Below, piece after piece: positions 1 to 64,000 of a DNA stretch of 64,000 bases; position 1 is the first letter of the stretch, and every line of letters starts with the position of its first letter. The position numbers and the translations under genes are program-made. The notes under the pieces were generated by a model. The model ran no database searches, was not told where the DNA came from, and saw nothing but the letters and a program-made list of their open reading frames with translations. Source of the DNA: Sphaerochaeta associata (GTDB taxonomy: Bacteria > Spirochaetota > Spirochaetia > Sphaerochaetales > Sphaerochaetaceae); NCBI RefSeq assembly GCF_022869165.1, contig NZ_CP094929.1:2418001-2482000 (forward strand), in the 5' to 3' direction.

Positions 1-1
1 A

Positions 2-2116
2 AAGCATGCTATCGGGGATGGGAATTCGGGTTTCATCATCAACAGCGACGGAACCAGCGAGTTCGTCGGTACGGTCATCCGTAACGCCGATCTCTCGGAG
101 ACCCGCATCGAGCGCCTTGATGCCGATGTGCTGCGTACCGTCAACGAGGTGCGAACCGGCGAATCATTCAACGGCTCGTTGTCCTCCACCCCGTATTGGG
201 ACTTGGGGACGGTGATGGGGGATCTCATCGCCCAGGTCACGCCCAACGCTGTGGTGCACAAGGGCGGCTCGTTCATGGCTACCAAGGTGGAAGGGGGCTC
301 TGTATCCACCGTCTTCGAGAACGTGTTGCATGTCACCTCGTCTGGTGAGCGCGATCAGGACCGCAGCCTGCTCAGCCAGCAGATCACCACGGCAAATGCG
401 GAAACCGCTTTCACCGTCCCCTCCCTGCCTGCTTACACCCAGTCTCCTCTAAAGCTTGGAGGAGTCAACTACCTTGCGAAAATCACCTCCACAGGTGCTG
501 AGGTTGCAGGCAAGAAGCAGTACTCGCTCGATGGAGGGGGCACCTGGACCGACTACGACAGTCGCACACTCGATCATGCGACGGTTGCGGGCAAGACGGT
601 CAAGGTGCGCCAAGTGCTCAGCGGCACCTTGTATGACCCAGGCAGTTGTACGACCGGACGAGTATCTGGCATCAGTTCGACATCCTCATCAACCCCTCAC
701 TTGGCGGAGGGAAACGGCAGGATGGTAGTCGCTTGGGGCTCGACGCTCAAATCATTTCCCACCGGGAACGTGGGCTCGGTCTCATCCTATTCGCTGAGCA
801 CCGCGTATCCTTCCACCATCGGTCTGGCATTCGGCAATGGTATCTTCCTGGCGCTCTGCTCGGGCTCGGTCCAACGCCGTGTACTCTCAGGTGGAGCGAA
901 CGGCACTTCGTGGAGCGAGCTGTCCAGCGAAGCTTACGACAACCTGTTCTTCGCCAATGGATACTTTTACGCCCATGTGCTTGGCGGAGGGGCCTCCGAT
1001 TGGAAACGCTCGACCAACGGAAGCGGGTGGACAGCCGCAGGTTTCACCTGTGCCCATCCATTCCCATCCTACAATAACGATTTCATGAACTCACGCATCG
1101 CATACGGAAACGGCGTCTATATCCAGGTAAGCTATGTCACCCTCTCATCAGCATCGGTGTATCGAAGCACCGATGGGCAGAACTGGAGTGCGATCAATAT
1201 CGCCGCTACGTGTCCCACCGCCATCGCCTACGGATCCGGATTCTTCATCGCCTATGAATACGGCAGTGCGTATTACTATGTCTCGGGCAACGGAGGAACC
1301 ACCTGGTCCAAACGCTCCCTGGGCTACACGCCCACCAAGATGGGTTCTGCCGTCTATGCCGCCAGTGGAGCCAATCCCGCTTCGACGGGTACCACGCTAC
1401 AGCGGGTGTTCTACGCCATCGACAGCGCGGGGTATCTCAGTGCCCTGACGCTGGGTGAGGCAACACCCACCTCCTATACGGCCGGGACACTCAGTGCAGC
1501 CTACAACTACAGCGCCTATGATGTGGGAGTGAACCTCCTGGATGGGCAGGGGGCAAAGATCGGCAGCCATACCACGGCCAAGGATTATTATGCCGGTACG
1601 TTCATCTTCGATGGGACCAACCTCTCTGCAGCCTTGGGTTCGTACTACTACAAGTTCGCAGGCATCTTCAAAGCCGGCACCCAGGTGGCTGCCGGGGCCT
1701 TCGACATGTTCCAAAGCATCGCCATTGCATGGAACCGTATCTACAACAGCATCGAAAGTCCTGTGGCAAGTCCTGCGATCGTAAGCTGGTCGGGAACCAG
1801 TTTGACGATAACCGGTGCCGGGGGAGCGACCTCTCGCATCCGCAGCAACGACCTGTTCTCAGCCCTTTCAATCTCCTTCACCGTGATCGCCGAGGCGAAG
1901 GGAGCGTACACCAAGGCCCTGTATCCCCAACAAGCAGGCCAATATGACATCGGCGTGTCCTCGAATCCATATGCGAATGTCCATGCGAACACGTTCCATG
2001 GGAATCTGCAAGGGAGCGTGAGTGGGAATGTGAGTGGCAACGTCACCGGTAATGTGACGGGAAATGTGAATGCACAAGGCACCCCCAACAAGGTGTGGGG
2101 GGCTGTGTGGAACTAG
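2..2116 (+). CDS. phage tail fibre / host-recognition-like protein, 5' end outside window
   Basis: The frame is open from the first bases, so the N-terminus lies upstream; 704 residues are visible. The middle (roughly residues 225-450) carries several short Asp-box-like motifs such as STDGQNW, SGNGGTTW and STNGSGW, typical of BNR/sialidase-type beta-propeller blades. The C-terminus has the look of tail-fibre tips: a segment YANVHANTFHG followed by a low-complexity GNVSGNVTGNV run and a terminal GAVWN. The role inferred is binding to a surface as the distal part of a phage tail or tail-like particle. It is followed after 11 nt by the next gene of the same operon. The tail assignment rests on overall character, not on a named family. 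Confidence 0.7.
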   Translation, partial: KHAIGDGNSGFIINSDGTSEFVGTVIRNADLSETRIERLDADVLRTVNEVRTGESFNGSLSSTPYWDLGTVMGDLIAQVTPNAVVHKGGSFMATKVEGGSVSTVFENVLHVTSSGERDQDRSLLSQQITTANAETAFTVPSLPAYTQSPLKLGGVNYLAKITSTGAEVAGKKQYSLDGGGTWTDYDSRTLDHATVAGKTVKVRQVLSGTLYDPGSCTTGRVSGISSTSSSTPHLAEGNGRMVVAWGSTLKSFPTGNVGSVSSYSLSTAYPSTIGLAFGNGIFLALCSGSVQRRVLSGGANGTSWSELSSEAYDNLFFANGYFYAHVLGGGASDWKRSTNGSGWTAAGFTCAHPFPSYNNDFMNSRIAYGNGVYIQVSYVTLSSASVYRSTDGQNWSAINIAATCPTAIAYGSGFFIAYEYGSAYYYVSGNGGTTWSKRSLGYTPTKMGSAVYAASGANPASTGTTLQRVFYAIDSAGYLSALTLGEATPTSYTAGTLSAAYNYSAYDVGVNLLDGQGAKIGSHTTAKDYYAGTFIFDGTNLSAALGSYYYKFAGIFKAGTQVAAGAFDMFQSIAIAWNRIYNSIESPVASPAIVSWSGTSLTITGAGGATSRIRSNDLFSALSISFTVIAEAKGAYTKALYPQQAGQYDIGVSSNPYANVHANTFHGNLQGSVSGNVSGNVTGNVTGNVNAQGTPNKVWGAVWN

Positions 2117-2127
2117 GAGGAACAACC

Positions 2128-2442
2128 ATGCAATGCAATGAATGTGGACGGCAGCTGACCAAGCTGCCCTTCATCTTGGACGACAGTGAGATCGCCGACA
2201 TGCAACTGGCGATCGACAAGACCAACACCGCGCAGACCGCCCTGAAGGCTGAGGTGTACGCATCCTACCGATTCGAGCAGGAAAGGGACATCTACGCCTA
2301 CTTCAAGGCGGTCTTCGACGAGATGGCGGAGGGCAGGTTCCTGTATGCCATCTGGGAGCGTCGCGTGCGTAGTCATTACAACTACCCCGAGGGCGAGCTC
2401 CTGGTGATCAACGGCGAGTGCTTCGCCCATGAGGAATCGTGA
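2128..2442 (+). CDS. small CxxC protein of the tail operon, unknown function
   Basis: This encodes 104 residues starting with MQCNECGRQL, so a CxxC pair sits at the very N-terminus; the rest is charged and probably helical. The start is chosen at the ATG preceded by AGGAGGA at good spacing; a longer frame upstream would overlap the tail gene and has no better site. Its stop overlaps the start of the next gene (ATGA type), so translation is probably coupled. The position between a tail protein and a cysteine-rich protein suggests a structural or chaperone role in the same particle, but no family is recognised. Confidence 0.75.
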   Translation: MQCNECGRQLTKLPFILDDSEIADMQLAIDKTNTAQTALKAEVYASYRFEQERDIYAYFKAVFDEMAEGRFLYAIWERRVRSHYNYPEGELLVINGECFAHEES

Positions 2443-3089
2443 TGGGAACCTATAATGATATCAGAAGCCGCTTCGAGGCGATCCAGGAGGCCTTCCGCGT
2501 CAACGGTTACCAGCGCTACGACAACTATTATGTGTTCTCCCCGCCTGCTGGCTTCGCCATCGGTCTTCCCATGAAGGCTTCGGACATGAACAGCATGAAG
2601 GATGCGCTGCAGGGTAATACCCGCGCGTTTCTGTATACCACCTACCCCATCGCCTCGGTTGCAACGGGAAGTCTGATCAGCGCCAATCTGCTGAGCCAGA
2701 TCGACCAGTACAAACAGGATATCAATGATCTGCGCGGCTGTGCCAGCTGCAGTAATACGTGCAACTCGACGTGCTACAACGGCTGTCACAACTGCACCGG
2801 AGGGTGTACCGGATCATGCACCGGGTGTAGTGGCTGTACCGGTTGTAGTGGATGCTCGGGCAACTGCTACAGTTGCAAAGGAGGACTGTGGTGTGTTTCG
2901 TGTCATGGGTGCAGTGGATGCGGAGGATGTAGCGGATGCGGGGGATGCAGCGCAAATTGTCAGAACGCATGCTCGGGCTGCACTTCCTGCAGTACCAACT
3001 GCAACGCAGACTGCAACGTAAACTGCTCCGGCGGGTGTAAAAACTCCTGCTCAAGCGGTTGCTCGAACTCATCGCGCATTGGAGGCTGA
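2442..3089 (+). CDS. tail-associated protein with 31-cysteine C-terminal domain, candidate radical SAM substrate
   Basis: This encodes 215 residues. Residues 1-99 form an ordinary soluble domain without cysteine. Residues 100-207 contain 31 cysteines, and every gap is CxxC or CxxxC except one KGGLW gap (Cys145-Cys151). The filler is almost only Gly, Ser, Thr and Asn, with GCSGCTGC-like triplets, and the tail ends SRIGG. The start is the ATG overlapping the previous stop, with GAGGA five bases upstream; a GTG one codon earlier is possible. The gene ends one base before the radical SAM/SPASM enzyme. Known families of such neighbours (ranthipeptide/SCIFF-type systems) install thioether crosslinks on Cys-rich peptides; that this happens here is inference. 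Plain metal binding or disulfide bonding is the alternative. Confidence 0.85.
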   Translation: MGTYNDIRSRFEAIQEAFRVNGYQRYDNYYVFSPPAGFAIGLPMKASDMNSMKDALQGNTRAFLYTTYPIASVATGSLISANLLSQIDQYKQDINDLRGCASCSNTCNSTCYNGCHNCTGGCTGSCTGCSGCTGCSGCSGNCYSCKGGLWCVSCHGCSGCGGCSGCGGCSANCQNACSGCTSCSTNCNADCNVNCSGGCKNSCSSGCSNSSRIGG

Positions 3090-3090
3090 T

Positions 3091-4347
3091 ATGCTCATTC
3101 CCTTTAGAGAACCCGGCTTGTTCAACGTAACGCTGAACACCACCGAGGACTGCAACCTCAGGTGCACCTACTGCTATGAGGTGCACAAGAGAAGAAGGAC
3201 GCTTTCGATGGAGGATGCAAAGGCCTTCATCGACCACATCCTCACCGACCCCGATCCTGCAGGGCTACTCGATGATCCTGATCCGGTCTTCCGCAAGGCA
3301 TACCAAAAGGGGCTCGTCGTCGATTTCATCGGTGGCGACAGCTTCATGGATGTGCCGTTTTTGGACGAGATCTGCTCATACACGCTGGCCAAGGTGATGA
3401 CCACCGACACCCCCAATGCCAGGAACTGGCGGGGGAAGCTCCATTTCTCCATCTCAACCAATGGCACGCTTTTCTCCGAGCAGGCCCGCCGGTTCTGCGA
3501 GAAGTACAAGGACCTGTTGCTGGTGGGTATATCGCTGGATGGCTGTCCTGAGATCCATGATGCAAACCGGGTGTTCCCCGATGGGAGTGGATCCTTGGGG
3601 AGCATCATCCGCCATTGGCCGTGGTATAAGAAGACCTTCCCGATCCAGTCGATGCAGACCAAGTCCACCGCGAACCGTCAGAGCATCCCTCATCTCTATG
3701 ACTCATTGGTTTATTTGCATGAACAGCTGGGAATCAGGTACATCAACCAGAACTTCATCATGGAGGACACCGGATGCACCCAAGCCGACTATGATGAGTT
3801 GGACCGTCAGATGGAAAAGTGCACCGCCTATGTGCTTAAGCATCGCGACGATCTGTTTTGGAGCATGCTCAGCAAGGAGCAGTTCGGCTACGCACACCTG
3901 TCCACAGGACCTGACTGGGACTGTACCGGCCACTGCGGAAGCGGAGCCATGCCTGCCCTTTCGGTGGACGGTAGGATCTATCCGTGCATCAGATGGCTGC
4001 CGCATACCCAAATCGACAAGGCAGAGTTCATCGTCGGGACCGCCAAGGAAGGGTTCACCCACAAGGAGAACTTTCTGAGAGTGCGCGAAGGCGCCTATCG
4101 CTCCAATTGCTCACTCGATGAAAAGTGCAGGACCTGCGAGGTGGAAAGTGCCTGTTCATACTGCATCGGAGGTTGCTATTCGGAGTTCGGCGAATTCAGG
4201 CGGACGACCTACATCTGCGAGATAACCAAGCTGCTGGTCAAATGGGCCAGACGGTACTGGGACGAGTACAACCGGCTTGAGGGATTGGAACCGATCGACT
4301 GGGCTGTTGAAGCAATGGAGAAAGGGAACCGGCATGGAATCATGTAG
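3091..4347 (+). CDS. radical SAM/SPASM enzyme, likely maturase of the Cys-rich tail protein
   Basis: This encodes 418 residues. The radical SAM motif CNLRCTYCYE (Cys21, Cys25, Cys28) lies at the N-terminus and should hold the SAM-binding [4Fe-4S] cluster. The C-terminal third has a SPASM-type cysteine set (CTGHCGSG, IYPCIRW, then CRTCEVESACSYCIGGC) for auxiliary clusters, as in peptide-modifying enzymes and sulfatase maturases. The start is the ATG one base after the Cys-rich gene's stop; GGAGG of that gene's end serves as ribosome site. No separate peptide-recognition (PqqD-like) gene is present. Next to a protein with 31 cysteines, post-translational modification of that protein is the simplest role. 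The substrate link is inference from adjacency. Confidence 0.85.
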   Translation: MLIPFREPGLFNVTLNTTEDCNLRCTYCYEVHKRRRTLSMEDAKAFIDHILTDPDPAGLLDDPDPVFRKAYQKGLVVDFIGGDSFMDVPFLDEICSYTLAKVMTTDTPNARNWRGKLHFSISTNGTLFSEQARRFCEKYKDLLLVGISLDGCPEIHDANRVFPDGSGSLGSIIRHWPWYKKTFPIQSMQTKSTANRQSIPHLYDSLVYLHEQLGIRYINQNFIMEDTGCTQADYDELDRQMEKCTAYVLKHRDDLFWSMLSKEQFGYAHLSTGPDWDCTGHCGSGAMPALSVDGRIYPCIRWLPHTQIDKAEFIVGTAKEGFTHKENFLRVREGAYRSNCSLDEKCRTCEVESACSYCIGGCYSEFGEFRRTTYICEITKLLVKWARRYWDEYNRLEGLEPIDWAVEAMEKGNRHGIM

Positions 4348-4446
4348 AATGAGTCATTTCAGAAATTCTTTTTTTAGGGATTTCATGTTTCTAGTTAATC
4401 ATTGAATCACCGTCTACAACCCTTAATCAACTACCGTATTGCGTAC

Positions 4447-5715
4447 TCAATGGTCACGAAACAAATCATCAAGAAATGATACTGAGGGATTGATTATATT
4501 TTCGCGGTGTTCATCAATTGAGAATTTAGGGAGCCCATTTTTCAAAGGATTGAGGTCGTTGATCTTTGACTGTGCCCATTCCATCCATTTTGAAATTTCA
4601 CTATCCGGCTCTGCAGCTTGGTCTTGTGCTTGATTTTTGACATACTCAACATAATTTTGAATTTTCTTCATCTGGCTATAAGCCTCAGAGTCTGCAATTA
4701 GCTTCTCATATCGTTTTGCATCAAGTCTCTTTAATCGTTCTTCCTCAAGCTTTCTGGCTTGTTCCAATTTCAATCTTTGTTCTCGCTCAAGAGCCAGGAT
4801 AGTTTCATTGCTACTTTGTATTGCGACATAAATGAAACCCAACATTATTTCTTTGATTGAAGCCTCGATGAGTTGCTTGCCTCGATCCTCCCAGGATTGA
4901 TACACCCTCTTGCCATCATTAATTGATAAAAGCAATCGGCTAGTAGCGGTAGGGATGTATCTATATTTTGGTACTCTCCCATAATGGTGGTCCTCTTCAT
5001 ATGCCTTCCGCTCTTTTTCAGTCAATGGAAATCTCTTATTGGTGACAGGCTCAATAATGGCGAAGTATATTCTTTGCCCAAACAGATTCACAAACATACG
5101 AGCGTGGGGTGAGACATCTTCCTTTTCAATCGAAAAATCCCATCGCCGTCCCTTAAAACATTGAAGAAGAGTTTCCATCAAGAGGCCAGCTCTCAAAGCG
5201 CAACTTTCAGTGACATCGATTGCCAATTTACTGCTATTGGTATTTGATGGTAGAGCAGTTTTGTTCCTTGTCTGTGATAATAGAAATTTCTTGACCATAG
5301 GACTGGTTATATCTTGCTCGGACACAATCATCATTGTTTTTCTAGTTTGTTCGGCCTGTAATGTTTTGGAAACAATCTCCTGGATTTCTTTGTCTTTTAT
5401 CTCAATCTCTGGATTGTTGAAAATAGCAGAACGCTCTTTTTCTGCTTTTCTACGTCTTTCAAGATCATCAAGGGATGATTGATTCTTCCATAGCTCATAC
5501 CTGGTGAATTCCACTTCAGGCAAAGGTATCTTCTTGATTGACTGCCCAAGGCTGACTTTTCTCCAATAACCTCTTGGCGGTACGGGAACTTTGAGTCTTT
5601 CACATAGCTTGGCAAGTCCTCTTCCCGATATTCCAAACTCTTCGGCCAATTTCATCATTGGTTTTGACCAAACAGCACTATACAAATCCTCACGTGATTT
5701 GATTTCCTCAGCCAT
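4447..5715 (-). CDS. accessory protein with N-terminal winged-HTH-like segment, unknown function
   Basis: This encodes 422 residues. The N-terminus has a pattern seen in many genomic-island proteins: a LYSAVWSKPM helix, an LAEEFGISGRGLAKLC helix-turn-helix-like stretch, then VPVPPRGYWRK. The middle is mixed alpha/beta, and about residues 300-360 are a charged coiled coil rich in Glu, Lys and Arg. The ATG at 5715 is preferred because GGAGGG lies just upstream; an earlier in-frame ATG at 5739 lacks this. Base composition is clearly A+T-richer than the tail operon, and the gene converges with it, so it looks like later-acquired accessory DNA. A DNA-binding or defence role is possible but not shown. 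Confidence 0.75.
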   Translation of the reverse strand: MAEEIKSREDLYSAVWSKPMMKLAEEFGISGRGLAKLCERLKVPVPPRGYWRKVSLGQSIKKIPLPEVEFTRYELWKNQSSLDDLERRRKAEKERSAIFNNPEIEIKDKEIQEIVSKTLQAEQTRKTMMIVSEQDITSPMVKKFLLSQTRNKTALPSNTNSSKLAIDVTESCALRAGLLMETLLQCFKGRRWDFSIEKEDVSPHARMFVNLFGQRIYFAIIEPVTNKRFPLTEKERKAYEEDHHYGRVPKYRYIPTATSRLLLSINDGKRVYQSWEDRGKQLIEASIKEIMLGFIYVAIQSSNETILALEREQRLKLEQARKLEEERLKRLDAKRYEKLIADSEAYSQMKKIQNYVEYVKNQAQDQAAEPDSEISKWMEWAQSKINDLNPLKNGLPKFSIDEHRENIINPSVSFLDDLFRDH

Positions 5716-5747
5716 CCCATTCCCTCCATAATCAGACATCAGGTTTA

Positions 5748-5999
5748 CTAATGCTTGAGTCTATTTCTTCTTTCTTGGATTTCCTTAATAGTCACTTGCC
5801 TTCCATTACCATCAAAGTAATTTCCATTATCAGATCTCCAGAAAACCAAGTCATTCGGATAGTCTGGGTTATCATTATGCCGAATTCCGTTGATTGAAAA
5901 ATGCAATGCTTGTTCAACCGAGGGATAACTATGCAAATCCCGATAAGGATCAAATTGGTCTGGACCCCAGAACGCATAGTTGCACTTACCGGTAAACAT
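5748..5999 (-). CDS. small hypothetical protein
   Basis: This 83-residue frame has ordinary amino-acid composition (aromatic-rich N-terminus, basic C-terminus). It lies 32 nt upstream of the 422-residue accessory gene on the same strand and could form an operon with it. The ribosome-binding site is poor (GAACGA before ATG), and no family is recognised. It is kept because it fills the gap and reads like protein, but a chance frame cannot be excluded. Confidence 0.45.
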   Translation of the reverse strand: MFTGKCNYAFWGPDQFDPYRDLHSYPSVEQALHFSINGIRHNDNPDYPNDLVFWRSDNGNYFDGNGRQVTIKEIQERRNRLKH

Positions 6000-6392
6000 A
6001 ATATTCGTTCACATGTGCTCATTGTGGCAGGTATTATAGAATGTTTAAATTAGTAAGTGAAGCTTCCAAAAAATGGTGGAGTTGAAGATTATCAGAGGAT
6101 CGGATAACGGTACTGATACCATTGATTCAGAACTACACATCGATTGACAGTCCGCGTCCATGCCACCTGCCACCGACGATGTTTCCACTCCCCCCGTAAG
6201 CCGCTGTTTCATATTGTTGACCGTGATGAACGAGGAAGAACTGTTCATCAAGATAAGTCCGAGCTTTTTCAGTAGCGCATATATTTTATTGACAAAGCAC
6301 TTTATGAATTATAGCATTTGAACGAATCAGCTCAAAGCTATACTTAACTTCTTAGTTTGCTTTGGGCTACCTCTATTTTTAAGGAGAACTGT
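6000..6392. other. A+T-rich intergenic stretch, no supported gene
   Basis: The stretch contains short frames only (for example 6045-6251 on the minus strand) with no ribosome site and no recognisable motif. Its right end carries the leader of the disrupted small gene, including TTTGGGCTACCTCT at about 6361-6374, which recurs at 8631-8644. It may hold decayed accessory DNA. Confidence 0.5.
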
Positions 6393-6500
6393 ATGAGAGA
6401 GAGATGTCAACGCTGTGGCAATAATTATGGGGACATAAGATTCAGGGAGGAGGAGGAACTACCAGAAAATGAAAAAACAGGATTTTTCTGTGAGGATTGC

Positions 6501-6506
6501 TTCAAA
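6501..6506. repeat. target-site duplication TTCAAA, left copy
   Basis: The hexamer TTCAAA abuts the left inverted repeat and recurs at 8442-8447 abutting the right one. One copy belongs to codons 37-38 of the interrupted gene. Confidence 0.85.
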
Positions 6507-6526
6507 CCCATGTTCTTTAATGTAGT
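6507..6526 (+). repeat. left terminal inverted repeat of the IS
   Basis: The 20 bases CCCATGTTCTTTAATGTAGT are the exact reverse complement of 8422-8441. The last eight codons of the truncated host frame are read from this repeat. Confidence 0.9.
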
Positions 6527-6654
6527 CAGTTGAAAAAACCTAAGGAATCAGAATAAATCATTGCAATAATATGAATAAAACCATGTAAGGGGGTTGACTT
6601 TTCTTCGTTGAAGTAGTTAGATAAACATACTACAGCAAGAAAGGAGACCAAGCC

Positions 6655-8412
6655 GTGTACATCAACATCGACAAGCGCAACGGAGCCGTCGCCGAGGTAA
6701 CGTCCTACCGGGAACCTGGATGCAAATACCCCAAACAGCGCAAGGTGTACATAGGCAAGATGGACGAACAGGGCGCCTTCGTGCCCAACAAGTTCTTCAT
6801 CGAACGGTCAAGGAAGGAAGAACTCCAGGCCGAAGTGGAAAAGCTGCAGAAAGAGCTGGACGGCATGGACCGGGGGATCAGGAAGCAGCAGAAGGAGATG
6901 CAGGCCCTCTCCTCAGTTGTCTGCTCGGTCTCCGGGAAGAAGAAAGCCGGCCTCACCCATGCACTGGGGCACATCGCCGAGACAAAAGGGTTCGTGCAGG
7001 CGCTGCAGGGTGTCTTCGGCGGGGATTCGGCCAAGAAGATACTCTCCCTCTCCTATTATGTGCTCGCCACCAGGAACGAGGCCCTTGACGACTTCTGCTA
7101 TTTTGACGCCTCGCATGAGCATCCCTACGGCTCGGACATCGGCAGCAGCGAAAGCAGCGCCGTCCTTGCATCGATAAAGCCCGAGCATGTCAACGGGTTT
7201 TTCAAGGCGATGCGCGACGCAGGTCCTTCCAGGAGCAAGGAGGACCATTTCTGCGCCTTCGACGGGACCGCCTTCAGCTCGTATTCAAACAATCTGTCCG
7301 AGGTTGAGGTTTCAAGGGGCAAACAGGACCCGGACCTGAGGCATTTCGCCATGGCAGCGGTGTACAGCAGCAACGAGGGCAGGTGCGCCTACTACCGGCT
7401 GTACCGGGGGAACATACCCGACATCAAGACCATCGACAACTTCGTCGACGTGACCAAGGCGATGGGGTACAACTTCCGAAGAATGGTCCTGGACAGGGGG
7501 TACTGCAGCTACAGCAACCTCCATCGGCTGTACCATGAGTGCCGATACGAGGTGATCATGTGCATGAAGTCCAACATGTCGGTGTACAAGGATGCTCTGC
7601 AGACAACGCGCGGGACCTTCGAGGCCGACAGCACCTGCTATCTGGCGGAGCATGCTGTGTATGGCAAGACCGTCAAGCAGAGCATTGTCCTAACCGACAA
7701 CCTCGGAGTCGAACACCCGACCACTGCGTACGTACATGTCTACTACAACAGGCTGAAGGCTGCCGAACAGGAGCCCAAGCTGTACAGGGACCTGGAGGAC
7801 TCCATCGCCGAGCTGACCGAGAAGGTGCAGAAGAAGGAACTGTCCGTCAGCGATGCACAGAAGAGGTTGTTTTCCTGCAAGCAGAAGGCCCTGGTTTCAG
7901 TGCGCAAGACCGGCAACAGCAGGTGCGTCTTCGAGATGGATTGCAAGAAGGTCGACGGGGCTGCCGGCAAGCTAGGCTATTTCGTACTGCTGAGTACGGA
8001 GAATCTCACCGCCGCCCAGGTGCTGGACATCTACCGGTCAAAGGATGGGGTGGAGCGGGTGTTCAACAACGTGAAGAACGACATCGGGTTCGACCGCCCT
8101 GCCGTGAAGACCGATGCCACCCTCGAGGGCAAGGTGTTCATAGTCATGCTTGCAGGCATGCTTTCCACAATCATCCGCAACGCCATGCGTGCCCACCGGA
8201 AGGAACTGACCCGAAAGATGACCTACGGCAAGCTGGTAAAGGAACTGGAATGCATGTACAGCTTCACCATCAAGGGCAAGACACAGTGGTGTGAGATATC
8301 AGAGAAGCAGGCAATGATCTTGAGATGCCTGGGTGTTCCCTTACCGGTGAAATCGCAGGATGTTCAGGCTCAACTGGTGAAAAAGCGCGGCCCGAAACCC
8401 AAAGCAAGATAA
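6655..8412 (+). CDS. IS1634/IS4-superfamily DDE transposase
   Basis: This encodes 585 residues, full length for the family, and catalyses cut-and-paste movement of the surrounding element. Catalytic candidates are the Asp in AFDGTAFSS, the Asp in VLDRGYCS and the Glu in DIYRSKDGVERVF, the last resembling the YREK region of IS4-type enzymes. An N-terminal coiled coil (about residues 53-85) and a basic C-terminal tail are visible. The start is GTG with AAGGAG upstream. A likely promoter (TTGACT at 6594, TAGATA at 6618, 18-bp spacing) lies inside the element. No frameshift is present, so it may be active. Confidence 0.92.
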   Translation: MYINIDKRNGAVAEVTSYREPGCKYPKQRKVYIGKMDEQGAFVPNKFFIERSRKEELQAEVEKLQKELDGMDRGIRKQQKEMQALSSVVCSVSGKKKAGLTHALGHIAETKGFVQALQGVFGGDSAKKILSLSYYVLATRNEALDDFCYFDASHEHPYGSDIGSSESSAVLASIKPEHVNGFFKAMRDAGPSRSKEDHFCAFDGTAFSSYSNNLSEVEVSRGKQDPDLRHFAMAAVYSSNEGRCAYYRLYRGNIPDIKTIDNFVDVTKAMGYNFRRMVLDRGYCSYSNLHRLYHECRYEVIMCMKSNMSVYKDALQTTRGTFEADSTCYLAEHAVYGKTVKQSIVLTDNLGVEHPTTAYVHVYYNRLKAAEQEPKLYRDLEDSIAELTEKVQKKELSVSDAQKRLFSCKQKALVSVRKTGNSRCVFEMDCKKVDGAAGKLGYFVLLSTENLTAAQVLDIYRSKDGVERVFNNVKNDIGFDRPAVKTDATLEGKVFIVMLAGMLSTIIRNAMRAHRKELTRKMTYGKLVKELECMYSFTIKGKTQWCEISEKQAMILRCLGVPLPVKSQDVQAQLVKKRGPKPKAR

Positions 8413-8421
8413 TCTTTTCGC

Positions 8422-8441
8422 ACTACATTAAAGAACATGGG
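8422..8441 (-). repeat. right terminal inverted repeat of the IS
   Basis: This is a perfect inverted copy of 6507-6526, located 9 bases after the transposase stop codon. Confidence 0.9.
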
Positions 8442-8447
8442 TTCAAA
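8442..8447. repeat. target-site duplication TTCAAA, right copy
   Basis: This is the second copy of the hexamer next to the right IS end. It is in the same frame as the downstream half of the interrupted gene. Confidence 0.85.
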
Positions 8448-8840
8448 TATCTGAAGCGCAAATGGTGGGAGAATGAAAAATTAGCATATATGTTTGACAA
8501 CGAGGGAAATAGAGCGGATAGTCCTGACTATAATCCTGACGATGCTTGGTTTGAAAATGATGAGTAAGTTTTCATAAACCGACTCTTCTTAGGGTAGAGA
8601 AAACGAGTAGCACCAAGCATTCATATCGAATTTGGGCTACCTCTTATCCTAAACGCAGATGAGCTGTCATACAGAACAATACAGCCGAAAGGTATAAACG
8701 GCTCTACTAGAATGAACTGTTCCTGACTTTGGGAAAATGTATTTTTTACCAAGAAGTTCAAAGCCGTATCCATCCATCAGGGGCTCCTCGCTCCCTGCAC
8801 CCGTGTAAATGGTTGAATGTATGAATAGTTGAATAGCTCA

Positions 8841-10706
8841 TCAGAAAGCCCTCACAGGGATAACCCTGAATTCGAGGTCTCGTGAGTTGGCGTTCTGCCC
8901 TCCATTGCGGAAATTCTGGAGCCACGCGTAGTAGCCGCTGTACTCCGAAGAACTCCAGTAGTACCCGGATTCAGATAAGACCTCTTGGTAATTTCCTCTG
9001 AGATTATGGCTGAGATCATAGTATAGCATCAGTTCATCCTTACTCGGTAGAAACCAGTCGTCATACGTCACCCCATCCTTAATCACAACGAGATCGGCAC
9101 AAACCTTCGCCGCATAGTCAGCTTTGAATTTATGTGGTTCGGAGTTGCCAAACCTTGCCACTATCTTCTCAGTATTGCTCTTTCCCGTTCCGATTGCTGT
9201 TTCGGTCCCCTTTACAGTTATATACATTCCTCCCCACACTTTCTCACTGAATTCATGGCTTGCGGAGGCAGCCTCCAGATACCGCCACCCATCGCTGTTT
9301 GAGCCCTTGTCGTAGAAGATAACACCTCCCGCTGGGCCAACATCGCCAATGATATAATAGTCTCTCCAATTCGCATATAAAATCATGTCTGATAATATTT
9401 TATCACTTTCAAAATCCCACGGTATCGAATACCCTGTATCTTTATACCATCCTTCAAACACATATCCTTTTTTATATGGAATTGCGGGTTCGGCTATGGT
9501 TGAACCTGGGGAAATGTTGGATATTGGATTGATAGAGCTCCCACCACTACTATCAAATTTTACGGATTTCAACCTAATCCATTTCGCATATAATTTCACA
9601 GGTTCCGACTTATCCCATGTTTTCAGACTTTCCATCGTATCGGAATAATATGCAGTCCCTCTCCCGTCCATATCATCAAAATATCCATCAAATATATATC
9701 CACTCCGAGTCGGTGCGCTTGCAGATGGCATAGAGACCCCATAACCCACAGTTATACTCCCTGTTCCTCCAGAACCTCCTTGGGAATCAAGAGTCACGGA
9801 GTAATCATTCACCCTCCACTTTGCATAAAGCGTCATATCATCAAGCAGGACATCATTTTTGAAATCCCATGCCAGACCATATTGTGCATCATTATACCAT
9901 CCTTCAAAGGAATAGCCTTTTCTGGAGGGTTTCGCAGGCTCTCCGATGACGGAACCAAAGGTTTGTCCAGTCAAGTCAGGTGTGTCAGCCCCATTGAAGG
10001 CAACCCTCAGGCCTGAACGTATTGATAACAAAACCTCTTTCGGCTCTGTAGGCATTTCTTGGAACATTCCTGAAATTGGCAGCTTATAACTTATGACCTT
10101 CCCTTCAAATCCGAAATCAGTGACTGAGATGTAAACGGTTTCAGAACCCTGAAAGAATTTTCTCCGCTCCTCTTCGTTTTCTCCGAAGGTTACCCAGAAC
10201 TCCAGAACCTCGTTGTATGCATCCACTTTCTTCGCACGCACGACAGGATGATTGCCGACACGCAGGAAATCTCCCTTGTCATTGTCGAGGAACATGTACT
10301 CAAAGAATCTTGGATCGATAGTGAATGAACTCGAGCCGATTAATTCATCATTCCTCTCATACCTGAGGAAAACCAGAAAAATCCCACTCATCTCTTGCTG
10401 GCGGTCCAAGGCTTTCGTCTGTAACTCAAGCCTGCTTGCCATCTGCGGGGTGCTGTACCGCTTGTTCTTCATGTCAGGATACTCGCTCAGTACATATGTC
10501 TCGCTCAGCAAAGGCACTGCTGTAAGTTGCAGCGGTCCGTTTTTCAGGGTGAACGGCTGTACAACTTGTTGGAAATAGGTCGAAACGGAATCCCTTCTCT
10601 CAAGGATTGTCCTCGCATACGTCGTGTTTTCATTCACCCCGCCCCCAAAAAGACTCAGGCCGGCCAAACAAAATATTACAGCAGTTAGAATCCAAATCTT
10701 CTTCAT
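8841..10706 (-). CDS. secreted protein with three InlB-type repeats and C-terminal DUF1566/Lcl-like domain
   Basis: This encodes 621 residues. The N-terminus (MKKIWILTAVIF) is a signal peptide. After a non-repeated region of about 225 residues come three copies of the InlB B-repeat (Listeria-Bacteroides) fold, marked by GYSFEGWYND, GYIFDGYFDD and GYVFEGWYKD, each ending in LYAKW or LYANW. The C-terminal about 150 residues match the DUF1566/Lcl type: GPAGGVIFYDKG, WFLPSKDEL, YYWSSSEY and a final VIPVRAF. Such proteins are cell-surface or periplasmic adhesin-like proteins, abundant in treponemes and Sphaerochaeta. The start has GAGGGGG upstream. Ligand unknown. Confidence 0.88.
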   Translation of the reverse strand: MKKIWILTAVIFCLAGLSLFGGGVNENTTYARTILERRDSVSTYFQQVVQPFTLKNGPLQLTAVPLLSETYVLSEYPDMKNKRYSTPQMASRLELQTKALDRQQEMSGIFLVFLRYERNDELIGSSSFTIDPRFFEYMFLDNDKGDFLRVGNHPVVRAKKVDAYNEVLEFWVTFGENEEERRKFFQGSETVYISVTDFGFEGKVISYKLPISGMFQEMPTEPKEVLLSIRSGLRVAFNGADTPDLTGQTFGSVIGEPAKPSRKGYSFEGWYNDAQYGLAWDFKNDVLLDDMTLYAKWRVNDYSVTLDSQGGSGGTGSITVGYGVSMPSASAPTRSGYIFDGYFDDMDGRGTAYYSDTMESLKTWDKSEPVKLYAKWIRLKSVKFDSSGGSSINPISNISPGSTIAEPAIPYKKGYVFEGWYKDTGYSIPWDFESDKILSDMILYANWRDYYIIGDVGPAGGVIFYDKGSNSDGWRYLEAASASHEFSEKVWGGMYITVKGTETAIGTGKSNTEKIVARFGNSEPHKFKADYAAKVCADLVVIKDGVTYDDWFLPSKDELMLYYDLSHNLRGNYQEVLSESGYYWSSSEYSGYYAWLQNFRNGGQNANSRDLEFRVIPVRAF

Positions 10707-10963
10707 ATATTAATATTCCCCCTCTGACCTAATGATTTAACTTTTTCAAATTCCGTAATAATCTCATTTCCTTAACAATCCCTTTACCGCCGGTAGATCT
10801 GACCTTATCTATCACTTTTGTTAGCATAATCGGCAATCCTTCTATTTCTTGACTGGATGAACTTCGAGACGTGGTGTTTATACTCCAGATAGTCACTGGT
10901 ATCGCGAAATGTGAGAGGGGTTGCAAAACCGTCGAATCCTGTCATCGACTACCGATTGACGCA

Positions 10964-11191
10964 TCACGTTTCCAGGTGCTTACGTTTCAATTTTTCCAAT
11001 AGATTACCTACCTTTTCTCTCTGCTGGACTTCCCCTTGAATATCCAATGAAAACCCCATCGAGAGTACCGATCCCTCCTTACACTCTGGAGGCAATTCTT
11101 CTTTTGGTATGTGCAGCTCAACCTCTTGTGGCCCCACCAACACCACCGCATATGTCTCTTCGAATCGGTCTATCACTGCACGCATATTCAT
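10964..11191 (-). CDS. DUF3006 family protein
   Basis: This encodes 75 residues starting MNMRAVIDRFEE and containing AVVLVGP and LHIPKEELP, the pattern of the DUF3006 family. These small proteins regularly follow ComEC-like metallo-hydrolase genes. Here the start codon overlaps the stop of the upstream hydrolase (ATGA), so translation is coupled. Biochemical role unknown. Confidence 0.85.
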   Translation of the reverse strand: MNMRAVIDRFEETYAVVLVGPQEVELHIPKEELPPECKEGSVLSMGFSLDIQGEVQQREKVGNLLEKLKRKHLET

Positions 11192-12252
11192 CGCTCCTCC
11201 GTGTCAACATAAGCTAGGCCTTGTTGTATGATATCTCTGACCCTGCTGGGCCCTATTCCGGGTATTCTTGCCAAATCCTCCAAGGAAGTAAACGGGCGTA
11301 GTGAAATCAACGATCGCGCCCTGACATCATCGATATGAACGATATTCTTCAGCTGTGACGTATCAGCACTATTGATTCCAATACGATATAATGGAAAGGT
11401 ATCCTCAACTGCTTTTTGTGACTCGATCATAAAGGTATTCCCATCAGTACGAATAATTATATGACCATGCATATCTGTACGGTACAAATCCACATGCTGT
11501 GCTGCCAATCGTGCAATCACAAGATCATGAGGATGCCCATAGGTGTTCCCTTCTCCCACTGAAAATATGGCCACTTCTGGTCTCACCTGAGAAAGAAATT
11601 CTGAGCTCGTACTGGTGGAACTCCCATGATGACCAACTTTCAAGATGGTACTTGCAAGGTTTTGACCAGATCGTTCCAAAATCGCTCTTTCCGATACTTG
11701 CTCTGCATCTCCGGTGAAAAGAAAGCTGATTTTGTGATAGATGAGATGAATCACGATTGAGGAATTGTTCAGGTCTGTTGCCGCAGGTTGCGTTGGATGG
11801 AGTACGTGCAGGAGCATATCCCCGTATGATCTCTTCAATCCCGTATCAGCTACGGTAAAGCGGATGTTTTTCCTATCGATCACGGTGAGGTAATCCTCAA
11901 AGGTTTTAGAGGTGTGCACCACTGCGGGATCCATCACCTCATGTACAGAAAGCTGCTCCAAAACTGGGATCAAGCCTCCGATATGGTCAGCGTGGGCATG
12001 GGTACCAACCACGAGATCAAGTTTCTGAACACCAAGTGATGAAAGATAATCCAGAACGGTGGTATTGCGATTTCCCCCATCGATGAGAACAGCATGATTG
12101 GTAGATCGAATAAGAATCGCATCTCCCTGCCCTACATCGATGAAATGAACCTCCACATAGCCATCCTGAACGGATTGAACAGAAGCTCCCAGCGTGAGCA
12201 TGCACAGAAGAAGAAAAACCATCAGCGTCATGATTCTAATTATTTTATGCAT
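11188..12252 (-). CDS. ComEC-like metallo-beta-lactamase-fold hydrolase with C-terminal helix-hairpin-helix
   Basis: This encodes 354 residues. An N-terminal hydrophobic segment acts as signal peptide or anchor. The core has FIDVGQGDA, HAHADHIGG (HxHxDH metal site), FTGDAE and the late VGHHGSSTS motif, all typical of the soluble ComEC/Rec2-related hydrolases. The last about 65 residues form a helix-hairpin-helix unit (SLEDLARIPGIGPSRV), suggesting DNA contact. The ATG at 12252 has GAAGGA upstream; a TTG seven codons earlier is less likely. It probably acts outside the cytoplasm on nucleic acid, by family analogy only. It forms a coupled pair with the DUF3006 gene. Confidence 0.88.
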   Translation of the reverse strand: MHKIIRIMTLMVFLLLCMLTLGASVQSVQDGYVEVHFIDVGQGDAILIRSTNHAVLIDGGNRNTTVLDYLSSLGVQKLDLVVGTHAHADHIGGLIPVLEQLSVHEVMDPAVVHTSKTFEDYLTVIDRKNIRFTVADTGLKRSYGDMLLHVLHPTQPAATDLNNSSIVIHLIYHKISFLFTGDAEQVSERAILERSGQNLASTILKVGHHGSSTSTSSEFLSQVRPEVAIFSVGEGNTYGHPHDLVIARLAAQHVDLYRTDMHGHIIIRTDGNTFMIESQKAVEDTFPLYRIGINSADTSQLKNIVHIDDVRARSLISLRPFTSLEDLARIPGIGPSRVRDIIQQGLAYVDTEER

Positions 12253-12540
12253 GCCATATCCTTCGTTTAACAAGTACCGGCCTCCATTGTCATTCTAAGT
12301 GAACCACACAGAAAAAGCCAATGGAAAACTTTTTTTAAAGAAATTGGAGCAAAACACTCTCCTGTGTTCATGAAACTCAATGAGTTGAAGAATAGAGAAA
12401 ACGTCCCTTCTTCATAGCTATTGCAGTATCTTCCACCTGTGGAAAATTACCAAACTTTTCTCTTTATAACGTTTTATCAAGTTGACTTACATCCCTCTTG
12501 CAGGAATGTATAGACCAACAAATTAAACGAGGAGAAGGTA

Positions 12541-12957
12541 ATGACTGATCAACAATCAACGCAGATTACGAACATGAGAGAAAGTGGATTGGGATATTCT
12601 ACGATTGCAAACCAAATAGGGCTTCCAAAGGAATGCGTAAAATCTTATTGCAGGACTCACGGACTTACGGGCAGGAGATCTTCCTCTCATGTGGATAAGG
12701 AAGCCGGTAGCAACACTTGCCGAACTTGTGGGAGATACTTGCAGCACACTCCTGGAAAGAGGAAGAAACAGTACTGCTCGGATGCTTGCCGTATGGATTG
12801 GTGGAATGCGCATCAGGACAAGGTGAAGCGAAAAGCGTACTATTCGTTCACTTGCGCCCAATGTGGTAAGACCTTCAGCTCATACGGAAATGCAAAAAGA
12901 GTCTACTGCAGCCATTCTTGCTATATCACGGCTCGTTTTTCCAAGGGGGAAAAGTAG
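12541..12957 (+). CDS. HTH / zinc-ribbon protein of the recombinase cassette (copy 1)
   Basis: This encodes 138 residues. The N-terminal part (TQITNMRESGLGYSTIANQI) is a Hin-type helix-turn-helix. The C-terminal part has cysteine pairs TCRTCG, YCSDACR, CAQCG and YCSHSC that form two treble-clef or zinc-ribbon units. It is a close paralogue of 13307-13726 and homologous to the last 130 residues of the second recombinase (15230-17254). Start ATG with GAGGAGA. A regulatory or recombination-directionality role in the cassette is likely but inferred. Confidence 0.85.
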   Translation: MTDQQSTQITNMRESGLGYSTIANQIGLPKECVKSYCRTHGLTGRRSSSHVDKEAGSNTCRTCGRYLQHTPGKRKKQYCSDACRMDWWNAHQDKVKRKAYYSFTCAQCGKTFSSYGNAKRVYCSHSCYITARFSKGEK

Positions 12958-13306
12958 CAGGGGCCCCGAACTTCGATTAAGGAAACGAACCTTAAATCAG
13001 TTGCTAGGAATTTTGTTGAAACTATCCAAGAGATATTATTTTTTGGGATAGTGTTTGGCCGGTTTTTACCGGCCAATCTTTTTAATTACTTCCAGTAATT
13101 GCCATACAAAGTAAGTGTTTTTGAGCATCTCCCAACCTCCAATTTAAAAATCCAATAATTCCTGCAGATTACTCCAATGTAGTTCATCAGAGTAAGCCAG
13201 AAAAATTGGAGTAGAAGAATGACGATAATTCTCTTGTTCACTTGCCATTCAGGGTCTTCAAAAAACTTCAGGGGTACGGTTCTCCGGTATCAAGCAGGAG
13301 AACACA
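12958..13306. other. non-coding spacer between the two HTH/zinc-ribbon genes
   Basis: The stretch of 349 bases holds a strong terminator hairpin (13055-13083) and the leader of the second gene, which ends in AGGAG before the ATG at 13307. No other gene is seen. Confidence 0.6.
13055..13083 (+). terminator. rho-independent terminator
   Basis: The inverted repeat TTGGCCGGT / ACCGGCCAA with a short loop is followed by TCTTTTTAA. It closes transcription of the first HTH/zinc-ribbon gene. Confidence 0.8.
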
Positions 13307-13726
13307 ATGACTGAAAAAGAAACTACACAAATCACTGAAATGAGAAATGATGGTCTGGGATACACCACCATCGCATCAAGGCTCGGGTTATCCAAGGATT
13401 GTGTCCGTTCCTTCTGTAGGACTCACAATCTCAGGGGTAGGAGATCTCCCAGCCATGTTCCTCAAGATCTTGGAAAAGATTATTGCAAAACCTGTGGTAA
13501 ACGGTTGGAGCATACCCCCGGCAAAAGGAAGAAACAGTACTGCTCGGATGGCTGTCGCATGGACTGGTGGAATGCCCATCAGGATCAGGTGAAGCGTAAG
13601 GCCTTCTACCAATTCACCTGCGTTTGCTGCGGCAAATCATTTTCGGCATATGGGAATGCCAAACGCAGTTACTGCAGCCACGAGTGCTATATCAAAACAA
13701 GGTTCAAGAAGGAAGTAAGCAGATGA
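13307..13726 (+). CDS. HTH / zinc-ribbon protein of the recombinase cassette (copy 2)
   Basis: This encodes 139 residues with the same layout as 12541-12957: an N-terminal HTH (EMRNDGLGYTTIASRLGL) and four cysteine pairs (YCKTCG, YCSDGCR, CVCCG, YCSHEC). Start ATG after AGGAG. The stop overlaps the start of the SHOCT-like gene (ATGA), so it belongs to the recombinase operon proper. It may bind DNA at the cassette or regulate it. Confidence 0.85.
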   Translation: MTEKETTQITEMRNDGLGYTTIASRLGLSKDCVRSFCRTHNLRGRRSPSHVPQDLGKDYCKTCGKRLEHTPGKRKKQYCSDGCRMDWWNAHQDQVKRKAFYQFTCVCCGKSFSAYGNAKRSYCSHECYIKTRFKKEVSR

Positions 13727-13884
13727 CAAAAGAGCAGTTCAAGGCAGAGGCCGATTACCAGTTGGCTCTTTTGCTCATCAAGAATCTGTTTGCTCAGGGC
13801 CTGTTGACTGACGAGGAATTCAAGACTGTCCAAGGAAAACTCATTGTTAGATACCAGCCAATAATCGGCAATCTATCTCCTTGA
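13723..13884 (+). CDS. SHOCT-like small protein
   Basis: This encodes 53 residues. The pattern LIKNLFAQGLLTDEEFKTVQGKL is the short C-terminal-domain (SHOCT) motif in which a Gly-Leu/Ile-Leu-Thr-x-Glu-Glu-Phe turn joins two helices. The ATG at 13723 is chosen because GGAAG lies upstream and it overlaps the previous stop; the longer frame from 13624 runs inside the preceding gene. Such peptides often precede serine recombinases in Gram-positive elements. Function unknown. Confidence 0.8.
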   Translation: MTKEQFKAEADYQLALLLIKNLFAQGLLTDEEFKTVQGKLIVRYQPIIGNLSP

Positions 13885-13937
13885 TATGACTTGATTTAAT
13901 CTCAATTCGTAGGGATGTATAGACCAAGGAGGAACCA

Positions 13938-15242
13938 GTGAGAACAGTTAAGCTGATACAAAAACCAAAGCAACCGGCAACCAAAAACCGAAAAAAACGA
14001 GTTGCAGCCTATGCAAGGGTCTCTACGGTACATGAACGACAAGAGCATTCTCTTGAATCCCAGGTCGATCATTACAAGAGACTGATTCAAGCTAATCCTG
14101 AATGGGAATACCAGGGGATCTACATTGATGATGGCATCTCCGGAACACAGATAACAGGCAGAACGCAATTCCAAGAACTCATCACCAAATGCGAGCAAGG
14201 CATGATTGACATTGTCCTGACGAAATCGATATCGCGATTTGCCAGAAATACGGTCGACTTGCTTGAGACTGTAAGGCGGTTGAAGGAACTCAACATCGAT
14301 GTCAGGTTCGAGAAAGAAAATATTGAAACAATCTCGAGTACAGGAGAATTGCTTCTGACCGTCTTGGCATCATTTGCTCAAGAGGAAAGCAGAAGTACTT
14401 CTGAAAACCTCAGGTGGGGGGTCCGGAAACGTTACGAGAAGGGAATCAGCCTTCACCACCGCGTCTATGGATACCGGTGGACCGGCAAGGAGCTCGTCAT
14501 TGAACCAACGACCGCAAAGGTAGTGAGAAAGATATTCAGGGATTATCTGAAGGGAAAGTCGATGAAACGTATTGCTGACGAACTGAACAATCGTTCCATC
14601 CCACACTTTGGAAAACCTTTCAATGATGTGGCAATACATACCATTCTACACAACGAGCGTTATATCGGTGATACCTTGCTCCAGAAAACATATTGCATGG
14701 ATTTCATGTCCCAACCACGAAAGAAGAATCGCGGGGAGCATCCCATGTACTATGTCGAGGATACGCACCCACCGATCATCAAGCGGGAAATATTCGAAGC
14801 CGTCTCGAGAGAGATTGACCGTCGAAGAGAACTCGGGGTGTACAACATGCCCAAGGTGAGTCGGCGTTGTTTCACCGGTAAAATCATCTGCGAGAAATGC
14901 GGAAACAACTATATCCGGACCTACAAGACACCAACCAATGCGAATTGGAGATGCAAATCCAACCGAAGAGATGGAATCAAAGGATGCAGGAGCATCGGTA
15001 TCAATGAGGAACAGTTGAAGATTCTGTCCAATTTCATGTTGGGGCTCGACGAGTTTGATGAGCAAGCCTTTTACAAAGAGGTGGATCACATCTCCGGTGA
15101 TGGAGAGGGATCATATACCTTCCATTTTTGTGATGGACGGCAAATCAACCGGTTCTGGCCATCCCGGGAAAAAGCCTATAAGGCAGCAATCGACAGAAGA
15201 AGAAAAACCAATGACAACGGAGCGCATGCATGGCAAAGGTAA
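13938..15242 (+). CDS. large serine recombinase 1
   Basis: This encodes 434 residues. The N-terminal resolvase domain carries YARVST with the catalytic Ser29, and the SRFARN and EENI-type elements of serine integrases. A recombinase domain follows (about residues 170-280). A zinc ribbon with CEKCG and WRCKSNRRDGIKGC sits near residues 320-355. The C-terminus is shorter than in the second enzyme and lacks a long coiled coil. Start GTG after AAGGAGG. The last 13 bases overlap the next recombinase. Known pairs of this kind integrate and excise mobile elements; no attachment sites could be fixed here. Confidence 0.9.
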   Translation: MRTVKLIQKPKQPATKNRKKRVAAYARVSTVHERQEHSLESQVDHYKRLIQANPEWEYQGIYIDDGISGTQITGRTQFQELITKCEQGMIDIVLTKSISRFARNTVDLLETVRRLKELNIDVRFEKENIETISSTGELLLTVLASFAQEESRSTSENLRWGVRKRYEKGISLHHRVYGYRWTGKELVIEPTTAKVVRKIFRDYLKGKSMKRIADELNNRSIPHFGKPFNDVAIHTILHNERYIGDTLLQKTYCMDFMSQPRKKNRGEHPMYYVEDTHPPIIKREIFEAVSREIDRRRELGVYNMPKVSRRCFTGKIICEKCGNNYIRTYKTPTNANWRCKSNRRDGIKGCRSIGINEEQLKILSNFMLGLDEFDEQAFYKEVDHISGDGEGSYTFHFCDGRQINRFWPSREKAYKAAIDRRRKTNDNGAHAWQR

Positions 15243-17254
15243 GGATAATTCCAGCAAAGAAGATCATAACAAACAATCGCAACAACCCCCATTCAACGAA
15301 AAGAAGGGTCGCCGGCTATGCCCGGGTTTCGACTGACAGTGATGAACAGTTCACCAGTTATGAAGCCCAGATCGAGTACTATACCGAATTCATAAAGAGT
15401 CGTCCTGATTGGGAATTCATCAAGGTCTATACCGATGAAGGCGTGAGTGGGACCAGCACCAATCGCAGGGAAGGCTTCAAGCAGATGATAAACGATGCCC
15501 TGTTGGGAGAGATTGATCTTATCGTCACCAAATCGGTCAGCCGATTTGCCAGAAATACCGTAGACAGCCTGACCACCATTCGCATGCTCAAGGAGAAGAA
15601 TGTCGAATGCTACTTCGAAAAAGAAAACATTTGGACCTTCGACGGTAAAGGTGAATTATTGATAACCATCATGAGTTCGATCGCACAGGAAGAAAGCCGG
15701 TCGATCTCCGAAAACACCACATGGGGTAAGCGAAAGCAAGCCAAGGATGGTAAGGTTTCAGTTCCCTACAGCAACTTCCTTGGGTATGACAAAGGGCCTG
15801 ATGGAAACATGGTCGTGAATGAGGAACAAGCTGAATTGGTAAGACTCATCTACGCTCTGTTCCTTCAGGGAAAGAGCCCGAATGGGATCGCCGAGATTCT
15901 CACCGAGAAAAACATCCCCTCACCCGGACGAGGGAAACAATGGGTTTCTTCCTGTATCAAGAGCATCCTACAGAATGAGAAATATATCGGGGATGCCTTG
16001 TTGCAAAAAAGCTTCACTGTAGACTTCCTCACCCATAAGCAGAAGGTGAACGAAGGAGAGGTACCACAGTACTATGTGGAAGACCATCATGAACCGATCG
16101 TATCCAAAGAAATGTTTGCTCTAGTCCAGACCGAGATGAAACGGCGCGATGGGATGCCTGGCAGACGAAACCGCCGGAGAATGCTTTCAGGACGAATCCT
16201 CTGTGCCCAGTGCGGATCTTGGTTTGGAGAGAAGAAATGGCATCCAAACAGCAAATATCAGAAAGTGGTTTGGCAATGCAATGGGAAATATGATAAGGCA
16301 CACTCCCAATGTACCTCAGGCAACTTGATAGAACAGGATGTCCAGAGAATGTTCGTGGTAGCGGTCAACAGACTACTGAAGGATTCATCCAGCATTCTTG
16401 AAACACAGAAACTTGTCTACGATACGGTTTTCGATACCGCTGGTCTGGAAAGGGAAAGGACGGCACTCATAGCTGACATGAGTGTTACAGCCGAACTCAT
16501 GGAGCGAATGTCGAGTGGACAACCCAGCTCAAGATCCAATGGATATACCCATACTCAAGAGTATCAAGCACTACAGATACGTTATGAGCAGGCTGAGAAA
16601 CGTAAGGAGGAGCTCGACAGTACTATCCAGGACAAGGTAGCCAAAAAGGCACTGGCAACTTCATTTTTCGATAATCTCAAGAAGCAGAATAGCCAGGTCG
16701 TGCGTTTTGATGAGGACCTATGGAGCGGACTGGTTGATCATCTCAAGGTACATTCTCCAAATGATGTCCGATTCATCTTCCGCGATGGATCTGAAATCAA
16801 GGTTGACTTATCCGAAGAGGAAAAGAAACGCCCTCCTCTCACAGAGAAACAGATGACTGAGATCAGCAGTCTTCGGCGAGAGGGAATGTCTTATGCGAAG
16901 ATCGGAGAAAAGCTGAATCTTCCTCGTGGACAGGTTCGCAGCTTCTGCCTTTCCAGAACTTCGGAAAATGAGGCTGCTGTACATGAAGAAGGAGAGGATG
17001 TGCTCTGCAAGACCTGCGGGAAAGAGCTTGAACATACCCCTGGTTTTAGGAAAAAGATTTTTTGTTCGGACGGATGCAGGCAGGATTGGTGGAATCGGTA
17101 TGCAAAATTCAAAGCTGGCGAAGGGCGGGCCACAAACAAAGTTATTTGTCAAAACTGTGGTGAGAAGTTCGTGGCCTATGGCACCAAACGAAAATATTGC
17201 AGCCGAAAGTGCTATTCCGAGCACAGGGGGCAAGAAGGAGATTCAAAGGACTGA
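15230..17254 (+). CDS. large serine recombinase 2 with fused HTH/zinc-ribbon domain
   Basis: This encodes 674 residues. The catalytic domain has GYARVST (Ser34) and SRFARNT; the recombinase domain and zinc ribbon (CAQCGSWF and a later VWQCNGKY...C) follow, then a coiled-coil region (about 400-490). From about residue 543 the protein repeats the whole HTH plus double zinc-ribbon module of the two small genes upstream (MTEISSLRREGMSYAKIGEK; LCKTCG; FCSDGC; CQNCG; YCSRKC). The start overlaps recombinase 1 by 13 bases, implying coupled synthesis and a probable hetero-complex. The fusion is unusual and visible directly. Confidence 0.9.
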   Translation: MAKVRIIPAKKIITNNRNNPHSTKRRVAGYARVSTDSDEQFTSYEAQIEYYTEFIKSRPDWEFIKVYTDEGVSGTSTNRREGFKQMINDALLGEIDLIVTKSVSRFARNTVDSLTTIRMLKEKNVECYFEKENIWTFDGKGELLITIMSSIAQEESRSISENTTWGKRKQAKDGKVSVPYSNFLGYDKGPDGNMVVNEEQAELVRLIYALFLQGKSPNGIAEILTEKNIPSPGRGKQWVSSCIKSILQNEKYIGDALLQKSFTVDFLTHKQKVNEGEVPQYYVEDHHEPIVSKEMFALVQTEMKRRDGMPGRRNRRRMLSGRILCAQCGSWFGEKKWHPNSKYQKVVWQCNGKYDKAHSQCTSGNLIEQDVQRMFVVAVNRLLKDSSSILETQKLVYDTVFDTAGLERERTALIADMSVTAELMERMSSGQPSSRSNGYTHTQEYQALQIRYEQAEKRKEELDSTIQDKVAKKALATSFFDNLKKQNSQVVRFDEDLWSGLVDHLKVHSPNDVRFIFRDGSEIKVDLSEEEKKRPPLTEKQMTEISSLRREGMSYAKIGEKLNLPRGQVRSFCLSRTSENEAAVHEEGEDVLCKTCGKELEHTPGFRKKIFCSDGCRQDWWNRYAKFKAGEGRATNKVICQNCGEKFVAYGTKRKYCSRKCYSEHRGQEGDSKD

Positions 17255-17279
17255 CCTCTGTTTTTTAGAAAAATCATGA

Positions 17280-17311
17280 AAGGCAGGTTTTGCATCAGCA
17301 TTGCCTGCCTT
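17280..17311. terminator. hairpin between convergent recombinase and SymE-like genes
   Basis: AAGGCAGG and CCTGCCTT form an 8-bp stem around a 16-base loop. T-runs are imperfect on both sides, so it may act as a weak bidirectional terminator. Confidence 0.55.
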
Positions 17312-17329
17312 CAGTTATCTGATTGCTTG

Positions 17330-17665
17330 CTATCGTGCATCTGAGGGTTTGTCTTCCAAATGGATAATCAGACAGCCTTTCTGGCATTGGACATTGATTT
17401 CCTGACCAACAGAAAAACCAAGCTGTTCAAGCCATTTCCCCTGCAATCTTATTGCTGGAACAGCCTGGTATTTATAGCCGCTTTGGGCACAGATCTTCAG
17501 CTTGCGGTGTGTTTTAGTCTCCAAACGATATTGTTTGATGGTGCCAAAACGTGGCTCAGGATAGGTGATTTCATCAAGCACGTTATCAAGATTACTCCGA
17601 TCCGATCTCGAGTGAAGATCCAACATTGAAAAGAATTGCCTCAATTCATCATCTTGATAATTCAT
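17330..17665 (-). CDS. SymE-like (AbrB-fold) small protein
   Basis: This encodes 111 residues. The C-terminal half has the SymE-family signature: AVPAIRLQGKWLEQLGF, then VGQEINVQCQKGCLIIH, an AbrB-type swapped-hairpin fold that in E. coli SymE became an RNA-cleaving toxin. The N-terminal about 45 residues are an acidic extension not typical of short SymE proteins. Start ATG after GGGGAGG. It is convergent with the recombinase operon. An antisense RNA antitoxin would be expected on the opposite strand but cannot be shown from sequence alone. Confidence 0.75.
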   Translation of the reverse strand: MNYQDDELRQFFSMLDLHSRSDRSNLDNVLDEITYPEPRFGTIKQYRLETKTHRKLKICAQSGYKYQAVPAIRLQGKWLEQLGFSVGQEINVQCQKGCLIIHLEDKPSDAR

Positions 17666-18507
17666 GGCGACCTCCCCTACTTAAGCCATAGCAATACACA
17701 GTTAACTCGTTACAATATATAAAGTTAGAAATACAAACGTCCAACAGCACTGAATTCAGATTATTCATGCCTGCCTCCGAACACTCCCCAGCTTCTGATC
17801 CCTATCAGGCACAGGCCTGATTATCGAGGTACGTTTCATGGGGGTGTTCAACAAGGTAGGCATATCCCTGACAGTTTTGCTTCAAGAGGAGTGAAGACTT
17901 TCAATTCTGCTGACTACTCAATTGTGTCAAGTTTTACCAAAGTCACGCACACTCGTATCCTCAACAATACCGTTGATTCTTATACCAATTGGTTTTGGGG
18001 TTTGGTTGTTTTCCTTGTATTTGTCACAGCCTTTTTGAAGCTGTAATAGGTGCTCTTTCGGACCTTGTTGCCGTGCTCATCGATCTCGATGTTGGAGTGC
18101 TTCGCCTTGAGTTTCTGCACACGCTTGAATCGTCGCTCATGGATGATTGGGAGGTGATGATTGCGTGACCGATGAACCTCGAACCGAAATGACATCATAG
18201 AGAAACAAAGCAAAATTGATACTGAGGTCGTACTGATGGATAGTAAGCGGGCGATAAATCCCAATTTGAAACGAGAATACTTCCTGTTGATACTCACTGG
18301 CTTACATCCAGTGAGTATTCGGAGTCCTATCAGGGAAATGGTATCCGGCTCAGCTATGTATCAGCATTCAGGCCAAGAGAGGCAAAATCGCCTATTCAGC
18401 CAAAGCGACTCATTGTTTCTACAATCTCAATAGTGTTCTTTCCCTTGCCTTTAGCTGCATACCTTGGATATGACGTTTTTGGTTTGATGCTCACTTCTTA
18501 AGACAGT
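17666..18507. other. decayed or non-coding region downstream of the recombinase cassette
   Basis: In 842 bases there is no gene with a start site and family pattern. A minus-strand frame at 17980-18297 contains KLKAKHSNIEIDEHGNKVRK, which reads like a piece of a once-coding sequence, and similar fragments continue in other frames to about 18480. It looks like remnants of inserted DNA at the edge of the cassette; the source is not recognised. Confidence 0.5.
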
Positions 18508-19731
18508 CTACTTCCAGGACACTTGTCCCAGCTCTTCGGAGCCTAAGAGGAAATCGGGAATGTAGATTTGCCGGATTCCTTCGTAATCATTGTAGGGCAG
18601 CCTATCCATCGACAGGATGTACTTCGGATAGTTGTCATTCACAGCATTCAAGCTGCGTAACTCCCGCTCCCTGGTCGACTCTTCCAACATGGATGCACAA
18701 ACTTGGATATAGCATTTTTCGTCCTGTCTTTCTATGATGAAATCTATCTCGAAATCTAGGTACTTCCCTGTCGAGACCTCGTACCCTCTTCGTATCAATT
18801 CCAGATACACCACATTTTCCAAGGAGGAACCATAATCCTTAAGCATGGGACCAACCAGTGCATTGCGAAGCCCTAGATCGACGATATAGAACTTATGGTT
18901 GGTTTTCATGAGGTTCTTACCCTTGATATCGTACCGCCCTGCCCTGTAGAAAATGAAGGCCTCCTCAAGTAAACCAAGATAGTTGTCTATGGTATCGAGG
19001 GTGACTTTCCTGCCCGTACTGGTCAGGTAATGGGCAATTTTCGAAGCCGTAAGCTGCTGGCCAATATTCGAAGCCAAGAAAGCAATCACTTTGCGAAGCA
19101 TATCGATATCCCGAATCTGAGCAAACGTTGCGATGTCCTTCACGATGATGGTATTCACCACCCCATCCAGATATTCATTCACAATGTTTGCATTGGAAGG
19201 CAGGTCCAGAAGACCTGGCAAGCCTCCTCTTCTCATATACTGATTCAAGGCTTCCACAGGATCGGACATGCCATAGGCATTCATGAACTCCTTGAAGGAA
19301 AACGGCATCATCTTTATTTCAACATATCGACCCGACAACCGTGTAGCAAGCTGCCCAGACAGAAGCTTCGCATTAGATCCGGTTATATATACATCATTGC
19401 TGCGTTTCAACCGCAACGAGTTCACTGCATCTTCCCACTCTTCAACCATCTGGATTTCATCGAGCAATATGTATGTCTTCCCAGTTTTGGAAACCCGCTC
19501 GGTTACCCATGTATGCAATCCAGCTGCAGTTCGGATTGAACGAAAATCAAATCCCTCGAAGTTGATGTGAATGATTGAAGACGAGGCAACGCCCTGGTGT
19601 TGCAGATATTCATGGAACAAGTCCATCAGGCCCGATTTTCCCGAACGCCTCACACCGGTGATAATTTTGACCAACTGGGGAGTATCCTTGTACATGGAGA
19701 TATGTTCTAGATGGACCTGTCTTTCTACCAT
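18508..19731 (-). CDS. AAA-type ATPase with DUF4143 domain
   Basis: This encodes 407 residues. The N-terminal P-loop domain has ITGVRRSGKSGL (Walker A) and YILLDEIQ (Walker B), followed by ITGSNAKLLSGQLATRLSGR, characteristic of the archaeal-type ATPase family with a C-terminal DUF4143 domain. Cellular role is unknown; such genes are numerous in anaerobes and are often linked to small nuclease or regulator genes. There is no Shine-Dalgarno site: TATAAT ends 6 nt before the ATG, suggesting a leaderless message. Two palindromes lie in the promoter. Confidence 0.88.
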   Translation of the reverse strand: MVERQVHLEHISMYKDTPQLVKIITGVRRSGKSGLMDLFHEYLQHQGVASSSIIHINFEGFDFRSIRTAAGLHTWVTERVSKTGKTYILLDEIQMVEEWEDAVNSLRLKRSNDVYITGSNAKLLSGQLATRLSGRYVEIKMMPFSFKEFMNAYGMSDPVEALNQYMRRGGLPGLLDLPSNANIVNEYLDGVVNTIIVKDIATFAQIRDIDMLRKVIAFLASNIGQQLTASKIAHYLTSTGRKVTLDTIDNYLGLLEEAFIFYRAGRYDIKGKNLMKTNHKFYIVDLGLRNALVGPMLKDYGSSLENVVYLELIRRGYEVSTGKYLDFEIDFIIERQDEKCYIQVCASMLEESTRERELRSLNAVNDNYPKYILSMDRLPYNDYEGIRQIYIPDFLLGSEELGQVSWK

Positions 19732-19733
19732 AA

Positions 19734-19789
19734 TTCAATTATAATCGAATTTTTTTATATAGCAAGAGCAAAATTCGATTATAGTCGAT
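19734..19789 (-). promoter_or_regulatory. promoter with paired palindromic operators for the ATPase gene
   Basis: The -35 TTGCTA (plus-strand 19760-19765) and -10 TATAAT (19738-19743) are 16 bp apart, and the -10 lies 6 nt from the start codon. Near-palindromes TTCAATTATAATCGAA (19734-19749) and TTCGATTATAGTCGAT (19774-19789) share the half-site TTCGATTATA and are centred 40 bp apart, about four helical turns. A dimeric repressor or the ATPase product itself could bind them. Confidence 0.6.
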
Positions 19790-19913
19790 TCTTATGTGTA
19801 TTTTTTTGGCTGTTTTAAGAATCAGTGACTATGACACTCTGTGTCACACTTGATGCAATACACTGTCATCAGGAGTACAGCGGGGAGGAGGTTCCTATCT
19901 CAGATCCATCAAC

Positions 19914-20329
19914 ATGGCCAGGCCTACATCGGAGGAGATCATGAACCTGCACCCGCACATTGAGGAGAAAACCTATATATGGACCGATGACTGCCCGTCT
20001 TACAACAAGCTGATCGCGGCTCTTGAAAGCGGCAGCAAAGTGGTCTCGAGCTACAAGGACTACGACAGGGTCAATCATCTCAACAACGTCTACAGCTTTC
20101 ACTCCCTGATCGAGCGATGGTACAACAAGATGGGTGGGGTTGCCTCCAAGTACGTCAACAGGTATGCAGCTCTCTTCAATATCAAGTTCCAGGTCGGCAG
20201 GATGGATCCAACCGAGGCTCTTCTGCTGGGGAAATCAAGGTCAACAGCTTTGTGACAATCGAGAGGCTCAAGCAAGAAAAGCTGTTCAGTCCTCCTGAAT
20301 TGAGATGGGAAGCAGGAAAAACAACATGA
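19914..20329 (+). pseudogene. IS1595-family (ISXO2-like) transposase remnant
   Basis: The first 100 codons match the C-terminal part of IS1595-type transposases (YIWTDDCPSYNKL, then YSFHSLIERWYNKMGGVASKYVNRY). The N-terminal two thirds are missing. Near 20222 the frame shifts: reading continues in another frame with GEIKVNSFVTIERLKQEKLF to a stop at 20329. It is therefore truncated and frameshifted, and no inverted repeats were found around it. Confidence 0.75.
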
Positions 20330-20441
20330 AGTCACTATTTGTTAAAAACAGCCTAGCCTTATTGGAAAGACAAACTGAGTGAGCTTTACCCAGCTGGACA
20401 GCACACCAAGATACCGGCATCATGGAACAAAGGAGTCAGTC

Positions 20442-20846
20442 ATGAATCAACACAAAGGATCCTGTCTTTGTGGGAAAGTCACATTCGAAGTACGAGGTGA
20501 TTTTCAGAGTTTCTACCTCTGCCATTGCAGATTTTGTCGCAAGGACACCGGGTCGGCACACGCTGCAAACCTATTTGCTCCTTCTGCTACCCTGCATTGG
20601 CTTACGGGAGAGCACCTGGTCAAAACCTTCGATTACCAAGCAAGCGGACATATAAAAAGTTTCTGCAAAGAATGCGGTTCGGCCCTGCCAAACGTCCAAC
20701 AAGACGGATCGCTCGTAGTGGTTCCGGCAGGCTGTCTCGATTCCGAAGTACCCATCCGACCCAACGCCCATATCTTTGCTGCCGATAAAGCAAATTGGGA
20801 TCATGACCTTCAGCATATCCATGTTTTTGACGGGCTTCCAGAATAA
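20442..20846 (+). CDS. GFA/CENP-V family zinc protein
   Basis: This encodes 134 residues. Cysteine motifs GSCLCGKV, CHCRFCRK and FCKECGS are those of the glutathione-dependent formaldehyde-activating-like (GFA) fold, a beta-structure with zinc sites. The named activity applies to few members, so the substrate here is unknown. The start at 20442 has AAAGGAG; the longer upstream frame has none. Confidence 0.88.
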   Translation: MNQHKGSCLCGKVTFEVRGDFQSFYLCHCRFCRKDTGSAHAANLFAPSATLHWLTGEHLVKTFDYQASGHIKSFCKECGSALPNVQQDGSLVVVPAGCLDSEVPIRPNAHIFAADKANWDHDLQHIHVFDGLPE

Positions 20847-20906
20847 TCCCGGCATTTTGCCCATCTGAGACTCATTCTGCTTTATTTCTGAATTCATGGA
20901 GGCTTT

Positions 20907-21668
20907 ATGAACAATTGGTTTACCATCGATGAGATCGAATCGGACACATGCATACTCAGTGAGTACCGCCACTGGGAGGAGACGCATTGCTATCTTCTCA
21001 ATGGTTCAACCTACAGCCTGCTCATCGATACCGGACTGGGTATATGCGATATCCATGAACAGGTTATGAAGTTGACAAGCAAACCGGTCATCGCAGTCGC
21101 AACGCATATTCACTGGGACCATATCGGAGGGCACCGTTATTTCCCGGAGTTCTATGCCCATTCTGACGAATTGAACTGGCTCAACGGTGAATTTCCTCTC
21201 ACCCTGGAACAAATCAAGCAGATGGTTGTCGACCGCTGTGATCTGCCGCAGGGTTACGATGTGAACACCTACGAGTTTTTCCAGGGGACTCCAACCAGAA
21301 TTCTCCGCGATGGAGATGCTATCGATCTTGGAGGCCGGATCATCAAGGTGCTGCATACTCCAGGACACTCTCCCGGACACATGTGTTTCTGGGAGGAGGA
21401 TAGGAAATACTTGTTCACAGGCGACCTTGTGTATAAGGACACTCTCTTCGCCTACTACCCTTCCACCGATCCCCAAGCCTACCTTGCTTCCCTTCGGAAG
21501 ATTGCAGCATTGCCGGTGAAACGGGTATTGCCTGCCCACCATTCACTTGATATCCACCCAGAAATCCTGATCCGAATGCGTAATGCTTTTGGAGATTTGG
21601 ACAGAGAGGGAAGGCTCAAACACGGAACCGGCATCTGCAGGTATGGCGATTGGGCTGTGTGGTTGTAG
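20907..21668 (+). CDS. metallo-beta-lactamase-fold hydrolase
   Basis: This encodes 253 residues. The metal-binding motif ATHIHWDHIGGH, then HTPGHSPGHMCFW, FTGDLVYKD and a late LPAHHSLDI are all present, so the dinuclear metal site is complete. The family covers glyoxalase II-like and other thioester or phosphodiester hydrolases; the substrate cannot be told. Start ATG after GGAGG, 60 nt behind the GFA gene, and possibly co-transcribed with it. Confidence 0.88.
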   Translation: MNNWFTIDEIESDTCILSEYRHWEETHCYLLNGSTYSLLIDTGLGICDIHEQVMKLTSKPVIAVATHIHWDHIGGHRYFPEFYAHSDELNWLNGEFPLTLEQIKQMVVDRCDLPQGYDVNTYEFFQGTPTRILRDGDAIDLGGRIIKVLHTPGHSPGHMCFWEEDRKYLFTGDLVYKDTLFAYYPSTDPQAYLASLRKIAALPVKRVLPAHHSLDIHPEILIRMRNAFGDLDREGRLKHGTGICRYGDWAVWL

Positions 21669-21760
21669 GGAACTGTCATACTCATATCTCGTGATGGATT
21701 CAGCCTTCTATTCCAGACAAGTCAAACCTGCTATACTTTTAAGCAAGAGAGGAACACCAC

Positions 21761-22948
21761 ATGTCGCGATTAATCGGAACATACGCCAGAGCCGTACGAG
21801 CCCCCATCATTTCACAAGGGGATGACCTGGAGAACATCACCGTCGACTGCATCCTCGCTGCAGCAAAGAACGACGGGTTTGAGCTGAAGGACCGTGACAT
21901 CATCGGCGTAACAGAGTCCCTGCTTGCACGTTCCCAAGGAAACTACCTCGATATCGAAGAGATTGCAGAAGAGACCAGGTCGGTGTTTGCCGATCATTTT
22001 GTGGTGCTCTTCCCCATCCTGAGCCGGAACCGCTTTTCCCACATCCTCAAGGGTTTGGCCATGAGCGGGCGGCAAATCACCGTGATGCTCAGCTATCCTA
22101 GCGATGAAGTGGGCAACCATCTGATGGACCTCGATGCCATGTACAAGGCCAACCTGAATCCCCATACGGACGTGCTTTCCCGCCAGGAGTTCCGCAAGCT
22201 GTTCGGCCATACCTTCAAGCACCCATTTACAGGACTTGACTATATCGACCTCTACATGGATTTGGCAGTAGACAACAACATCGAAGTGGTATTGGCAAAC
22301 GACCCGCTCGCAGCCCTTTCCTATTCCAAGGATGTGCTGGTTGCAACTATCCACGACCGAAAACACCTCAAGAACCTTCTCTTGAACAACGGGGGAAACA
22401 CCATCATCGGACTCGACGAGTTGGCGACAAAGCAGGGAAAGAGCGGCGGCTACAACCCTGAATTCGGCCTGCTCGGTTCCAATCTGGCTGGAAACAACCG
22501 CCTCAAGCTCTTTCCCCGTGATGCAGAGCAGTTCTGCTATGCAGTACAGAAGAAGTTGTTTGAAAAAACCGGAAAAACCGTTGAAGTACTGGTATATGGA
22601 GACGGGGCCTTCAAGGACCCTGTCGGAAAGATCTGGGAACTGGCCGATCCCGTGGTCGCCCCGGGGTTCACCGCCGGCCTTATGGGCACTCCCAATGAGA
22701 TAAAAATGAAATACATCGCCGACAACGAACTTGTCGGATTATCGCAGGAAGAGGCACAGCGCCAACTCAAGCAGAAGATCTCGCAAAAAGGGACCAACCT
22801 CCTTGGCCAGAATGCATCGCTGGGAACAACCCCCAGGCAGCTCACCGACCTGCTCGGAACCTTGTGCGACCTGATGAGCGGTAGTGGAGATAAAGGTACC
22901 CCGATCATCCACATCCAAGGCTATTTCGACAACTACGCCTCCGATTGA
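21761..22948 (+). CDS. CofE-like (F420-0:gamma-glutamyl ligase family) protein
   Basis: This encodes 395 residues. DIIGVTESLLARSQGNYL near the N-terminus and KVLVYGDGAFKDP-like (VLVYGDGAFKDPVGKIWELADPV) segments later match the F420 ligase domain family. In archaea and actinobacteria CofE adds glutamate to F420-0; no F420 biosynthesis gene occurs in this window, and spirochaetes are not known to make F420. Another amide-forming ligation is therefore likely. Start ATG after AGAGAGGA; a terminator hairpin follows. Confidence 0.8.
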   Translation: MSRLIGTYARAVRAPIISQGDDLENITVDCILAAAKNDGFELKDRDIIGVTESLLARSQGNYLDIEEIAEETRSVFADHFVVLFPILSRNRFSHILKGLAMSGRQITVMLSYPSDEVGNHLMDLDAMYKANLNPHTDVLSRQEFRKLFGHTFKHPFTGLDYIDLYMDLAVDNNIEVVLANDPLAALSYSKDVLVATIHDRKHLKNLLLNNGGNTIIGLDELATKQGKSGGYNPEFGLLGSNLAGNNRLKLFPRDAEQFCYAVQKKLFEKTGKTVEVLVYGDGAFKDPVGKIWELADPVVAPGFTAGLMGTPNEIKMKYIADNELVGLSQEEAQRQLKQKISQKGTNLLGQNASLGTTPRQLTDLLGTLCDLMSGSGDKGTPIIHIQGYFDNYASD

Positions 22949-22970
22949 GCCTGATAGCTGTGAATGAATA

Positions 22971-23005
22971 AACCGCAGAGTGCATCGTACTGCTGCGGTT
23001 TTTTT
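22971..23005 (+). terminator. rho-independent terminator after the CofE-like gene
   Basis: AACCGCAG pairs with CTGCGGTT around a short loop and is followed by TTTTTC. Confidence 0.88.
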
Positions 23006-23067
23006 CTTGTCTTGTTGACCCGGCGGTGAAACAGGGTATACTGAATCCCGGCAGTGAGGGGACCTCA

Positions 23068-23493
23068 ATGGAAAACAAAGAGACAGTGGCGTTGAGCAAA
23101 CAGGAAAATCTTGTCCAAATCGGTAAGTTCGTAGTTTTTTCCATCAGTGCAGGAATCATTCAAGTACTTGTCTTCACAATTCTCGAGGAACTCTTTCATC
23201 TCCCCTATTGGCCCAGTTATCTTACCGCCCTGATTGCCAGTGTCGTCTATAACTTTACGGTAAACCGTCGCTTCACCTTCAAAAGTGCAAACAACATCCC
23301 CAAGGCCATGATGCAACTGGGCCTCTATTACGCCATCTTCACCCCGCTTTCCACCTGGTGGGGGGATGCCTTGGTACAGATGGGAATCTCCGATTACCTT
23401 GTATTGGGCGGAACCATGGTGGTAAATCTGGTCACCGAGTACTGCGTCAATCGATTCATCATCTACCGCAGGTCAATGAATACCCGAACATAA
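23068..23493 (+). CDS. GtrA-family membrane protein
   Basis: This encodes 141 residues with four hydrophobic segments. The motifs FVVFSISAGIIQ, VVYNFTVNRRFTF and the final EYCVNRFIIY are those of the GtrA family, small four-helix proteins thought to flip or support lipid-linked sugars in the inner membrane. The start at 23068 has GAGGGG; an upstream in-frame start overlaps a likely TATACT promoter box at about 23037. No glycosyltransferase partner is next to it. Confidence 0.88.
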   Translation: MENKETVALSKQENLVQIGKFVVFSISAGIIQVLVFTILEELFHLPYWPSYLTALIASVVYNFTVNRRFTFKSANNIPKAMMQLGLYYAIFTPLSTWWGDALVQMGISDYLVLGGTMVVNLVTEYCVNRFIIYRRSMNTRT

Positions 23494-23696
23494 GAGACAA
23501 CCTGTATTTCTCTTCTTCCTTGGGGGGTCTTTATCACCAGCATGATGAAAAACCCATCAACCGACCAAGGAAATCCTCTCCTATTTACGTGTAAAACTGA
23601 ACGGAGATAGAGTGAAAATCAATCTTCCTGACAATCAACTGCTTTGTCGCCCCCTTCTCAAGAAAGTCGATCACCGATTGCATCCTTTGACTCTTC

Positions 23697-24758
23697 TTAT
23701 AGAGAAGAAAAGGCGTCAGCCCAGATTTGAGTGTGCGTTTCCAGGGGTCTTCCTTCGCTGCAGCTTCGGTGTATGCATTGTGCGAGGTAGGAGTCCTGAA
23801 GAGCCTCATGCAAACCATATCCCCTCCCATTGCACGCATCCTCCATGCACAAGGCAATGGCGATTTCATCGTCATTGAATCCAAGTGGCCAATACGGGTT
23901 CTTGAAGTGGCAGACATCCCCGAATGTCAAGGAGCGAAGCGATCGCGGGTTGTTGGTGAGCCCACCATCCTCGAATCGCTGGATCGTCTGCAATACTCCC
24001 TCATTATCACCATTGAGATACCTCACTTCGTAGTCGGAAATCTCCCCTCGTTCTCCGAAAAGGCTGAAGTGACTGCTCCTAATACTGCTATGGTACTGCA
24101 CATCAGAAAAATCGAAGTACCCAGTCTTGCCATCATCAAACGCCAATACAGCAGTGATTCGCTTGCTCTGTACACGTACACCCTCGATGTCGATGCTGTC
24201 CCTGCCCCCGGTCTTTACAACCCAACTGGACCTGTTGACCGCGGTAATGGTGCAGTTTGCCCCCTTCTCATCCAAGAAATACCGGATGATGCTGATTCCA
24301 TGGTGGTCGTGAAGACTGGCACAACGCGCCTCGGTCAACGGTCCCAACAGGGGTGAAAGCGCATGACAGGTGTGGTAATACGGTTGACGCCGGTACTGCT
24401 CGGCAATGAATATCCTGCTGTTGGAAGCACGATATCCTGCATAGAGGGTATTCAGGGTCTGAAGCGGGAGTGAGGTGAATCCGGTCTCGCACAGAATCTT
24501 TTCGTCATGGTTGATGAGCACTGAAAGAAGTTCCTTCATGCTGGAGGACGGAACACTGAGGATTACCAGGTCATGCTCCACGCACAGGGCCTGGTGTACA
24601 TTCGAGCATGTCTGCACTCCGTAGAGCTTTTGTACTTCCTCTGCCCGCTCTTGTGTACGCAACACCCACGTCACCAGCGTAAACTGATGAGGAAGAGCCT
24701 TGATGATCCGATAAAAGAAGAGACTGCGCCAGCCGTAGCCGATGAGGATTATTCGCAT
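23697..24758 (-). CDS. Gfo/Idh/MocA-like oxidoreductase
   Basis: This encodes 353 residues. The N-terminus (MRIILIGYGWRSLFFYRI) is a Rossmann nucleotide-binding loop, followed by a dehydrogenase-like segment (ILSVPSSSM, ILCETGFTS) and a larger C-terminal alpha/beta domain. The layout fits NAD(P)-dependent sugar or cyclitol dehydrogenases of the Gfo/Idh/MocA type, although the usual EKP motif is replaced by ETG (CETGFTS). Substrate unknown. A TTGTCA/TATAGT promoter lies upstream. Confidence 0.75.
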   Translation of the reverse strand: MRIILIGYGWRSLFFYRIIKALPHQFTLVTWVLRTQERAEEVQKLYGVQTCSNVHQALCVEHDLVILSVPSSSMKELLSVLINHDEKILCETGFTSLPLQTLNTLYAGYRASNSRIFIAEQYRRQPYYHTCHALSPLLGPLTEARCASLHDHHGISIIRYFLDEKGANCTITAVNRSSWVVKTGGRDSIDIEGVRVQSKRITAVLAFDDGKTGYFDFSDVQYHSSIRSSHFSLFGERGEISDYEVRYLNGDNEGVLQTIQRFEDGGLTNNPRSLRSLTFGDVCHFKNPYWPLGFNDDEIAIALCMEDACNGRGYGLHEALQDSYLAQCIHRSCSEGRPLETHTQIWADAFSSL

Positions 24759-24796
24759 AGCAAACCTGCCCTATCGTGGGATGTATTCATGCAGCT

Positions 24797-24824
24797 ACTA
24801 TAGCACAGCGAGGAGTATTGACAA
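24797..24824 (-). promoter_or_regulatory. sigma-70-type promoter for the oxidoreductase gene
   Basis: Read on the minus strand, TTGTCA (24819-24824) and TATAGT (24797-24802) are separated by 16 bp, 39 bases before the start codon. Confidence 0.6.
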
Positions 24825-24913
24825 GTATTCCTCCAACCATAGTAATCTCATCATTACCGGAGTCTTTCCGTTATTATGGAACGTGCCTATTCTAGTTGGC
24901 CGTTGGTAGATAG

Positions 24914-24960
24914 GTTGCACTACACATAAGAACGTTGCACTACCTACATAAGAACGTTGC
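24914..24960 (+). repeat. tandem repeats upstream of the LysR-type regulator
   Basis: GTTGCACTAC followed by ACATAAGAAC or CTACATAAGAAC occurs twice in direct succession (24914-24933 and 24934-24955), and a third GTTGC begins right after. They lie about 80-120 bases before the regulator gene and could be binding sites or slipped duplications. Confidence 0.6.
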
Positions 24961-25033
24961 GGTCTGCTGACATCTCAAGTACAATTAATATTACTACTTT
25001 GCAGTCTATCAGTAGGACATAAGGGGCAATCAA

Positions 25034-25918
25034 GTGGATATGTATCAGTTGGAATGTTTTGTTACTTTGGCACGACGATTGAACTTCACTAAGGCTGCAA
25101 TAGAGATGAACATCACGCAACCAGCATTCAGTAGGAAAATATTAAGCTTGGAGTCAGAGTTAGGAGTATCTTTGTTCTTGCGGGACAAACGTTCGGTAAA
25201 CTTGACGAAGGCCGGGGAATATTTTCTGGAAGAAGCAAAAAATATATTAGAACACTTTCAAGCAGGACAATCAAAAGTAATTGAGGCTGAAAAAGGGTTA
25301 AGGGGGAGTATTAAGATTGGTTTTCTACCCTCTCAGTTTGATAGCACCCTCCCCAAAGCGGTAAATATGTTCAGAAAAAAGTATCCCAATATTTTATTGG
25401 ATATATCCGAATGTGAACACGGTAATATCATGCAACGTTTATATGATGCTGATCTGGATATCGTTTTCTCAATTTTCTTGGGAATGGTAGAAATACCTTA
25501 CATTGCATGGCAACCCTTACTGAAACTTGACCAAGCAGTCATCCTTCCCCCAGACCATCCACTCGCGACAAGGGATTCAATTCGCATAGCTGATATTAAA
25601 GATGAGCCTTTCATAGTTTTTGACTCGGATGATTACTCCATGTCTTCTGATGTAGTTTTCCAGATTTGTAAAAAAAATGATTTCGCCCCCAGGGTACGAA
25701 AAAGAACTACTTCAATCAGTAGTGCATTCACTCTGGTTGGTTGCGGGGAGGGGATCTGTATCGCTCCAATGCTTTTCAAATCCATATATCCTCAAAAAAT
25801 CTGCTTCATCAAGCTTGAAGATAATCATTGTGATATCTTCAGAGGATTTGCTTGGCATCGTGAAAACCATAATGAAAGCTTACCTCTTTTCATACAGGAA
25901 ATCTCCGAAGCATATTAA
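25034..25918 (+). CDS. LysR-family transcriptional regulator
   Basis: This encodes 294 residues. The N-terminal winged HTH (YQLECFVTLARRLNFTKAA and ITQPAFSRKILSLESELG) is classical LysR, and the remaining about 200 residues form the periplasmic-binding-like effector domain. The start is GTG at 25034, or ATG two codons later; AAGGGG precedes. It lies convergent to the transporter/MmgE cluster and most likely controls it in response to the pathway substrate. The gene is A+T-rich compared with its left neighbours. Confidence 0.88.
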   Translation: MDMYQLECFVTLARRLNFTKAAIEMNITQPAFSRKILSLESELGVSLFLRDKRSVNLTKAGEYFLEEAKNILEHFQAGQSKVIEAEKGLRGSIKIGFLPSQFDSTLPKAVNMFRKKYPNILLDISECEHGNIMQRLYDADLDIVFSIFLGMVEIPYIAWQPLLKLDQAVILPPDHPLATRDSIRIADIKDEPFIVFDSDDYSMSSDVVFQICKKNDFAPRVRKRTTSISSAFTLVGCGEGICIAPMLFKSIYPQKICFIKLEDNHCDIFRGFAWHRENHNESLPLFIQEISEAY

Positions 25919-25932
25919 CCGCATTGATGTGC

Positions 25933-27219
25933 TTACTTGACAATACCAGTTAAAAATACCACGTAACATATAGCCAGCATGGCAAAAGGAACATATAGCA
26001 GCTGGTTGTATAAAATCTGTTTCTGGTTGTCTGTTGCAACAAATGAAAGATACATTGCACCACCTGACGAGAATGGCGACATGACAGGCAATGAGGCCCC
26101 AATACAGACTGAAGTGATAAAGATTGAAGGACTCATTGTATGAAATTCGGCAAGAGAGATTGCAATTGGAATGAGCGCAGGAAAAACCACTCCAAGTCCG
26201 TCAGAAACATAACTCATAATGAAGGCAATTGTAATCATAAGAAGAAGCGTTGAGGTTGCTGACAAGTTCCCGCTTATCAGGCTGGCGAGCTGAGTAATAA
26301 TACCTGCTTGTTTGGCAACTCCCATCAATACGCCCATCCCCGAAATCATAATTAGGGTATGCCAGGGCACAGATTTGAATAGTGTTTTTTCATCCGATAA
26401 GCGCAGCATGATAGAAAGGACTGAACCAATGAGCGCAATGAGCGCAAAATCCAGTTTTCCTTTTATTTTTAAGATCGTTATGTTTTGAGGTACAACCAAA
26501 GCCAATATTGTTGGTAATACATACAATGCTATCATACCAAAAATTAGCGTCATGCTTGCCTTTTGTTTCCTCGTAAACACAGGAGGCACATCTTGGACAA
26601 CCGGTTTGAGTCTGTAGCCCCTCATGGCTACATAGAAAACCAAGAAAGCTACTGTGCTAAAAACCATGGCATTGATAAAATTCTCATGTTGGTATACATC
26701 TGCAAAACTTGCATATGAACTTGTCTCTACAAATCCTTTGACAAGCATTCCGGCAACACTAATATAGGATGTGGAGGCACCTGCTCCTGCACAAAATATG
26801 GCCATACCCCCAAGCAAAGGGCTCATCCCTGACAACGCTGCCAATTTCAAGGTGACAGGAATCATGATCACATTCGTTACGTACGGACCCCCTCCAAGAC
26901 CTGCAATCAAGGATGAAATCACATAGATGGCAATTGGGAGCAGTGCAGTCCTCTTACGCAGTGCATACAGAATTTTAAGAGCAAGGACTTCAATTGCTCC
27001 ATTGTTGATTGCTGAACCATAAAAAAATGTAACAGAGAAAATTATAACAAAAAGCTTTGAAGGCCAGTGAGTGAAAATATCAGCTACCTTGATATCGAAG
27101 ATGAGCACAGAAGCCAGATAGGCGAATACCAAAGCAATTACACCTACATTTATCTTGAAGAAATGGCCTATTACGATTGATAAAGCAATTGCAAGCAGTA
27201 CTATCAATAATCCTTCCAT
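25933..27219 (-). CDS. MatC/SLC13-like dicarboxylate permease
   Basis: This encodes 428 residues and about 11-12 membrane helices. The N-terminal half resembles MatC-type C4-dicarboxylate carriers (long hydrophobic start, then GLGGGPYVTNVIMIPVTLKL), and the C-terminal half has a mirrored SGGAMYLSF region, consistent with the ion-transporter superfamily. It is the last gene of a four-gene minus-strand operon and likely brings in, or exports, a carboxylate. Start ATG after AAGGTGAG. Confidence 0.8.
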   Translation of the reverse strand: MEGLLIVLLAIALSIVIGHFFKINVGVIALVFAYLASVLIFDIKVADIFTHWPSKLFVIIFSVTFFYGSAINNGAIEVLALKILYALRKRTALLPIAIYVISSLIAGLGGGPYVTNVIMIPVTLKLAALSGMSPLLGGMAIFCAGAGASTSYISVAGMLVKGFVETSSYASFADVYQHENFINAMVFSTVAFLVFYVAMRGYRLKPVVQDVPPVFTRKQKASMTLIFGMIALYVLPTILALVVPQNITILKIKGKLDFALIALIGSVLSIMLRLSDEKTLFKSVPWHTLIMISGMGVLMGVAKQAGIITQLASLISGNLSATSTLLLMITIAFIMSYVSDGLGVVFPALIPIAISLAEFHTMSPSIFITSVCIGASLPVMSPFSSGGAMYLSFVATDNQKQILYNQLLYVPFAMLAICYVVFLTGIVK

Positions 27220-27256
27220 GACTCACCTTCTTTACATCGGCATTACTGCCTAATCG

Positions 27257-28708
27257 TCAGAATAAGTTCCAATACGTCATCTGGGAGACTATCGCTACCA
27301 CATAAAATGCAGCATAAGCTACAAGTGTAATCTTGAAGCCATCTCCAAATGTAAACAATCGTTCGCCCTTGTATTTAAATGTCCATGCAAATAAAACCGA
27401 TGGTAATAAAACGGGAATGAGACTTCCTCCCAAAACCGATGGCAACCACACGGCCAATAGGCCATGGCTCGCACTCATTCCAAGCACCTGAGACCATTCA
27501 ACAAATACTGGGATGAAAACCCCTTGCATCATATTAATCCCAAAAATACTTGTAGCAAATGTCCCCAGCAATGAACTGAGAACATAATAGCCCGTTACGG
27601 TATCAGGTTGTATAACATTCAGCGCGTTCTTAATTACCACACTTGCGCCACTACTGTTCAAGACCGTACTCATTGCACTGAGAGCGGTGATAAAGAACAT
27701 GACCGACCAGTTGATTGAGGAAATTGCTTCATCAAAATTTTTAAAAATTCCAAACTTGGGTAATGCAAATACGCACATTGCTCCCAAAGCAACCCATCCA
27801 GTAGAAACTCCGTGGCTTGACTCGGTAATCCACAGAATCAGCACTACCAACATAACAGCAAGGACACCTTTTTCCTTGTTGGTAAGCGGTCCCAACTCAT
27901 CAAATTTAGTTTTCAGTATCTCCTTCGGGGCAGTAACATTCTTTGAAGGTTTGAACACTTTCAATACGAGGAAAACAGCAAGGAACCCAAAAGCCCATAC
28001 CAGCGGTGCTGCAAGAACAAACCAATCCAACCACTCAATGTCAACCCGAGAGAGAGCCATAGTCAAAAGATTGAGGCTGAAGCCGGTTTTTACCCAAGTC
28101 CCCGCTTGTCCACATAAGATCAAAAGGAAGAATGCGACCAAAGCAAGCGGAGGGACTCCTTTTTTCTGCTCACTTCTTTTTGGTAGATTCCATGCTTCAG
28201 CTACAAAAATTGCCAAAGGAAACGTAATAGCAATAAGGGCTGTAGGAGAAGGTACCAGAAGAATCATTAGGAATACAACTACTACACTGATGAATAAGAA
28301 TCTAGGTACAGTATTAGCTCCAAGTTTATACATAAGCGTATAGGCAAACCGCTTTGCAAGCCCGCTTCTGACCATTGTGGATGCAATTACAAACGCAGAT
28401 ATTTGAAACCAACCTGGGCTGATGGTAAACCATGTAAAAATACTGGCTGGGGGGAATTTCAGGAGGGTCAGAAAGAGTATAAAAATTAATCCAGTATAAC
28501 CGGAGTCTATAGGTCTGAAAATCAACCAAATGAGCAGCCATGCAGATAATGCCAACACTGCATTGGCCTTTTTGTCTAATCCCAAGGGCAAAAGGAAAAT
28601 TATCACCCCAGCCACAACACCAAATATTGCTCCAAACAGTTGCCCTTTGGAGAGACTTTCAACCCTATTCTCATTCACGGACTTTACACGATTTGCCATA
28701 GTACCCAT
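27257..28708 (-). CDS. SLC13/DASS-family anion permease
   Basis: This encodes 483 residues with 12 or more hydrophobic segments. PSPTALIAITFPLA and the later ITALSAMSTVLNSSGAS regions correspond to the two re-entrant substrate loops of divalent-anion:Na+ symporters. The start is the ATG at 28708, 8 nt after AGGAGG; a GTG three codons earlier overlaps the ribosome site. Two different carboxylate-type permeases in one operon suggest either an exchanger plus an importer or two related substrates. Confidence 0.85.
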   Translation of the reverse strand: MGTMANRVKSVNENRVESLSKGQLFGAIFGVVAGVIIFLLPLGLDKKANAVLALSAWLLIWLIFRPIDSGYTGLIFILFLTLLKFPPASIFTWFTISPGWFQISAFVIASTMVRSGLAKRFAYTLMYKLGANTVPRFLFISVVVVFLMILLVPSPTALIAITFPLAIFVAEAWNLPKRSEQKKGVPPLALVAFFLLILCGQAGTWVKTGFSLNLLTMALSRVDIEWLDWFVLAAPLVWAFGFLAVFLVLKVFKPSKNVTAPKEILKTKFDELGPLTNKEKGVLAVMLVVLILWITESSHGVSTGWVALGAMCVFALPKFGIFKNFDEAISSINWSVMFFITALSAMSTVLNSSGASVVIKNALNVIQPDTVTGYYVLSSLLGTFATSIFGINMMQGVFIPVFVEWSQVLGMSASHGLLAVWLPSVLGGSLIPVLLPSVLFAWTFKYKGERLFTFGDGFKITLVAYAAFYVVAIVSQMTYWNLF

Positions 28709-28748
28709 ACCAAGCACCTCCTGATTAATATAGAGACTTTCAAACGTT

Positions 28749-30146
28749 TCAAATGGTCAGGAATTTCATCAAATCAGCAATATCATCCAAGTTTTCCAGT
28801 TCCATGATTTGCTTGATTGCATTCTCGATCTTCCTTTCAGTAAGAATCGGTGAAGCATTATGTCTGAACTTTGCAATGAGTTCGTCATCACTTAACCGAT
28901 ACTTGTCAATATTTGTACCCTTGGAGTAATATGTTTCCTTAGAATAGATTATTCCTTCGACCTCCATTTCGACTCTTGCATACCAACTCTTTGGATCCTT
29001 CTTCTTCTCTTCTCCTGCCTTCGGGTCACCAACGATGCTGACCTTTTTCATGAAAGATTGTATTTCAGGATCCCTAATTATGTTGGGATTCTGCCAATCT
29101 ACTCCACACTTGATATTATGTACTGCCATTGCAGCAGCATATGGGAAACTGTATTGAGCATCAATTTGCGTAGTGACACTCAACTGATCAGGATGCGCTA
29201 GGAACGGCAGGCTGTAAGCCTTGATCCATGCAATCTCATCAGGGATAAATTTATGCTCTGCAACTAAATCCATTAAGCAATCAATTGCACTTTGCAGAAA
29301 TCTACAGCATGGATACAGTTTATACTGGCAATCAGGGAACTCCCAACTTTCTCCAAGTCCATCAGTAATCAAAGCGGGATTCCATACAGCAGCACCATAG
29401 AAAACATGAAATCCATAAGGATTATCAAGCATCGTCCTACTTCCGGTGTATCCCTGTTCCGCCAACAGACAAGCTGTTACCGCTGCCTGACAGTTCCAAC
29501 CAGCCGGCGAATACTTGACGATAGATTTCGGCATGGTATCCTCCCAATCACGGCCAACCGGTAAGGAACACAAATAGCCAGCGAGTCCTAGTGCATTTTC
29601 CAGCCTCTCCCTGTCCAGGCCCATCAGCCTCCCAACAGCTAGCCCTGCTCCAAGCATATGTTCATTGCTGTTTCCAAATACATCCGGTGTTTTCGGTTTT
29701 CCCCCACTACCGGACACAGACTGGATGATGCTGTTCATCGAGTTATCGATTCTCTTTGCCAATTCTTGGCCTATGACAATCGCAACCAATACATCCTTTC
29801 CTGACCGATGATTACATTCCGCCATGGCAAGTACCGGAGGAATGATGAATGGAGGAATGTGTGGCACAGAATCAAAATCTAAGGCATACATCAATTCACT
29901 ATTTGCCATTGCAGCAGTGGTGCAAGGGATTTTGAGAACAGATCCAATAACGGAAGATTCTTCTGCACCACCAAACCTGTTGGCTAAGTTCAATGCAATT
30001 TTTCCTTTTTCCGTCGCATATCCAGTAAAAAGAGATCCTATGGAATCCAATAGACTCCTTTTTGCTTCGTGAATAATGTCTGGTGGAATATTTTCAAACT
30101 GCGTATTCATAGTAAAATCAATGATTTTGTCAGTGACGGTTGCCAT
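28749..30146 (-). CDS. MmgE/PrpD-family protein
   Basis: This encodes 465 residues, full length for the family. The N-terminus (DIIHEAKRSLLDSIG), YALDFDSVPHIPPFIIPPVLA and KYSPAGWNCQAA follow the pattern of MmgE/PrpD proteins, which include 2-methylcitrate dehydratase, cis-aconitate decarboxylase and iminodisuccinate epimerase. The usual DDT/H active-site region appears as LDFDSVPHIPP, so the exact reaction is open. No prpB or prpC neighbour exists, which argues against a methylcitrate cycle. It lies between permeases and a PreA-like enzyme. Confidence 0.85.
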   Translation of the reverse strand: MATVTDKIIDFTMNTQFENIPPDIIHEAKRSLLDSIGSLFTGYATEKGKIALNLANRFGGAEESSVIGSVLKIPCTTAAMANSELMYALDFDSVPHIPPFIIPPVLAMAECNHRSGKDVLVAIVIGQELAKRIDNSMNSIIQSVSGSGGKPKTPDVFGNSNEHMLGAGLAVGRLMGLDRERLENALGLAGYLCSLPVGRDWEDTMPKSIVKYSPAGWNCQAAVTACLLAEQGYTGSRTMLDNPYGFHVFYGAAVWNPALITDGLGESWEFPDCQYKLYPCCRFLQSAIDCLMDLVAEHKFIPDEIAWIKAYSLPFLAHPDQLSVTTQIDAQYSFPYAAAMAVHNIKCGVDWQNPNIIRDPEIQSFMKKVSIVGDPKAGEEKKKDPKSWYARVEMEVEGIIYSKETYYSKGTNIDKYRLSDDELIAKFRHNASPILTERKIENAIKQIMELENLDDIADLMKFLTI

Positions 30147-30177
30147 ACAATTCCTCCATTTCTATTAAACCAATTGT

Positions 30178-31545
30178 CTATGCTCTCAAACCAAGCTTCA
30201 ATGCTCCATTCTGACAGGCAAGGATACAACCACCACAGCCTGCACATCTTTCTTCATGCACCATGACTTTGCCACGCTCCATGTAGAGTGCCTGACAGAT
30301 GTTGTCTACGCACCTGCCGCAACGAATGCATTTCTCATGATCAATTTGGATCAAGGTTTGTCCCGGCATCATGTCAATATCTTCGTTATACTTGATATAC
30401 TTTTGGCCAAGCCCGATGATCTGGTCCATGCTTGAATAGCCTTGTTCGACCATGTAATCTTTCATGAACTTAACTCCCTTGCGGATGAGACTTCGCCCCT
30501 GCTCAATCACACCAGTACAAGGCTGGACCATTGTTGCTCCCAACATCATCGCCTCAATGAAGTGTTTGGGTTCCACAAGACCGCCGGCTGCGGCAATTTG
30601 TATGCCGGGAACAAACCTCGCAATTGCGGCGACATCCTTGTAGCATGGAACACGAAGGAATGAACCCGATGCCATGCAGAAAGGACTCCCGTCCATATAT
30701 TCCCAAGAAGGTTTGCCACCGTTGTAAATATCTGGAGGTGCAATACCAACACCTGCATTGAACAACTGTACGAACTGTGCTCCGGCATCCCGAGCTTTCT
30801 TCACGATATTGATAATCCGAGGAAATCCAGTCTCAGGAGATAACTTTACTCCCACAGGAATGTTGACAGCCTGCACCACACTCCTTACGATGCGTTCAAC
30901 CAACTCTTCCTTATCGCCAATGAGGGCCCCTTTGCAAACCGGGGTGAAGTTACCACTGAAATACTCATCGACGGAGTTACCCAATCCGGTAGGCAGAGGA
31001 CATCCTAGATTGATTTCAATCATGTCGGCACCCAAGGACTCAAAGAACTTGGCACCATCGACCCAAGTCTCTGCAATATCTCCAAGACCTCCCAAATTAA
31101 TGACAATCGGCACATCCTTCGGCTTTTTCTCTTTAAGTGCTTTCATCATCAGAACATTGCGACGTTCAGTTGCTTTGGCGAAGCCGGCATCAAGATAGAA
31201 CGGTGCAGGAACGAATAAGAACCCTTCAACACCATACGGAGCCTCAGTTTCAAGCTTCAGCATTCTGTGTCCGACTTTACCATTTCTTCGGCGCAAAGGA
31301 GTCTCGAGAAATCTTGTCCGTTCCCGAATGATTTTTTCTGTTTCGGGTGTAACATACGCTCCTGCCATAATGATATACCCTGCACCTGCTTTCACATGCT
31401 TGAGTAATATTTCTGAATTAAGCTCCACATATTGATCGATATTACCTGCATGCCCCCAGTGTTCTCCAATAGCGCCAACCCCTATAGGATTCGGGAAGTG
31501 AACTCCTGCAAAATTCACACTCAGATCAGGTTCCAGTATTGCCAT
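30178..31545 (-). CDS. PreA-like flavin/iron-sulfur oxidoreductase
   Basis: This encodes 455 residues. The first about 385 residues form a dihydroorotate-dehydrogenase-type FMN barrel (VNFAGVHFPNPIGVGA; INLGCPLPTGLG; PVGVKLSPETG; AAAGGLVEPKHF). The C-terminal 70 residues carry two [4Fe-4S] motifs, CIRCGRCVDNIC and CAGCGGCILAC; the first has an extra residue before its last cysteine. This is the layout of dihydropyrimidine dehydrogenase subunit PreA, but no PreT partner is present, and the active-site NLSCPHG is altered to NLGCPLP. It probably reduces or oxidises a C=C bond in the substrate of this cluster. Confidence 0.82.
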   Translation of the reverse strand: MAILEPDLSVNFAGVHFPNPIGVGAIGEHWGHAGNIDQYVELNSEILLKHVKAGAGYIIMAGAYVTPETEKIIRERTRFLETPLRRRNGKVGHRMLKLETEAPYGVEGFLFVPAPFYLDAGFAKATERRNVLMMKALKEKKPKDVPIVINLGGLGDIAETWVDGAKFFESLGADMIEINLGCPLPTGLGNSVDEYFSGNFTPVCKGALIGDKEELVERIVRSVVQAVNIPVGVKLSPETGFPRIINIVKKARDAGAQFVQLFNAGVGIAPPDIYNGGKPSWEYMDGSPFCMASGSFLRVPCYKDVAAIARFVPGIQIAAAGGLVEPKHFIEAMMLGATMVQPCTGVIEQGRSLIRKGVKFMKDYMVEQGYSSMDQIIGLGQKYIKYNEDIDMMPGQTLIQIDHEKCIRCGRCVDNICQALYMERGKVMVHEERCAGCGGCILACQNGALKLGLRA

Positions 31546-31892
31546 TTCATGCCCCCTGTTGTAATACTTTTGTTTTTCCTATCATGTTCATGATCTGCTT
31601 ATCATCTTAGGGAGTGAAGCAGTTATTTGTGAAATGCTATTAATCATTGACAGTAATGCACAAACTGCATGACAGTATCAGACGCAAGTGCTATCGATTT
31701 TTTGTTCCCACATCCCTGCCCTGCCAATGATATGCTTGGAGGAAGGTAGTATGCCAATCTACATCAGTTGCAGAGAATTCCCCACAGATTGATCAACATG
31801 TGATTGCATGCCGTAAAAATTTTTACTTGATATATATCTTATTATTACTTATTATACTCCTATAATTGAGTTTTAAGGAGTTTTAAGTAACA
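31546..31892. promoter_or_regulatory. divergent control region between the catabolic operon and the HTH/hydrolase pair
   Basis: No gene lies here. ATCATGTTCATGAT (31581-31594) is a perfect 6-bp inverted repeat with a 2-base centre, 36 bases upstream of the PreA-like start, and is a candidate regulator site. To the right, TTGATA (31827-31832) and TATTAT (31850-31855) with 17-bp spacing form a good promoter for the gene at 31893. The middle is unremarkable. Confidence 0.55.
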
Positions 31893-32324
31893 ATGAAAAA
31901 CTATTATACCGTGGAACAAGTTTCTCAGATGCTGAGCATGCACCCCAAAACCATTCAACGATACATCCGTGAAGGAAAACTTCGTGCGAGTAAAATCGGC
32001 AAGAGCTGGCGCATCAGCGGCCATGACTTGAGCCTATTTGCTGAAGACAACACCGCCGAAGCTGTAACGCTGCCAACCAAGGAACGTGCTACAAGCACCT
32101 CGGTGATCGACATCCAGGTGGAGGGCAAGGATGAAGCATACCGAATCATCACCACGCTCAATGCTGCCATGAATGCAAAGCCATCAGAGTACGGAGACGC
32201 TTCCTTGGCAACGCAGTTCATTGAACGCGAGCGAACCGTAAGGCTGATGCTCTGGGGCGGCCTGCCCTTCATGGTGACCATCTGCAACATGATACAACTC
32301 TATATGGATGGACAGAAGGAGTGA
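31893..32324 (+). CDS. excisionase/MerR-type helix-turn-helix protein
   Basis: This encodes 143 residues. The N-terminal 50 residues (YYTVEQVSQMLSMHPKTIQRYIREGKLRASKIGKSWRI) form the HTH_17 winged helix typical of excisionase-like DNA-binding proteins. The rest is a helical C-terminal region ending in a hydrophobic segment (MLWGGLPFMVTICNMIQLYM). Start ATG after AAGGAG at long spacing. It precedes the hydrolase by 4 nt, so it probably regulates its own two-gene operon. Confidence 0.82.
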   Translation: MKNYYTVEQVSQMLSMHPKTIQRYIREGKLRASKIGKSWRISGHDLSLFAEDNTAEAVTLPTKERATSTSVIDIQVEGKDEAYRIITTLNAAMNAKPSEYGDASLATQFIERERTVRLMLWGGLPFMVTICNMIQLYMDGQKE

Positions 32325-32328
32325 TCTT

Positions 32329-33165
32329 ATGCAAAAAACCTCAGTGTTCAAATCACAGGAAGGTAGAGAGAAAATTCGGGGATACTACGACATGATCCTC
32401 AATGCATTCCCGTTAGGGAAAAGATATGTGGAAACAACCTTTGGCAGGACCTTTATCCTGGAAGCGGGAAAGAGCGACAGACCACCGATGGTGCTCCTGC
32501 ATGGATCATGCAGCAACAACGCTGCCTGGCTTGGAGACCTTTCTGCCTTAAGCAGGGAGTATCATGCCTTTGCTGTCGATATTCCCGGAGAGCCGGGCAA
32601 CAGCGAGGAGTATCGGCTGAATCTGCAATCGGATGAGTATTCCCGATGGCTGGCAGAGGTTCTGGATGCGCTTGCTCTCAAGAAAGCAATCCTTGTGGGA
32701 AACTCGCTCGGAGGATGGCTGGCACTGCAATTCACCGCTGCTCATCCTGAGCGGGTACAGGCACTCATCCTCCTGGCAGCAGCGGGCCTGGTACCTCCCA
32801 AGCAGGCGTTTATTGAACAGACACAGAAAATCCCCATGGACCGGTCCAGTGCCAAGGCGACAAAGGACACCATCCTGGGAGACAGTGTTTTGCCAGCCGA
32901 AGTTCTGCAGTTCATGATGCTGGTATTTGAACACTTCAACCCCATCATCGGTGCACTTCCAATACTCTCGGATGTACAACTGGCCGGACTCTCCATGCCC
33001 GTTCTCTTTATAGCCGGCATAAGCGATGCAACCATGGACGCAACACTTGCAGCAAAAAGGTTGAAAGCACAAGTCCCCCAAGCTGAAGTGATTCTCCTGG
33101 AGGGCTCGCATGTCATCACTACTGCTGCAGACAAAGTGCTCCCGTTCCTGGCAGGGATATTGTAG
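32329..33165 (+). CDS. alpha/beta hydrolase
   Basis: This encodes 278 residues. The oxyanion strand VLLHGSCSN, nucleophile elbow VGNSLGGW (Ser), an acid in FIAGISDATMD and the late His in LEGSHVI complete the catalytic triad. Substrate unknown. The ATG at 32329 has AAGGAG; an earlier in-frame ATG lies inside the upstream gene. It converges with the ABC operon. Confidence 0.88.
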   Translation: MQKTSVFKSQEGREKIRGYYDMILNAFPLGKRYVETTFGRTFILEAGKSDRPPMVLLHGSCSNNAAWLGDLSALSREYHAFAVDIPGEPGNSEEYRLNLQSDEYSRWLAEVLDALALKKAILVGNSLGGWLALQFTAAHPERVQALILLAAAGLVPPKQAFIEQTQKIPMDRSSAKATKDTILGDSVLPAEVLQFMMLVFEHFNPIIGALPILSDVQLAGLSMPVLFIAGISDATMDATLAAKRLKAQVPQAEVILLEGSHVITTAADKVLPFLAGIL

Positions 33166-33175
33166 GAACAGCTGG

Positions 33176-34033
33176 TTATTGAGGGGCCCGCGCCTCCCAA
33201 TCCTTCTCCTTGAGGTTGGTGTAAAGGTACACAAAAGCGGAAATTGAGCTGAAGAGGAAAATCACCACCGAAATTGCGGCAGCAAGATTGTATTCGCGGT
33301 TTGCAAAGGTCTTGCGCAAATATACACCCAACAGCAGGGGGTGGTTGCGCCCGATCAAATACGGAGTGGTGAAAGAGCTGATGTTGCTCATGAAAATGAA
33401 CACCATGGCGATCATGACATCCTTGAAGGAGAGCGGGAGCACCATCTGGAAAAATACTCTGAACCTGCCGGCACCGACATCCCTGGCACTCTCGACAATG
33501 GACTCTGAAATTCCGGAAAGAGCGGCAACGATGATCATGGTGGCGAAGGGGATGTTGAAGATGACATTCATCATGATCACACCCTTGGAATTGAACAGGA
33601 GACCGGGTTTGAAGTTCACACCGAATTCCATGAATATTCTGTTGATCAAACCCGAGTCCCGTACGATGGTCATCACCGCATAGATGGTTACCAAGTTGGG
33701 AATGAACCGCGGCAGCAGGTACAACGTACCTATGGTCTTGCTGATCCTGGTATCCGAGAATCTAAGATACAATGCCAACAGATAGGCGAAAACCATGGAT
33801 ATAACGACTGTAAGTGAGGCTACCCAGAGCGTGTATACGATATGGGCCATCGCCAACTCGTCGGTGAACAAATAGATGTAGTGGGCAAGCGTCGGCTTGC
33901 CTGATGCATCAAGAAAGCTGTTGATGACTGTGTTGACTATTGGATAAATGACTATCCCGATGGTAATCAGCAATGCCGGAGCCAACATTGCCAGTACTAT
34001 CAGATTCTTCTTAACGTCACCCTTGGTTTTCAT
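33176..34033 (-). CDS. ABC transporter permease (MalF/PotB type)
   Basis: This encodes 285 residues with about six membrane helices. The EAA-loop motif (ESARDVGAGRFRVFFQMVLPLS) contacts the ATPase. The ATG at 34033 is taken because GGGAG lies upstream; 14 codons earlier is an unsupported start. It is the last gene of the five-gene uptake operon, separated from the binding-protein gene by 75 nt. Confidence 0.88.
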   Translation of the reverse strand: MKTKGDVKKNLIVLAMLAPALLITIGIVIYPIVNTVINSFLDASGKPTLAHYIYLFTDELAMAHIVYTLWVASLTVVISMVFAYLLALYLRFSDTRISKTIGTLYLLPRFIPNLVTIYAVMTIVRDSGLINRIFMEFGVNFKPGLLFNSKGVIMMNVIFNIPFATMIIVAALSGISESIVESARDVGAGRFRVFFQMVLPLSFKDVMIAMVFIFMSNISSFTTPYLIGRNHPLLLGVYLRKTFANREYNLAAAISVVIFLFSSISAFVYLYTNLKEKDWEARAPQ

Positions 34034-34108
34034 GGTGGATACTCCCTTCCAGGTGGGGAGGATGTTTGGAACCACCCTCCCTCACTATAACATTACCAGT
34101 TGGACCGA

Positions 34109-35269
34109 TTAGCGAAGCGTTGCAATCTCTCGTTCCCAACGCTGGGTATGCTTGTCTCCCAGCTCCCCGATTGAAAGGATTGCAAAGTTGGATGGATCCA
34201 ATTCCGATACAGCCCCTTTCATATCCGATTCGATCAAGGACGATTCGATGACGGGTACGGCAAACATTACTTCCAGACAAATCTTCTGCCCGGCAGGGCT
34301 GATGACGAAGTCGATGAAGTCATAGCACGCTTCGGGATTCTGTGCCATGGACGCGATGCTCAGCGATACATCGGTACCCGAAAGGGCATCGTCGGTCATC
34401 TGGGTCATCTTGGTTGTCGGAGGCAGGGTTCCATTGGCCATGTTGCTGAGTACTTGATCAGCCCAGGCGGGAATCATGTCAACTTCACTGTTGATGAGCA
34501 AATCCAACGAACCTTGGTTCTTGTTGGGATACACAACCGAACCACCGGATTTATACAAGTACGGATGAATCTCCTTCAGCCAGGCAAAACCGGGATCCCA
34601 CTGCTCGGCCCACTTCGGATCATTGGAGAGACGTGCGCTCTTGTCTGCAATCAAATGATACGTGGCAGTCCTGACGAATGCGGAATAGGCTCCACCAGAG
34701 GAAGAATACGCAAACCTGCCGGGATTCGCCTTGATCCATTGGGTCAACTCAGCCCACGTGGAGGGAGGAGCGGGAAGCCGTTTTGAATCATAGGCGAACA
34801 CGACGGTGGTTCCACGGTAGGGAACCAGCTTGGTTTGCAGCTCGGTCGGCTTCATGGTGACATGCTTCCAGTTCTTAAGCTTTGAGTAGTCCAGGTCCAG
34901 GAAAATGTCCTCGCTCCCTGCAATGTCGGCGAGTGCCGCCAGGGTTGAGGTATTGTTGGCGAGGATGTCGATTCCTGCATTCTTCTGCTGCGTCTGATAA
35001 GCCGCTGCGATACGTGCATTGAAACCTTCATCGCCGGTTCCTGAAAGGATGAACTGCAGATTGACCCGAGATGTCGACTCTGGCCGGGCATTGTATGCAT
35101 CGATCAATGCCGTAAACAAATCGGACACGTTTTGGCTGCCATCGGTCCATACTGTCACCGAAGGCTTCCCGGTTGCATCGGATGCTGCCTGCGGCTCCCG
35201 GCTTCCTCCTGCCGGCAGCACGGCCAGCACCATGCCCAGTACCAAGAGAATTGCTAGTACCTTTTTCAT
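34109..35269 (-). CDS. ABC transporter solute-binding protein (family 1 type)
   Basis: This encodes 386 residues. The signal peptide MKKVLAILLVLGMVLAVLPA ends in a GGSRE sequence of the sort frequent in Sphaerochaeta binding proteins. The mature part has a VTVWTDGS first strand and a long two-lobe layout of extracellular solute-binding proteins. The closest families carry iron, polyamine, phosphonate or glycerol phosphate compounds; the substrate is unassigned. Start ATG after AGGAGG. It sits in the middle of the operon between ATPase and permease genes. Confidence 0.88.
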   Translation of the reverse strand: MKKVLAILLVLGMVLAVLPAGGSREPQAASDATGKPSVTVWTDGSQNVSDLFTALIDAYNARPESTSRVNLQFILSGTGDEGFNARIAAAYQTQQKNAGIDILANNTSTLAALADIAGSEDIFLDLDYSKLKNWKHVTMKPTELQTKLVPYRGTTVVFAYDSKRLPAPPSTWAELTQWIKANPGRFAYSSSGGAYSAFVRTATYHLIADKSARLSNDPKWAEQWDPGFAWLKEIHPYLYKSGGSVVYPNKNQGSLDLLINSEVDMIPAWADQVLSNMANGTLPPTTKMTQMTDDALSGTDVSLSIASMAQNPEACYDFIDFVISPAGQKICLEVMFAVPVIESSLIESDMKGAVSELDPSNFAILSIGELGDKHTQRWEREIATLR

Positions 35270-35317
35270 AAAGACCTCCTATTGTCTTCAGCAAAGCTTT
35301 CTGCTTTGCATAGTTCG

Positions 35318-36289
35318 CTATTCACTAAACTGTCGGGAATCGCTGAAGTACAAGGCTACATGTTCACCCCGCTTGAAAAGGTCGGCTTCACTTCCTGACA
35401 CGAACGCCTTCACAATACCGAACCGGGTCTGAACCACCATCTCAGTGTAGTGACCGAGCATCATGATGTTTCGAACCTGTCCTTCCAGGTCGCCGCCACC
35501 ACCCTTCTCAACCCTGATGTTCTCTGGACGCACGGCAGTATGCATTCCGGCCTGGGTTTCAATGAAATTCATCTCGCCTATGAAATCGGCGACATACCGA
35601 CTCGCAGGATGGTGATACACCTCATAAGGCGAGCCGATCTGCTCGATGCTCCCCTTGTTCATGACAACGGTGCTGTCGGATAAAGCCATGGCTTCTTCCT
35701 GGTCGTGGGTGACAAACACGACGGTTATATCGAGGTCAGTCTGGATTTTCCTCAGTTCTTCCCGCATCTGCATACGGATTTTTGCATCCAAGGCAGAGAA
35801 CGGCTCATCCAGAAGGAGAACCTCAGGCTTGAGAAGCAAGGAGCGCGCGATGGCAATACGTTGCTGCTGACCTCCAGACATCTGGTTGGGATACTTTTTC
35901 TCCGTACCAGGCATTTTGACCAGGTTCAATACATCCAATATGCGATCGGCAATCTCCGCCTTGGGGACCTTTCTCAACTTCAAGCCGAATGCAAGGTTGT
36001 CGAAGACCGTCATATGCGGCCATAGGTTGTAACTCTGGAAGACCATTGCCGTCGGCCGTTTCTCAGGAGGAAGGTCGGCGATATCCTTGCCATCGATGAG
36101 TATGGCTCCGGCATTGCACTCGAGAAAGCCTCCGATGGTTCGGAGAATGGTGGTCTTTCCGCAGCCCGACGGCCCGAGCAAAGTCATCAACTCACCTTGC
36201 CTGACCTTCAAATTGATATTTTTTACACCATCACCATTCTTATACAATTTTGTCATGTTCTGTATTTCGAGCTTTATTGTTTCATTCAT
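35318..36289 (-). CDS. ABC transporter ATPase (PotA/UgpC type)
   Basis: This encodes 323 residues. GPSGCGKTT (Walker A), MSGGQQQRIAIAR (signature), LLLDEPFSALD (Walker B) and VTHDQEEAMALSD (switch His) are all present, and a TOBE-like C-terminal domain follows. It powers the two permeases of the same operon. Start ATG after AAGGAGG. Confidence 0.92.
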   Translation of the reverse strand: MNETIKLEIQNMTKLYKNGDGVKNINLKVRQGELMTLLGPSGCGKTTILRTIGGFLECNAGAILIDGKDIADLPPEKRPTAMVFQSYNLWPHMTVFDNLAFGLKLRKVPKAEIADRILDVLNLVKMPGTEKKYPNQMSGGQQQRIAIARSLLLKPEVLLLDEPFSALDAKIRMQMREELRKIQTDLDITVVFVTHDQEEAMALSDSTVVMNKGSIEQIGSPYEVYHHPASRYVADFIGEMNFIETQAGMHTAVRPENIRVEKGGGGDLEGQVRNIMMLGHYTEMVVQTRFGIVKAFVSGSEADLFKRGEHVALYFSDSRQFSE

Positions 36290-36311
36290 TTCCCATACCT
36301 CCTTCGGGTTT

Positions 36312-37160
36312 TCAACCCATCTTGTAGCCTTTTGACATGGTCTCCGCCCCGATATACTTTCTCATGACAAGAATCAAGAGCAGGTTCGGCAGGATCAACA
36401 ACATGGAGAATACCGCCCCGGCGGTTGCCGGATAATCAAGAATGACTCCATACATTTCAACCATCATGGTTCGATAGGTGGGCAGTCCTACCATCAGTGT
36501 TCCAACGCTCTCACCCAGCGAGCCGATGAAGGCAAACATGCAGGCAACGGCAATCCCGGGCCAGGCCATCGGCAGGGTTACATAAAAGAATGTCCGAAGC
36601 GGCCCGGCACCGACATCCCTGGCAGCCTCCTCCTGTTGCACAGGTACGCTGCGGAAGGCTCCGGCAGGCAGCCAAATCATTTGCATCATGCTTCCAAGCA
36701 TATGGATGAGCAAAACACCCATGAACGAGCCCATCAGCCCCACCTTGTAATAGATGATGCCCATCGACGTATACATGCCGATCTTGGGAAATGCATTGCC
36801 TATCAGGAACGTAAACATGATCAATCTTCTACCGGTGAATTTGTACCGAGCCAGTACATAGGCGGCAGGCAGACATACCAAAAGAGACAGAATCACCGAA
36901 CAGATGGCAAATTGGAACGAGTAAAGCATGGATTTCACCAAGGCCGGTTGCTTGAGGACATACTGCCACCACTGAAGGCTCCAAGTCCTTGGAAGCACAT
37001 CGGGATACGTGTATTGCCCTGCGAAAGCAAGAACCAGGGTGTATAGCAAGGGGCCGTAAAACACCAGCAAAAATGAAAACAAGAGAATTACTTCCCAGAA
37101 TTTCTTTCTACCCAGGGTGTTGGAAATGTGTCGGGGGCTCAAAAAGGATAGTGAAGACAT
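36312..37160 (-). CDS. ABC transporter permease (MalG/PotC type)
   Basis: This encodes 282 residues with six membrane helices. The EAA loop is EEAARDVGAGPLRTFFYVTLP. The ATG at 37160 follows AAAGGAG; an upstream start six codons earlier is unlikely. With the other permease it forms the heterodimeric membrane channel. Confidence 0.88.
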   Translation of the reverse strand: MSSLSFLSPRHISNTLGRKKFWEVILLFSFLLVFYGPLLYTLVLAFAGQYTYPDVLPRTWSLQWWQYVLKQPALVKSMLYSFQFAICSVILSLLVCLPAAYVLARYKFTGRRLIMFTFLIGNAFPKIGMYTSMGIIYYKVGLMGSFMGVLLIHMLGSMMQMIWLPAGAFRSVPVQQEEAARDVGAGPLRTFFYVTLPMAWPGIAVACMFAFIGSLGESVGTLMVGLPTYRTMMVEMYGVILDYPATAGAVFSMLLILPNLLLILVMRKYIGAETMSKGYKMG

Positions 37161-37182
37161 CCAAGTTCTCCTTTGCACTATG

Positions 37183-37971
37183 CTAAGACGGTTGAGAAAG
37201 TACAGTCTGATGGGTTTGAAGCAGGCTCTGCACCATGGTTACTTGACGAGTGGTAACGTTTTCAAGATTGGACACAGAAAAAGAAAGCATTCGGTCCAAT
37301 GCATCACGGTCATCGACGGTCCAAACGGAAACGGAGAGACCCGCAGCCTGGAGTGCTGTGAAGTGCTCCTTGCCCAAATTGTGATACGGGAAGTTAATCA
37401 CCTTGATCCCGAGATGAAGAGCGAGCTCGACGACAGATGGCACATGATCCTCAAAATGCTTCATGTAGGTGCGGGTGAAAGCCCATGGGTCTGTCATTAA
37501 TCTGCTGAAGTCTCCCATCGAGAAAGGTCCTTTATGCAAGTACAGATACTTGAAAAGTTCCTCGATGTTCATAAACAAGGTCGCCCGGTCTGCAATACCG
37601 GGGTCATAGGATACTTGTTCGGGGGAAACGGAACCCGAAAGAATAAGACGGCTCTTGTCAAAGCCATACCGCTTGGCAAGGCCGAGCAACTCATACAGAT
37701 GCTCACGCTCCTTGACATCACAGTTGATCGAAAGTGATGTCGGACCAAGCAGTGCAAAAACACTCTCAAGCGATTGGTGAGCAGCATACTCCGATACCGA
37801 AAGCCTCTTGTCATGGGATATTCGAAGCACCCCGGCAGGGTCCATCCGAACATCCACTTCCACTGCATCGGCGCCGAGTTCGATGGCCCTCCGTACAGAT
37901 TCCATTGAATCTCTTTGTGTTCCTTCACACCCCGAATGTGCGGTTACCATGGGTACGGTCATTCTTGTCAC
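37183..37971 (-). CDS. glycerophosphodiester phosphodiesterase-like protein
   Basis: This encodes 262 residues of GDPD type: AHSGCEGTQRDSMESVRRAI, GADAVEVDVRMD, and RISHDKRLS give the conserved His, Glu, Asp and second His, but the usual HRG reads HSG and the ENT motif reads RDS. A divergent specificity is therefore likely. As the first gene of the ABC operon it suggests uptake and cleavage of a glycerophosphodiester or related phosphodiester (compare ugp operons with ugpQ). GTG at 37971 is 7 nt from a -10 box, so the start could be leaderless; ATGs at 37962 and 37950 are alternatives. Confidence 0.8.
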   Translation of the reverse strand: MTRMTVPMVTAHSGCEGTQRDSMESVRRAIELGADAVEVDVRMDPAGVLRISHDKRLSVSEYAAHQSLESVFALLGPTSLSINCDVKEREHLYELLGLAKRYGFDKSRLILSGSVSPEQVSYDPGIADRATLFMNIEELFKYLYLHKGPFSMGDFSRLMTDPWAFTRTYMKHFEDHVPSVVELALHLGIKVINFPYHNLGKEHFTALQAAGLSVSVWTVDDRDALDRMLSFSVSNLENVTTRQVTMVQSLLQTHQTVLSQPS

Positions 37972-37978
37972 AAGCCTC

Positions 37979-38083
37979 TCTTTATCAGCACTTTTTTAGT
38001 AATGCAACCGGTTTCATTTGTGCACATACAACAATTTGTCTAAATGAAACCGGTTGCATTTGTGCATAACGTAGCTATATACT
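37979..38083. promoter_or_regulatory. divergent promoters with two mirror-image LacI-type operators
   Basis: ATGCAACCGGTTTCAT (38002-38017) and its inverted copy ATGAAACCGGTTGCAT (38044-38059) have the central CCGG of LacI/GalR operators and are centred 42 bp apart. Each contains a TTGCAT -35 box: rightward TTGCAT (38054) with TATACT (38078-38083) at 18 bp for the regulator, and leftward TTGCAT (38002-38007) with TAAAGA (37979-37984) at 17 bp for the ABC operon. Binding at either site would block a promoter; looping between them is possible. Confidence 0.78.
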
Positions 38084-38146
38084 TAATGATAACAACACTG
38101 TTTTCGTGGGTTGTCAACAAAAAGATTTGTAAAGTGAGGTGAAAAG

Positions 38147-39241
38147 ATGATGAAGTTGGACGACATCGCAGCCCTTGCAAAAGTCTCCAAGACAACCGCT
38201 TCACGCGCACTTGCCGACTCCCCCCTCGTCAAAGAAGAAACCAAGGCATTAATCCGAGAGATCGCAAAAGCACACAACTACAAGCCCAACACATTGGCCA
38301 GTGCATTTGCCAGGAAAAAGTCAGGAATCATCGGTTTCTGTCTCTTGAACAAGGATCATCCTTCCTTCGGCCACCCCTTCTTCGGACCGGTACTCGATGG
38401 CGCGCTCGAACAGGCAAGAAAAGACAATTACCACATCATCCTCGCCGCCAATAAAGGAAGTGATTATGTGTTTGAGGAACCTTTCATGCAGGATTGCATA
38501 GAAGGAGTCGTTCTATCTTCCTTCGCACCGGCCAAGGCAGTGCAAGAGTTTAAAAAACGCGGTATACCCCAGGTGCTCATCAACGATGTCCTCAATACAG
38601 AGAACAACACGTTTATCATGGATGACAACTACGGTGGGGCATATCAATTGATGCAGCATCTCATGAAAGACAAGGGCCATTTTCGAATAGGATTCCTTAC
38701 CGACCGCCTGAGTCACACCAGTTATCTTCTCCGATACTTTGCATATATTGATGCACACAGGGATGCAGGCCTGCCAGTATATTCCAACGACAAGCTCCCC
38801 CTTTTCGACCTTGAAGGAGGTTTCTCGCTCAGCAGTGATTACTACCTGAAAAAGTATGGGTATGACGACATCCCCCGAATAGGATCTCCCATGGTGGTCG
38901 TCGGGGTCAAATCGGCGGCAGGGTATGAGGCGGTAAAACAGTTGATTGCAACAGGTGACCTGCCATCGGCAATCTTTGCTGTTTCGGATTCTCTTGCCAT
39001 CGGAGCCATCCATGCGCTGCAGGACGCAGGTCTTCGCGTACCCGAGGATGTCGCCGTCGTCGGCTACGATGACATCATCAGTTCGACCGCCGTGAGGCCG
39101 GCCCTGACGACTGTTCGGGTCAACCGAAAGGAAATCGGACGAACAGCGATACAAGAACTTGAGAAGCTCATCGAGAACCCCGAGCAGGAAACGAAAATCA
39201 TCTATATCAAGAACAATCTCATTGTCCGGAAAAGCTCCTGA
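38147..39241 (+). CDS. LacI-family transcriptional regulator
   Basis: This encodes 364 residues. The N-terminal LacI HTH is clear (LDDIAALAKVSKTTASRAL, hinge region PNTLASAFARKKSG), and a periplasmic-binding-like sensor domain follows (ending VAVVGYDDIISS). It most likely represses its own gene and the divergent ABC/phosphodiesterase operon through the paired CCGG operators, with a transported or hydrolysed product as inducer. Start ATG (or the next ATG) after GAGGTG. Confidence 0.92.
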   Translation: MMKLDDIAALAKVSKTTASRALADSPLVKEETKALIREIAKAHNYKPNTLASAFARKKSGIIGFCLLNKDHPSFGHPFFGPVLDGALEQARKDNYHIILAANKGSDYVFEEPFMQDCIEGVVLSSFAPAKAVQEFKKRGIPQVLINDVLNTENNTFIMDDNYGGAYQLMQHLMKDKGHFRIGFLTDRLSHTSYLLRYFAYIDAHRDAGLPVYSNDKLPLFDLEGGFSLSSDYYLKKYGYDDIPRIGSPMVVVGVKSAAGYEAVKQLIATGDLPSAIFAVSDSLAIGAIHALQDAGLRVPEDVAVVGYDDIISSTAVRPALTTVRVNRKEIGRTAIQELEKLIENPEQETKIIYIKNNLIVRKSS

Positions 39242-39432
39242 TTCATGGGACATTACTGATCACAAGAGCACAAGAATTCGTAATTGCTTGCACCCGTACC
39301 GTCCATTGAGTACACTTTCCTTGTATTGATCACCCAAAAGCCTGTTGCAACAAGGACTGCCAATGTCAAAATGTGCGTTCGGTGATGCGTATACCCTCTA
39401 TTACCTGCCCTCCCGGAGAAGGATAGCCTACT

Positions 39433-40635
39433 ATGGATGAGCTGATCAGCAACCTTCTGCGAGGCAGTGTTTCTTCTGTGATGTATGTCGTGCTTCTCTT
39501 TACGCTGACAAAGAGCAGATTCGGGCAAAAGACTACCATTCTCGTTGCCATCTTTGTGTTTGCAATCAATATGACCAGTACGCTCTGGTTCTATCTCTAT
39601 GGAGACCTGACGTCTCTCTCACGCTTCACCCTGCTCTTGTTCATTGTAATCGGGCTCGCCATGAAACCACTGACAAGGCAGAGCCTCATGCAGTGGAGCT
39701 TTACCTTTCTTACCAGCATCAACATCGCGATGATGATCATTTTCCTCAGCTTCATTTTGGGAAGACTTTTCCCCCAGCCCCAGTATGCCAACACCCTGCT
39801 TCGACTGGTGCTCTACCTCCTTGTAATTCTCCTGTTTCAGAGATTTTTACAACCCATGTACCAATCAATCGTCGACAACTGGCCGATTTTCTCCGCCTTG
39901 GTCATCTGCATTTTTCTGAACCTTTCCTATTACTTCTCTGTCACAACCAATATCAAGGACACGCTCGCAACCAACAAATGGCCGCTGCTGCTATTGGTCG
40001 GTCTGTCTATTGTTGCGTACGGAACCGTTTTCTACTCCATGAAAAAGTTCTTGACCATGCATGCTCTGGAAATTGAAAACATGAAAATCCAGAAAGAGAC
40101 AGGACGGCTGTACGAAGCTGCCCTGCAGATGGAAAAACATGCAAACTATGACATGCTGACAGGACTTCCCAACCGAAGATTCTTCTTTGAGCGATTGGAG
40201 CACATCGTCAAGCACAGTCAAGGCTCGCAAACGTTTGCAGTCCTCTATATCGATTTGGATGGCTTCAAGTCCATCAATGATACCTTTGGTCACCAACACG
40301 GGGACAAGGTCCTGATGGAGGTGGGAAATCGATTGTCTCACTGCATTCGTGAAACAGATTTTGTCGCCCGACTCGGGGGCGATGAATTTGCAGTAATCAC
40401 ATCCGACTTTGAAGGCCAATCCAAGGTAGAGCAATTTGCCAGGAGAGTACATGCAGTGCTCCAGGAAACCATCGACATCGACACATTCCCGTGCTCGGTA
40501 AATGCCTCCATTGGTGTTGCCATCCATCCCGATGCCGGCTCGGACAGCGAAACCCTGCTGCGAGCTGCCGATGCTGCGATGTATGAGGTCAAACGAACCG
40601 GCAAGGGTGGTATTAAAATATCGGCAGTAAAGTGA
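39433..40635 (+). CDS. membrane diguanylate cyclase (GGDEF)
   Basis: This encodes 400 residues. About 200 N-terminal residues form six or seven membrane helices. The C-terminal GGDEF domain has an intact active site (RLGGDEFAVI) and an RETD product-inhibition site five residues before it, so it should make cyclic di-GMP under feedback control. Sensor input unknown. Start ATG after GAAGGA. Confidence 0.9.
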   Translation: MDELISNLLRGSVSSVMYVVLLFTLTKSRFGQKTTILVAIFVFAINMTSTLWFYLYGDLTSLSRFTLLLFIVIGLAMKPLTRQSLMQWSFTFLTSINIAMMIIFLSFILGRLFPQPQYANTLLRLVLYLLVILLFQRFLQPMYQSIVDNWPIFSALVICIFLNLSYYFSVTTNIKDTLATNKWPLLLLVGLSIVAYGTVFYSMKKFLTMHALEIENMKIQKETGRLYEAALQMEKHANYDMLTGLPNRRFFFERLEHIVKHSQGSQTFAVLYIDLDGFKSINDTFGHQHGDKVLMEVGNRLSHCIRETDFVARLGGDEFAVITSDFEGQSKVEQFARRVHAVLQETIDIDTFPCSVNASIGVAIHPDAGSDSETLLRAADAAMYEVKRTGKGGIKISAVK

Positions 40636-40649
40636 AACAGCCAAACTAA

Positions 40650-41303
40650 TTACCATGAAATTCCGAACGCCAGTGAATACGGAGAAAACGAGGCTTCAAG
40701 GTCCTGCTTCCCTATCCTTGCATGCAGGAGGGGAATTCCAAGACCCACTGCAGTCCCGATCAAGGCCCCTGCAAGAACATCGGTCATGAAGTGACTGCCG
40801 CTTGCAACCCTGAGCAGAGCCGTCGCCGTGGCAAGCGTGTAGGAAACCACGGCCACCGGGACCTTCCACACCGAGTCAGGGTGGTAGGAGGCAAAGACCG
40901 AAGAGGCAAAAGCAGCACCGGCGAAGGCCATGGTAACATGGCCTGAAGGGAATGAATCATAGGCATCACCTTCGGTCACCTCGCGTAGGGGATAGTCATC
41001 GAAATACAGGAAAGGCCGGGCTCTGGGTATGCATAGCTTCCCAAGCTCCTTCAAACCGTAGGCGGCCAACATCGCCTGTGCATACATGACACCGATGGTC
41101 ACATATTCGCTTGCCGGCTCAGCAAGCAACAATGCAGGGGCCAGGACTGATGCAGCTACAAACAGGGTTCCTGCGGTATCCAGCGATTCCGAGTATGGAA
41201 GCATGACCGATCGATCGAAGGCATTCACCTTCGTCGATGGAGTTGCCTGGACCATTGCAGTGCATACCAAGAAGAGTCCCAAAAGAGCTGTGGCTTTTCT
41301 CAT
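40650..41303 (-). CDS. PAP2-family phosphatase
   Basis: This encodes 217 residues. A signal or anchor segment is followed by the three PAP2 motifs: KLCIPRARPF, SFPSGHVTM and SGSHFMTDVLAG. It probably removes phosphate from a lipid phosphate such as undecaprenyl pyrophosphate or phosphatidic acid at the membrane. Its ATG overlaps the stop of the preceding, frameshifted PAP2 gene. Confidence 0.9.
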   Translation of the reverse strand: MRKATALLGLFLVCTAMVQATPSTKVNAFDRSVMLPYSESLDTAGTLFVAASVLAPALLLAEPASEYVTIGVMYAQAMLAAYGLKELGKLCIPRARPFLYFDDYPLREVTEGDAYDSFPSGHVTMAFAGAAFASSVFASYHPDSVWKVPVAVVSYTLATATALLRVASGSHFMTDVLAGALIGTAVGLGIPLLHARIGKQDLEASFSPYSLAFGISW

Positions 41304-41931
41304 ACCCTGCCCCGCTTTGCAACCGCGGCTCTGAACAAAAATACAAGGGCGGAGCCCAAGAGAACGCCTCCAAGCACATCAGTAAACAATGAACCCCGCT
41401 GTAGAGCCTACCCAGCACGGTAATGAGCATGACCAGGATGGATAAACCTTGCAAAACGATTCTAAGGCGCTTGCTTGATACGAAGTGTTGGTATTCAATT
41501 GAGGCAGAGCCCATGATACACAGCACAATCATGGTATGGCTCGACGGGAAGGATGCCTCCAATTGCTTTGTGAGCAATAGGGGACGGTAGTTGATCACGA
41601 CTGTTTCAAACAACAGGTATAACACAATGACCAAAAGATAGAAGGCGCCCAGTATCAGGAATGAGACATCGACGTGCCCTTTGATCAGCTGCAGCAACCC
41701 CGCTGCAGCAAAACCGAAGGCGGTAAGCAAAGCGGCAACACCAAGCCAGTCGGTAATGACATACCAGGCAAGATGGGTTCCGATGAACTGATGCAGCAGG
41801 CCGTTGAATGTAGCCAGCCCCACTGATGACCCTTGTGGACCGATCGGCTGCACATCCACCCCTACCAGCAGAAAAACCAGAAGGAAAAACAACACCAAAA
41901 GAACAAATGCTCGCTGTACGTCTCGTTTCAT
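41300..41931 (-). pseudogene. PAP2-family phosphatase with a one-base frameshift
   Basis: From the ATG at 41931 (behind GGAGGTG) the frame encodes a multi-helix membrane protein with VINYRPLLL and SFPSSHTM. Near 41388, in the third motif SGVHWFTDVLGG, one G of the Trp codon is missing. If that base is restored, the frame continues through FTDVLGGVLLGSALVFLF to a TGA at 41300, which overlaps the next ATG by four bases exactly as expected for a coupled pair. As given, translation would run on into the next gene in a wrong frame. This is either a recent mutation or a sequencing error. Confidence 0.75.
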
Positions 41932-42012
41932 GTTCGCACCTCCGCTGTCCATTGTGCAGAACAGCGCTCGAGGTACCACAAACAGGGCTTTACAGCGACG
42001 ATACTTTGCGTA

Positions 42013-42609
42013 TCATTGACGTTTGATGAGCATAAAAACCTTGGAAAACACCAAACAGAGCAGGAAGGTTGCGGGATACGGCTGACGACTGCTGACAAGT
42101 ACAAGCAACAACACCAAACCCAAAACGAAGGAGAGAGTCCGAACTCTTATGCACCATTGAGGACCAAGATGCGACTGTACAGCGAGCTCAAAGACACCGA
42201 ACAAGGAAAGCAACCCAACCATCGTTATAAGCAAGGGCTGCAGAAACGAGGCAGTCGGTGAGAAGGAAAACAAAGCAACCGAACCGCCGTCTCCATTGGC
42301 AAAAAGGGGCAGGAACAACAACAGGACTGCTAAAAAGTCGAGGATTCCGAACAACAAAATCCTGCTTCGCCCTGCAGCTTGCTCAACTTCCGAGCGGGCA
42401 AGAAAGACCAGCTCGTTTGTGCTGAGCAGCTCATCCACCGAAAGAGAGAACAAGGCAGCCAACTGCTGCAGTGAGCCGAGGTTCGGAAGACCCCGTCCCG
42501 TCTCCCATTTGCTCACCGTTACCCTGGAAACATACACTCTCTCAGCCAGCTGCTCTTGGGTGAGGCCTAAAGAAATTCGACATGCTTTAAGTTTTTCATG
42601 AAACTGCAT
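42013..42609 (-). CDS. XRE-family HTH regulator with membrane helices
   Basis: This encodes 198 residues. The N-terminal 65 residues are a Cro/CI-type HTH (LGLTQEQLAERVYVSRVTVSKWE). The rest has three hydrophobic segments and a basic end. Such membrane-linked regulators often control the neighbouring genes; the PAP2 pair lies directly downstream on the same strand, 81 nt away. Confidence 0.85.
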   Translation of the reverse strand: MQFHEKLKACRISLGLTQEQLAERVYVSRVTVSKWETGRGLPNLGSLQQLAALFSLSVDELLSTNELVFLARSEVEQAAGRSRILLFGILDFLAVLLLFLPLFANGDGGSVALFSFSPTASFLQPLLITMVGLLSLFGVFELAVQSHLGPQWCIRVRTLSFVLGLVLLLVLVSSRQPYPATFLLCLVFSKVFMLIKRQ

Positions 42610-42739
42610 GCTATCCGGTCCTTTTCATTATGGTTGTATGTCACTATACCATACAAAGAATGCTTAGGCGAATGAGTAATACTCCCTTGCATTGTAGGTG
42701 TGTTCACCGTAGTGTAGGAAGAAGAGGTTTGCAATATCG

Positions 42740-43825
42740 ATGAGAAATAAAAACAAACGTGTGGGAAGAAAACGCTGGCTCATTGTATTGGGCTTGGTAG
42801 TGCTTATTTTCATCCTCGTCTCCCTTGTTACGACGAAACTTGTCTACGATGCACAATTCCGCCGCCACGACCGTCCTGATGAGACAATTCATGCCAACCT
42901 GCGGTATATCGACATTGAGCGCGACTATCCTCGTTCGATTGTACACTTCACATCAGGGAAGAACACATTGCAAGGCTATTTCTATGGAGATCGGAGCGCT
43001 CGTGCCTTAATGGTTGTAGCCCACGGGCTTGGAGGAGGAGCGGACAGCTCCCTGAGCCAGATCAGGCACTTTGTCGATTCAGGTTTTTTGGTATTCGCCT
43101 ACGACTGCACCGGCAGCTATGACAGCGAAGGCTCGAGCACAAGGGGCTTTCCCCAATCGATCTTGGACCTGCATGCCGCCCTCGCTTATCTTGAAAGCCA
43201 ACCAAGCCTCGCTTCGCTGCCCCGATTGCTCTTCGGCCACAGCTGGGGCGGCTATGCCGTTGCTGCCGTACTTTCGTATGATCACGACATCAAGGCGATT
43301 GTCAGTGTCTCCGGGGCCAACTCGGCGATGGACATCATTATTGAACAAGCAAAACAGATGATGGGAAATTCGGCATACATCCAATACCCCTTTCTCTGGT
43401 TCTATCAGCGCATGCTGTTCGGCAAGGCGGCTTCCTTTGATGCAGTGTCGGCCATCAACACCGCGAACATACCGGTGCTCATCATCCATGGCATCGAGGA
43501 TGAGTTGGTTCCCTACGATGGCAGTGCCATCATCGCTTTCAAGGACGAGATATCCAATCCATACGTCAGGTACATCACGGCAACCCGTGAAGGGCGCAAC
43601 GGCCACAACAATCTCTTTCGCACCGATGAGGCTGTTACGTACGTGGAGCAGGTGAATAAGGAGTATCGAGCGCTCTATGACGCCTACGAAACCCAGATTC
43701 CCTATGAGGTGAAGCAGCGTTATTATGCTTCAATCGATCGTTTCAGGATTCATGCCCTACAGCCGAGTCTGATGCAGGAAATAGACGCCTTCCTCGATTC
43801 TGCAGTGGTGCAACCATACCCATAG
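42740..43825 (+). CDS. membrane-anchored alpha/beta hydrolase
   Basis: This encodes 361 residues. One membrane helix lies near residues 10-32, followed by an alpha/beta hydrolase core: VVAHGLGGGADS, nucleophile elbow LFGHSWGGYA, acid in LIIHGIEDELVP and a His in GRNGHNN. This is the lysophospholipase/esterase type, facing the outer side of the membrane. Substrate unknown. It is divergent from the XRE gene. Confidence 0.88.
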   Translation: MRNKNKRVGRKRWLIVLGLVVLIFILVSLVTTKLVYDAQFRRHDRPDETIHANLRYIDIERDYPRSIVHFTSGKNTLQGYFYGDRSARALMVVAHGLGGGADSSLSQIRHFVDSGFLVFAYDCTGSYDSEGSSTRGFPQSILDLHAALAYLESQPSLASLPRLLFGHSWGGYAVAAVLSYDHDIKAIVSVSGANSAMDIIIEQAKQMMGNSAYIQYPFLWFYQRMLFGKAASFDAVSAINTANIPVLIIHGIEDELVPYDGSAIIAFKDEISNPYVRYITATREGRNGHNNLFRTDEAVTYVEQVNKEYRALYDAYETQIPYEVKQRYYASIDRFRIHALQPSLMQEIDAFLDSAVVQPYP

Positions 43826-43869
43826 CATACATTTTCTTTGTGAATGTATGAAAAACAGGCAACTCGCAG

Positions 43870-43897
43870 TTGCATCGCAAATCAAATGCGATACAAT
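43870..43897 (+). promoter_or_regulatory. promoter of the acyltransferase gene
   Basis: TTGCAT (43870-43875) and TACAAT (43892-43897) are 16 bp apart. The spacer contains the inverted repeat TCGCA/TGCGA. This supports the ATG at 43925 rather than an earlier start. Confidence 0.6.
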
Positions 43898-43924
43898 GGC
43901 AAAAGCCACACGTTGGAGGTGCCC

Positions 43925-45061
43925 ATGATATCCGTTCAACCGATATCCTCAAAACATGATTGGAATTTATTCTTTGAATTTCCCAATACATTGTATAGGG
44001 ACAACCCCTGCTATGTACCAACCTTGCTGCTCGATGAACGGTGGAACTTCAACCCTAGAAAGAATCCTGCATTCGAATATTGTGAGACCATTGCATTTCT
44101 TGCCAAACAGGATGGAAAGGTTGTCGGGCGGGTCGCCGCCCTGATCAACCACAAGCTCAACAAGGCCAAGGAACAGGCATACATGCGGTTCACCCGTTAC
44201 GACGTCATCGACGACATCGAGGTCAGCCGCCTTCTCTTTGCGGCGGTCTTTGCCTGGGGCAGAGAGAAGGGAATGGATACCATCATCGGCCCCATCGGCT
44301 TTTCCGATTTGGACAAGCAGGGCTTGTTGGTTGACGGCTTCGACCAAATGGGGATGTTCATCACCTTGTACAACCACCCCTATTACCATGACCACCTGAC
44401 GCAACTGGGATTTGCCAAGGACATCGATTGGGTGGAGTACAAGGTGTTCGTTCCCAAAAAACCCGATCCCCGCATTGAAAGGATTTGTAAAATTGCACAG
44501 AAACGGCACGGGTATCGGCTGCTCTCCTTCTCCAAGAAGAAGGAGGTCATCCCCTACGCCCACCAGATGTTCCATATGTACAATGAGTCTTTTGCAAAGC
44601 TCTACGGGTTCTGCCCGCTCAGCGACGGACAGATCGATATGGCCATCAAGCAGTTCTTCAGTCTGGTGAGTCTGGACTATATTTTCGTTGTCGTCGACGC
44701 ACTGCAGTCGGTCATAGGTTTCGGCATCATGGTGCCATCGCTGTCAAAACCTCTGCGCGCTTCCCGCGGAAGGATTTTCCCCTTGGGATTCCTGCACATC
44801 CTCAAGGCCCTCAAAACTCACGAGGTGCTGGATATGTACCTCATTGCCGTCAAGCCGGAGTATTTCGGAAGGGGTGTCAATGCGATCATCATGCACGAAG
44901 GCATCAAACGCGCCATTGCAAACGGGGTTCTCTATGCGGAGACGGGTCCTGAGCTGGAGAACAACGACAATGTACAGACTCAGTGGAAGAGCTTTCACAC
45001 CGAGCAACACAAGCGTCGAAGGTGTTATATCCGTCCATTGACCGAAGAATCCGTGCAATGA
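43925..45061 (+). CDS. GNAT-like acyltransferase, unknown substrate
   Basis: This encodes 378 residues. The N-terminal half resembles large N-acetyltransferase-like proteins found in spirochaetes and Bacteroidetes (FLAKQDGKVVGRVAALINHKLN; TIIGPIGFSD; GFDQMGMF), and the C-terminal half has a second acyl-CoA-fold region (YLIAVKPEYFGRGVNAIIM). The start follows GGAGG and the promoter at 43870. Substrate unknown. Confidence 0.75.
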   Translation: MISVQPISSKHDWNLFFEFPNTLYRDNPCYVPTLLLDERWNFNPRKNPAFEYCETIAFLAKQDGKVVGRVAALINHKLNKAKEQAYMRFTRYDVIDDIEVSRLLFAAVFAWGREKGMDTIIGPIGFSDLDKQGLLVDGFDQMGMFITLYNHPYYHDHLTQLGFAKDIDWVEYKVFVPKKPDPRIERICKIAQKRHGYRLLSFSKKKEVIPYAHQMFHMYNESFAKLYGFCPLSDGQIDMAIKQFFSLVSLDYIFVVVDALQSVIGFGIMVPSLSKPLRASRGRIFPLGFLHILKALKTHEVLDMYLIAVKPEYFGRGVNAIIMHEGIKRAIANGVLYAETGPELENNDNVQTQWKSFHTEQHKRRRCYIRPLTEESVQ

Positions 45062-45096
45062 GATGCTAGGAATCACTATTTACTGAGAGTTTGTTT

Positions 45097-45125
45097 TTTA
45101 CTTCTCCCGAATCTTGCCGTATACT
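45097..45125 (+). promoter_or_regulatory. candidate promoter of the rnf/nqr operon
   Basis: TTTACT (45097-45102) and TATACT (45120-45125) are 17 bp apart, 23 bases before the GTG start of rnfD. Confidence 0.5.
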
Positions 45126-45148
45126 ACTGAAGAAAAGGGAGAGGAAAG

Positions 45149-46123
45149 GTGAAAATTCAGAAACAACAGGCCATGCGTACAGTCCTCTATGGACTCGCCC
45201 CGCTTTGCTTTGCCGCACTGTATTTTTTTGGTTGGCGGTTCATTGCCACTCTTGCTGTCGTTAACGCCACAGGACTCTTGTGTGAATGGCTCATGTTCAA
45301 ACGGTATGGATTCAAGGTTACCGAATCGCTGTTCGTCTCCTGTACGTTGTTTGCGCTCTCGCTGCCTCCAACCATACCCCTGTGGATAGCAGCCATGGGC
45401 ATCGCCTTCGGCATCATCTTCGGGAAAATGGTATTCGGCGGTTTCGGAAAGAATATTTTCAATCCAGCCATTACCGCCAGGGCGTTCGTCTATATCAGCT
45501 TTGGAGTCCCGATGACCGCCGCATTCGTTGAAGATGCCACCTCTCTCGGCTTTTTTCCTGCAGCTCTGGGGTCGTGGCTCAGCAAGGCCGACAGCGTCTC
45601 AGCGGCCACCCCGCTGGTAACCAAGGGCGAACCGCTGCTCGACCTGTTCCTGGGCTTTACCAGTGGAAGTTTCGGTGAAACCAGTGCCTTGTTGATCCTT
45701 CTCGGAGGCCTGTACATCATCTACAAGAAGGCTGCCAACTGGAAAATTGTTGTCGCTTCTCTGCTCTCGTTCACCCTTTTGCAGACCATCTTCTGGGCAA
45801 GCGGACTGCAGATTACAACCGAGCATGGACTGGTGGGAGTCTCATCCCCCTTGGTCGCCCTCTTTTCGGGCAGCTTCCTGCTTGCTGCTTTTTTCATGAT
45901 TACAGATCCTGTATCCGCCTCCCAGTCGACTGATGCCGGCAGATGGATCTACGGCGCCCTTTTCGGCCTCTTGACCGTGTTGATCCGCACCTTCTCCACC
46001 TGGATTGAAGGGGTGACCTTCGCAATCCTCATCGCCAACATGTTCGCACCCCTGCTTGACACCCTGCTTAAAAGTGCAAAAGCAAAGAAGAAGCAGAAAG
46101 GCGCGCAAGGAGGTGCTGCATGA
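45149..46123 (+). CDS. rnfD: ion-translocating electron-transport complex subunit RnfD/NqrB
   Basis: This encodes 324 residues, the length of RnfD rather than the longer NqrB, with about 9-10 membrane helices. The motif SAATPLV supplies the threonine to which FMN is covalently bound in RnfD/NqrB. It is part of the membrane channel that couples electron flow to Na+ or H+ movement. The start is GTG after GGGAGAGG. Its last four bases overlap rnfG. Confidence 0.9.
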   Translation: MKIQKQQAMRTVLYGLAPLCFAALYFFGWRFIATLAVVNATGLLCEWLMFKRYGFKVTESLFVSCTLFALSLPPTIPLWIAAMGIAFGIIFGKMVFGGFGKNIFNPAITARAFVYISFGVPMTAAFVEDATSLGFFPAALGSWLSKADSVSAATPLVTKGEPLLDLFLGFTSGSFGETSALLILLGGLYIIYKKAANWKIVVASLLSFTLLQTIFWASGLQITTEHGLVGVSSPLVALFSGSFLLAAFFMITDPVSASQSTDAGRWIYGALFGLLTVLIRTFSTWIEGVTFAILIANMFAPLLDTLLKSAKAKKKQKGAQGGAA

Positions 46124-46713
46124 GCATACAGAAAACATTCTATAAAGATCGCATCTACCCGCTGCTGTTCATGTTCCTTACCACCTTTTTCTGCATCCTG
46201 CTGACTGCAGGCATTCATCTAGCCACGCAAGACCGTGCAGAGGCCAACGAGCTCTCTTTCACCCGAAAGGCAGTCCTCGATGCAGCAGGAGTTGAGTATG
46301 AGAATACTACAGCAGGCATCGAAGCTGCGTACCTGAAATCCGTTGAGGAAGCAAACGGGTATTATACCACCGAAGGCTCCGGCGGCAAGCGCTTCATCAT
46401 CCCCCTTGAGGGACCGGGCCTTTGGGGTACCATCTCCATCATGGCTGGATTCGAAGAGGACCTGCAAACCTATACAGGAATTGCCATCGTCAGCCAAAAC
46501 GAGACTCCGGGCTTGGGAGCCCGTATCGAGGAGCCGTGGTTCACCGCCCAATTCAAGGGTAAGCGGGCACCCTTTACATTGGTTGAGGAGGGCACTGCAA
46601 ACGCTGTGAATGAAGTGGATGCCATCACCGGGGCGACCCGCACCTCGGAGTATTTCAGAAACCTTTCAAACCAAGGTGCAGATGCTGCCAAACGCATCAT
46701 CAGAGGAGAGTGA
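46120..46713 (+). CDS. rnfG: RnfG/NqrC subunit, covalent FMN carrier
   Basis: This encodes 197 residues. A single N-terminal membrane helix anchors a periplasmic FMN-binding domain; the flavinylation site is VDAITGATRTS (D-x-T-G-A-T pattern recognised by ApbE-type transferases). Start ATG overlaps the stop of rnfD. The final residues run into rnfE after one base. Confidence 0.92.
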   Translation: MSIQKTFYKDRIYPLLFMFLTTFFCILLTAGIHLATQDRAEANELSFTRKAVLDAAGVEYENTTAGIEAAYLKSVEEANGYYTTEGSGGKRFIIPLEGPGLWGTISIMAGFEEDLQTYTGIAIVSQNETPGLGARIEEPWFTAQFKGKRAPFTLVEEGTANAVNEVDAITGATRTSEYFRNLSNQGADAAKRIIRGE

Positions 46714-46714
46714 T

Positions 46715-47326
46715 ATGGCAAAGAACCAACTACGTAAAACCTTTTTGGAACCACTTGGGAAGAACAACCCCGTGTTCGTCCAGATATTGGGCATTTGCTC
46801 CACCCTCGCAGTCACAAACAAGTTGCAGAACACATTGGTCATGACCCTCGGGGTTATGTTCACCACCGCTCTCTCCAGCTGGACCATCTCGTTGATGCGC
46901 AACCACATACCGTCAAGAATCCGTATGATGGTCGAGACCATGGTCATCGCAACCTTTGTCATCATCGTCGATATCGTACTCAAGGCTTTTTACCCGGAGA
47001 TGTGGAAACAGCTTGGACCCTATGTCGGCCTGATCATCACCAACTGCATCGTCATGGGCCGTGTCGAGGCGTTTGCACTGCAGAACAAGCCGATGCTTTC
47101 ACTCATCGACGGCCTCTCTTCCGGTCTTGGATACGCGTATGTACTGCTTGCCATCGCATTCGTCCGTGAGCTGCTTGGAACCGGAAGCCTCTGGGGCTTT
47201 AAAATTCTAGGTGACTGGTGGACAAACTGGGCGATTATGATCATGCCCCCGGGAGGATTCTTCGTCCTTGCCATCCTGATCTGGATCATTCGCGAAACGA
47301 TCATGAAGGAGGCCGAACATGCATGA
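46715..47326 (+). CDS. rnfE: RnfE/NqrD membrane subunit
   Basis: This encodes 203 residues with six membrane helices. LGICSTLAVTNKL and the symmetrically placed TNCIVMGRVEAFA carry the two conserved cysteines that in this family share an intramembrane iron-sulfur centre with RnfA/NqrE. Start ATG after GAGGAG. Confidence 0.92.
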   Translation: MAKNQLRKTFLEPLGKNNPVFVQILGICSTLAVTNKLQNTLVMTLGVMFTTALSSWTISLMRNHIPSRIRMMVETMVIATFVIIVDIVLKAFYPEMWKQLGPYVGLIITNCIVMGRVEAFALQNKPMLSLIDGLSSGLGYAYVLLAIAFVRELLGTGSLWGFKILGDWWTNWAIMIMPPGGFFVLAILIWIIRETIMKEAEHA

Positions 47327-47912
47327 CGCTCTACTGCCTTTCGCCGTATTCTTCGCCTCGATTTTCACCGGCAACATCCTGTTGACCAACTATCTGGGTA
47401 CCTGTTCGTTCCTATCGGTATCCAAAGAGATGAAAACCTCGGTGGGGTTGGGAATCGCCGTCATTTTTGTCATGGCCACCACCACACCGCTGAACTGGCT
47501 TGTATATGAGTATCTGCTGCTGCCCTTCGGGCTTGAGTACCTGCGCTTCATCGTTTTCATCATCGTCATCGCCGCCTTCGTGCAACTCACCGAGATGACC
47601 ATCGAACGATACAGCGAGCCGCTTTACCAATCGTTGGGAATATTTCTGCCTCTGATCACCGTCAACTGCGCGATCCTGGGCGTCAGCTTGTTCATGGTCA
47701 TCCGAGAGTACTCGTTCTTTACCTCATTCCTGTTCGGGCTGGGCAGCGGCATCGGCTGGTTTGTCGCCATCATCGCCATGGCAGGCATCCGGGTGAAGTT
47801 GAAGAACGCCAAGGTTCCTCCCGCTCTGGAAGGACCTGGCATCACCTTGATAATCGCTGGATTCATGGCCATGGCTTTCATGGGTTTCTCCGGCATGATC
47901 GCCGTATCATAA
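47319..47912 (+). CDS. rnfA: RnfA/NqrE membrane subunit
   Basis: This encodes 197 residues with six membrane helices, the partner of RnfE. NYLGTCSFLSVS and VNCAILGVSLF carry the two conserved cysteines. It overlaps rnfE by eight bases. Confidence 0.92.
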   Translation: MHDALLPFAVFFASIFTGNILLTNYLGTCSFLSVSKEMKTSVGLGIAVIFVMATTTPLNWLVYEYLLLPFGLEYLRFIVFIIVIAAFVQLTEMTIERYSEPLYQSLGIFLPLITVNCAILGVSLFMVIREYSFFTSFLFGLGSGIGWFVAIIAMAGIRVKLKNAKVPPALEGPGITLIIAGFMAMAFMGFSGMIAVS

Positions 47913-47922
47913 GGAGAAGCAC

Positions 47923-49029
47923 ATGGTGACTACACTTCTGATCAGCATCGCCATCATCAGTCTCATCTCGGTCTTCCTCGCCCTGTTGATGGTCATAGCC
48001 GATGCCACCATCGGCAATTACGGGGTCGTAAAGATTTCCATCAACGATGGGACCAAAGAGCTGGAGGTAAAGGGCGGCCAACCGCTGCTCAAGGCATTGA
48101 ACCAGGAAGGGGTGTTCATCCCTTCGGCCTGCGGCGGTCGAGGTTCCTGCGGCCTCTGCAAGGTTCGAGTGGTCCAAGGGGGTGGAGAGTACCTTCCCAC
48201 CGAGCTTCCATTCATCAGCGAGGATGAGAAAAAGCAGCAGGTAAGACTATCCTGCCAGTTCAAGGTGAAGTCTGATGTCGCCATCGTCATTCCCGAGGAG
48301 CTGTTCTCGGTCAAGGAGTTCAAGACAAAGGTTGAGCGCATCCGCGACCTCACCCATGACATCAAGGAAGTTACACTTCGCCTTAAGGATGGAGAATCCA
48401 TCACACCAAAGGCAGGCCAATACATCCAGTTCATGGTGCCTGAGTATGAAAACTCCGATGAGAGCGTATACCGCGCCTACTCCATCGCCTCGCCTCCGAA
48501 TGACAACACCCGTGTCGAGCTTGAGATTCGTCTCGTGCCAAACGGTATCTGCACCACGTATGTTCATAAATTCCTCAAGGAAGGCGATGAAGTCACGATC
48601 AATGGTCCGTATGGGGATTTCTACCTTCGCAATTCAGAACGCAACATCATCTGCATTGCCGGCGGATCGGGTATGGCTCCCATCAAGTCCATCCTGCTCG
48701 ATATGGTGGACAAGGGAATCGACCGCAAGACGATGTACTTCTTCGGCGCACGTTCCAAGCGCGACCTTTTCCTGCTCGATGAGATGCGTGAACTTGAACA
48801 ACGTCTGCCCAATTTCACCTTTGTGCCCGCCTTGAGCGAGCCGGCGCCGGAAGACAACTGGGAAGGCGAGGTCGGACTTATCACCGATGTGGTCAGGCGC
48901 ATGGTCAAGGACGGGCCGAACAGCGAGGCGTACCTGTGCGGAAGTCCGGGAATGATCAACGCCTGCATGACCGTTCTCACTGAGCTGAACGTCGCAGAGG
49001 AAAACATTTTCTACGATAAATTCTCATAA
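47923..49029 (+). CDS. nqrF: NqrF-type NADH dehydrogenase subunit
   Basis: This encodes 368 residues. There is one N-terminal membrane helix, then a [2Fe-2S] ferredoxin domain (CGGRGSCGLC and a later SCQ), an FAD domain (YRAYSIAS) and an NADH domain (GGSGMAPIKS; LCGSPGM). This is the electron entry subunit of Na+-NQR, whereas typical Rnf complexes use RnfB and RnfC. Here it directly follows rnfDGEA, so the complex is probably NADH-driven. Start ATG after AAGGAG. Confidence 0.92.
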   Translation: MVTTLLISIAIISLISVFLALLMVIADATIGNYGVVKISINDGTKELEVKGGQPLLKALNQEGVFIPSACGGRGSCGLCKVRVVQGGGEYLPTELPFISEDEKKQQVRLSCQFKVKSDVAIVIPEELFSVKEFKTKVERIRDLTHDIKEVTLRLKDGESITPKAGQYIQFMVPEYENSDESVYRAYSIASPPNDNTRVELEIRLVPNGICTTYVHKFLKEGDEVTINGPYGDFYLRNSERNIICIAGGSGMAPIKSILLDMVDKGIDRKTMYFFGARSKRDLFLLDEMRELEQRLPNFTFVPALSEPAPEDNWEGEVGLITDVVRRMVKDGPNSEAYLCGSPGMINACMTVLTELNVAEENIFYDKFS

Positions 49030-49042
49030 CAAGGAGCCAACG

Positions 49043-49513
49043 ATGAAACAGACGCCTGAATTCGACAAAATCCAACAGCAGATGAAAAAAGGCGTTATCA
49101 CCTTGGATGGGTTCCTCGGTGATGACACACGCAACCTTGTCGATATCATTGCAAGCGACAGCATGACCGTCAACAGGCTCAACACAACCTGCAAGGCGAT
49201 TGCCGACCGTATGGAATACTTCAAGAATCTGGGACTGACAGGACTCGGGGAGTTCATTTCTGTAGATGACACATTCGATGTGAAGGTCGACTCGGTGCGA
49301 GGTCTGCTTCCCTCCCCCTTTGGAGGGAAGGGCATGTATGGAAAGATCAACACCACGGTGGTGAACAAGAAAACCGGCAGATCGGTTGTCTATACCGACC
49401 TGCATATCCACTTCATTGCCGACCATTGCTTCTTTGAAGGCAAAGGCTCCCCGTTCAGACTCGAACCCGAGGATTTGGTGACAGTGCTTGAGGTGGGTGA
49501 AGGAGAGCAATAG
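49043..49513 (+). CDS. unknown protein at the end of the rnf/nqr operon
   Basis: This encodes 156 residues, soluble, without cysteine-pair or membrane motifs; a conserved-looking core is TDLHIHFIADHCFFEG. It has its own AAGGAG site 13 nt after nqrF and is followed by a terminator, so it is the last gene of the operon. It may be an assembly or regulatory factor of the complex; this is inference from position only. Confidence 0.8.
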   Translation: MKQTPEFDKIQQQMKKGVITLDGFLGDDTRNLVDIIASDSMTVNRLNTTCKAIADRMEYFKNLGLTGLGEFISVDDTFDVKVDSVRGLLPSPFGGKGMYGKINTTVVNKKTGRSVVYTDLHIHFIADHCFFEGKGSPFRLEPEDLVTVLEVGEGEQ

Positions 49514-49540
49514 ACGCATAGAGAATCCAACGAAGAAGAG

Positions 49541-49569
49541 AAGCAGGTGGATGGCTGCCTGCTTTTCTT
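49541..49569 (+). terminator. rho-independent terminator of the rnf/nqr operon
   Basis: AAGCAGG and CCTGCTT form a stem around a 10-base loop, followed by TTCTTT. An in-frame ATG of the next gene at 49551 lies in the loop, which argues against a start there. Confidence 0.75.
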
Positions 49570-49613
49570 TCCAACTAGGTCCGATGCTTCTAGTATATGA
49601 GGAGAGACTGAGC

Positions 49614-50750
49614 TTGCAATATCCTATCAACACCATCCTGTCATCAATGAATGCAAAGCGGGTGTTGTCCATGGCGGCAATCTCTATTCCCGTCAATATC
49701 GCTCATATACTTTTCTTCACCCGGGGACTTCCCTCTTCCACTCCCATCGAATACACCTGGCGCATCGGCATCATCGCAAGTCATGCAACACTGGCGGTAG
49801 TATTCTCCATCCTCGGTCTCCTCGTTTTTTTATTCAATCGCAACATGATTAAATCAGGCATGCATCGCCCCGTCCCCTATATTGCGGCAGCGACCACGTT
49901 GGCAATGGGGGTTGTCATCGTAACAATCGACCAGTTGGTGACAACTAGCATCACACCCTACCTCGTCGGGTGTCTTGTCGTAGGCGTCGTATTTCTCCTG
50001 CACCCCCGGCAGGCACTTCTCTTATTCAGTCTTTCCTATCTGGCTTATTACTTTGCGCTGCCTATCACACAATCCAAGCCAGCCATTCTGCTCTCCAACC
50101 GGGTGAATGGGATTACCAGTGCAGGAATAGGACTCTTTCTGTCGATACTGCTGTACAGGTCCATGCATTCGGATTTACAACACAAGCAAACCATTGAAGA
50201 ACAACAGAAAGAACTCGAGCAAAAGAATCTCCAGCTTGAACGGTTGGCCTTTTTCGATCAACTTACCGGTATCTACAACAGGCGAAAATTTGAGGAGCTC
50301 ATCGGCAGGCAACTTGAGCTGATGAAGCAGGACAGGTTCCCGTCCTGTCTTGTTCTCGTTGACATCGATCGTTTCAAGGAGATCAACGATACGTATGGGC
50401 ATCTCTTTGGAGACACAATCATGAAGGCGGTTGCAACAACCTTCGCAAAACACATTCGTCCCATTGATGTACTCGCACGATGGGGAGGTGATGAGTTTCT
50501 CATCCTCCTCTCACACACTACAGTCGATGAAGCACGAACACTGGTGGAGAACCTGCAACATGCAGTCGAAGCGATGCATACAGACGTTGGTTTTCAATCA
50601 GTCAAGGTTACCACCAGTTTTGGAATTGCCGCCCTGCAGTGTGGCATTGATGACCCCTACGGCACTGCCTACAAGGATGCTGACAGCGCCTTGTATCAGG
50701 CAAAGCAACTTGGGAAAAACCGAGTGGAAGTTGCACAAATACAAAGCTAG
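49614..50750 (+). CDS. membrane diguanylate cyclase (GGDEF)
   Basis: From the chosen start this is 378 residues: six or so N-terminal membrane helices, a short coiled coil (HKQTIEEQQKELEQKNLQ) and a GGDEF domain with RWGGDEFLIL and an RPID inhibition site five residues before it. Active cyclase predicted. The start is uncertain: TTG at 49614 has GGAG nine bases upstream and lies after the terminator; ATGs at 49584 and 49649 are possible. Confidence 0.85.
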   Translation: MQYPINTILSSMNAKRVLSMAAISIPVNIAHILFFTRGLPSSTPIEYTWRIGIIASHATLAVVFSILGLLVFLFNRNMIKSGMHRPVPYIAAATTLAMGVVIVTIDQLVTTSITPYLVGCLVVGVVFLLHPRQALLLFSLSYLAYYFALPITQSKPAILLSNRVNGITSAGIGLFLSILLYRSMHSDLQHKQTIEEQQKELEQKNLQLERLAFFDQLTGIYNRRKFEELIGRQLELMKQDRFPSCLVLVDIDRFKEINDTYGHLFGDTIMKAVATTFAKHIRPIDVLARWGGDEFLILLSHTTVDEARTLVENLQHAVEAMHTDVGFQSVKVTTSFGIAALQCGIDDPYGTAYKDADSALYQAKQLGKNRVEVAQIQS

Positions 50751-50849
50751 ATTCTGTGCCTCACTCTTTGCAATGAGAAAGAACCACTAAACAAGCATGT
50801 GCGTCCCAAAAAAGAGCAGGGGTTCCGCATAAAAAGCTCAAAACTGTCT

Positions 50850-51764
50850 TTATTCCTGATTCACAAACGCTTTTTCCAATTCAGCGATATCAATCTTTTT
50901 CATCTGCAGCAATGCCTTGCTCATCCGATTTCGCTGCTGTTGAGTTCCTTCAAACAACATTTCATCGGTTTTCCGTGCAGTAACCTGCCAGGAAAGCCCG
51001 TACCGGTCTTTCAACCAGCCGCACTGCTCGGACTCTGCATCGCTACTGAGATTTTGCCAGTAGTAATCGACTTCAGCTTGGCTCTCGCACTCTATCATCA
51101 GGGAAATGCCTTCATTGAATGAGAATGGATGTTCATAAGCACTATCCATCGCTGCAAACCATTGTCCTTCCAGCATGAAATCCAAGAACATGGCACTGCC
51201 CTCCAGATTCGGATCCATACCGCCGGGGTAACGGGCGATTTCACCCATCCGCGATTGCTTGAATACCGTTTGATAGAAAAGGCAGGCTTCCTCGGCCTTC
51301 CCATTCACCTTGTTTGTAAACATAAGGCTGGGTATGATCTTCGGCCTTGGCTCTCCTTCATCCTTGGTGAGAATGAGCTGCCAGGATACCCCGTACGCAT
51401 CCTGGACCCAGCCGTAGTGACTGCTGAAGGGATATTCCCCGAGTTGCATGAGAATTGTGCCTCCCTCGCTGAGCTTGTCCCAAAGCCGGTCCAGATGCTC
51501 TTTTGCATGGGGATCGCTGCTTGGATCGAAATTCACAAAGAAAGAGATCGACGGATTGGGCTTGAAGTACGGCCCGCCGTTAATCGCCATGAATTGAAAA
51601 CCGGAAAGTGCGAATACAATCAGATCACAATCACCTGAGGGAGTATCCTCGAGCTTGGTGACATGGATTATTGCAGAATCTTCAAACACCCGGGTGTAGA
51701 ACCGTACGGCTTCCAATGCCTGATCGTTAAACCATAGATGAGGGATAATTCGTTGTTCTATCAT
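50850..51764 (-). CDS. two-domain PhnB-like VOC protein
   Basis: This encodes 304 residues in two tandem VOC (glyoxalase-fold) modules: IIPHLWFNDQALEAVRFY and IIPSLMFTNKVNGKAEEA begin each, and YGVSWQL and YGLSWQV end each. This is the PhnB/3-demethylubiquinone-methyltransferase-like subfamily, whose members mostly lack a known reaction. Start ATG after GAGGTG. Confidence 0.88.
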   Translation of the reverse strand: MIEQRIIPHLWFNDQALEAVRFYTRVFEDSAIIHVTKLEDTPSGDCDLIVFALSGFQFMAINGGPYFKPNPSISFFVNFDPSSDPHAKEHLDRLWDKLSEGGTILMQLGEYPFSSHYGWVQDAYGVSWQLILTKDEGEPRPKIIPSLMFTNKVNGKAEEACLFYQTVFKQSRMGEIARYPGGMDPNLEGSAMFLDFMLEGQWFAAMDSAYEHPFSFNEGISLMIECESQAEVDYYWQNLSSDAESEQCGWLKDRYGLSWQVTARKTDEMLFEGTQQQRNRMSKALLQMKKIDIAELEKAFVNQE

Positions 51765-51949
51765 ATGTGCACCTCACATAGTAAAACACTATGATATTTT
51801 TTAGTGCTACACAACCTTCCAGGTGGTCAGAATACCTACATCAAGTGGCTAATTGAACCAATATCGCAGGATTTTTGAAACAGACAGGTGCTTTGAGCGA
51901 CATGGCACGTCATTTGCATAGAGGTATGCATCGCAAAGGAGATGCCCCC

Positions 51950-52519
51950 TTGAATACTCACAATCGAACGATATATCTGGTCTGTTCAAAGACGGGAACC
52001 TGGCTTTCCACCTTGATCACGCTCTTTTCCCGCATTCAATATCCCCATGCTTCAATCAGCTTCGATGAGAGCTTTGAAAGAATGTACACCTTCGGGCGAA
52101 CACGGCCGTGCAATCCTGTCAGCGGAGGATTCGCCATCGAGAATCTCAACGAAGGGGTGTACAAAAATCACTCTGATTGCAGCTGTGCAATCTATCGGAT
52201 TGCTGTAACGCAGCAACAATATGAGGCATCGAGAAGGCTTGTCGAGGAGTTCATAAGGAACAAGGGGATGTACCGCTACAGCCTGCTCGGTCTCGTCGGC
52301 GTGCTTTTCAATATTCCCATCAAGCGGAGCGACCACTATTTCTGTTCACAATTCGTTGCAGAGGTTCTGATTAAAAGCGAGGTGGTTTCATCGTCTAAAG
52401 TTCCCCAGCTCATCACAACCGACGACCTGCGTGCTTTGGTGAAAAACGACTTGATGTACGAAGGCGTGGTGGAGCCTTCGCTCATAAGCCAAGCAATGAA
52501 CCATGCAAAAGTTTCTTGA
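51950..52519 (+). CDS. permuted NlpC/P60-like (YiiX-type) hydrolase
   Basis: From TTG at 51950 the protein has 189 residues. The order YPHASISFD (His first) and then HYFCSQFVAEVL (Cys later) is that of circularly permuted papain-like NlpC/P60 enzymes of the YiiX/YaeF type, which cut peptides or lipid amides. TTG is chosen because AAAGGAG lies 8 nt upstream; ATGs at 51902 and 51926 lack a site. Confidence 0.7.
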   Translation: MNTHNRTIYLVCSKTGTWLSTLITLFSRIQYPHASISFDESFERMYTFGRTRPCNPVSGGFAIENLNEGVYKNHSDCSCAIYRIAVTQQQYEASRRLVEEFIRNKGMYRYSLLGLVGVLFNIPIKRSDHYFCSQFVAEVLIKSEVVSSSKVPQLITTDDLRALVKNDLMYEGVVEPSLISQAMNHAKVS

Positions 52520-52585
52520 ATTCGACATAATTCACCCACTTTCCATCGAGCTTCCTTCATCAGTATCTGCTACAGTACACATGCC

Positions 52586-53452
52586 ATGATAAAAACACTG
52601 AATCATATAATCGAATTCATTGAAGTGCATCTGTGTGAGGACATCACCCTTGAGATGATCGCAAATGAAGCAGGAGTATCCGATTACCACTTCAGAAAGA
52701 TCTTTTTCTTTCTCACCGGCGCCACCCTCAGCGAATACATCAGGATGCGGCGCTTGTCGGAAGCAGGTAAGGATCTTCTCTCGGGTATGAAGGTAACCGA
52801 TGTCGCCTTCAAATACGGTTACGAATCCATCGACGGATTCACCCGATCCTTCAAGGCATGGAGCTCTACCCTGCCCTCGGATGTCTATAGAACCAAAACG
52901 TGTACGCTCTACCCCAAAGTGTCATTCAGCATATCAGTTTCAGGAGGAATCAACATGCAATACCGGATTGTAGAGAAGCCGGCCTTTCATCTTGCAGGAG
53001 TCACCAAGCGTGTCCCCATGCAGTTTGAAGGAGTGAACCAGGAAATTGTGAAACTCGCACAAAGCATCACAGAGAGGCAACGTGAGGAGCTGCATAGGAT
53101 TCAAAACGTTGAACCGAAGAAGGTCGTGAATGCCTCCTATGAAGCTGATGCACGTTTTATGAAGGAGGAAGGAGAACTGACCCACCTTATCGGTGTTCTC
53201 ACGACAGAGACACGTGCAGGGCAGCAGCTTGAAACCGTTGCAGTACCGGCCCTCACATGGGCTGTGTTTCCTTGTGAAGGACCGTTTCCCGGGACACTGC
53301 AACAGACAATGGCGGACATCTACGCCCAGTGGCTCCCTTCGTCCAAGTATGAGCTTGTCGATGCTCCAAATTTTTCTTGGACGACAATGGATGAAGAGAG
53401 AAGCGGATACGCAACCAGTGAGGTTTGGATTGCGGTCAAACCGCTGAATTGA
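52586..53452 (+). CDS. AraC-family regulator with GyrI-like effector domain
   Basis: This encodes 288 residues. The N-terminal 105 residues hold the two AraC HTH units (LEMIANEAGVSDYHFRKIFF; VTDVAFKYGYESIDGFTRSF). From about residue 125 a GyrI/Rob-type domain follows (YRIVEKPAFHLAGVTKRV), which binds small hydrophobic ligands. It resembles SoxS/Rob-type drug-responsive activators; no target gene is obvious. Confidence 0.9.
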   Translation: MIKTLNHIIEFIEVHLCEDITLEMIANEAGVSDYHFRKIFFFLTGATLSEYIRMRRLSEAGKDLLSGMKVTDVAFKYGYESIDGFTRSFKAWSSTLPSDVYRTKTCTLYPKVSFSISVSGGINMQYRIVEKPAFHLAGVTKRVPMQFEGVNQEIVKLAQSITERQREELHRIQNVEPKKVVNASYEADARFMKEEGELTHLIGVLTTETRAGQQLETVAVPALTWAVFPCEGPFPGTLQQTMADIYAQWLPSSKYELVDAPNFSWTTMDEERSGYATSEVWIAVKPLN

Positions 53453-53474
53453 TCGCCCAAGTCCCACACAATGA

Positions 53475-53503
53475 TTGAGGCCTGTGAGCAAATCTGGTAC
53501 GAT
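53475..53503 (+). promoter_or_regulatory. promoter of pyrH
   Basis: TTGAGG (53475-53480) and TACGAT (53498-53503) are 17 bp apart, ahead of GGAGG and the ATG at 53521. Confidence 0.6.
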
Positions 53504-53520
53504 GCAATGCGGAGGATTCA

Positions 53521-54222
53521 ATGAACAATTTGGCGGTCATTTCACTTGGAGGATCCATCATTGCACCGGATAAGGTGGACAGCGCCTTTCTCAGGCAGCT
53601 CAATGAGGCACTCAGAACATATTTACGTGAAGACAAGAGCAGGAAAATCATTTTGGTATGCGGAGGCGGAGCTCCCGCCAGGGTGTATCAGCAGGCGATG
53701 AGGGAAATCCAGGAGGATATCGACAGCGAGGAACTCGACTGGCTTGGTATCAGGGCGACCCACATCAACGGCCAGCTGGTCAAAGCAATGCTCAGTGATT
53801 TCTGTACTGACAACCTCATCATCGACCCGACCGGACATATTAATTTCCGGGGTCAGGTGTTGGTTGCCGCCGGGTGGAAGCCGGGCTTCTCAACCGACAA
53901 CGACGCAGTCATCCTTGCAGAACGCTTTGAAGGCAAGCTCATCATCAATCTGAGTAATATAGCCAAGGTCTATACCGACGATCCCAAGAAGAATCCTGAT
54001 GCAAAGCCTCTGGATTCCATCAGCTGGGCCGACTATAGAACGATGGTGGGTAATCAATGGACTCCCGGCAAAAGCACTCCTTTCGATCCAATTGCCAGCA
54101 AACGGGCTGAAAAAATGCAGATGAGAGTCGTGTGTGCCGATGGAAGGAACATCCAGAACACCATGGACATACTCTATGGTAGACCGTTTCTGGGTACCGT
54201 TATCGGAGACGGGAACGCGTAA
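53521..54222 (+). CDS. pyrH: UMP kinase-like amino-acid-kinase-family protein
   Basis: This encodes 233 residues. VISLGGSIIAPDK, VCGGGAPAR, TDNDAVILAE and VYTDDPKKNPDAKP follow the amino-acid-kinase fold as in archaeal-type UMP kinases, which make UDP from UMP and ATP in pyrimidine synthesis. Its 3' end overlaps the convergent radical SAM gene by 23 bases. The archaeal-like type rather than the common bacterial form is worth noting; a second pyrH elsewhere cannot be excluded. Confidence 0.82.
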   Translation: MNNLAVISLGGSIIAPDKVDSAFLRQLNEALRTYLREDKSRKIILVCGGGAPARVYQQAMREIQEDIDSEELDWLGIRATHINGQLVKAMLSDFCTDNLIIDPTGHINFRGQVLVAAGWKPGFSTDNDAVILAERFEGKLIINLSNIAKVYTDDPKKNPDAKPLDSISWADYRTMVGNQWTPGKSTPFDPIASKRAEKMQMRVVCADGRNIQNTMDILYGRPFLGTVIGDGNA

Positions 54223-55147
54223 GCGATAAGAAGTATGGCAGGGGCTTGGCAAAGTCCTGAGGGAAGGGGTTCTCCTGGGTAAAATCAGGTATCCAGGAGA
54301 CGTTCTCGCCCAGTTCCTGCACAAAGCCATCCTCTATCCCCAACTCCTCCAATGCCGCAAGAAGAGCCTCATACTCATCTTCAGTGATTGGAGGGAAGGA
54401 TGCATTGCCGAGGGGCGGTTCAAACTGAACCATCAATGAGAGATAGGCGTTCTCCTTCAATTCCCTGGAAAAATACTCAAGCACAGAGAAGCTGGCCGCC
54501 AAAGCGGTAGGGAAGACCAGATGGCGTACCAACAGCCCTTTCAGGCTTCCCTTCTCATCCACATAGGTGACAGGATGCTTTTGCTTGAGAAACTCCATGA
54601 CAGGCAGAATATCATCAGCATACCGTCTCAGTCCGCAGAAAGTGGAGCTCACGTCGTGATCCAACGTTTTGACATCCACTAGGTAGACATCAACGTAGGG
54701 GTCGATCAGAGCCAAGCCCTCAAGAGACTCGAATCCCGAACTATTCCACACCACATCCAGTACAAGTCCCTTGGATCTGGCAAGCACCAATGCTTCGATG
54801 ATCGAGGGGATGAAATGAGTGCCGGTGACCATATTCAGGTTGGTTGCACCCAACTCCTGCAAACCGAGCATGACCGAACAAAGCTCCTCGATGCTCAAGG
54901 TAATTCCCACCTCATTCTCATCGGTGGAAATCTGGTGATTCTGGCAATATGCACAATGGAGGGGACAGCCGCTGAAGAAAATCATGCCGGACCCGTTCTC
55001 GCCGGTGATCGGAGGTTCTTCGCCCTTATGCAGCCCGGCCCAGGCCACCCTCACTTCAGATGTCTGCCCGCATCGCCCCCTCTTATTCGCAAGTCGGTCG
55101 ACATTGCATAGATTCGGGCAAAGTCTGCAGGTACGATATGCTTCCAT
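54200..55147 (-). CDS. PflA-like radical SAM protein
   Basis: This encodes 315 residues. The SAM-cluster motif is SGCPLHCAYCQN (Cys61, 65, 68), and four more cysteines precede it (CRLCPNLC and Cys26) that could hold a second cluster or zinc. This is the pyruvate-formate-lyase-activating-enzyme-like group of unknown target. The ATG at 55147 is preferred to one eight codons earlier because AAGGAAG lies upstream and the family usually begins near the CxxC. Confidence 0.82.
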   Translation of the reverse strand: MEAYRTCRLCPNLCNVDRLANKRGRCGQTSEVRVAWAGLHKGEEPPITGENGSGMIFFSGCPLHCAYCQNHQISTDENEVGITLSIEELCSVMLGLQELGATNLNMVTGTHFIPSIIEALVLARSKGLVLDVVWNSSGFESLEGLALIDPYVDVYLVDVKTLDHDVSSTFCGLRRYADDILPVMEFLKQKHPVTYVDEKGSLKGLLVRHLVFPTALAASFSVLEYFSRELKENAYLSLMVQFEPPLGNASFPPITEDEYEALLAALEELGIEDGFVQELGENVSWIPDFTQENPFPQDFAKPLPYFLSLTRSRLR

Positions 55148-55346
55148 CACCGATGCTTCCTTTCCACTCATTATTCCAGTGTAGCGAGAAGCTGATATTC
55201 TTGCATAGACTCTTTGGATGAGCCAAATATGTTTTGCTATTTTACTATACCTTATTCGGTATATTTATAATGCAGATATCAATCTTACATTGTATAGCTG
55301 TATTGAAACGCTTGACCCAACAGCACAAATTCATCACTCTTATCGC

Positions 55347-56630
55347 ATGGCATTACGAGATTTCCTGAAACGTCCTTCTCTTGAGAATAAGGAGGAAGAA
55401 CGGTACATCCTCTCCATTGATGGAGGCGGGATGCGTGGAATCGTACCCTCGGTACTGCTTGCAAAGCTTTCCTCGCTGCTCGAAGAAATGGGGGATAACC
55501 GCCCCCTCTATGCTCATTTTGATTTGATAGCGGGAACCTCAACGGGAGGACTCCTTGCCCTTGCCCTCAGCGCTCCGGTGGAAAAAACCAATTTGGTTGC
55601 CGATACGCGTTATATTTCCTACATCTTCAGGCAGGAGGAGCAGACCTTCTGGCAGCGATTGCGTAAGCAGCCTGGAAAGGAGAGCCTTTCAGGAACCCTT
55701 CCGTTCGGAGTGGATACCAAAACTCTTGAAACATTGTATCTCAAACACGGCAGGCAAATCTTTCCTAAAAACCAGGGAAGGATTTTCAGCCAGATATTCA
55801 TAGATAAATACGATTGCGAGCCTCTGGAACGCTTTCTTCTGCAGACATTCAAGGATATTCCGCTCTCTGAAGCTGTGGTGCCGACCTTGGTGATGAGCTA
55901 TGAAGCCTCCACCGGCAAGCCGTTTGTGCTCAGTTCGCATGACTCCCATGGCTTTCTCTTTCGTGAGGCGGCACGGGCAACCAGCGCCGCTCCGACCTTT
56001 TTCAGGCCGGCGTATCTATACGACCGACAAGAGATGTGCATGCAGACGCTCATTGACGGCGGTGTCGTGGCCAACAATCCTTCCCTGTATGCGTATACCG
56101 AAGCAAAACGGCTCTACCCGAATGCCAAGAAATTCCACATACTCTCCCTCTCCACTGCAAGCAGTGACTTCACCTTCACCGTCAGTGGTGCAGGTACCGG
56201 AGTAATAGGATGGATCGACCCTGCCAAAGGGGCTCCCATTCAGAAAATCTATGCCACTGCACAGATGCAGGTAGTCGACCATATCGCCCAAAAGATTCCC
56301 GACCTCTCGTATACCAGGATACACGGCACACTCGGCGAAGAGTACAAGCTTGACGCCACCAGCTCTTCCGCACTCGCCTCCATGAGCAAGGAAGCAGAGA
56401 GAATCTTTGGCGAACACGAAGAGAGCATTCGTACATTTGCCAAACTTCTGGCCGCCCGGTCATCGTTCGACCAACTCATCCTTGGACCCAAGGAGGTTGT
56501 ACCGCAACAACGCCAGCTGCCTTCTTACATAGAGGAATCCGAACAGGACAACCCGGCACTTTCATCCTACTACTCCTTTCTTCAGCGCTACCAAATAGAA
56601 GAAACCACAACGCAAGAGGGAACCGTATGA
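55347..56630 (+). CDS. patatin-like phospholipase
   Basis: This encodes 427 residues from the chosen ATG. SIDGGGMRGI (oxyanion hole), AGTSTGGLLAL (nucleophile Ser) and IDGGVVANNPS (catalytic Asp) form the patatin Ser-Asp dyad. It hydrolyses acyl chains of membrane lipids or lipid-like substrates. An in-frame extension upstream to 55218 runs through A+T-rich, promoter-like DNA and is not favoured, though no good ribosome site is seen at 55347. It overlaps the next gene by four bases. No nucleotide cyclase of a CBASS system is near. Confidence 0.85.
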   Translation: MALRDFLKRPSLENKEEERYILSIDGGGMRGIVPSVLLAKLSSLLEEMGDNRPLYAHFDLIAGTSTGGLLALALSAPVEKTNLVADTRYISYIFRQEEQTFWQRLRKQPGKESLSGTLPFGVDTKTLETLYLKHGRQIFPKNQGRIFSQIFIDKYDCEPLERFLLQTFKDIPLSEAVVPTLVMSYEASTGKPFVLSSHDSHGFLFREAARATSAAPTFFRPAYLYDRQEMCMQTLIDGGVVANNPSLYAYTEAKRLYPNAKKFHILSLSTASSDFTFTVSGAGTGVIGWIDPAKGAPIQKIYATAQMQVVDHIAQKIPDLSYTRIHGTLGEEYKLDATSSSALASMSKEAERIFGEHEESIRTFAKLLAARSSFDQLILGPKEVVPQQRQLPSYIEESEQDNPALSSYYSFLQRYQIEETTTQEGTV

Positions 56631-57034
56631 GCACCCATCCCAAACAGATGGAGCTTGAGGCGGTCATGCGCAGACTGTGCGACGACTTGGACCACTACCT
56701 TGAGGACACGTACGGTGATCGCTACCCCTTGCATCCGAATCGACCGGCCAGGGGAAAGGCTGCAAGTGTCGCCTATGACGGACTCTTTTCCACCGGGACT
56801 CAATTCACCCTCGGATACGGCAGCGACCACGGCCGAGGTTACTTGGTCTCCGTGGAAATCCGCACCCTGTCAAAAGTACATGAGGAAGATCGAAAGGAGA
56901 TTGAAACATCAGCGATCACCTATCTGCGCTCAATCATTCCCGCCTACTTTCCCAATCGAAACATCGAGGTGAAGAGGGACGGCAACGTTTACAAGCTTGT
57001 AGGGGATTTCTCCCTGGGCGCATCAAGCAACTGA
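56627..57034 (+). CDS. unknown protein coupled to the patatin gene
   Basis: This encodes 135 residues, soluble and charged. GLFSTGTQFTLGYGSDHGRGY is the most conserved-looking stretch. The start overlaps the patatin stop (ATGA), so the two are translated together and may act together. The 3' 46 bases overlap the convergent nucleosidase gene. No family is recognised. Confidence 0.8.
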   Translation: MSTHPKQMELEAVMRRLCDDLDHYLEDTYGDRYPLHPNRPARGKAASVAYDGLFSTGTQFTLGYGSDHGRGYLVSVEIRTLSKVHEEDRKEIETSAITYLRSIIPAYFPNRNIEVKRDGNVYKLVGDFSLGASSN

Positions 57035-57657
57035 ACCAAACCGTTTTTCAGTCTTTCATTAGCCTGCCTAACAAAACGCTTGAACTCTTTGGGGCGATGG
57101 CCTCGGGAATCGTCGCTGATCACCCTCAGTATGGAACAAGGGATAATGCGCAGCCTGCATGCCATTGCAACACCAAAGCCTTCCATATCGCTTGCACCCA
57201 ACCCCAATTCTTCAGTCAAGTAGGAATGCTCCTCACGATAGGAACGAAGCAGAAAACGATCGGCGGTGCCGAGAATCACCTGTTTGAAACCCGATAACGC
57301 GGGAGAAAAAAGCTCGATGGCCCCGTCAACCATCTGCGAATCACCGTCGAACGTCTGACCTCGCTTAAGGCCGAACGCCCGAAGGTCCAAGTCGTATTGC
57401 ACCACCTGCGTCGCCACAAAGCCATCCCCGATTTCCAAAGAGGCATCGATCGCCCCGGCATAGCCGAGCAGCACAACAAACGAAGGAGCATACGCATCGA
57501 TGGCCTGGATTGCAGCAAGGGCACTTTGCACCTTTCCCACTCCGATACAGACTCCGACAACCACACGACCGGCGACCTGAAGCGGCTCATACAGCTTTGT
57601 TAGCACTCCTTCCAATTCACGTTTTGTGGCTGCAAGTATCAGAACTTCACATTGCAT
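56989..57657 (-). CDS. nucleoside phosphorylase-superfamily nucleosidase (MTA/SAH or futalosine type)
   Basis: This encodes 222 residues. GVGKVQSALAAIQAI, GYAGAIDASLEIGD and SDMEGFGVAMACR with VISDDSRG (catalytic Asp) are the family marks. Members remove adenine from methylthioadenosine or S-adenosylhomocysteine, or hydrolyse futalosine; these cannot be told apart here. Start ATG after AGAGATGG. Confidence 0.82.
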   Translation of the reverse strand: MQCEVLILAATKRELEGVLTKLYEPLQVAGRVVVGVCIGVGKVQSALAAIQAIDAYAPSFVVLLGYAGAIDASLEIGDGFVATQVVQYDLDLRAFGLKRGQTFDGDSQMVDGAIELFSPALSGFKQVILGTADRFLLRSYREEHSYLTEELGLGASDMEGFGVAMACRLRIIPCSILRVISDDSRGHRPKEFKRFVRQANERLKNGLVQLLDAPREKSPTSL

Positions 57658-57660
57658 GAA

Positions 57661-58479
57661 TTACCATCTCTTTGCAAGATAAGGCAGTATGAGCGAGACG
57701 GCGATGCCGTGACGTTTCTCATACCCAGCCTGCATCGTTGCCTCGATCGCCTTTGAAGTAAACGCAACTGCAAGCTCTACCGACCTTTGGAAGGACTCCT
57801 TACGAAGCAAGAAACCCAATAAAAGGCTGGCAAACAAGTCCCCGCAGCCAGGATAGGAAACCTCAAGCTTCCGGTACGGTACCAGATACGATTCGCCCCC
57901 TGCATAGCAGGCCACTACGTTTCCGTCCCCAAGAGGGACGCTGGTGATGGCGACCTTTGCATTGGTTGCAAGCCCGAGTTCCTTCGCCCACGATAACGCT
58001 GCAGAAGCATCGAACTGCTCTTGGTACGGCCGCCCGAGCAACAGCGCCGCCTCGGTGGTATTGGGGGTGATGACGTCGGCATGCATGACCAGTCCCTGCA
58101 TGGCATTCACCTGCTGTTCGGTTACCGGTCCATAGAGCGACCCCCCGTCGCCAAGTACCGGATCGACAAGCGTCAAGGAGGCTTTCTGATCCTTGATGAA
58201 GGCCTTGATCAGATCGACCTGATCGGAGCTGCCGAGAAAACCTGAGTACATTGCATCGAATCGAAGTCCAAGGTCCTTCCATGCATCCAGGATACCGATG
58301 ATGTCTCTACTCGTATCCCTGAAATAATAGGAGGGAAATCCATCGGTCTGGCTTGATAGCAGGGCTGTAGGAAGCGGGCAGGCCTCCACTCCCATCACCT
58401 CGAGGACGGGCAGGACAACAGTAAGCGAGCTCTTTGCATAACAGCTCAAATCGTGGATGGCGGCACAGATTGGTTGCAT
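57661..58479 (-). CDS. pyridoxal/pyridoxamine kinase-like protein (PdxK/PdxY type)
   Basis: This encodes 272 residues. The N-terminal IHDLSCYAKSSLTVVLPVL, TPNTTEAALLLG and SYPGCGDLFASLLLG (anion hole with catalytic Asp) match ribokinase-type pyridoxal/pyridoxamine kinases of anaerobes. It salvages vitamin B6 by phosphorylation. No ribosome site precedes the ATG; a TTGCCT/TAGTGT promoter ends 6 nt before it. Confidence 0.82.
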   Translation of the reverse strand: MQPICAAIHDLSCYAKSSLTVVLPVLEVMGVEACPLPTALLSSQTDGFPSYYFRDTSRDIIGILDAWKDLGLRFDAMYSGFLGSSDQVDLIKAFIKDQKASLTLVDPVLGDGGSLYGPVTEQQVNAMQGLVMHADVITPNTTEAALLLGRPYQEQFDASAALSWAKELGLATNAKVAITSVPLGDGNVVACYAGGESYLVPYRKLEVSYPGCGDLFASLLLGFLLRKESFQRSVELAVAFTSKAIEATMQAGYEKRHGIAVSLILPYLAKRW

Positions 58480-58485
58480 AAATCT

Positions 58486-58514
58486 ACACTACCGCACATC
58501 TGCAAACAAGGCAA
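58486..58514 (-). promoter_or_regulatory. promoter of the pyridoxal-kinase-like gene, leaderless geometry
   Basis: Read on the minus strand, TTGCCT (58509-58514) and TAGTGT (58486-58491) are 17 bp apart, and the -10 box ends 6 nt before the start codon. On the other strand an extended -10, TGCTATACT (58519-58527), serves the phosphohexomutase gene. Confidence 0.5.
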
Positions 58515-58546
58515 TATATGCTATACTCGGCCTAGTGGAGGTCCCC

Positions 58547-60448
58547 ATGCTATTCTATGACAGTCTGCATCACCTGATCATCGCCGACGACCAAATCAAT
58601 CCTTTGGCGTTCCCGCTTCCAACGCAAGATGAGTTGCACCACGAACTCTCATCCATGATCCTCTCATCCTCGGGATGGCGGAAAGTATTTGCCGAAAGCG
58701 GAGACGAAGAGGACGCGACGTGTGAGATACGCAACGAGACTGCAATGCTTACAGCACTTGCCGCCCTTGCCTTGGCACGCACGCTCGGTGTTCCTGCGGC
58801 CCAAAAGCAAGCGGTCCTGGGTGGAGAAGCACCTAAACAGGAAAGGGAGGCAACCATACTCGTAGGACTCGACGCCAGACCCACCGGGCGGATTCTTGGG
58901 GACATCGTCTGCCGAACCCTCACCGCCCTTGGATGCAAGGTACGCTACCTGTTCATCTGTGCAGCCCCCCAGATTATGGCCGACTGCAACCTGCACCCCG
59001 ATGAGGCGGATGCATTCTTCTATATTTCGGCAAGCCACAACCCGATCGGGCACAATGGTTTCAAGTTCGGCAAGGACGGAGGAGTCTACTCGCTGAAGGA
59101 AGCCGATGAGCTTACCCGGGTCTACAGGGACATCCTCTTTCAAGAAAGCATGGCCCCGGCCTATCTGCAACGGCTGACCCAGGAAATGGACATACAGCAG
59201 TATCGAACGGTGTTGGAGCAGGTCGCGTTCGAACGACAACGCAGTCTTGAGCGCTACGAAACCTTCGTTTTGACCACTGCAGCCAAAAGCATCGATTCAG
59301 CCGAGCACGAACGCTTTCGCCAAGACCTGCGGCAAGCCCACCAGAAGGAGCCCCTATCGGTCATCGGGGAACTCAACGGCAGCGCACGATCGGCGAGCAT
59401 CGACAAGCACCTGCTTACCTCTCTCGGCCTGAAGGTACTGTTGCTCAACGACCGACCCGGAGAAGTTGTGCATGCCATCGTCCCCGAAGGTGAGAATCTC
59501 GAGCTCTGCAGGACAACCCTCCAGGAGTTGTATGCCAAGGACAGTTCCTATCGTCTCGGATATGTTCCTGACAACGATGGAGACCGCGGCAACCTGGTCT
59601 ATATCAGTGAACAAAGCGGTCAGGCCCAAATTCTTGAAGCCCAAAACGTATTCGCCTTGGTGGTGCTTGCCGAACTCTCACAAACGAGATTGCAGAATCC
59701 GAACAAGCTGCTGGCCACGGTGGTGAATTGCCCGACATCCATGCGCATCGATCACATCGCACAAGCTTTCGATGCCGAAGTCTTCCGCTGTGAAGTCGGA
59801 GAGTCGAACGTAGTCGACCTGGCCCGCATGAAACGAGAAGAAGGGTACCTTGTGCCGGTGCTGGGAGAAGGATCGAACGGCGGCAACATCACCCATCCTG
59901 CAAAGGTTCGCGATCCGCTGAACACCCTTCTCAGCCTGGTCAAACTTCTCAGAAACCGCGATATCGCCAAGCTCTGGTTTCTTTCCGTCGGCAAGCAGGT
60001 TCCCCGCTCCATCACCTTGGACGGCATTATCGAGAGCCTTCCGGTCTACACGACCACCGGCTCCTTCTCGAAAGCCGGGAAAATGCAGGTCACACAAAGT
60101 CATGGAATTCTCAAGAACCGGTATGAGGCGTTGCTGCAGAGCGATTGGGAAATGAGAAAAACAGAGCTTTCTGCGATGGGTATCCACTCCTTCACCATTT
60201 TCCAAACCGAGGGTACGAACTGCTATGAGGGGATGGGAGAAGCCTATCGTCATGGCTTATACAGCGGAGGATACAAGGTGGCACTCAAGAACCGAGACGG
60301 AGTAATCACCGATTATCTTTGGATGCGCGGAAGCAAGACGGAACCGGTATTCAGGGTGGTTGTCGACTGCCAGGGCGATGATGAGAACCGGTATGAGTAT
60401 CTACTGGCGTGGCACCGCAGCATGATTGAGCGGGCCGACCGGGCTTAG
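58547..60448 (+). CDS. phosphoglucomutase/phosphomannomutase-family enzyme
   Basis: This encodes 633 residues. SASHNPIGHNGFKFG (phosphoserine loop), PDNDGDRGN (metal loop), LGEGSNGGNITHP (sugar loop) and RGSKTEPVFRVVVD (phosphate loop) are complete, so an active alpha-phosphohexomutase is expected. It is longer than the usual 450-580 residues because of N-terminal and linker segments. The start at 58547 follows TGGAGG. Its stop overlaps the convergent vsr gene by four bases. Confidence 0.9.
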   Translation: MLFYDSLHHLIIADDQINPLAFPLPTQDELHHELSSMILSSSGWRKVFAESGDEEDATCEIRNETAMLTALAALALARTLGVPAAQKQAVLGGEAPKQEREATILVGLDARPTGRILGDIVCRTLTALGCKVRYLFICAAPQIMADCNLHPDEADAFFYISASHNPIGHNGFKFGKDGGVYSLKEADELTRVYRDILFQESMAPAYLQRLTQEMDIQQYRTVLEQVAFERQRSLERYETFVLTTAAKSIDSAEHERFRQDLRQAHQKEPLSVIGELNGSARSASIDKHLLTSLGLKVLLLNDRPGEVVHAIVPEGENLELCRTTLQELYAKDSSYRLGYVPDNDGDRGNLVYISEQSGQAQILEAQNVFALVVLAELSQTRLQNPNKLLATVVNCPTSMRIDHIAQAFDAEVFRCEVGESNVVDLARMKREEGYLVPVLGEGSNGGNITHPAKVRDPLNTLLSLVKLLRNRDIAKLWFLSVGKQVPRSITLDGIIESLPVYTTTGSFSKAGKMQVTQSHGILKNRYEALLQSDWEMRKTELSAMGIHSFTIFQTEGTNCYEGMGEAYRHGLYSGGYKVALKNRDGVITDYLWMRGSKTEPVFRVVVDCQGDDENRYEYLLAWHRSMIERADRA

Positions 60449-60873
60449 CTTTCCACCTGCCAAATCTCGTTGGCAAGTCCTTGAAGCGTCTCCTCCCTCC
60501 GAGAGGAGGGAGAGAGTTCGCACTCCCATACCACCAATACTCGATATCCCATCTGCAAGAGCAAGGCAAGTACTTTTTGGTCACGCTCCCTATTCTTCAT
60601 AAGTTTTCGTTCCCAGAACGGACGGTTAGTCTTCGGAATAGCAAAGTGTCTGCACCCCTGATGAGCGTGCCAAAAACAACCATTGATGAAAATCACGGTC
60701 TTGTATTTGGGCAGCACCACATCGGGTTTTCCCGGAAGATGGGTATCGTGGATGCGATAGCGAAATCCTTGGCGGAAAAGGAAGGTACGTACCGCCAATT
60801 CCGCCTTGGTATCCTTTGCCTTGATGCCGGCCATGATCCTGCTTCGTTTCTCGACGGAAAAACAATCGCTCAC
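60445..60873 (-). CDS. vsr: very short patch repair endonuclease Vsr
   Basis: This encodes 142 residues, full length. FRYRIHDTHLPGKPDVVLPKYKTVIFINGCFWHAHQGC carries the catalytic Asp and zinc-site residues of Vsr, which nicks at T:G mismatches caused by deamination of 5-methylcytosine. Start GTG after AGAGGAG, 13 nt behind hexokinase. A cytosine methyltransferase is not present in this window, so Vsr is an orphan here. Confidence 0.92.
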   Translation of the reverse strand: MSDCFSVEKRSRIMAGIKAKDTKAELAVRTFLFRQGFRYRIHDTHLPGKPDVVLPKYKTVIFINGCFWHAHQGCRHFAIPKTNRPFWERKLMKNRERDQKVLALLLQMGYRVLVVWECELSPSSRREETLQGLANEIWQVES

Positions 60874-60886
60874 GACCGGTCTCCTC

Positions 60887-62197
60887 TTACAAGCTCAAAC
60901 CGGCGATGGCCGCCCCGATGGTTGGAGAGTCATCAATACGCACAAAGCGGTAGTAGCGTTTGTGCTCAAGCTGCAGATAGGTATGCAGGTAGTACTCGGT
61001 GTACTTTTTCAAGTATTCGGTCTTGTAGAATGTGGTACCGTCTGCGTTGATGCATACCGGCTTGCGGGGATCGGTTCCCGCTCCACTCTTGATCACTGTC
61101 GCTGCAAGATTGGCTGCAGTGAGTTTTGCCGCACGGGCGATGACTGCATCGATGATCATCCATAAGGCGATTGCATCGTCCTCATTGCCTTCACAGCAGG
61201 CAACCAGGGCATAGTTGGAATTGAAAGGCATCTCAAGGTAGTTGCTCATCACCGTTGTATTGACCGTGCCCAGCTGCGCAAAGCGCTTGGCAAACGTAGA
61301 GCTGAGCACACCCTCGGCGATTGCCTTTTGAATGACCAGCGTACTCAACGGCCCGAGGTAGGCTCCACTGATCATCTTTTCCAGATGATACTGCTCGGGA
61401 TGCTTGGTCGAGTCGAAATATTCGCGGTCGAGCCTGCCGGGACAGAAGTCGAAGTTTCCCGATTCGATGTTGATGATCTGGCTTTTGCCATCAAAAAGAC
61501 CGAGTTTGGAAATATTGCTGTTGCGTTCGACATAGGCGGTGTTCGTCCCCGTGCCGAGAATGAACCCGATGTACCCGCTGTAGTCTGTGTCGCTTGGTGC
61601 GCCCTGACCTGCAAGCAACGTGGCTACGGTATCGTTGAGCACGGCGACTTTCTTCTTCGAAACATCGTAGCCACGACGAGCCAGTTCGGAAAGCAGGCTG
61701 GCTCCGACCTTTTTACCGATGACTTCGGGTGCCTTGATCTCCTTGGAGAATACCAAAGGGATGCCGTCGTGGTCTTCGGTGATGGCCGCTGCATAGGAGA
61801 AGCAGAATCCGATTTTATCACTCTTGTCGATCAGCCTTTCCACCTCATCGGCAAACGTGCTGAAAAACTGCTGGGCGGTAACCTCTTCCTTCACACCGGG
61901 CATCGAAACCTTCCTGAAGTCCTCGATATGTGCCAACCCCTGTTCGTCGAAGGTGACCAGACAGGTGCGGAAGTTCGTTCCTCCGGCATCCAGGACGATT
62001 ACCGGCTCACCCTTGGCGAGGCCGCTCACCACCTCGGTGTAGGTTGGAATCATCTTCAAAGAGCTGCCGCTCTCGTTTTCCAGCCCTTTCTCCATCTCGC
62101 TCAGGAAGGTGGCGAGCAAGGACTTCATATCGATGGAAGCAGCTTCGATTCCCCACTTGGAAAGAAATGCTGTGGTATTCTGGACACAATCGGACAT
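60887..62197 (-). CDS. eukaryotic-type hexokinase
   Basis: This encodes 436 residues, the full length of a single hexokinase unit. VIVLDAGGTNFRTCLV (phosphate 1), VAVLNDTVATLLAG (catalytic Asp), GFILGTGTNTAYVE and GAGTDPRKPVC (adenosine region) are the hexokinase_1/2 motifs rather than those of the bacterial ROK/glucokinase type. It phosphorylates glucose or related hexoses for glycolysis. Start ATG after AAGGAGA. It lies between a secreted protein gene and vsr on the same strand. Confidence 0.92.
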   Translation of the reverse strand: MSDCVQNTTAFLSKWGIEAASIDMKSLLATFLSEMEKGLENESGSSLKMIPTYTEVVSGLAKGEPVIVLDAGGTNFRTCLVTFDEQGLAHIEDFRKVSMPGVKEEVTAQQFFSTFADEVERLIDKSDKIGFCFSYAAAITEDHDGIPLVFSKEIKAPEVIGKKVGASLLSELARRGYDVSKKKVAVLNDTVATLLAGQGAPSDTDYSGYIGFILGTGTNTAYVERNSNISKLGLFDGKSQIINIESGNFDFCPGRLDREYFDSTKHPEQYHLEKMISGAYLGPLSTLVIQKAIAEGVLSSTFAKRFAQLGTVNTTVMSNYLEMPFNSNYALVACCEGNEDDAIALWMIIDAVIARAAKLTAANLAATVIKSGAGTDPRKPVCINADGTTFYKTEYLKKYTEYYLHTYLQLEHKRYYRFVRIDDSPTIGAAIAGLSL

Positions 62198-62229
62198 GAT
62201 TTCTCCTTATCAGAAGAAAGAAGGCGGGC

Positions 62230-62847
62230 CTACACCCCCTTCTCCTCCCCATTGATTTTCATTGCAAGCGGTTTTACCGCAAAGTATCCCTCATCGTCTG
62301 AGTGTAGCATAAAAGTACCCTCGACACGAACAGGGGTGCTCACTCTTCTTCCCTGTACCGTCACATCGGCAACCACGGTGATCTCGGGAATTTTCCCGCT
62401 GGTCACCACACCCGCCATCAAACCGGCAAGACTTGCACCTTCTCCCCACTGGGTTACCATCGCTCCCTTGAGTACGGCATGACCGACCTCCCACCCATGA
62501 ACCGTCAGATACTGGATTGCGATATCGTTGAGAGGACCGCGGGCTGTATTGAGCAGGCTTGCGAAGAAGGAGGGGTTTGGTTGGCGGGTCGTCATGAATA
62601 CAGGTAGATAGGTACCGATATCCGAGTTCTGAAACGTCAAAAGATTGGGAAGCGACTCATCGGAGCGAAAGTGCAACATGGCGCCCGGCAGTTCCAAGGA
62701 TGGGGAGTTCAAAAAGGCTGCCACCGCGCAGATAGCAGAATCGGTGATGGCTGCAATAGCCACGGTAACATCATTTGCTGTAGGGGCTTTCGCTCCCAAC
62801 GGCATCATAAGGCTTACTACAATGAGAATCAGTACTGCTGCTTTCAT
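62230..62847 (-). CDS. secreted protein of unknown function
   Basis: This encodes 205 residues. The signal peptide MKAAVLILIVVSLMMPLGAKA is followed by a mature domain with no known motif (TANDVTVAIAAITDSAIC). The ATG at 62847 follows AAAGGG. It is the first gene of the hexokinase/vsr transcription unit, by spacing. Confidence 0.72.
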   Translation of the reverse strand: MKAAVLILIVVSLMMPLGAKAPTANDVTVAIAAITDSAICAVAAFLNSPSLELPGAMLHFRSDESLPNLLTFQNSDIGTYLPVFMTTRQPNPSFFASLLNTARGPLNDIAIQYLTVHGWEVGHAVLKGAMVTQWGEGASLAGLMAGVVTSGKIPEITVVADVTVQGRRVSTPVRVEGTFMLHSDDEGYFAVKPLAMKINGEEKGV

Positions 62848-62907
62848 GACTACCCTTTCTTGTATCATATGCTACGGATACAAAGAGAACAACCATAGGA
62901 GAGAAAA

Positions 62908-62936
62908 AAGACAGAGTGGGGCGAATGTGGTACAAT
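62908..62936 (+). promoter_or_regulatory. promoter of the exonuclease I gene, leaderless geometry
   Basis: AAGACA (62908-62913) and TACAAT (62931-62936) are 17 bp apart; the -10 ends 6 nt before the ATG at 62943. Confidence 0.5.
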
Positions 62937-62942
62937 CAGGGC

Positions 62943-64000
62943 ATGAGTTACCATCCGAAACAAACAACCATCTTCTGGTATGACTTGGAGACCTTCGGCC
63001 TGGACAGCAGGTACGACCGAATCGCCCAGTTCGCAGGCCAACGCACCGACTTGGATCTCAATCCCATCGGTGAGCCCATCGTCCTGTACTGCAAACTCAG
63101 TGACGACTATCTTCCCGATCCTCTCTCCTGCACCATAACCGGGATCACCCCCCAGGAGGTGAACAAGAAGGGAATGTGCGAGAACGACCTGATCGAGCGC
63201 ATCAATGCAGAGTTTTCCAAGCCCAATACCGTGGTGGCCGGCTTCAACACCATCCGTTTTGACGATGAATTCATCCGCAACGCCCTCTACCGCAATTTCC
63301 TTGACCCATACAAACGTGAGTGGGAAAACAACTGCAGCCGCTGGGATATCATCGACTTGGTAAGGGCGGCTTACGACCTCAGGCCTGATGGAATCAGCTG
63401 GCCTCCCCGCAAGGAGGAGACAGGCAACCCCACCTTCCGCCTGGTCGCCTTGACAGAGGCCAACAATATCGAGCAGATCGGCGCCCATGATGCGCTGGTA
63501 GATGTAAGGGCCACCATTGCAATCGCCAAGCTCATCAAGGAGAAACAGCCCAAGTTGTATGAGTACTATTTCGCCCTTCGCAACAAGACCCAGGTCAAGA
63601 AAATCGTGCAAACGCCCTTTGGCGAGCCGGTACTCTACACAGCTGCCTTCTTCAGCAAGAACGAGGGGTGTTCGCGCCTGATTACAGCAATCACCCATAT
63701 GAAGAGCAATGCCAACGCCATCATCTGTTTCGACTTGAGCAAGGATGTGGCCCCGCTTCTGAACGCTACAGAAGAGACGCTGCTGAAGACCGAAGGGGTG
63801 TTCACCCTTTCAATCAACAAGTGCCCGTTCGTTTCGCCGTTGAGTGTACTGACAGACCAGCTGGCGATAAAGCTGGGAATAGACAAGGAGCTTGCCCTTT
63901 TCAGGCACAAGCAGATCAGCAGCCACACAAAGCTGTTGATGACCGCACGCAATGTCGTGGACACGTATGAGGGTGTGGATGATGTTGACTTCCAGCTCTA
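62943..64000 (+). CDS. sbcB: exodeoxyribonuclease I, 3' part outside window
   Basis: The frame is open to the window end (352 residues seen; the family has about 475). FWYDLETFGLDSRYDRIAQF (DEDD metal Asp/Glu), VAGFNTIRFDDEFIRNALY and IGAHDALVDVRAT (late Asp) are those of ExoI, a 3'-5' single-strand DNA exonuclease in recombination and mismatch repair. The start has no strong ribosome site; a -10 box lies 6 nt upstream. Confidence 0.92.
   Translation, partial: MSYHPKQTTIFWYDLETFGLDSRYDRIAQFAGQRTDLDLNPIGEPIVLYCKLSDDYLPDPLSCTITGITPQEVNKKGMCENDLIERINAEFSKPNTVVAGFNTIRFDDEFIRNALYRNFLDPYKREWENNCSRWDIIDLVRAAYDLRPDGISWPPRKEETGNPTFRLVALTEANNIEQIGAHDALVDVRATIAIAKLIKEKQPKLYEYYFALRNKTQVKKIVQTPFGEPVLYTAAFFSKNEGCSRLITAITHMKSNANAIICFDLSKDVAPLLNATEETLLKTEGVFTLSINKCPFVSPLSVLTDQLAIKLGIDKELALFRHKQISSHTKLLMTARNVVDTYEGVDDVDFQL

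Follow-up and report, generated by a model that had tools for sequence, protein, structure and literature searches.

The established products of radical SAM maturases in RiPP pathways are small peptides. Among the enzymes that link cysteine, CteB of the SCIFF system (CteA-CteB; TIGR03974) forms Cys-Thr thioethers, the enzyme of freyrasin forms Cys-Asp and NxxcA forms Cys-Asn links, and in SCIFF the linkage has been shown for one of the six cysteines only (PMC8326336). CteB possesses an N-terminal RRE domain, and QhpD cross-links quinohemoprotein amine dehydrogenase through Cys-Asp/Glu bonds inside the protein (PMC8326336). PapB joins Cys to Asp/Glu (PMC9413430).

The CXXX-repeat RiPP families (TIGR04114, TIGR04115, TIGR04116, TIGR04117 and TIGR04119) were defined in silico. 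To our knowledge, no chemistry has been demonstrated for TIGR04115 enzymes. The bacterial CXXX systems, exemplified here by locus L025 and the Clostridia loci L058-L061, resemble the phage cassettes described below in combining a target whose cysteines recur every four residues, a radical SAM/SPASM enzyme and an accessory protein of about 90 aa, and the repeat composition of L025 is very close to that of the phage repeats. The short L025 record is listed among phages but is probably bacterial, since it carries TatA/TatC-like genes; its target matched TIGR04117 (43 bits), the enzyme of the chromosomal locus L058 matched TIGR04115 (554.4 bits), and bacterial loci also matched TIGR04119 and TIGR04116. 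The bacterial cassettes adjoined genes recognised from sequence as TatA/TatC, ABC exporter or subtilase-like. The locus analysed here lies in a stretch of 64,000 nucleotides of Sphaerochaeta associata (NZ_CP094929.1, positions 2,418,001 to 2,482,000), hereafter the window, to which positions refer unless stated otherwise.

Organization of the cassette and of its prophage

Three genes, at positions 2128-2442 (P0003), 2442-3089 (P0001) and 3091-4347 (P0002), all on the forward strand as are the features given below, were the last genes of a prophage tail operon. They were preceded, with a gap of 11 nt, by a long tail-fibre-like gene of 1105 aa (genome positions 2416799-2420116; 3' part at 1-2116 of the window), which had no PHROG match of its own and stood directly after genes for PHROG tail and tail-fibre proteins. 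The P0003 gene possessed a ribosome-binding site, AGGAGG (2115-2120; sequence AACTAGGAGGAACAACCATG), its stop overlapped the start of P0001 (TGATG), and the P0001 stop codon TGA (3087-3089) was separated by one base from the ATG of P0002 (3091). A first-pass annotation of the window, made from its letters, had described this one-base spacing and had placed the pair at the end of a phage-tail-like operon beside a fibre gene, and both descriptions hold: upstream of the window start, the same genome encoded large terminase, portal, major head, head-tail adaptor, minor tail, tape measure and tail-fibre families.

The host element is a complete siphophage-type prophage, found also as a 44-kb virus record in IMG/VR. 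The alternative of a tailocin (tail genes without head or packaging genes), left open by the annotation, is excluded because the head and packaging genes (terminase, portal, major head protein) are present upstream. The 104-aa gene at 2128-2442 and the completeness of the phage had not been part of that annotation. A search of the element for att sites returned only an unconvincing 14-bp repeat, and scanning the region for promoters and terminators gave no more sites than shuffled sequence did.

The cysteine-rich protein

P0001 (2442-3089), the putative substrate, is a CXXX/CXX-repeat protein of 215 aa with 31 Cys, all of them in a repeat domain spanning residues 100-207 (2739-3062). The annotation had assigned 31 cysteines to the last 108 residues; the count and the length stand, but the stretch does not reach the C-terminal end. 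The repeat consisted of 15 CxxC and 14 CxxxC steps, 29 of the 30 Cys-Cys spacings being exactly three (15) or four (14) residues, and Asp and Glu together made up 0.9% of it. Across eight Sphaerochaetaceae copies, all 31 Cys were invariant while 19 of the 31 Cys codons switched between TGT and TGC. Mean dN/dS in these copies was 0.024 for the repeat, 0.108 for the N-terminal domain and 0.057 for the whole gene, and 0.049 for the enzyme gene; on these values, the P0001 and P0002 genes are under strong purifying selection.

The N-terminal domain (residues 1-99; 2442-2738) was predicted by AlphaFold2 to form three helices (pLDDT about 47-72), which gives moderate support to the earlier suggestion of a folded N-terminal domain, while the Cys part remained below pLDDT 40, the prediction giving the repeat no fold. 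The domain gave no significant match in Pfam, PHROG or NCBIfam, no homologue of it was found among GenBank phages, and a structure search of P0001 against viral models returned only weak, uncharacterised matches (best E = 0.16). It occupies the position that the export signal or leader has in the bacterial CXXX peptides.

The radical SAM/SPASM enzyme

P0002 (3091-4347; 418 aa) possessed the motif CNLRCTYC (residues 21-28; 3151-3174), whose CxxxCxxC cysteines coordinate the SAM [4Fe-4S] cluster, and the auxiliary-cluster cysteines of a SPASM domain (C282 to C376; 3934-4218). The CxxxCxxC motif and C282, C299, C346, C349, C355, C358 and C376 were invariant in 13 homologues, and P0002 thus has the two features that mark radical SAM/SPASM peptide maturases. 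Its Pfam Radical_SAM match was above the cut-off, and its best NCBIfam family was TIGR04115 (7e-68; 229.7 bits, below the cut-off of 350); because of this shortfall, its specificity could differ from that of the family. The closest solved structure by profile was CteB (5WGG, E = 4e-28), and a Foldseek search of the PDB with the AlphaFold2 model (pLDDT 73.6, pTM 0.78) ranked CteB first (5WHY/5WGG, E about 1e-16), followed by anSME, ChlB and TigE; a likeness to the EpeE structure was also detected.

The annotation had likened the pair to ranthipeptide/SCIFF-type systems. This was borne out in that CteB is the closest solved structure by both sequence profile and fold, but the closest family is that of the CXXX-repeat systems (229.7 against 76 bits for SCIFF), and the system has a third component. 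Membership of SCIFF is ruled out by the score (TIGR03974, 76 bits against a cut-off of 425); SCIFF precursors are free peptides of about 45 residues with six Cys, compared with 31 Cys in the 215 aa of P0001, and P0002 has no room for an RRE domain because its radical SAM domain begins at about residue 10. PapB (NF047865) was the second-best family (130 bits) and its freyrasin-type precursors also carry many Cys each, but a PapB-type ranthipeptide is ruled out by the scores and by the near-absence of Asp and Glu from the repeat; with these at about 1%, a PapB-type linkage cannot be general in P0001. QhpD, weakly related to P0002 in sequence (66.6 bits), acts on a protein and not on a free peptide, but it introduces a few Cys-Asp/Glu links into an enzyme subunit, with neither a repeat nor a phage involved. 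It is also a precedent for a protein substrate (PMC8326336), and the contrast that the annotation drew with free-peptide precursors needs amending accordingly.

The small accessory protein

P0003 (2128-2442) is a protein of 104 aa with a zinc-ribbon-like start (CNECG). It did not match TIGR04116 in NCBIfam (cut-off 50 bits), and the copy in phage locus L041 scored 14.3 bits, also below the cut-off. A profile of the phage proteins (A4) nevertheless aligned with a bacterial TIGR04116-type profile (A5; hhalign E = 5e-6, 86%), two scanned members of which scored 101-105 bits against TIGR04116. By this profile comparison, P0003 is a remote relative of the TIGR04116 'CXXX repeat peptide modification system protein', and it may serve as an adaptor. 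Related small proteins were conserved as neighbours of the enzyme and repeat genes in L014, L015, L041 (two copies), L042 and L049. A profile of six rows found the small protein in all five phage records searched, five of its rows coming from searched records and the L013 record (E = 1.7e-8) being the only independent find; it had no match in the L008 genome.

Distribution of the enzyme and repeat genes in phages

Close relatives of P0002 in other phages and prophages shared 45-52% identity with it, and every one was accompanied by a Cys-repeat gene. Such a gene was located near the enzyme gene in L008 (260 aa as listed, 31 Cys), L014 (489 aa, 92 Cys), L015 (246 aa, 34 Cys), L041 (540 aa, 73 Cys), L042 (338 aa, 46 Cys) and L049 (415 aa, 71 Cys). 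L013, a candidate for an enzyme without substrate, was rejected as an exception, as it possessed a CXXX gene in trans at the far end of the 195-kb contig (194.1-195.4 kb) and a relative of the small protein at 73.8 kb. Exact CxxxC steps accounted for 80 of 91 in L014, 27 of 30 in L008 and 17 of 20 in the giant phage SPN3US, all of which show the CXXX target pattern (cysteines spaced by four in a repeat rich in Gly, Ser, Thr and Asn), whereas P0001 mixes CxxC and CxxxC; Asp and Glu were absent (0%) from the L008 and SPN3US repeats. P0001 and L008 had the C-terminal sequence CKNSCxSGCSNxxRIG in common, and L026, a gut-phage locus, exceeded the TIGR04114 repeat cut-off (21.3 against 20). The TIGR04115 scores of the phage enzymes (L049, 216 bits; L041, 219.5 bits; L026, 300.6 bits) were all below 350.

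Within the Sphaerochaetaceae, eight genomes possessed an intact or contig-cut enzyme gene, with the Cys gene adjoining in all of them (one cut by the contig end), and a ninth copy was a decayed enzyme fragment. In the enzyme tree, these close phage relatives of P0002 clustered together with support (97/99), separately from the bacterial CXXX group (97/97). Additional lineages of phage enzymes were represented by L026/L164/L146 and by the SPN3US type, although their positions were weaker or on long branches. Overall, unrelated phages with genomes of 40-290 kb carried the cassette, as did SPN3US-like giant phages of Salmonella, Erwinia and Cronobacter. The phage systems differ from the bacterial ones in that the target is a protein of 130-540 aa with a phage domain in place of a Tat or leader peptide, that they lie mostly in virion gene clusters, that their enzymes fall below the TIGR04115 cut-off and that the window-type enzymes form a clade of their own.

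IMG/VR was also scanned with an exact DNA pattern of eight CxxxC steps, and ten records among the matches listed were tested whole for the enzyme. It was found in all five of these records with Ser/Gly/Thr/Asn-type repeats (L129, L143, L146, L164 and L147), and in none of the five decoys (simple GGP/GPR-type repeats or antisense ORFs), the classes having been sorted by eye from repeat composition, the enzyme match in L143, L146 and L164 having been seen before the whole-record test, that of L143 being weak (1.2e-7), and L147 being Cronobacter phage CR5, already in the comparison set. Relatives of the L026 enzyme sought in IMG/VR by DNA pattern were absent among the matches listed.

In SPN3US, CR5 and ChrisDB, two Cys-repeat ORFs of 127-147 aa were each time followed by two radical SAM genes. 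Matches to the enzyme of this type were present in 79 GenBank records (17 of the 79 being gut sequences), the N-terminus of the first Cys-repeat ORF was found in 72 GenBank phages of SPN3US type, and enzyme and Cys gene were both present in all the records of this type that were checked. SPFM12 and SPFM14, considered as Cys genes without enzyme, were discarded because a radical SAM gene is annotated nearby. The enzymes, gp163 and gp164, are annotated as 'putative radical SAM superfamily protein 1/2' (PHROG 1802 is the phage radical SAM family) and adjoin the two CXXX-repeat ORFs and baseplate/fibre genes. The repeat ORFs of SPN3US-like phages often lack annotation; in SPN3US (NC_027402), where the two occupy 143828-144220 and 143413-143817 on the minus strand, the first is unannotated and the annotated gp166 lies in a different frame. 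These cassettes differ from that of the window by the presence of two enzymes, distant from P0002 (23-25% identity), and by N-termini unlike that of P0001. No paper tying these radical SAM genes to repeat proteins was found in the open-access literature.

Across the Sphaerochaetaceae, the distant phages, the SPN3US-like phages and the pattern sample, homologues of the Cys-rich protein were not regularly without the enzyme. The pairing proposed from the window thus withstood the refutation set for it in the annotation, and is genuine and conserved.

Association with tail genes

The cassette adjoined a tail fibre gene in L014, tape measure and collagen-repeat protein genes in L008 and major-tail-type Ig domains in L026. 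In L164, a tail fibre lay upstream and a LamG lectin downstream, and the repeat was joined to a domain with a weak match to F5/8C, below cut-off. The SPN3US cassette adjoined gp167/gp168; mass spectrometry identifies gp168-gp170 as virion proteins of the baseplate/tail fibre (PMC5694885). Recurrence in other tail operons, which the annotation had suggested checking, was thus seen for most pairs, but not visibly for L015, flanked by primase, helicase and polymerase genes, or for L042, flanked by other radical SAM genes.

Four sister Sphaerochaetaceae prophage tails (L082-L085), with a tape measure and/or tail protein 64-94% identical to that of the window prophage, lacked all three genes and possessed a different fibre in the same slot, an all-or-none contrast drawn from a single tail type within one bacterial order. 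The 1105-aa fibre-like gene was 95-96% conserved in the cassette-bearing sister prophages and replaced where the cassette was absent; the three genes therefore come and go as one unit with the fibre. The TIGR04119 domain and exporter of the bacterial systems were not found in phage cassettes, no exporter gene was found near them, and no leader or peptidase was found in them.

Proposed function and alternative explanations

The presence of the cassette mostly in the tail-building part of the genomes of unrelated phages suggests that some phages may chemically cross-link a part of their tail. The cassette would be a CXXX-repeat RiPP system that phages have captured and applied to a protein substrate. 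The cassette would be expressed with the late (tail) genes, and the small protein (2128-2442) would aid binding of the Cys-rich protein (2442-3089) by the enzyme (3091-4347). The latter would generate a 5'-deoxyadenosyl radical and abstract hydrogen from a residue near each Cys, a few positions away, and the Cys sulphur would be joined to that carbon as a thioether, with a loss of 2 Da per link. Because acidic residues are nearly absent, any thioethers formed would have Ser, Thr, Asn or Gly as acceptors. The N-terminal domain would hold the product in the cytoplasm and dock it on the distal tail or the long fibre, where the rigid, reduction-proof repeat may form a tip, a spike or an adhesin segment. 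The enzyme-substrate pairing is highly probable, the thioether chemistry of P0002 on P0001 is probable, and a place for P0001 in the virion, at the distal tail, is reasonably likely. As pairing, chemistry and virion location are not independent of each other, a phage-borne CXXX-repeat RiPP system that builds a tail part is held, as a whole, with confidence slightly better than even.

The modified Cys-rich protein could instead be a passenger that is no part of the particle, either freed at lysis or acting on the host, and that works as a toxin, a signal or a factor in superinfection. The bacterial relatives are indeed free, exported peptides, the cassettes of L015 and L042 stand away from tail genes, and absence from the sister phages makes the cassette dispensable for this tail type; but the phage cassettes have no leader, peptidase or transporter, the window cassette is tightly coupled to the tail operon (11-nt gap, overlapping start, 1-nt spacing) and is exchanged along with the fibre, one repeat (L164) is fused to an F5/8C-like domain, and tail, fibre or baseplate genes are neighbours in the window, L008, L014, L026, L164 and the SPN3US-like phages, all of which makes this role unlikely. 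Slightly less likely again is a different chemistry of P0002 on P0001 (an alpha-carbon sactionine, formylglycine made from Cys as in anSME, epimerisation or C-C bonds), or modification of few sites only. It draws on the likeness of P0002 to anSME, ChlB, TigE and EpeE, on the single one of six Cys shown to be linked in SCIFF (PMC8326336) and on the 1% of Asp and Glu in P0001, at which PapB chemistry is not general; against it, CteB, which matches best in structure, forms thioethers, PapB ranks second among the families, and the feature under selection is Cys at a fixed spacing.

Cys-rich repeats can bind metals. The Cys of P0001 might thus serve metal binding, or disulphides, in the particle, with the radical SAM enzyme serving an unrelated purpose. 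This is improbable given that a repeat gene and a TIGR04115-type enzyme occur together in unrelated phages, including the five of five against none of five in the pattern sample among the matches listed, that the bacterial counterpart is an enzyme-target pair and that a reducing cytoplasm disfavours disulphides during assembly. Low-complexity Cys ORFs do arise by chance or antisense to other genes, and such ORFs provided the decoy class of the pattern sample; for P0001, the dN/dS of 0.024, the invariant Cys with variable codons and the conservation across phyla lead us to reject an antisense or low-complexity artefact, and they leave chance neighbourhood or a dead prophage gene with a negligible probability.

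With the cross-linked tail part retained as the preferred reading, a broader proposition, to which we give somewhat less than even confidence, is that at least three phage lineages, the well-studied Salmonella giant phages included, took up and retained radical SAM maturases of the RiPP type, and that these enzymes install tens of thioether cross-links in a protein of the virion (a tail fibre or baseplate appendage), as a genetically encoded, reduction-proof structural material. In the Salmonella giant phages, the frequent lack of annotation for the repeat ORFs would explain why such a material had escaped notice. No publication joining radical SAM maturases with phage structural proteins was found in the open-access literature, and priority is uncertain. 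If the reading is correct, it would give radical SAM maturase chemistry a new job and virions a new type of post-translational cross-link, and it would explain the radical SAM genes of giant phages such as SPN3US. The function of a phage radical SAM gene would become directly testable in SPN3US, as amber-mutant genetics and virion mass spectrometry exist for this phage, and multi-site thioether enzymes could be studied on the repeat proteins, which as natural substrates contain as many as about 90 repeats.

Surroundings of the cassette and a decayed enzyme copy

Downstream of the cassette, a transposase-like gene encoding 585 aa (window 6655-8412) was located just outside the prophage end, which was delimited by IMG/VR at about window 6600. 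It was followed on the minus strand by a gene encoding a Listeria-Bacteroides-repeat-like surface protein with repeated FEGWYxDxxxxxxWDF units (8841-10706), and further on by two neighbouring large ORFs of 434 and 674 aa (13938-17254), whose counterparts in locus L003 possessed a serine-recombinase-like start (RVAAYARVSTxxxxQ). A congener carried a decayed enzyme gene copy (L023/L035; G114:C2:784368-785021) that covered residues 200-417 and contained two TAG stops; no Cys-rich gene was found near it in the short surrounding locus.

Related systems in phage contigs and records

The radical SAM gene of the 195-kb phage contig L013 (L013 7410-9455) was split by an intein-like insertion of about 170 aa inside the CxxxCxxC motif (CNLRCKY / insertion / CYEL). 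Directly upstream of the cassette of the 159-kb phage contig L042, two more radical SAM-like genes were present (L042 54-2324). The 6.8-kb GenBank record L025, titled 'Bacteriophage sp.', carried a complete CXXX-repeat RiPP cluster together with genes resembling TatA/TatC, and is probably of bacterial rather than phage origin.

Salmonella phage SPN3US possessed two CXXX-repeat ORFs (L028 5100-5492 and 5503-5907; NC_027402, about 143413-144220), either lacking annotation or overlapped by gp166, a gene annotated in another frame, and many related GenBank records had no feature at this position. In SPN3US-like phages, the second of the two radical SAM proteins (gp164, 264 aa; L028 7181-7975) had no N-terminal CxxxCxxC in its annotated form. 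It may be a catalytically dead partner, or its gene may have a wrongly called start.
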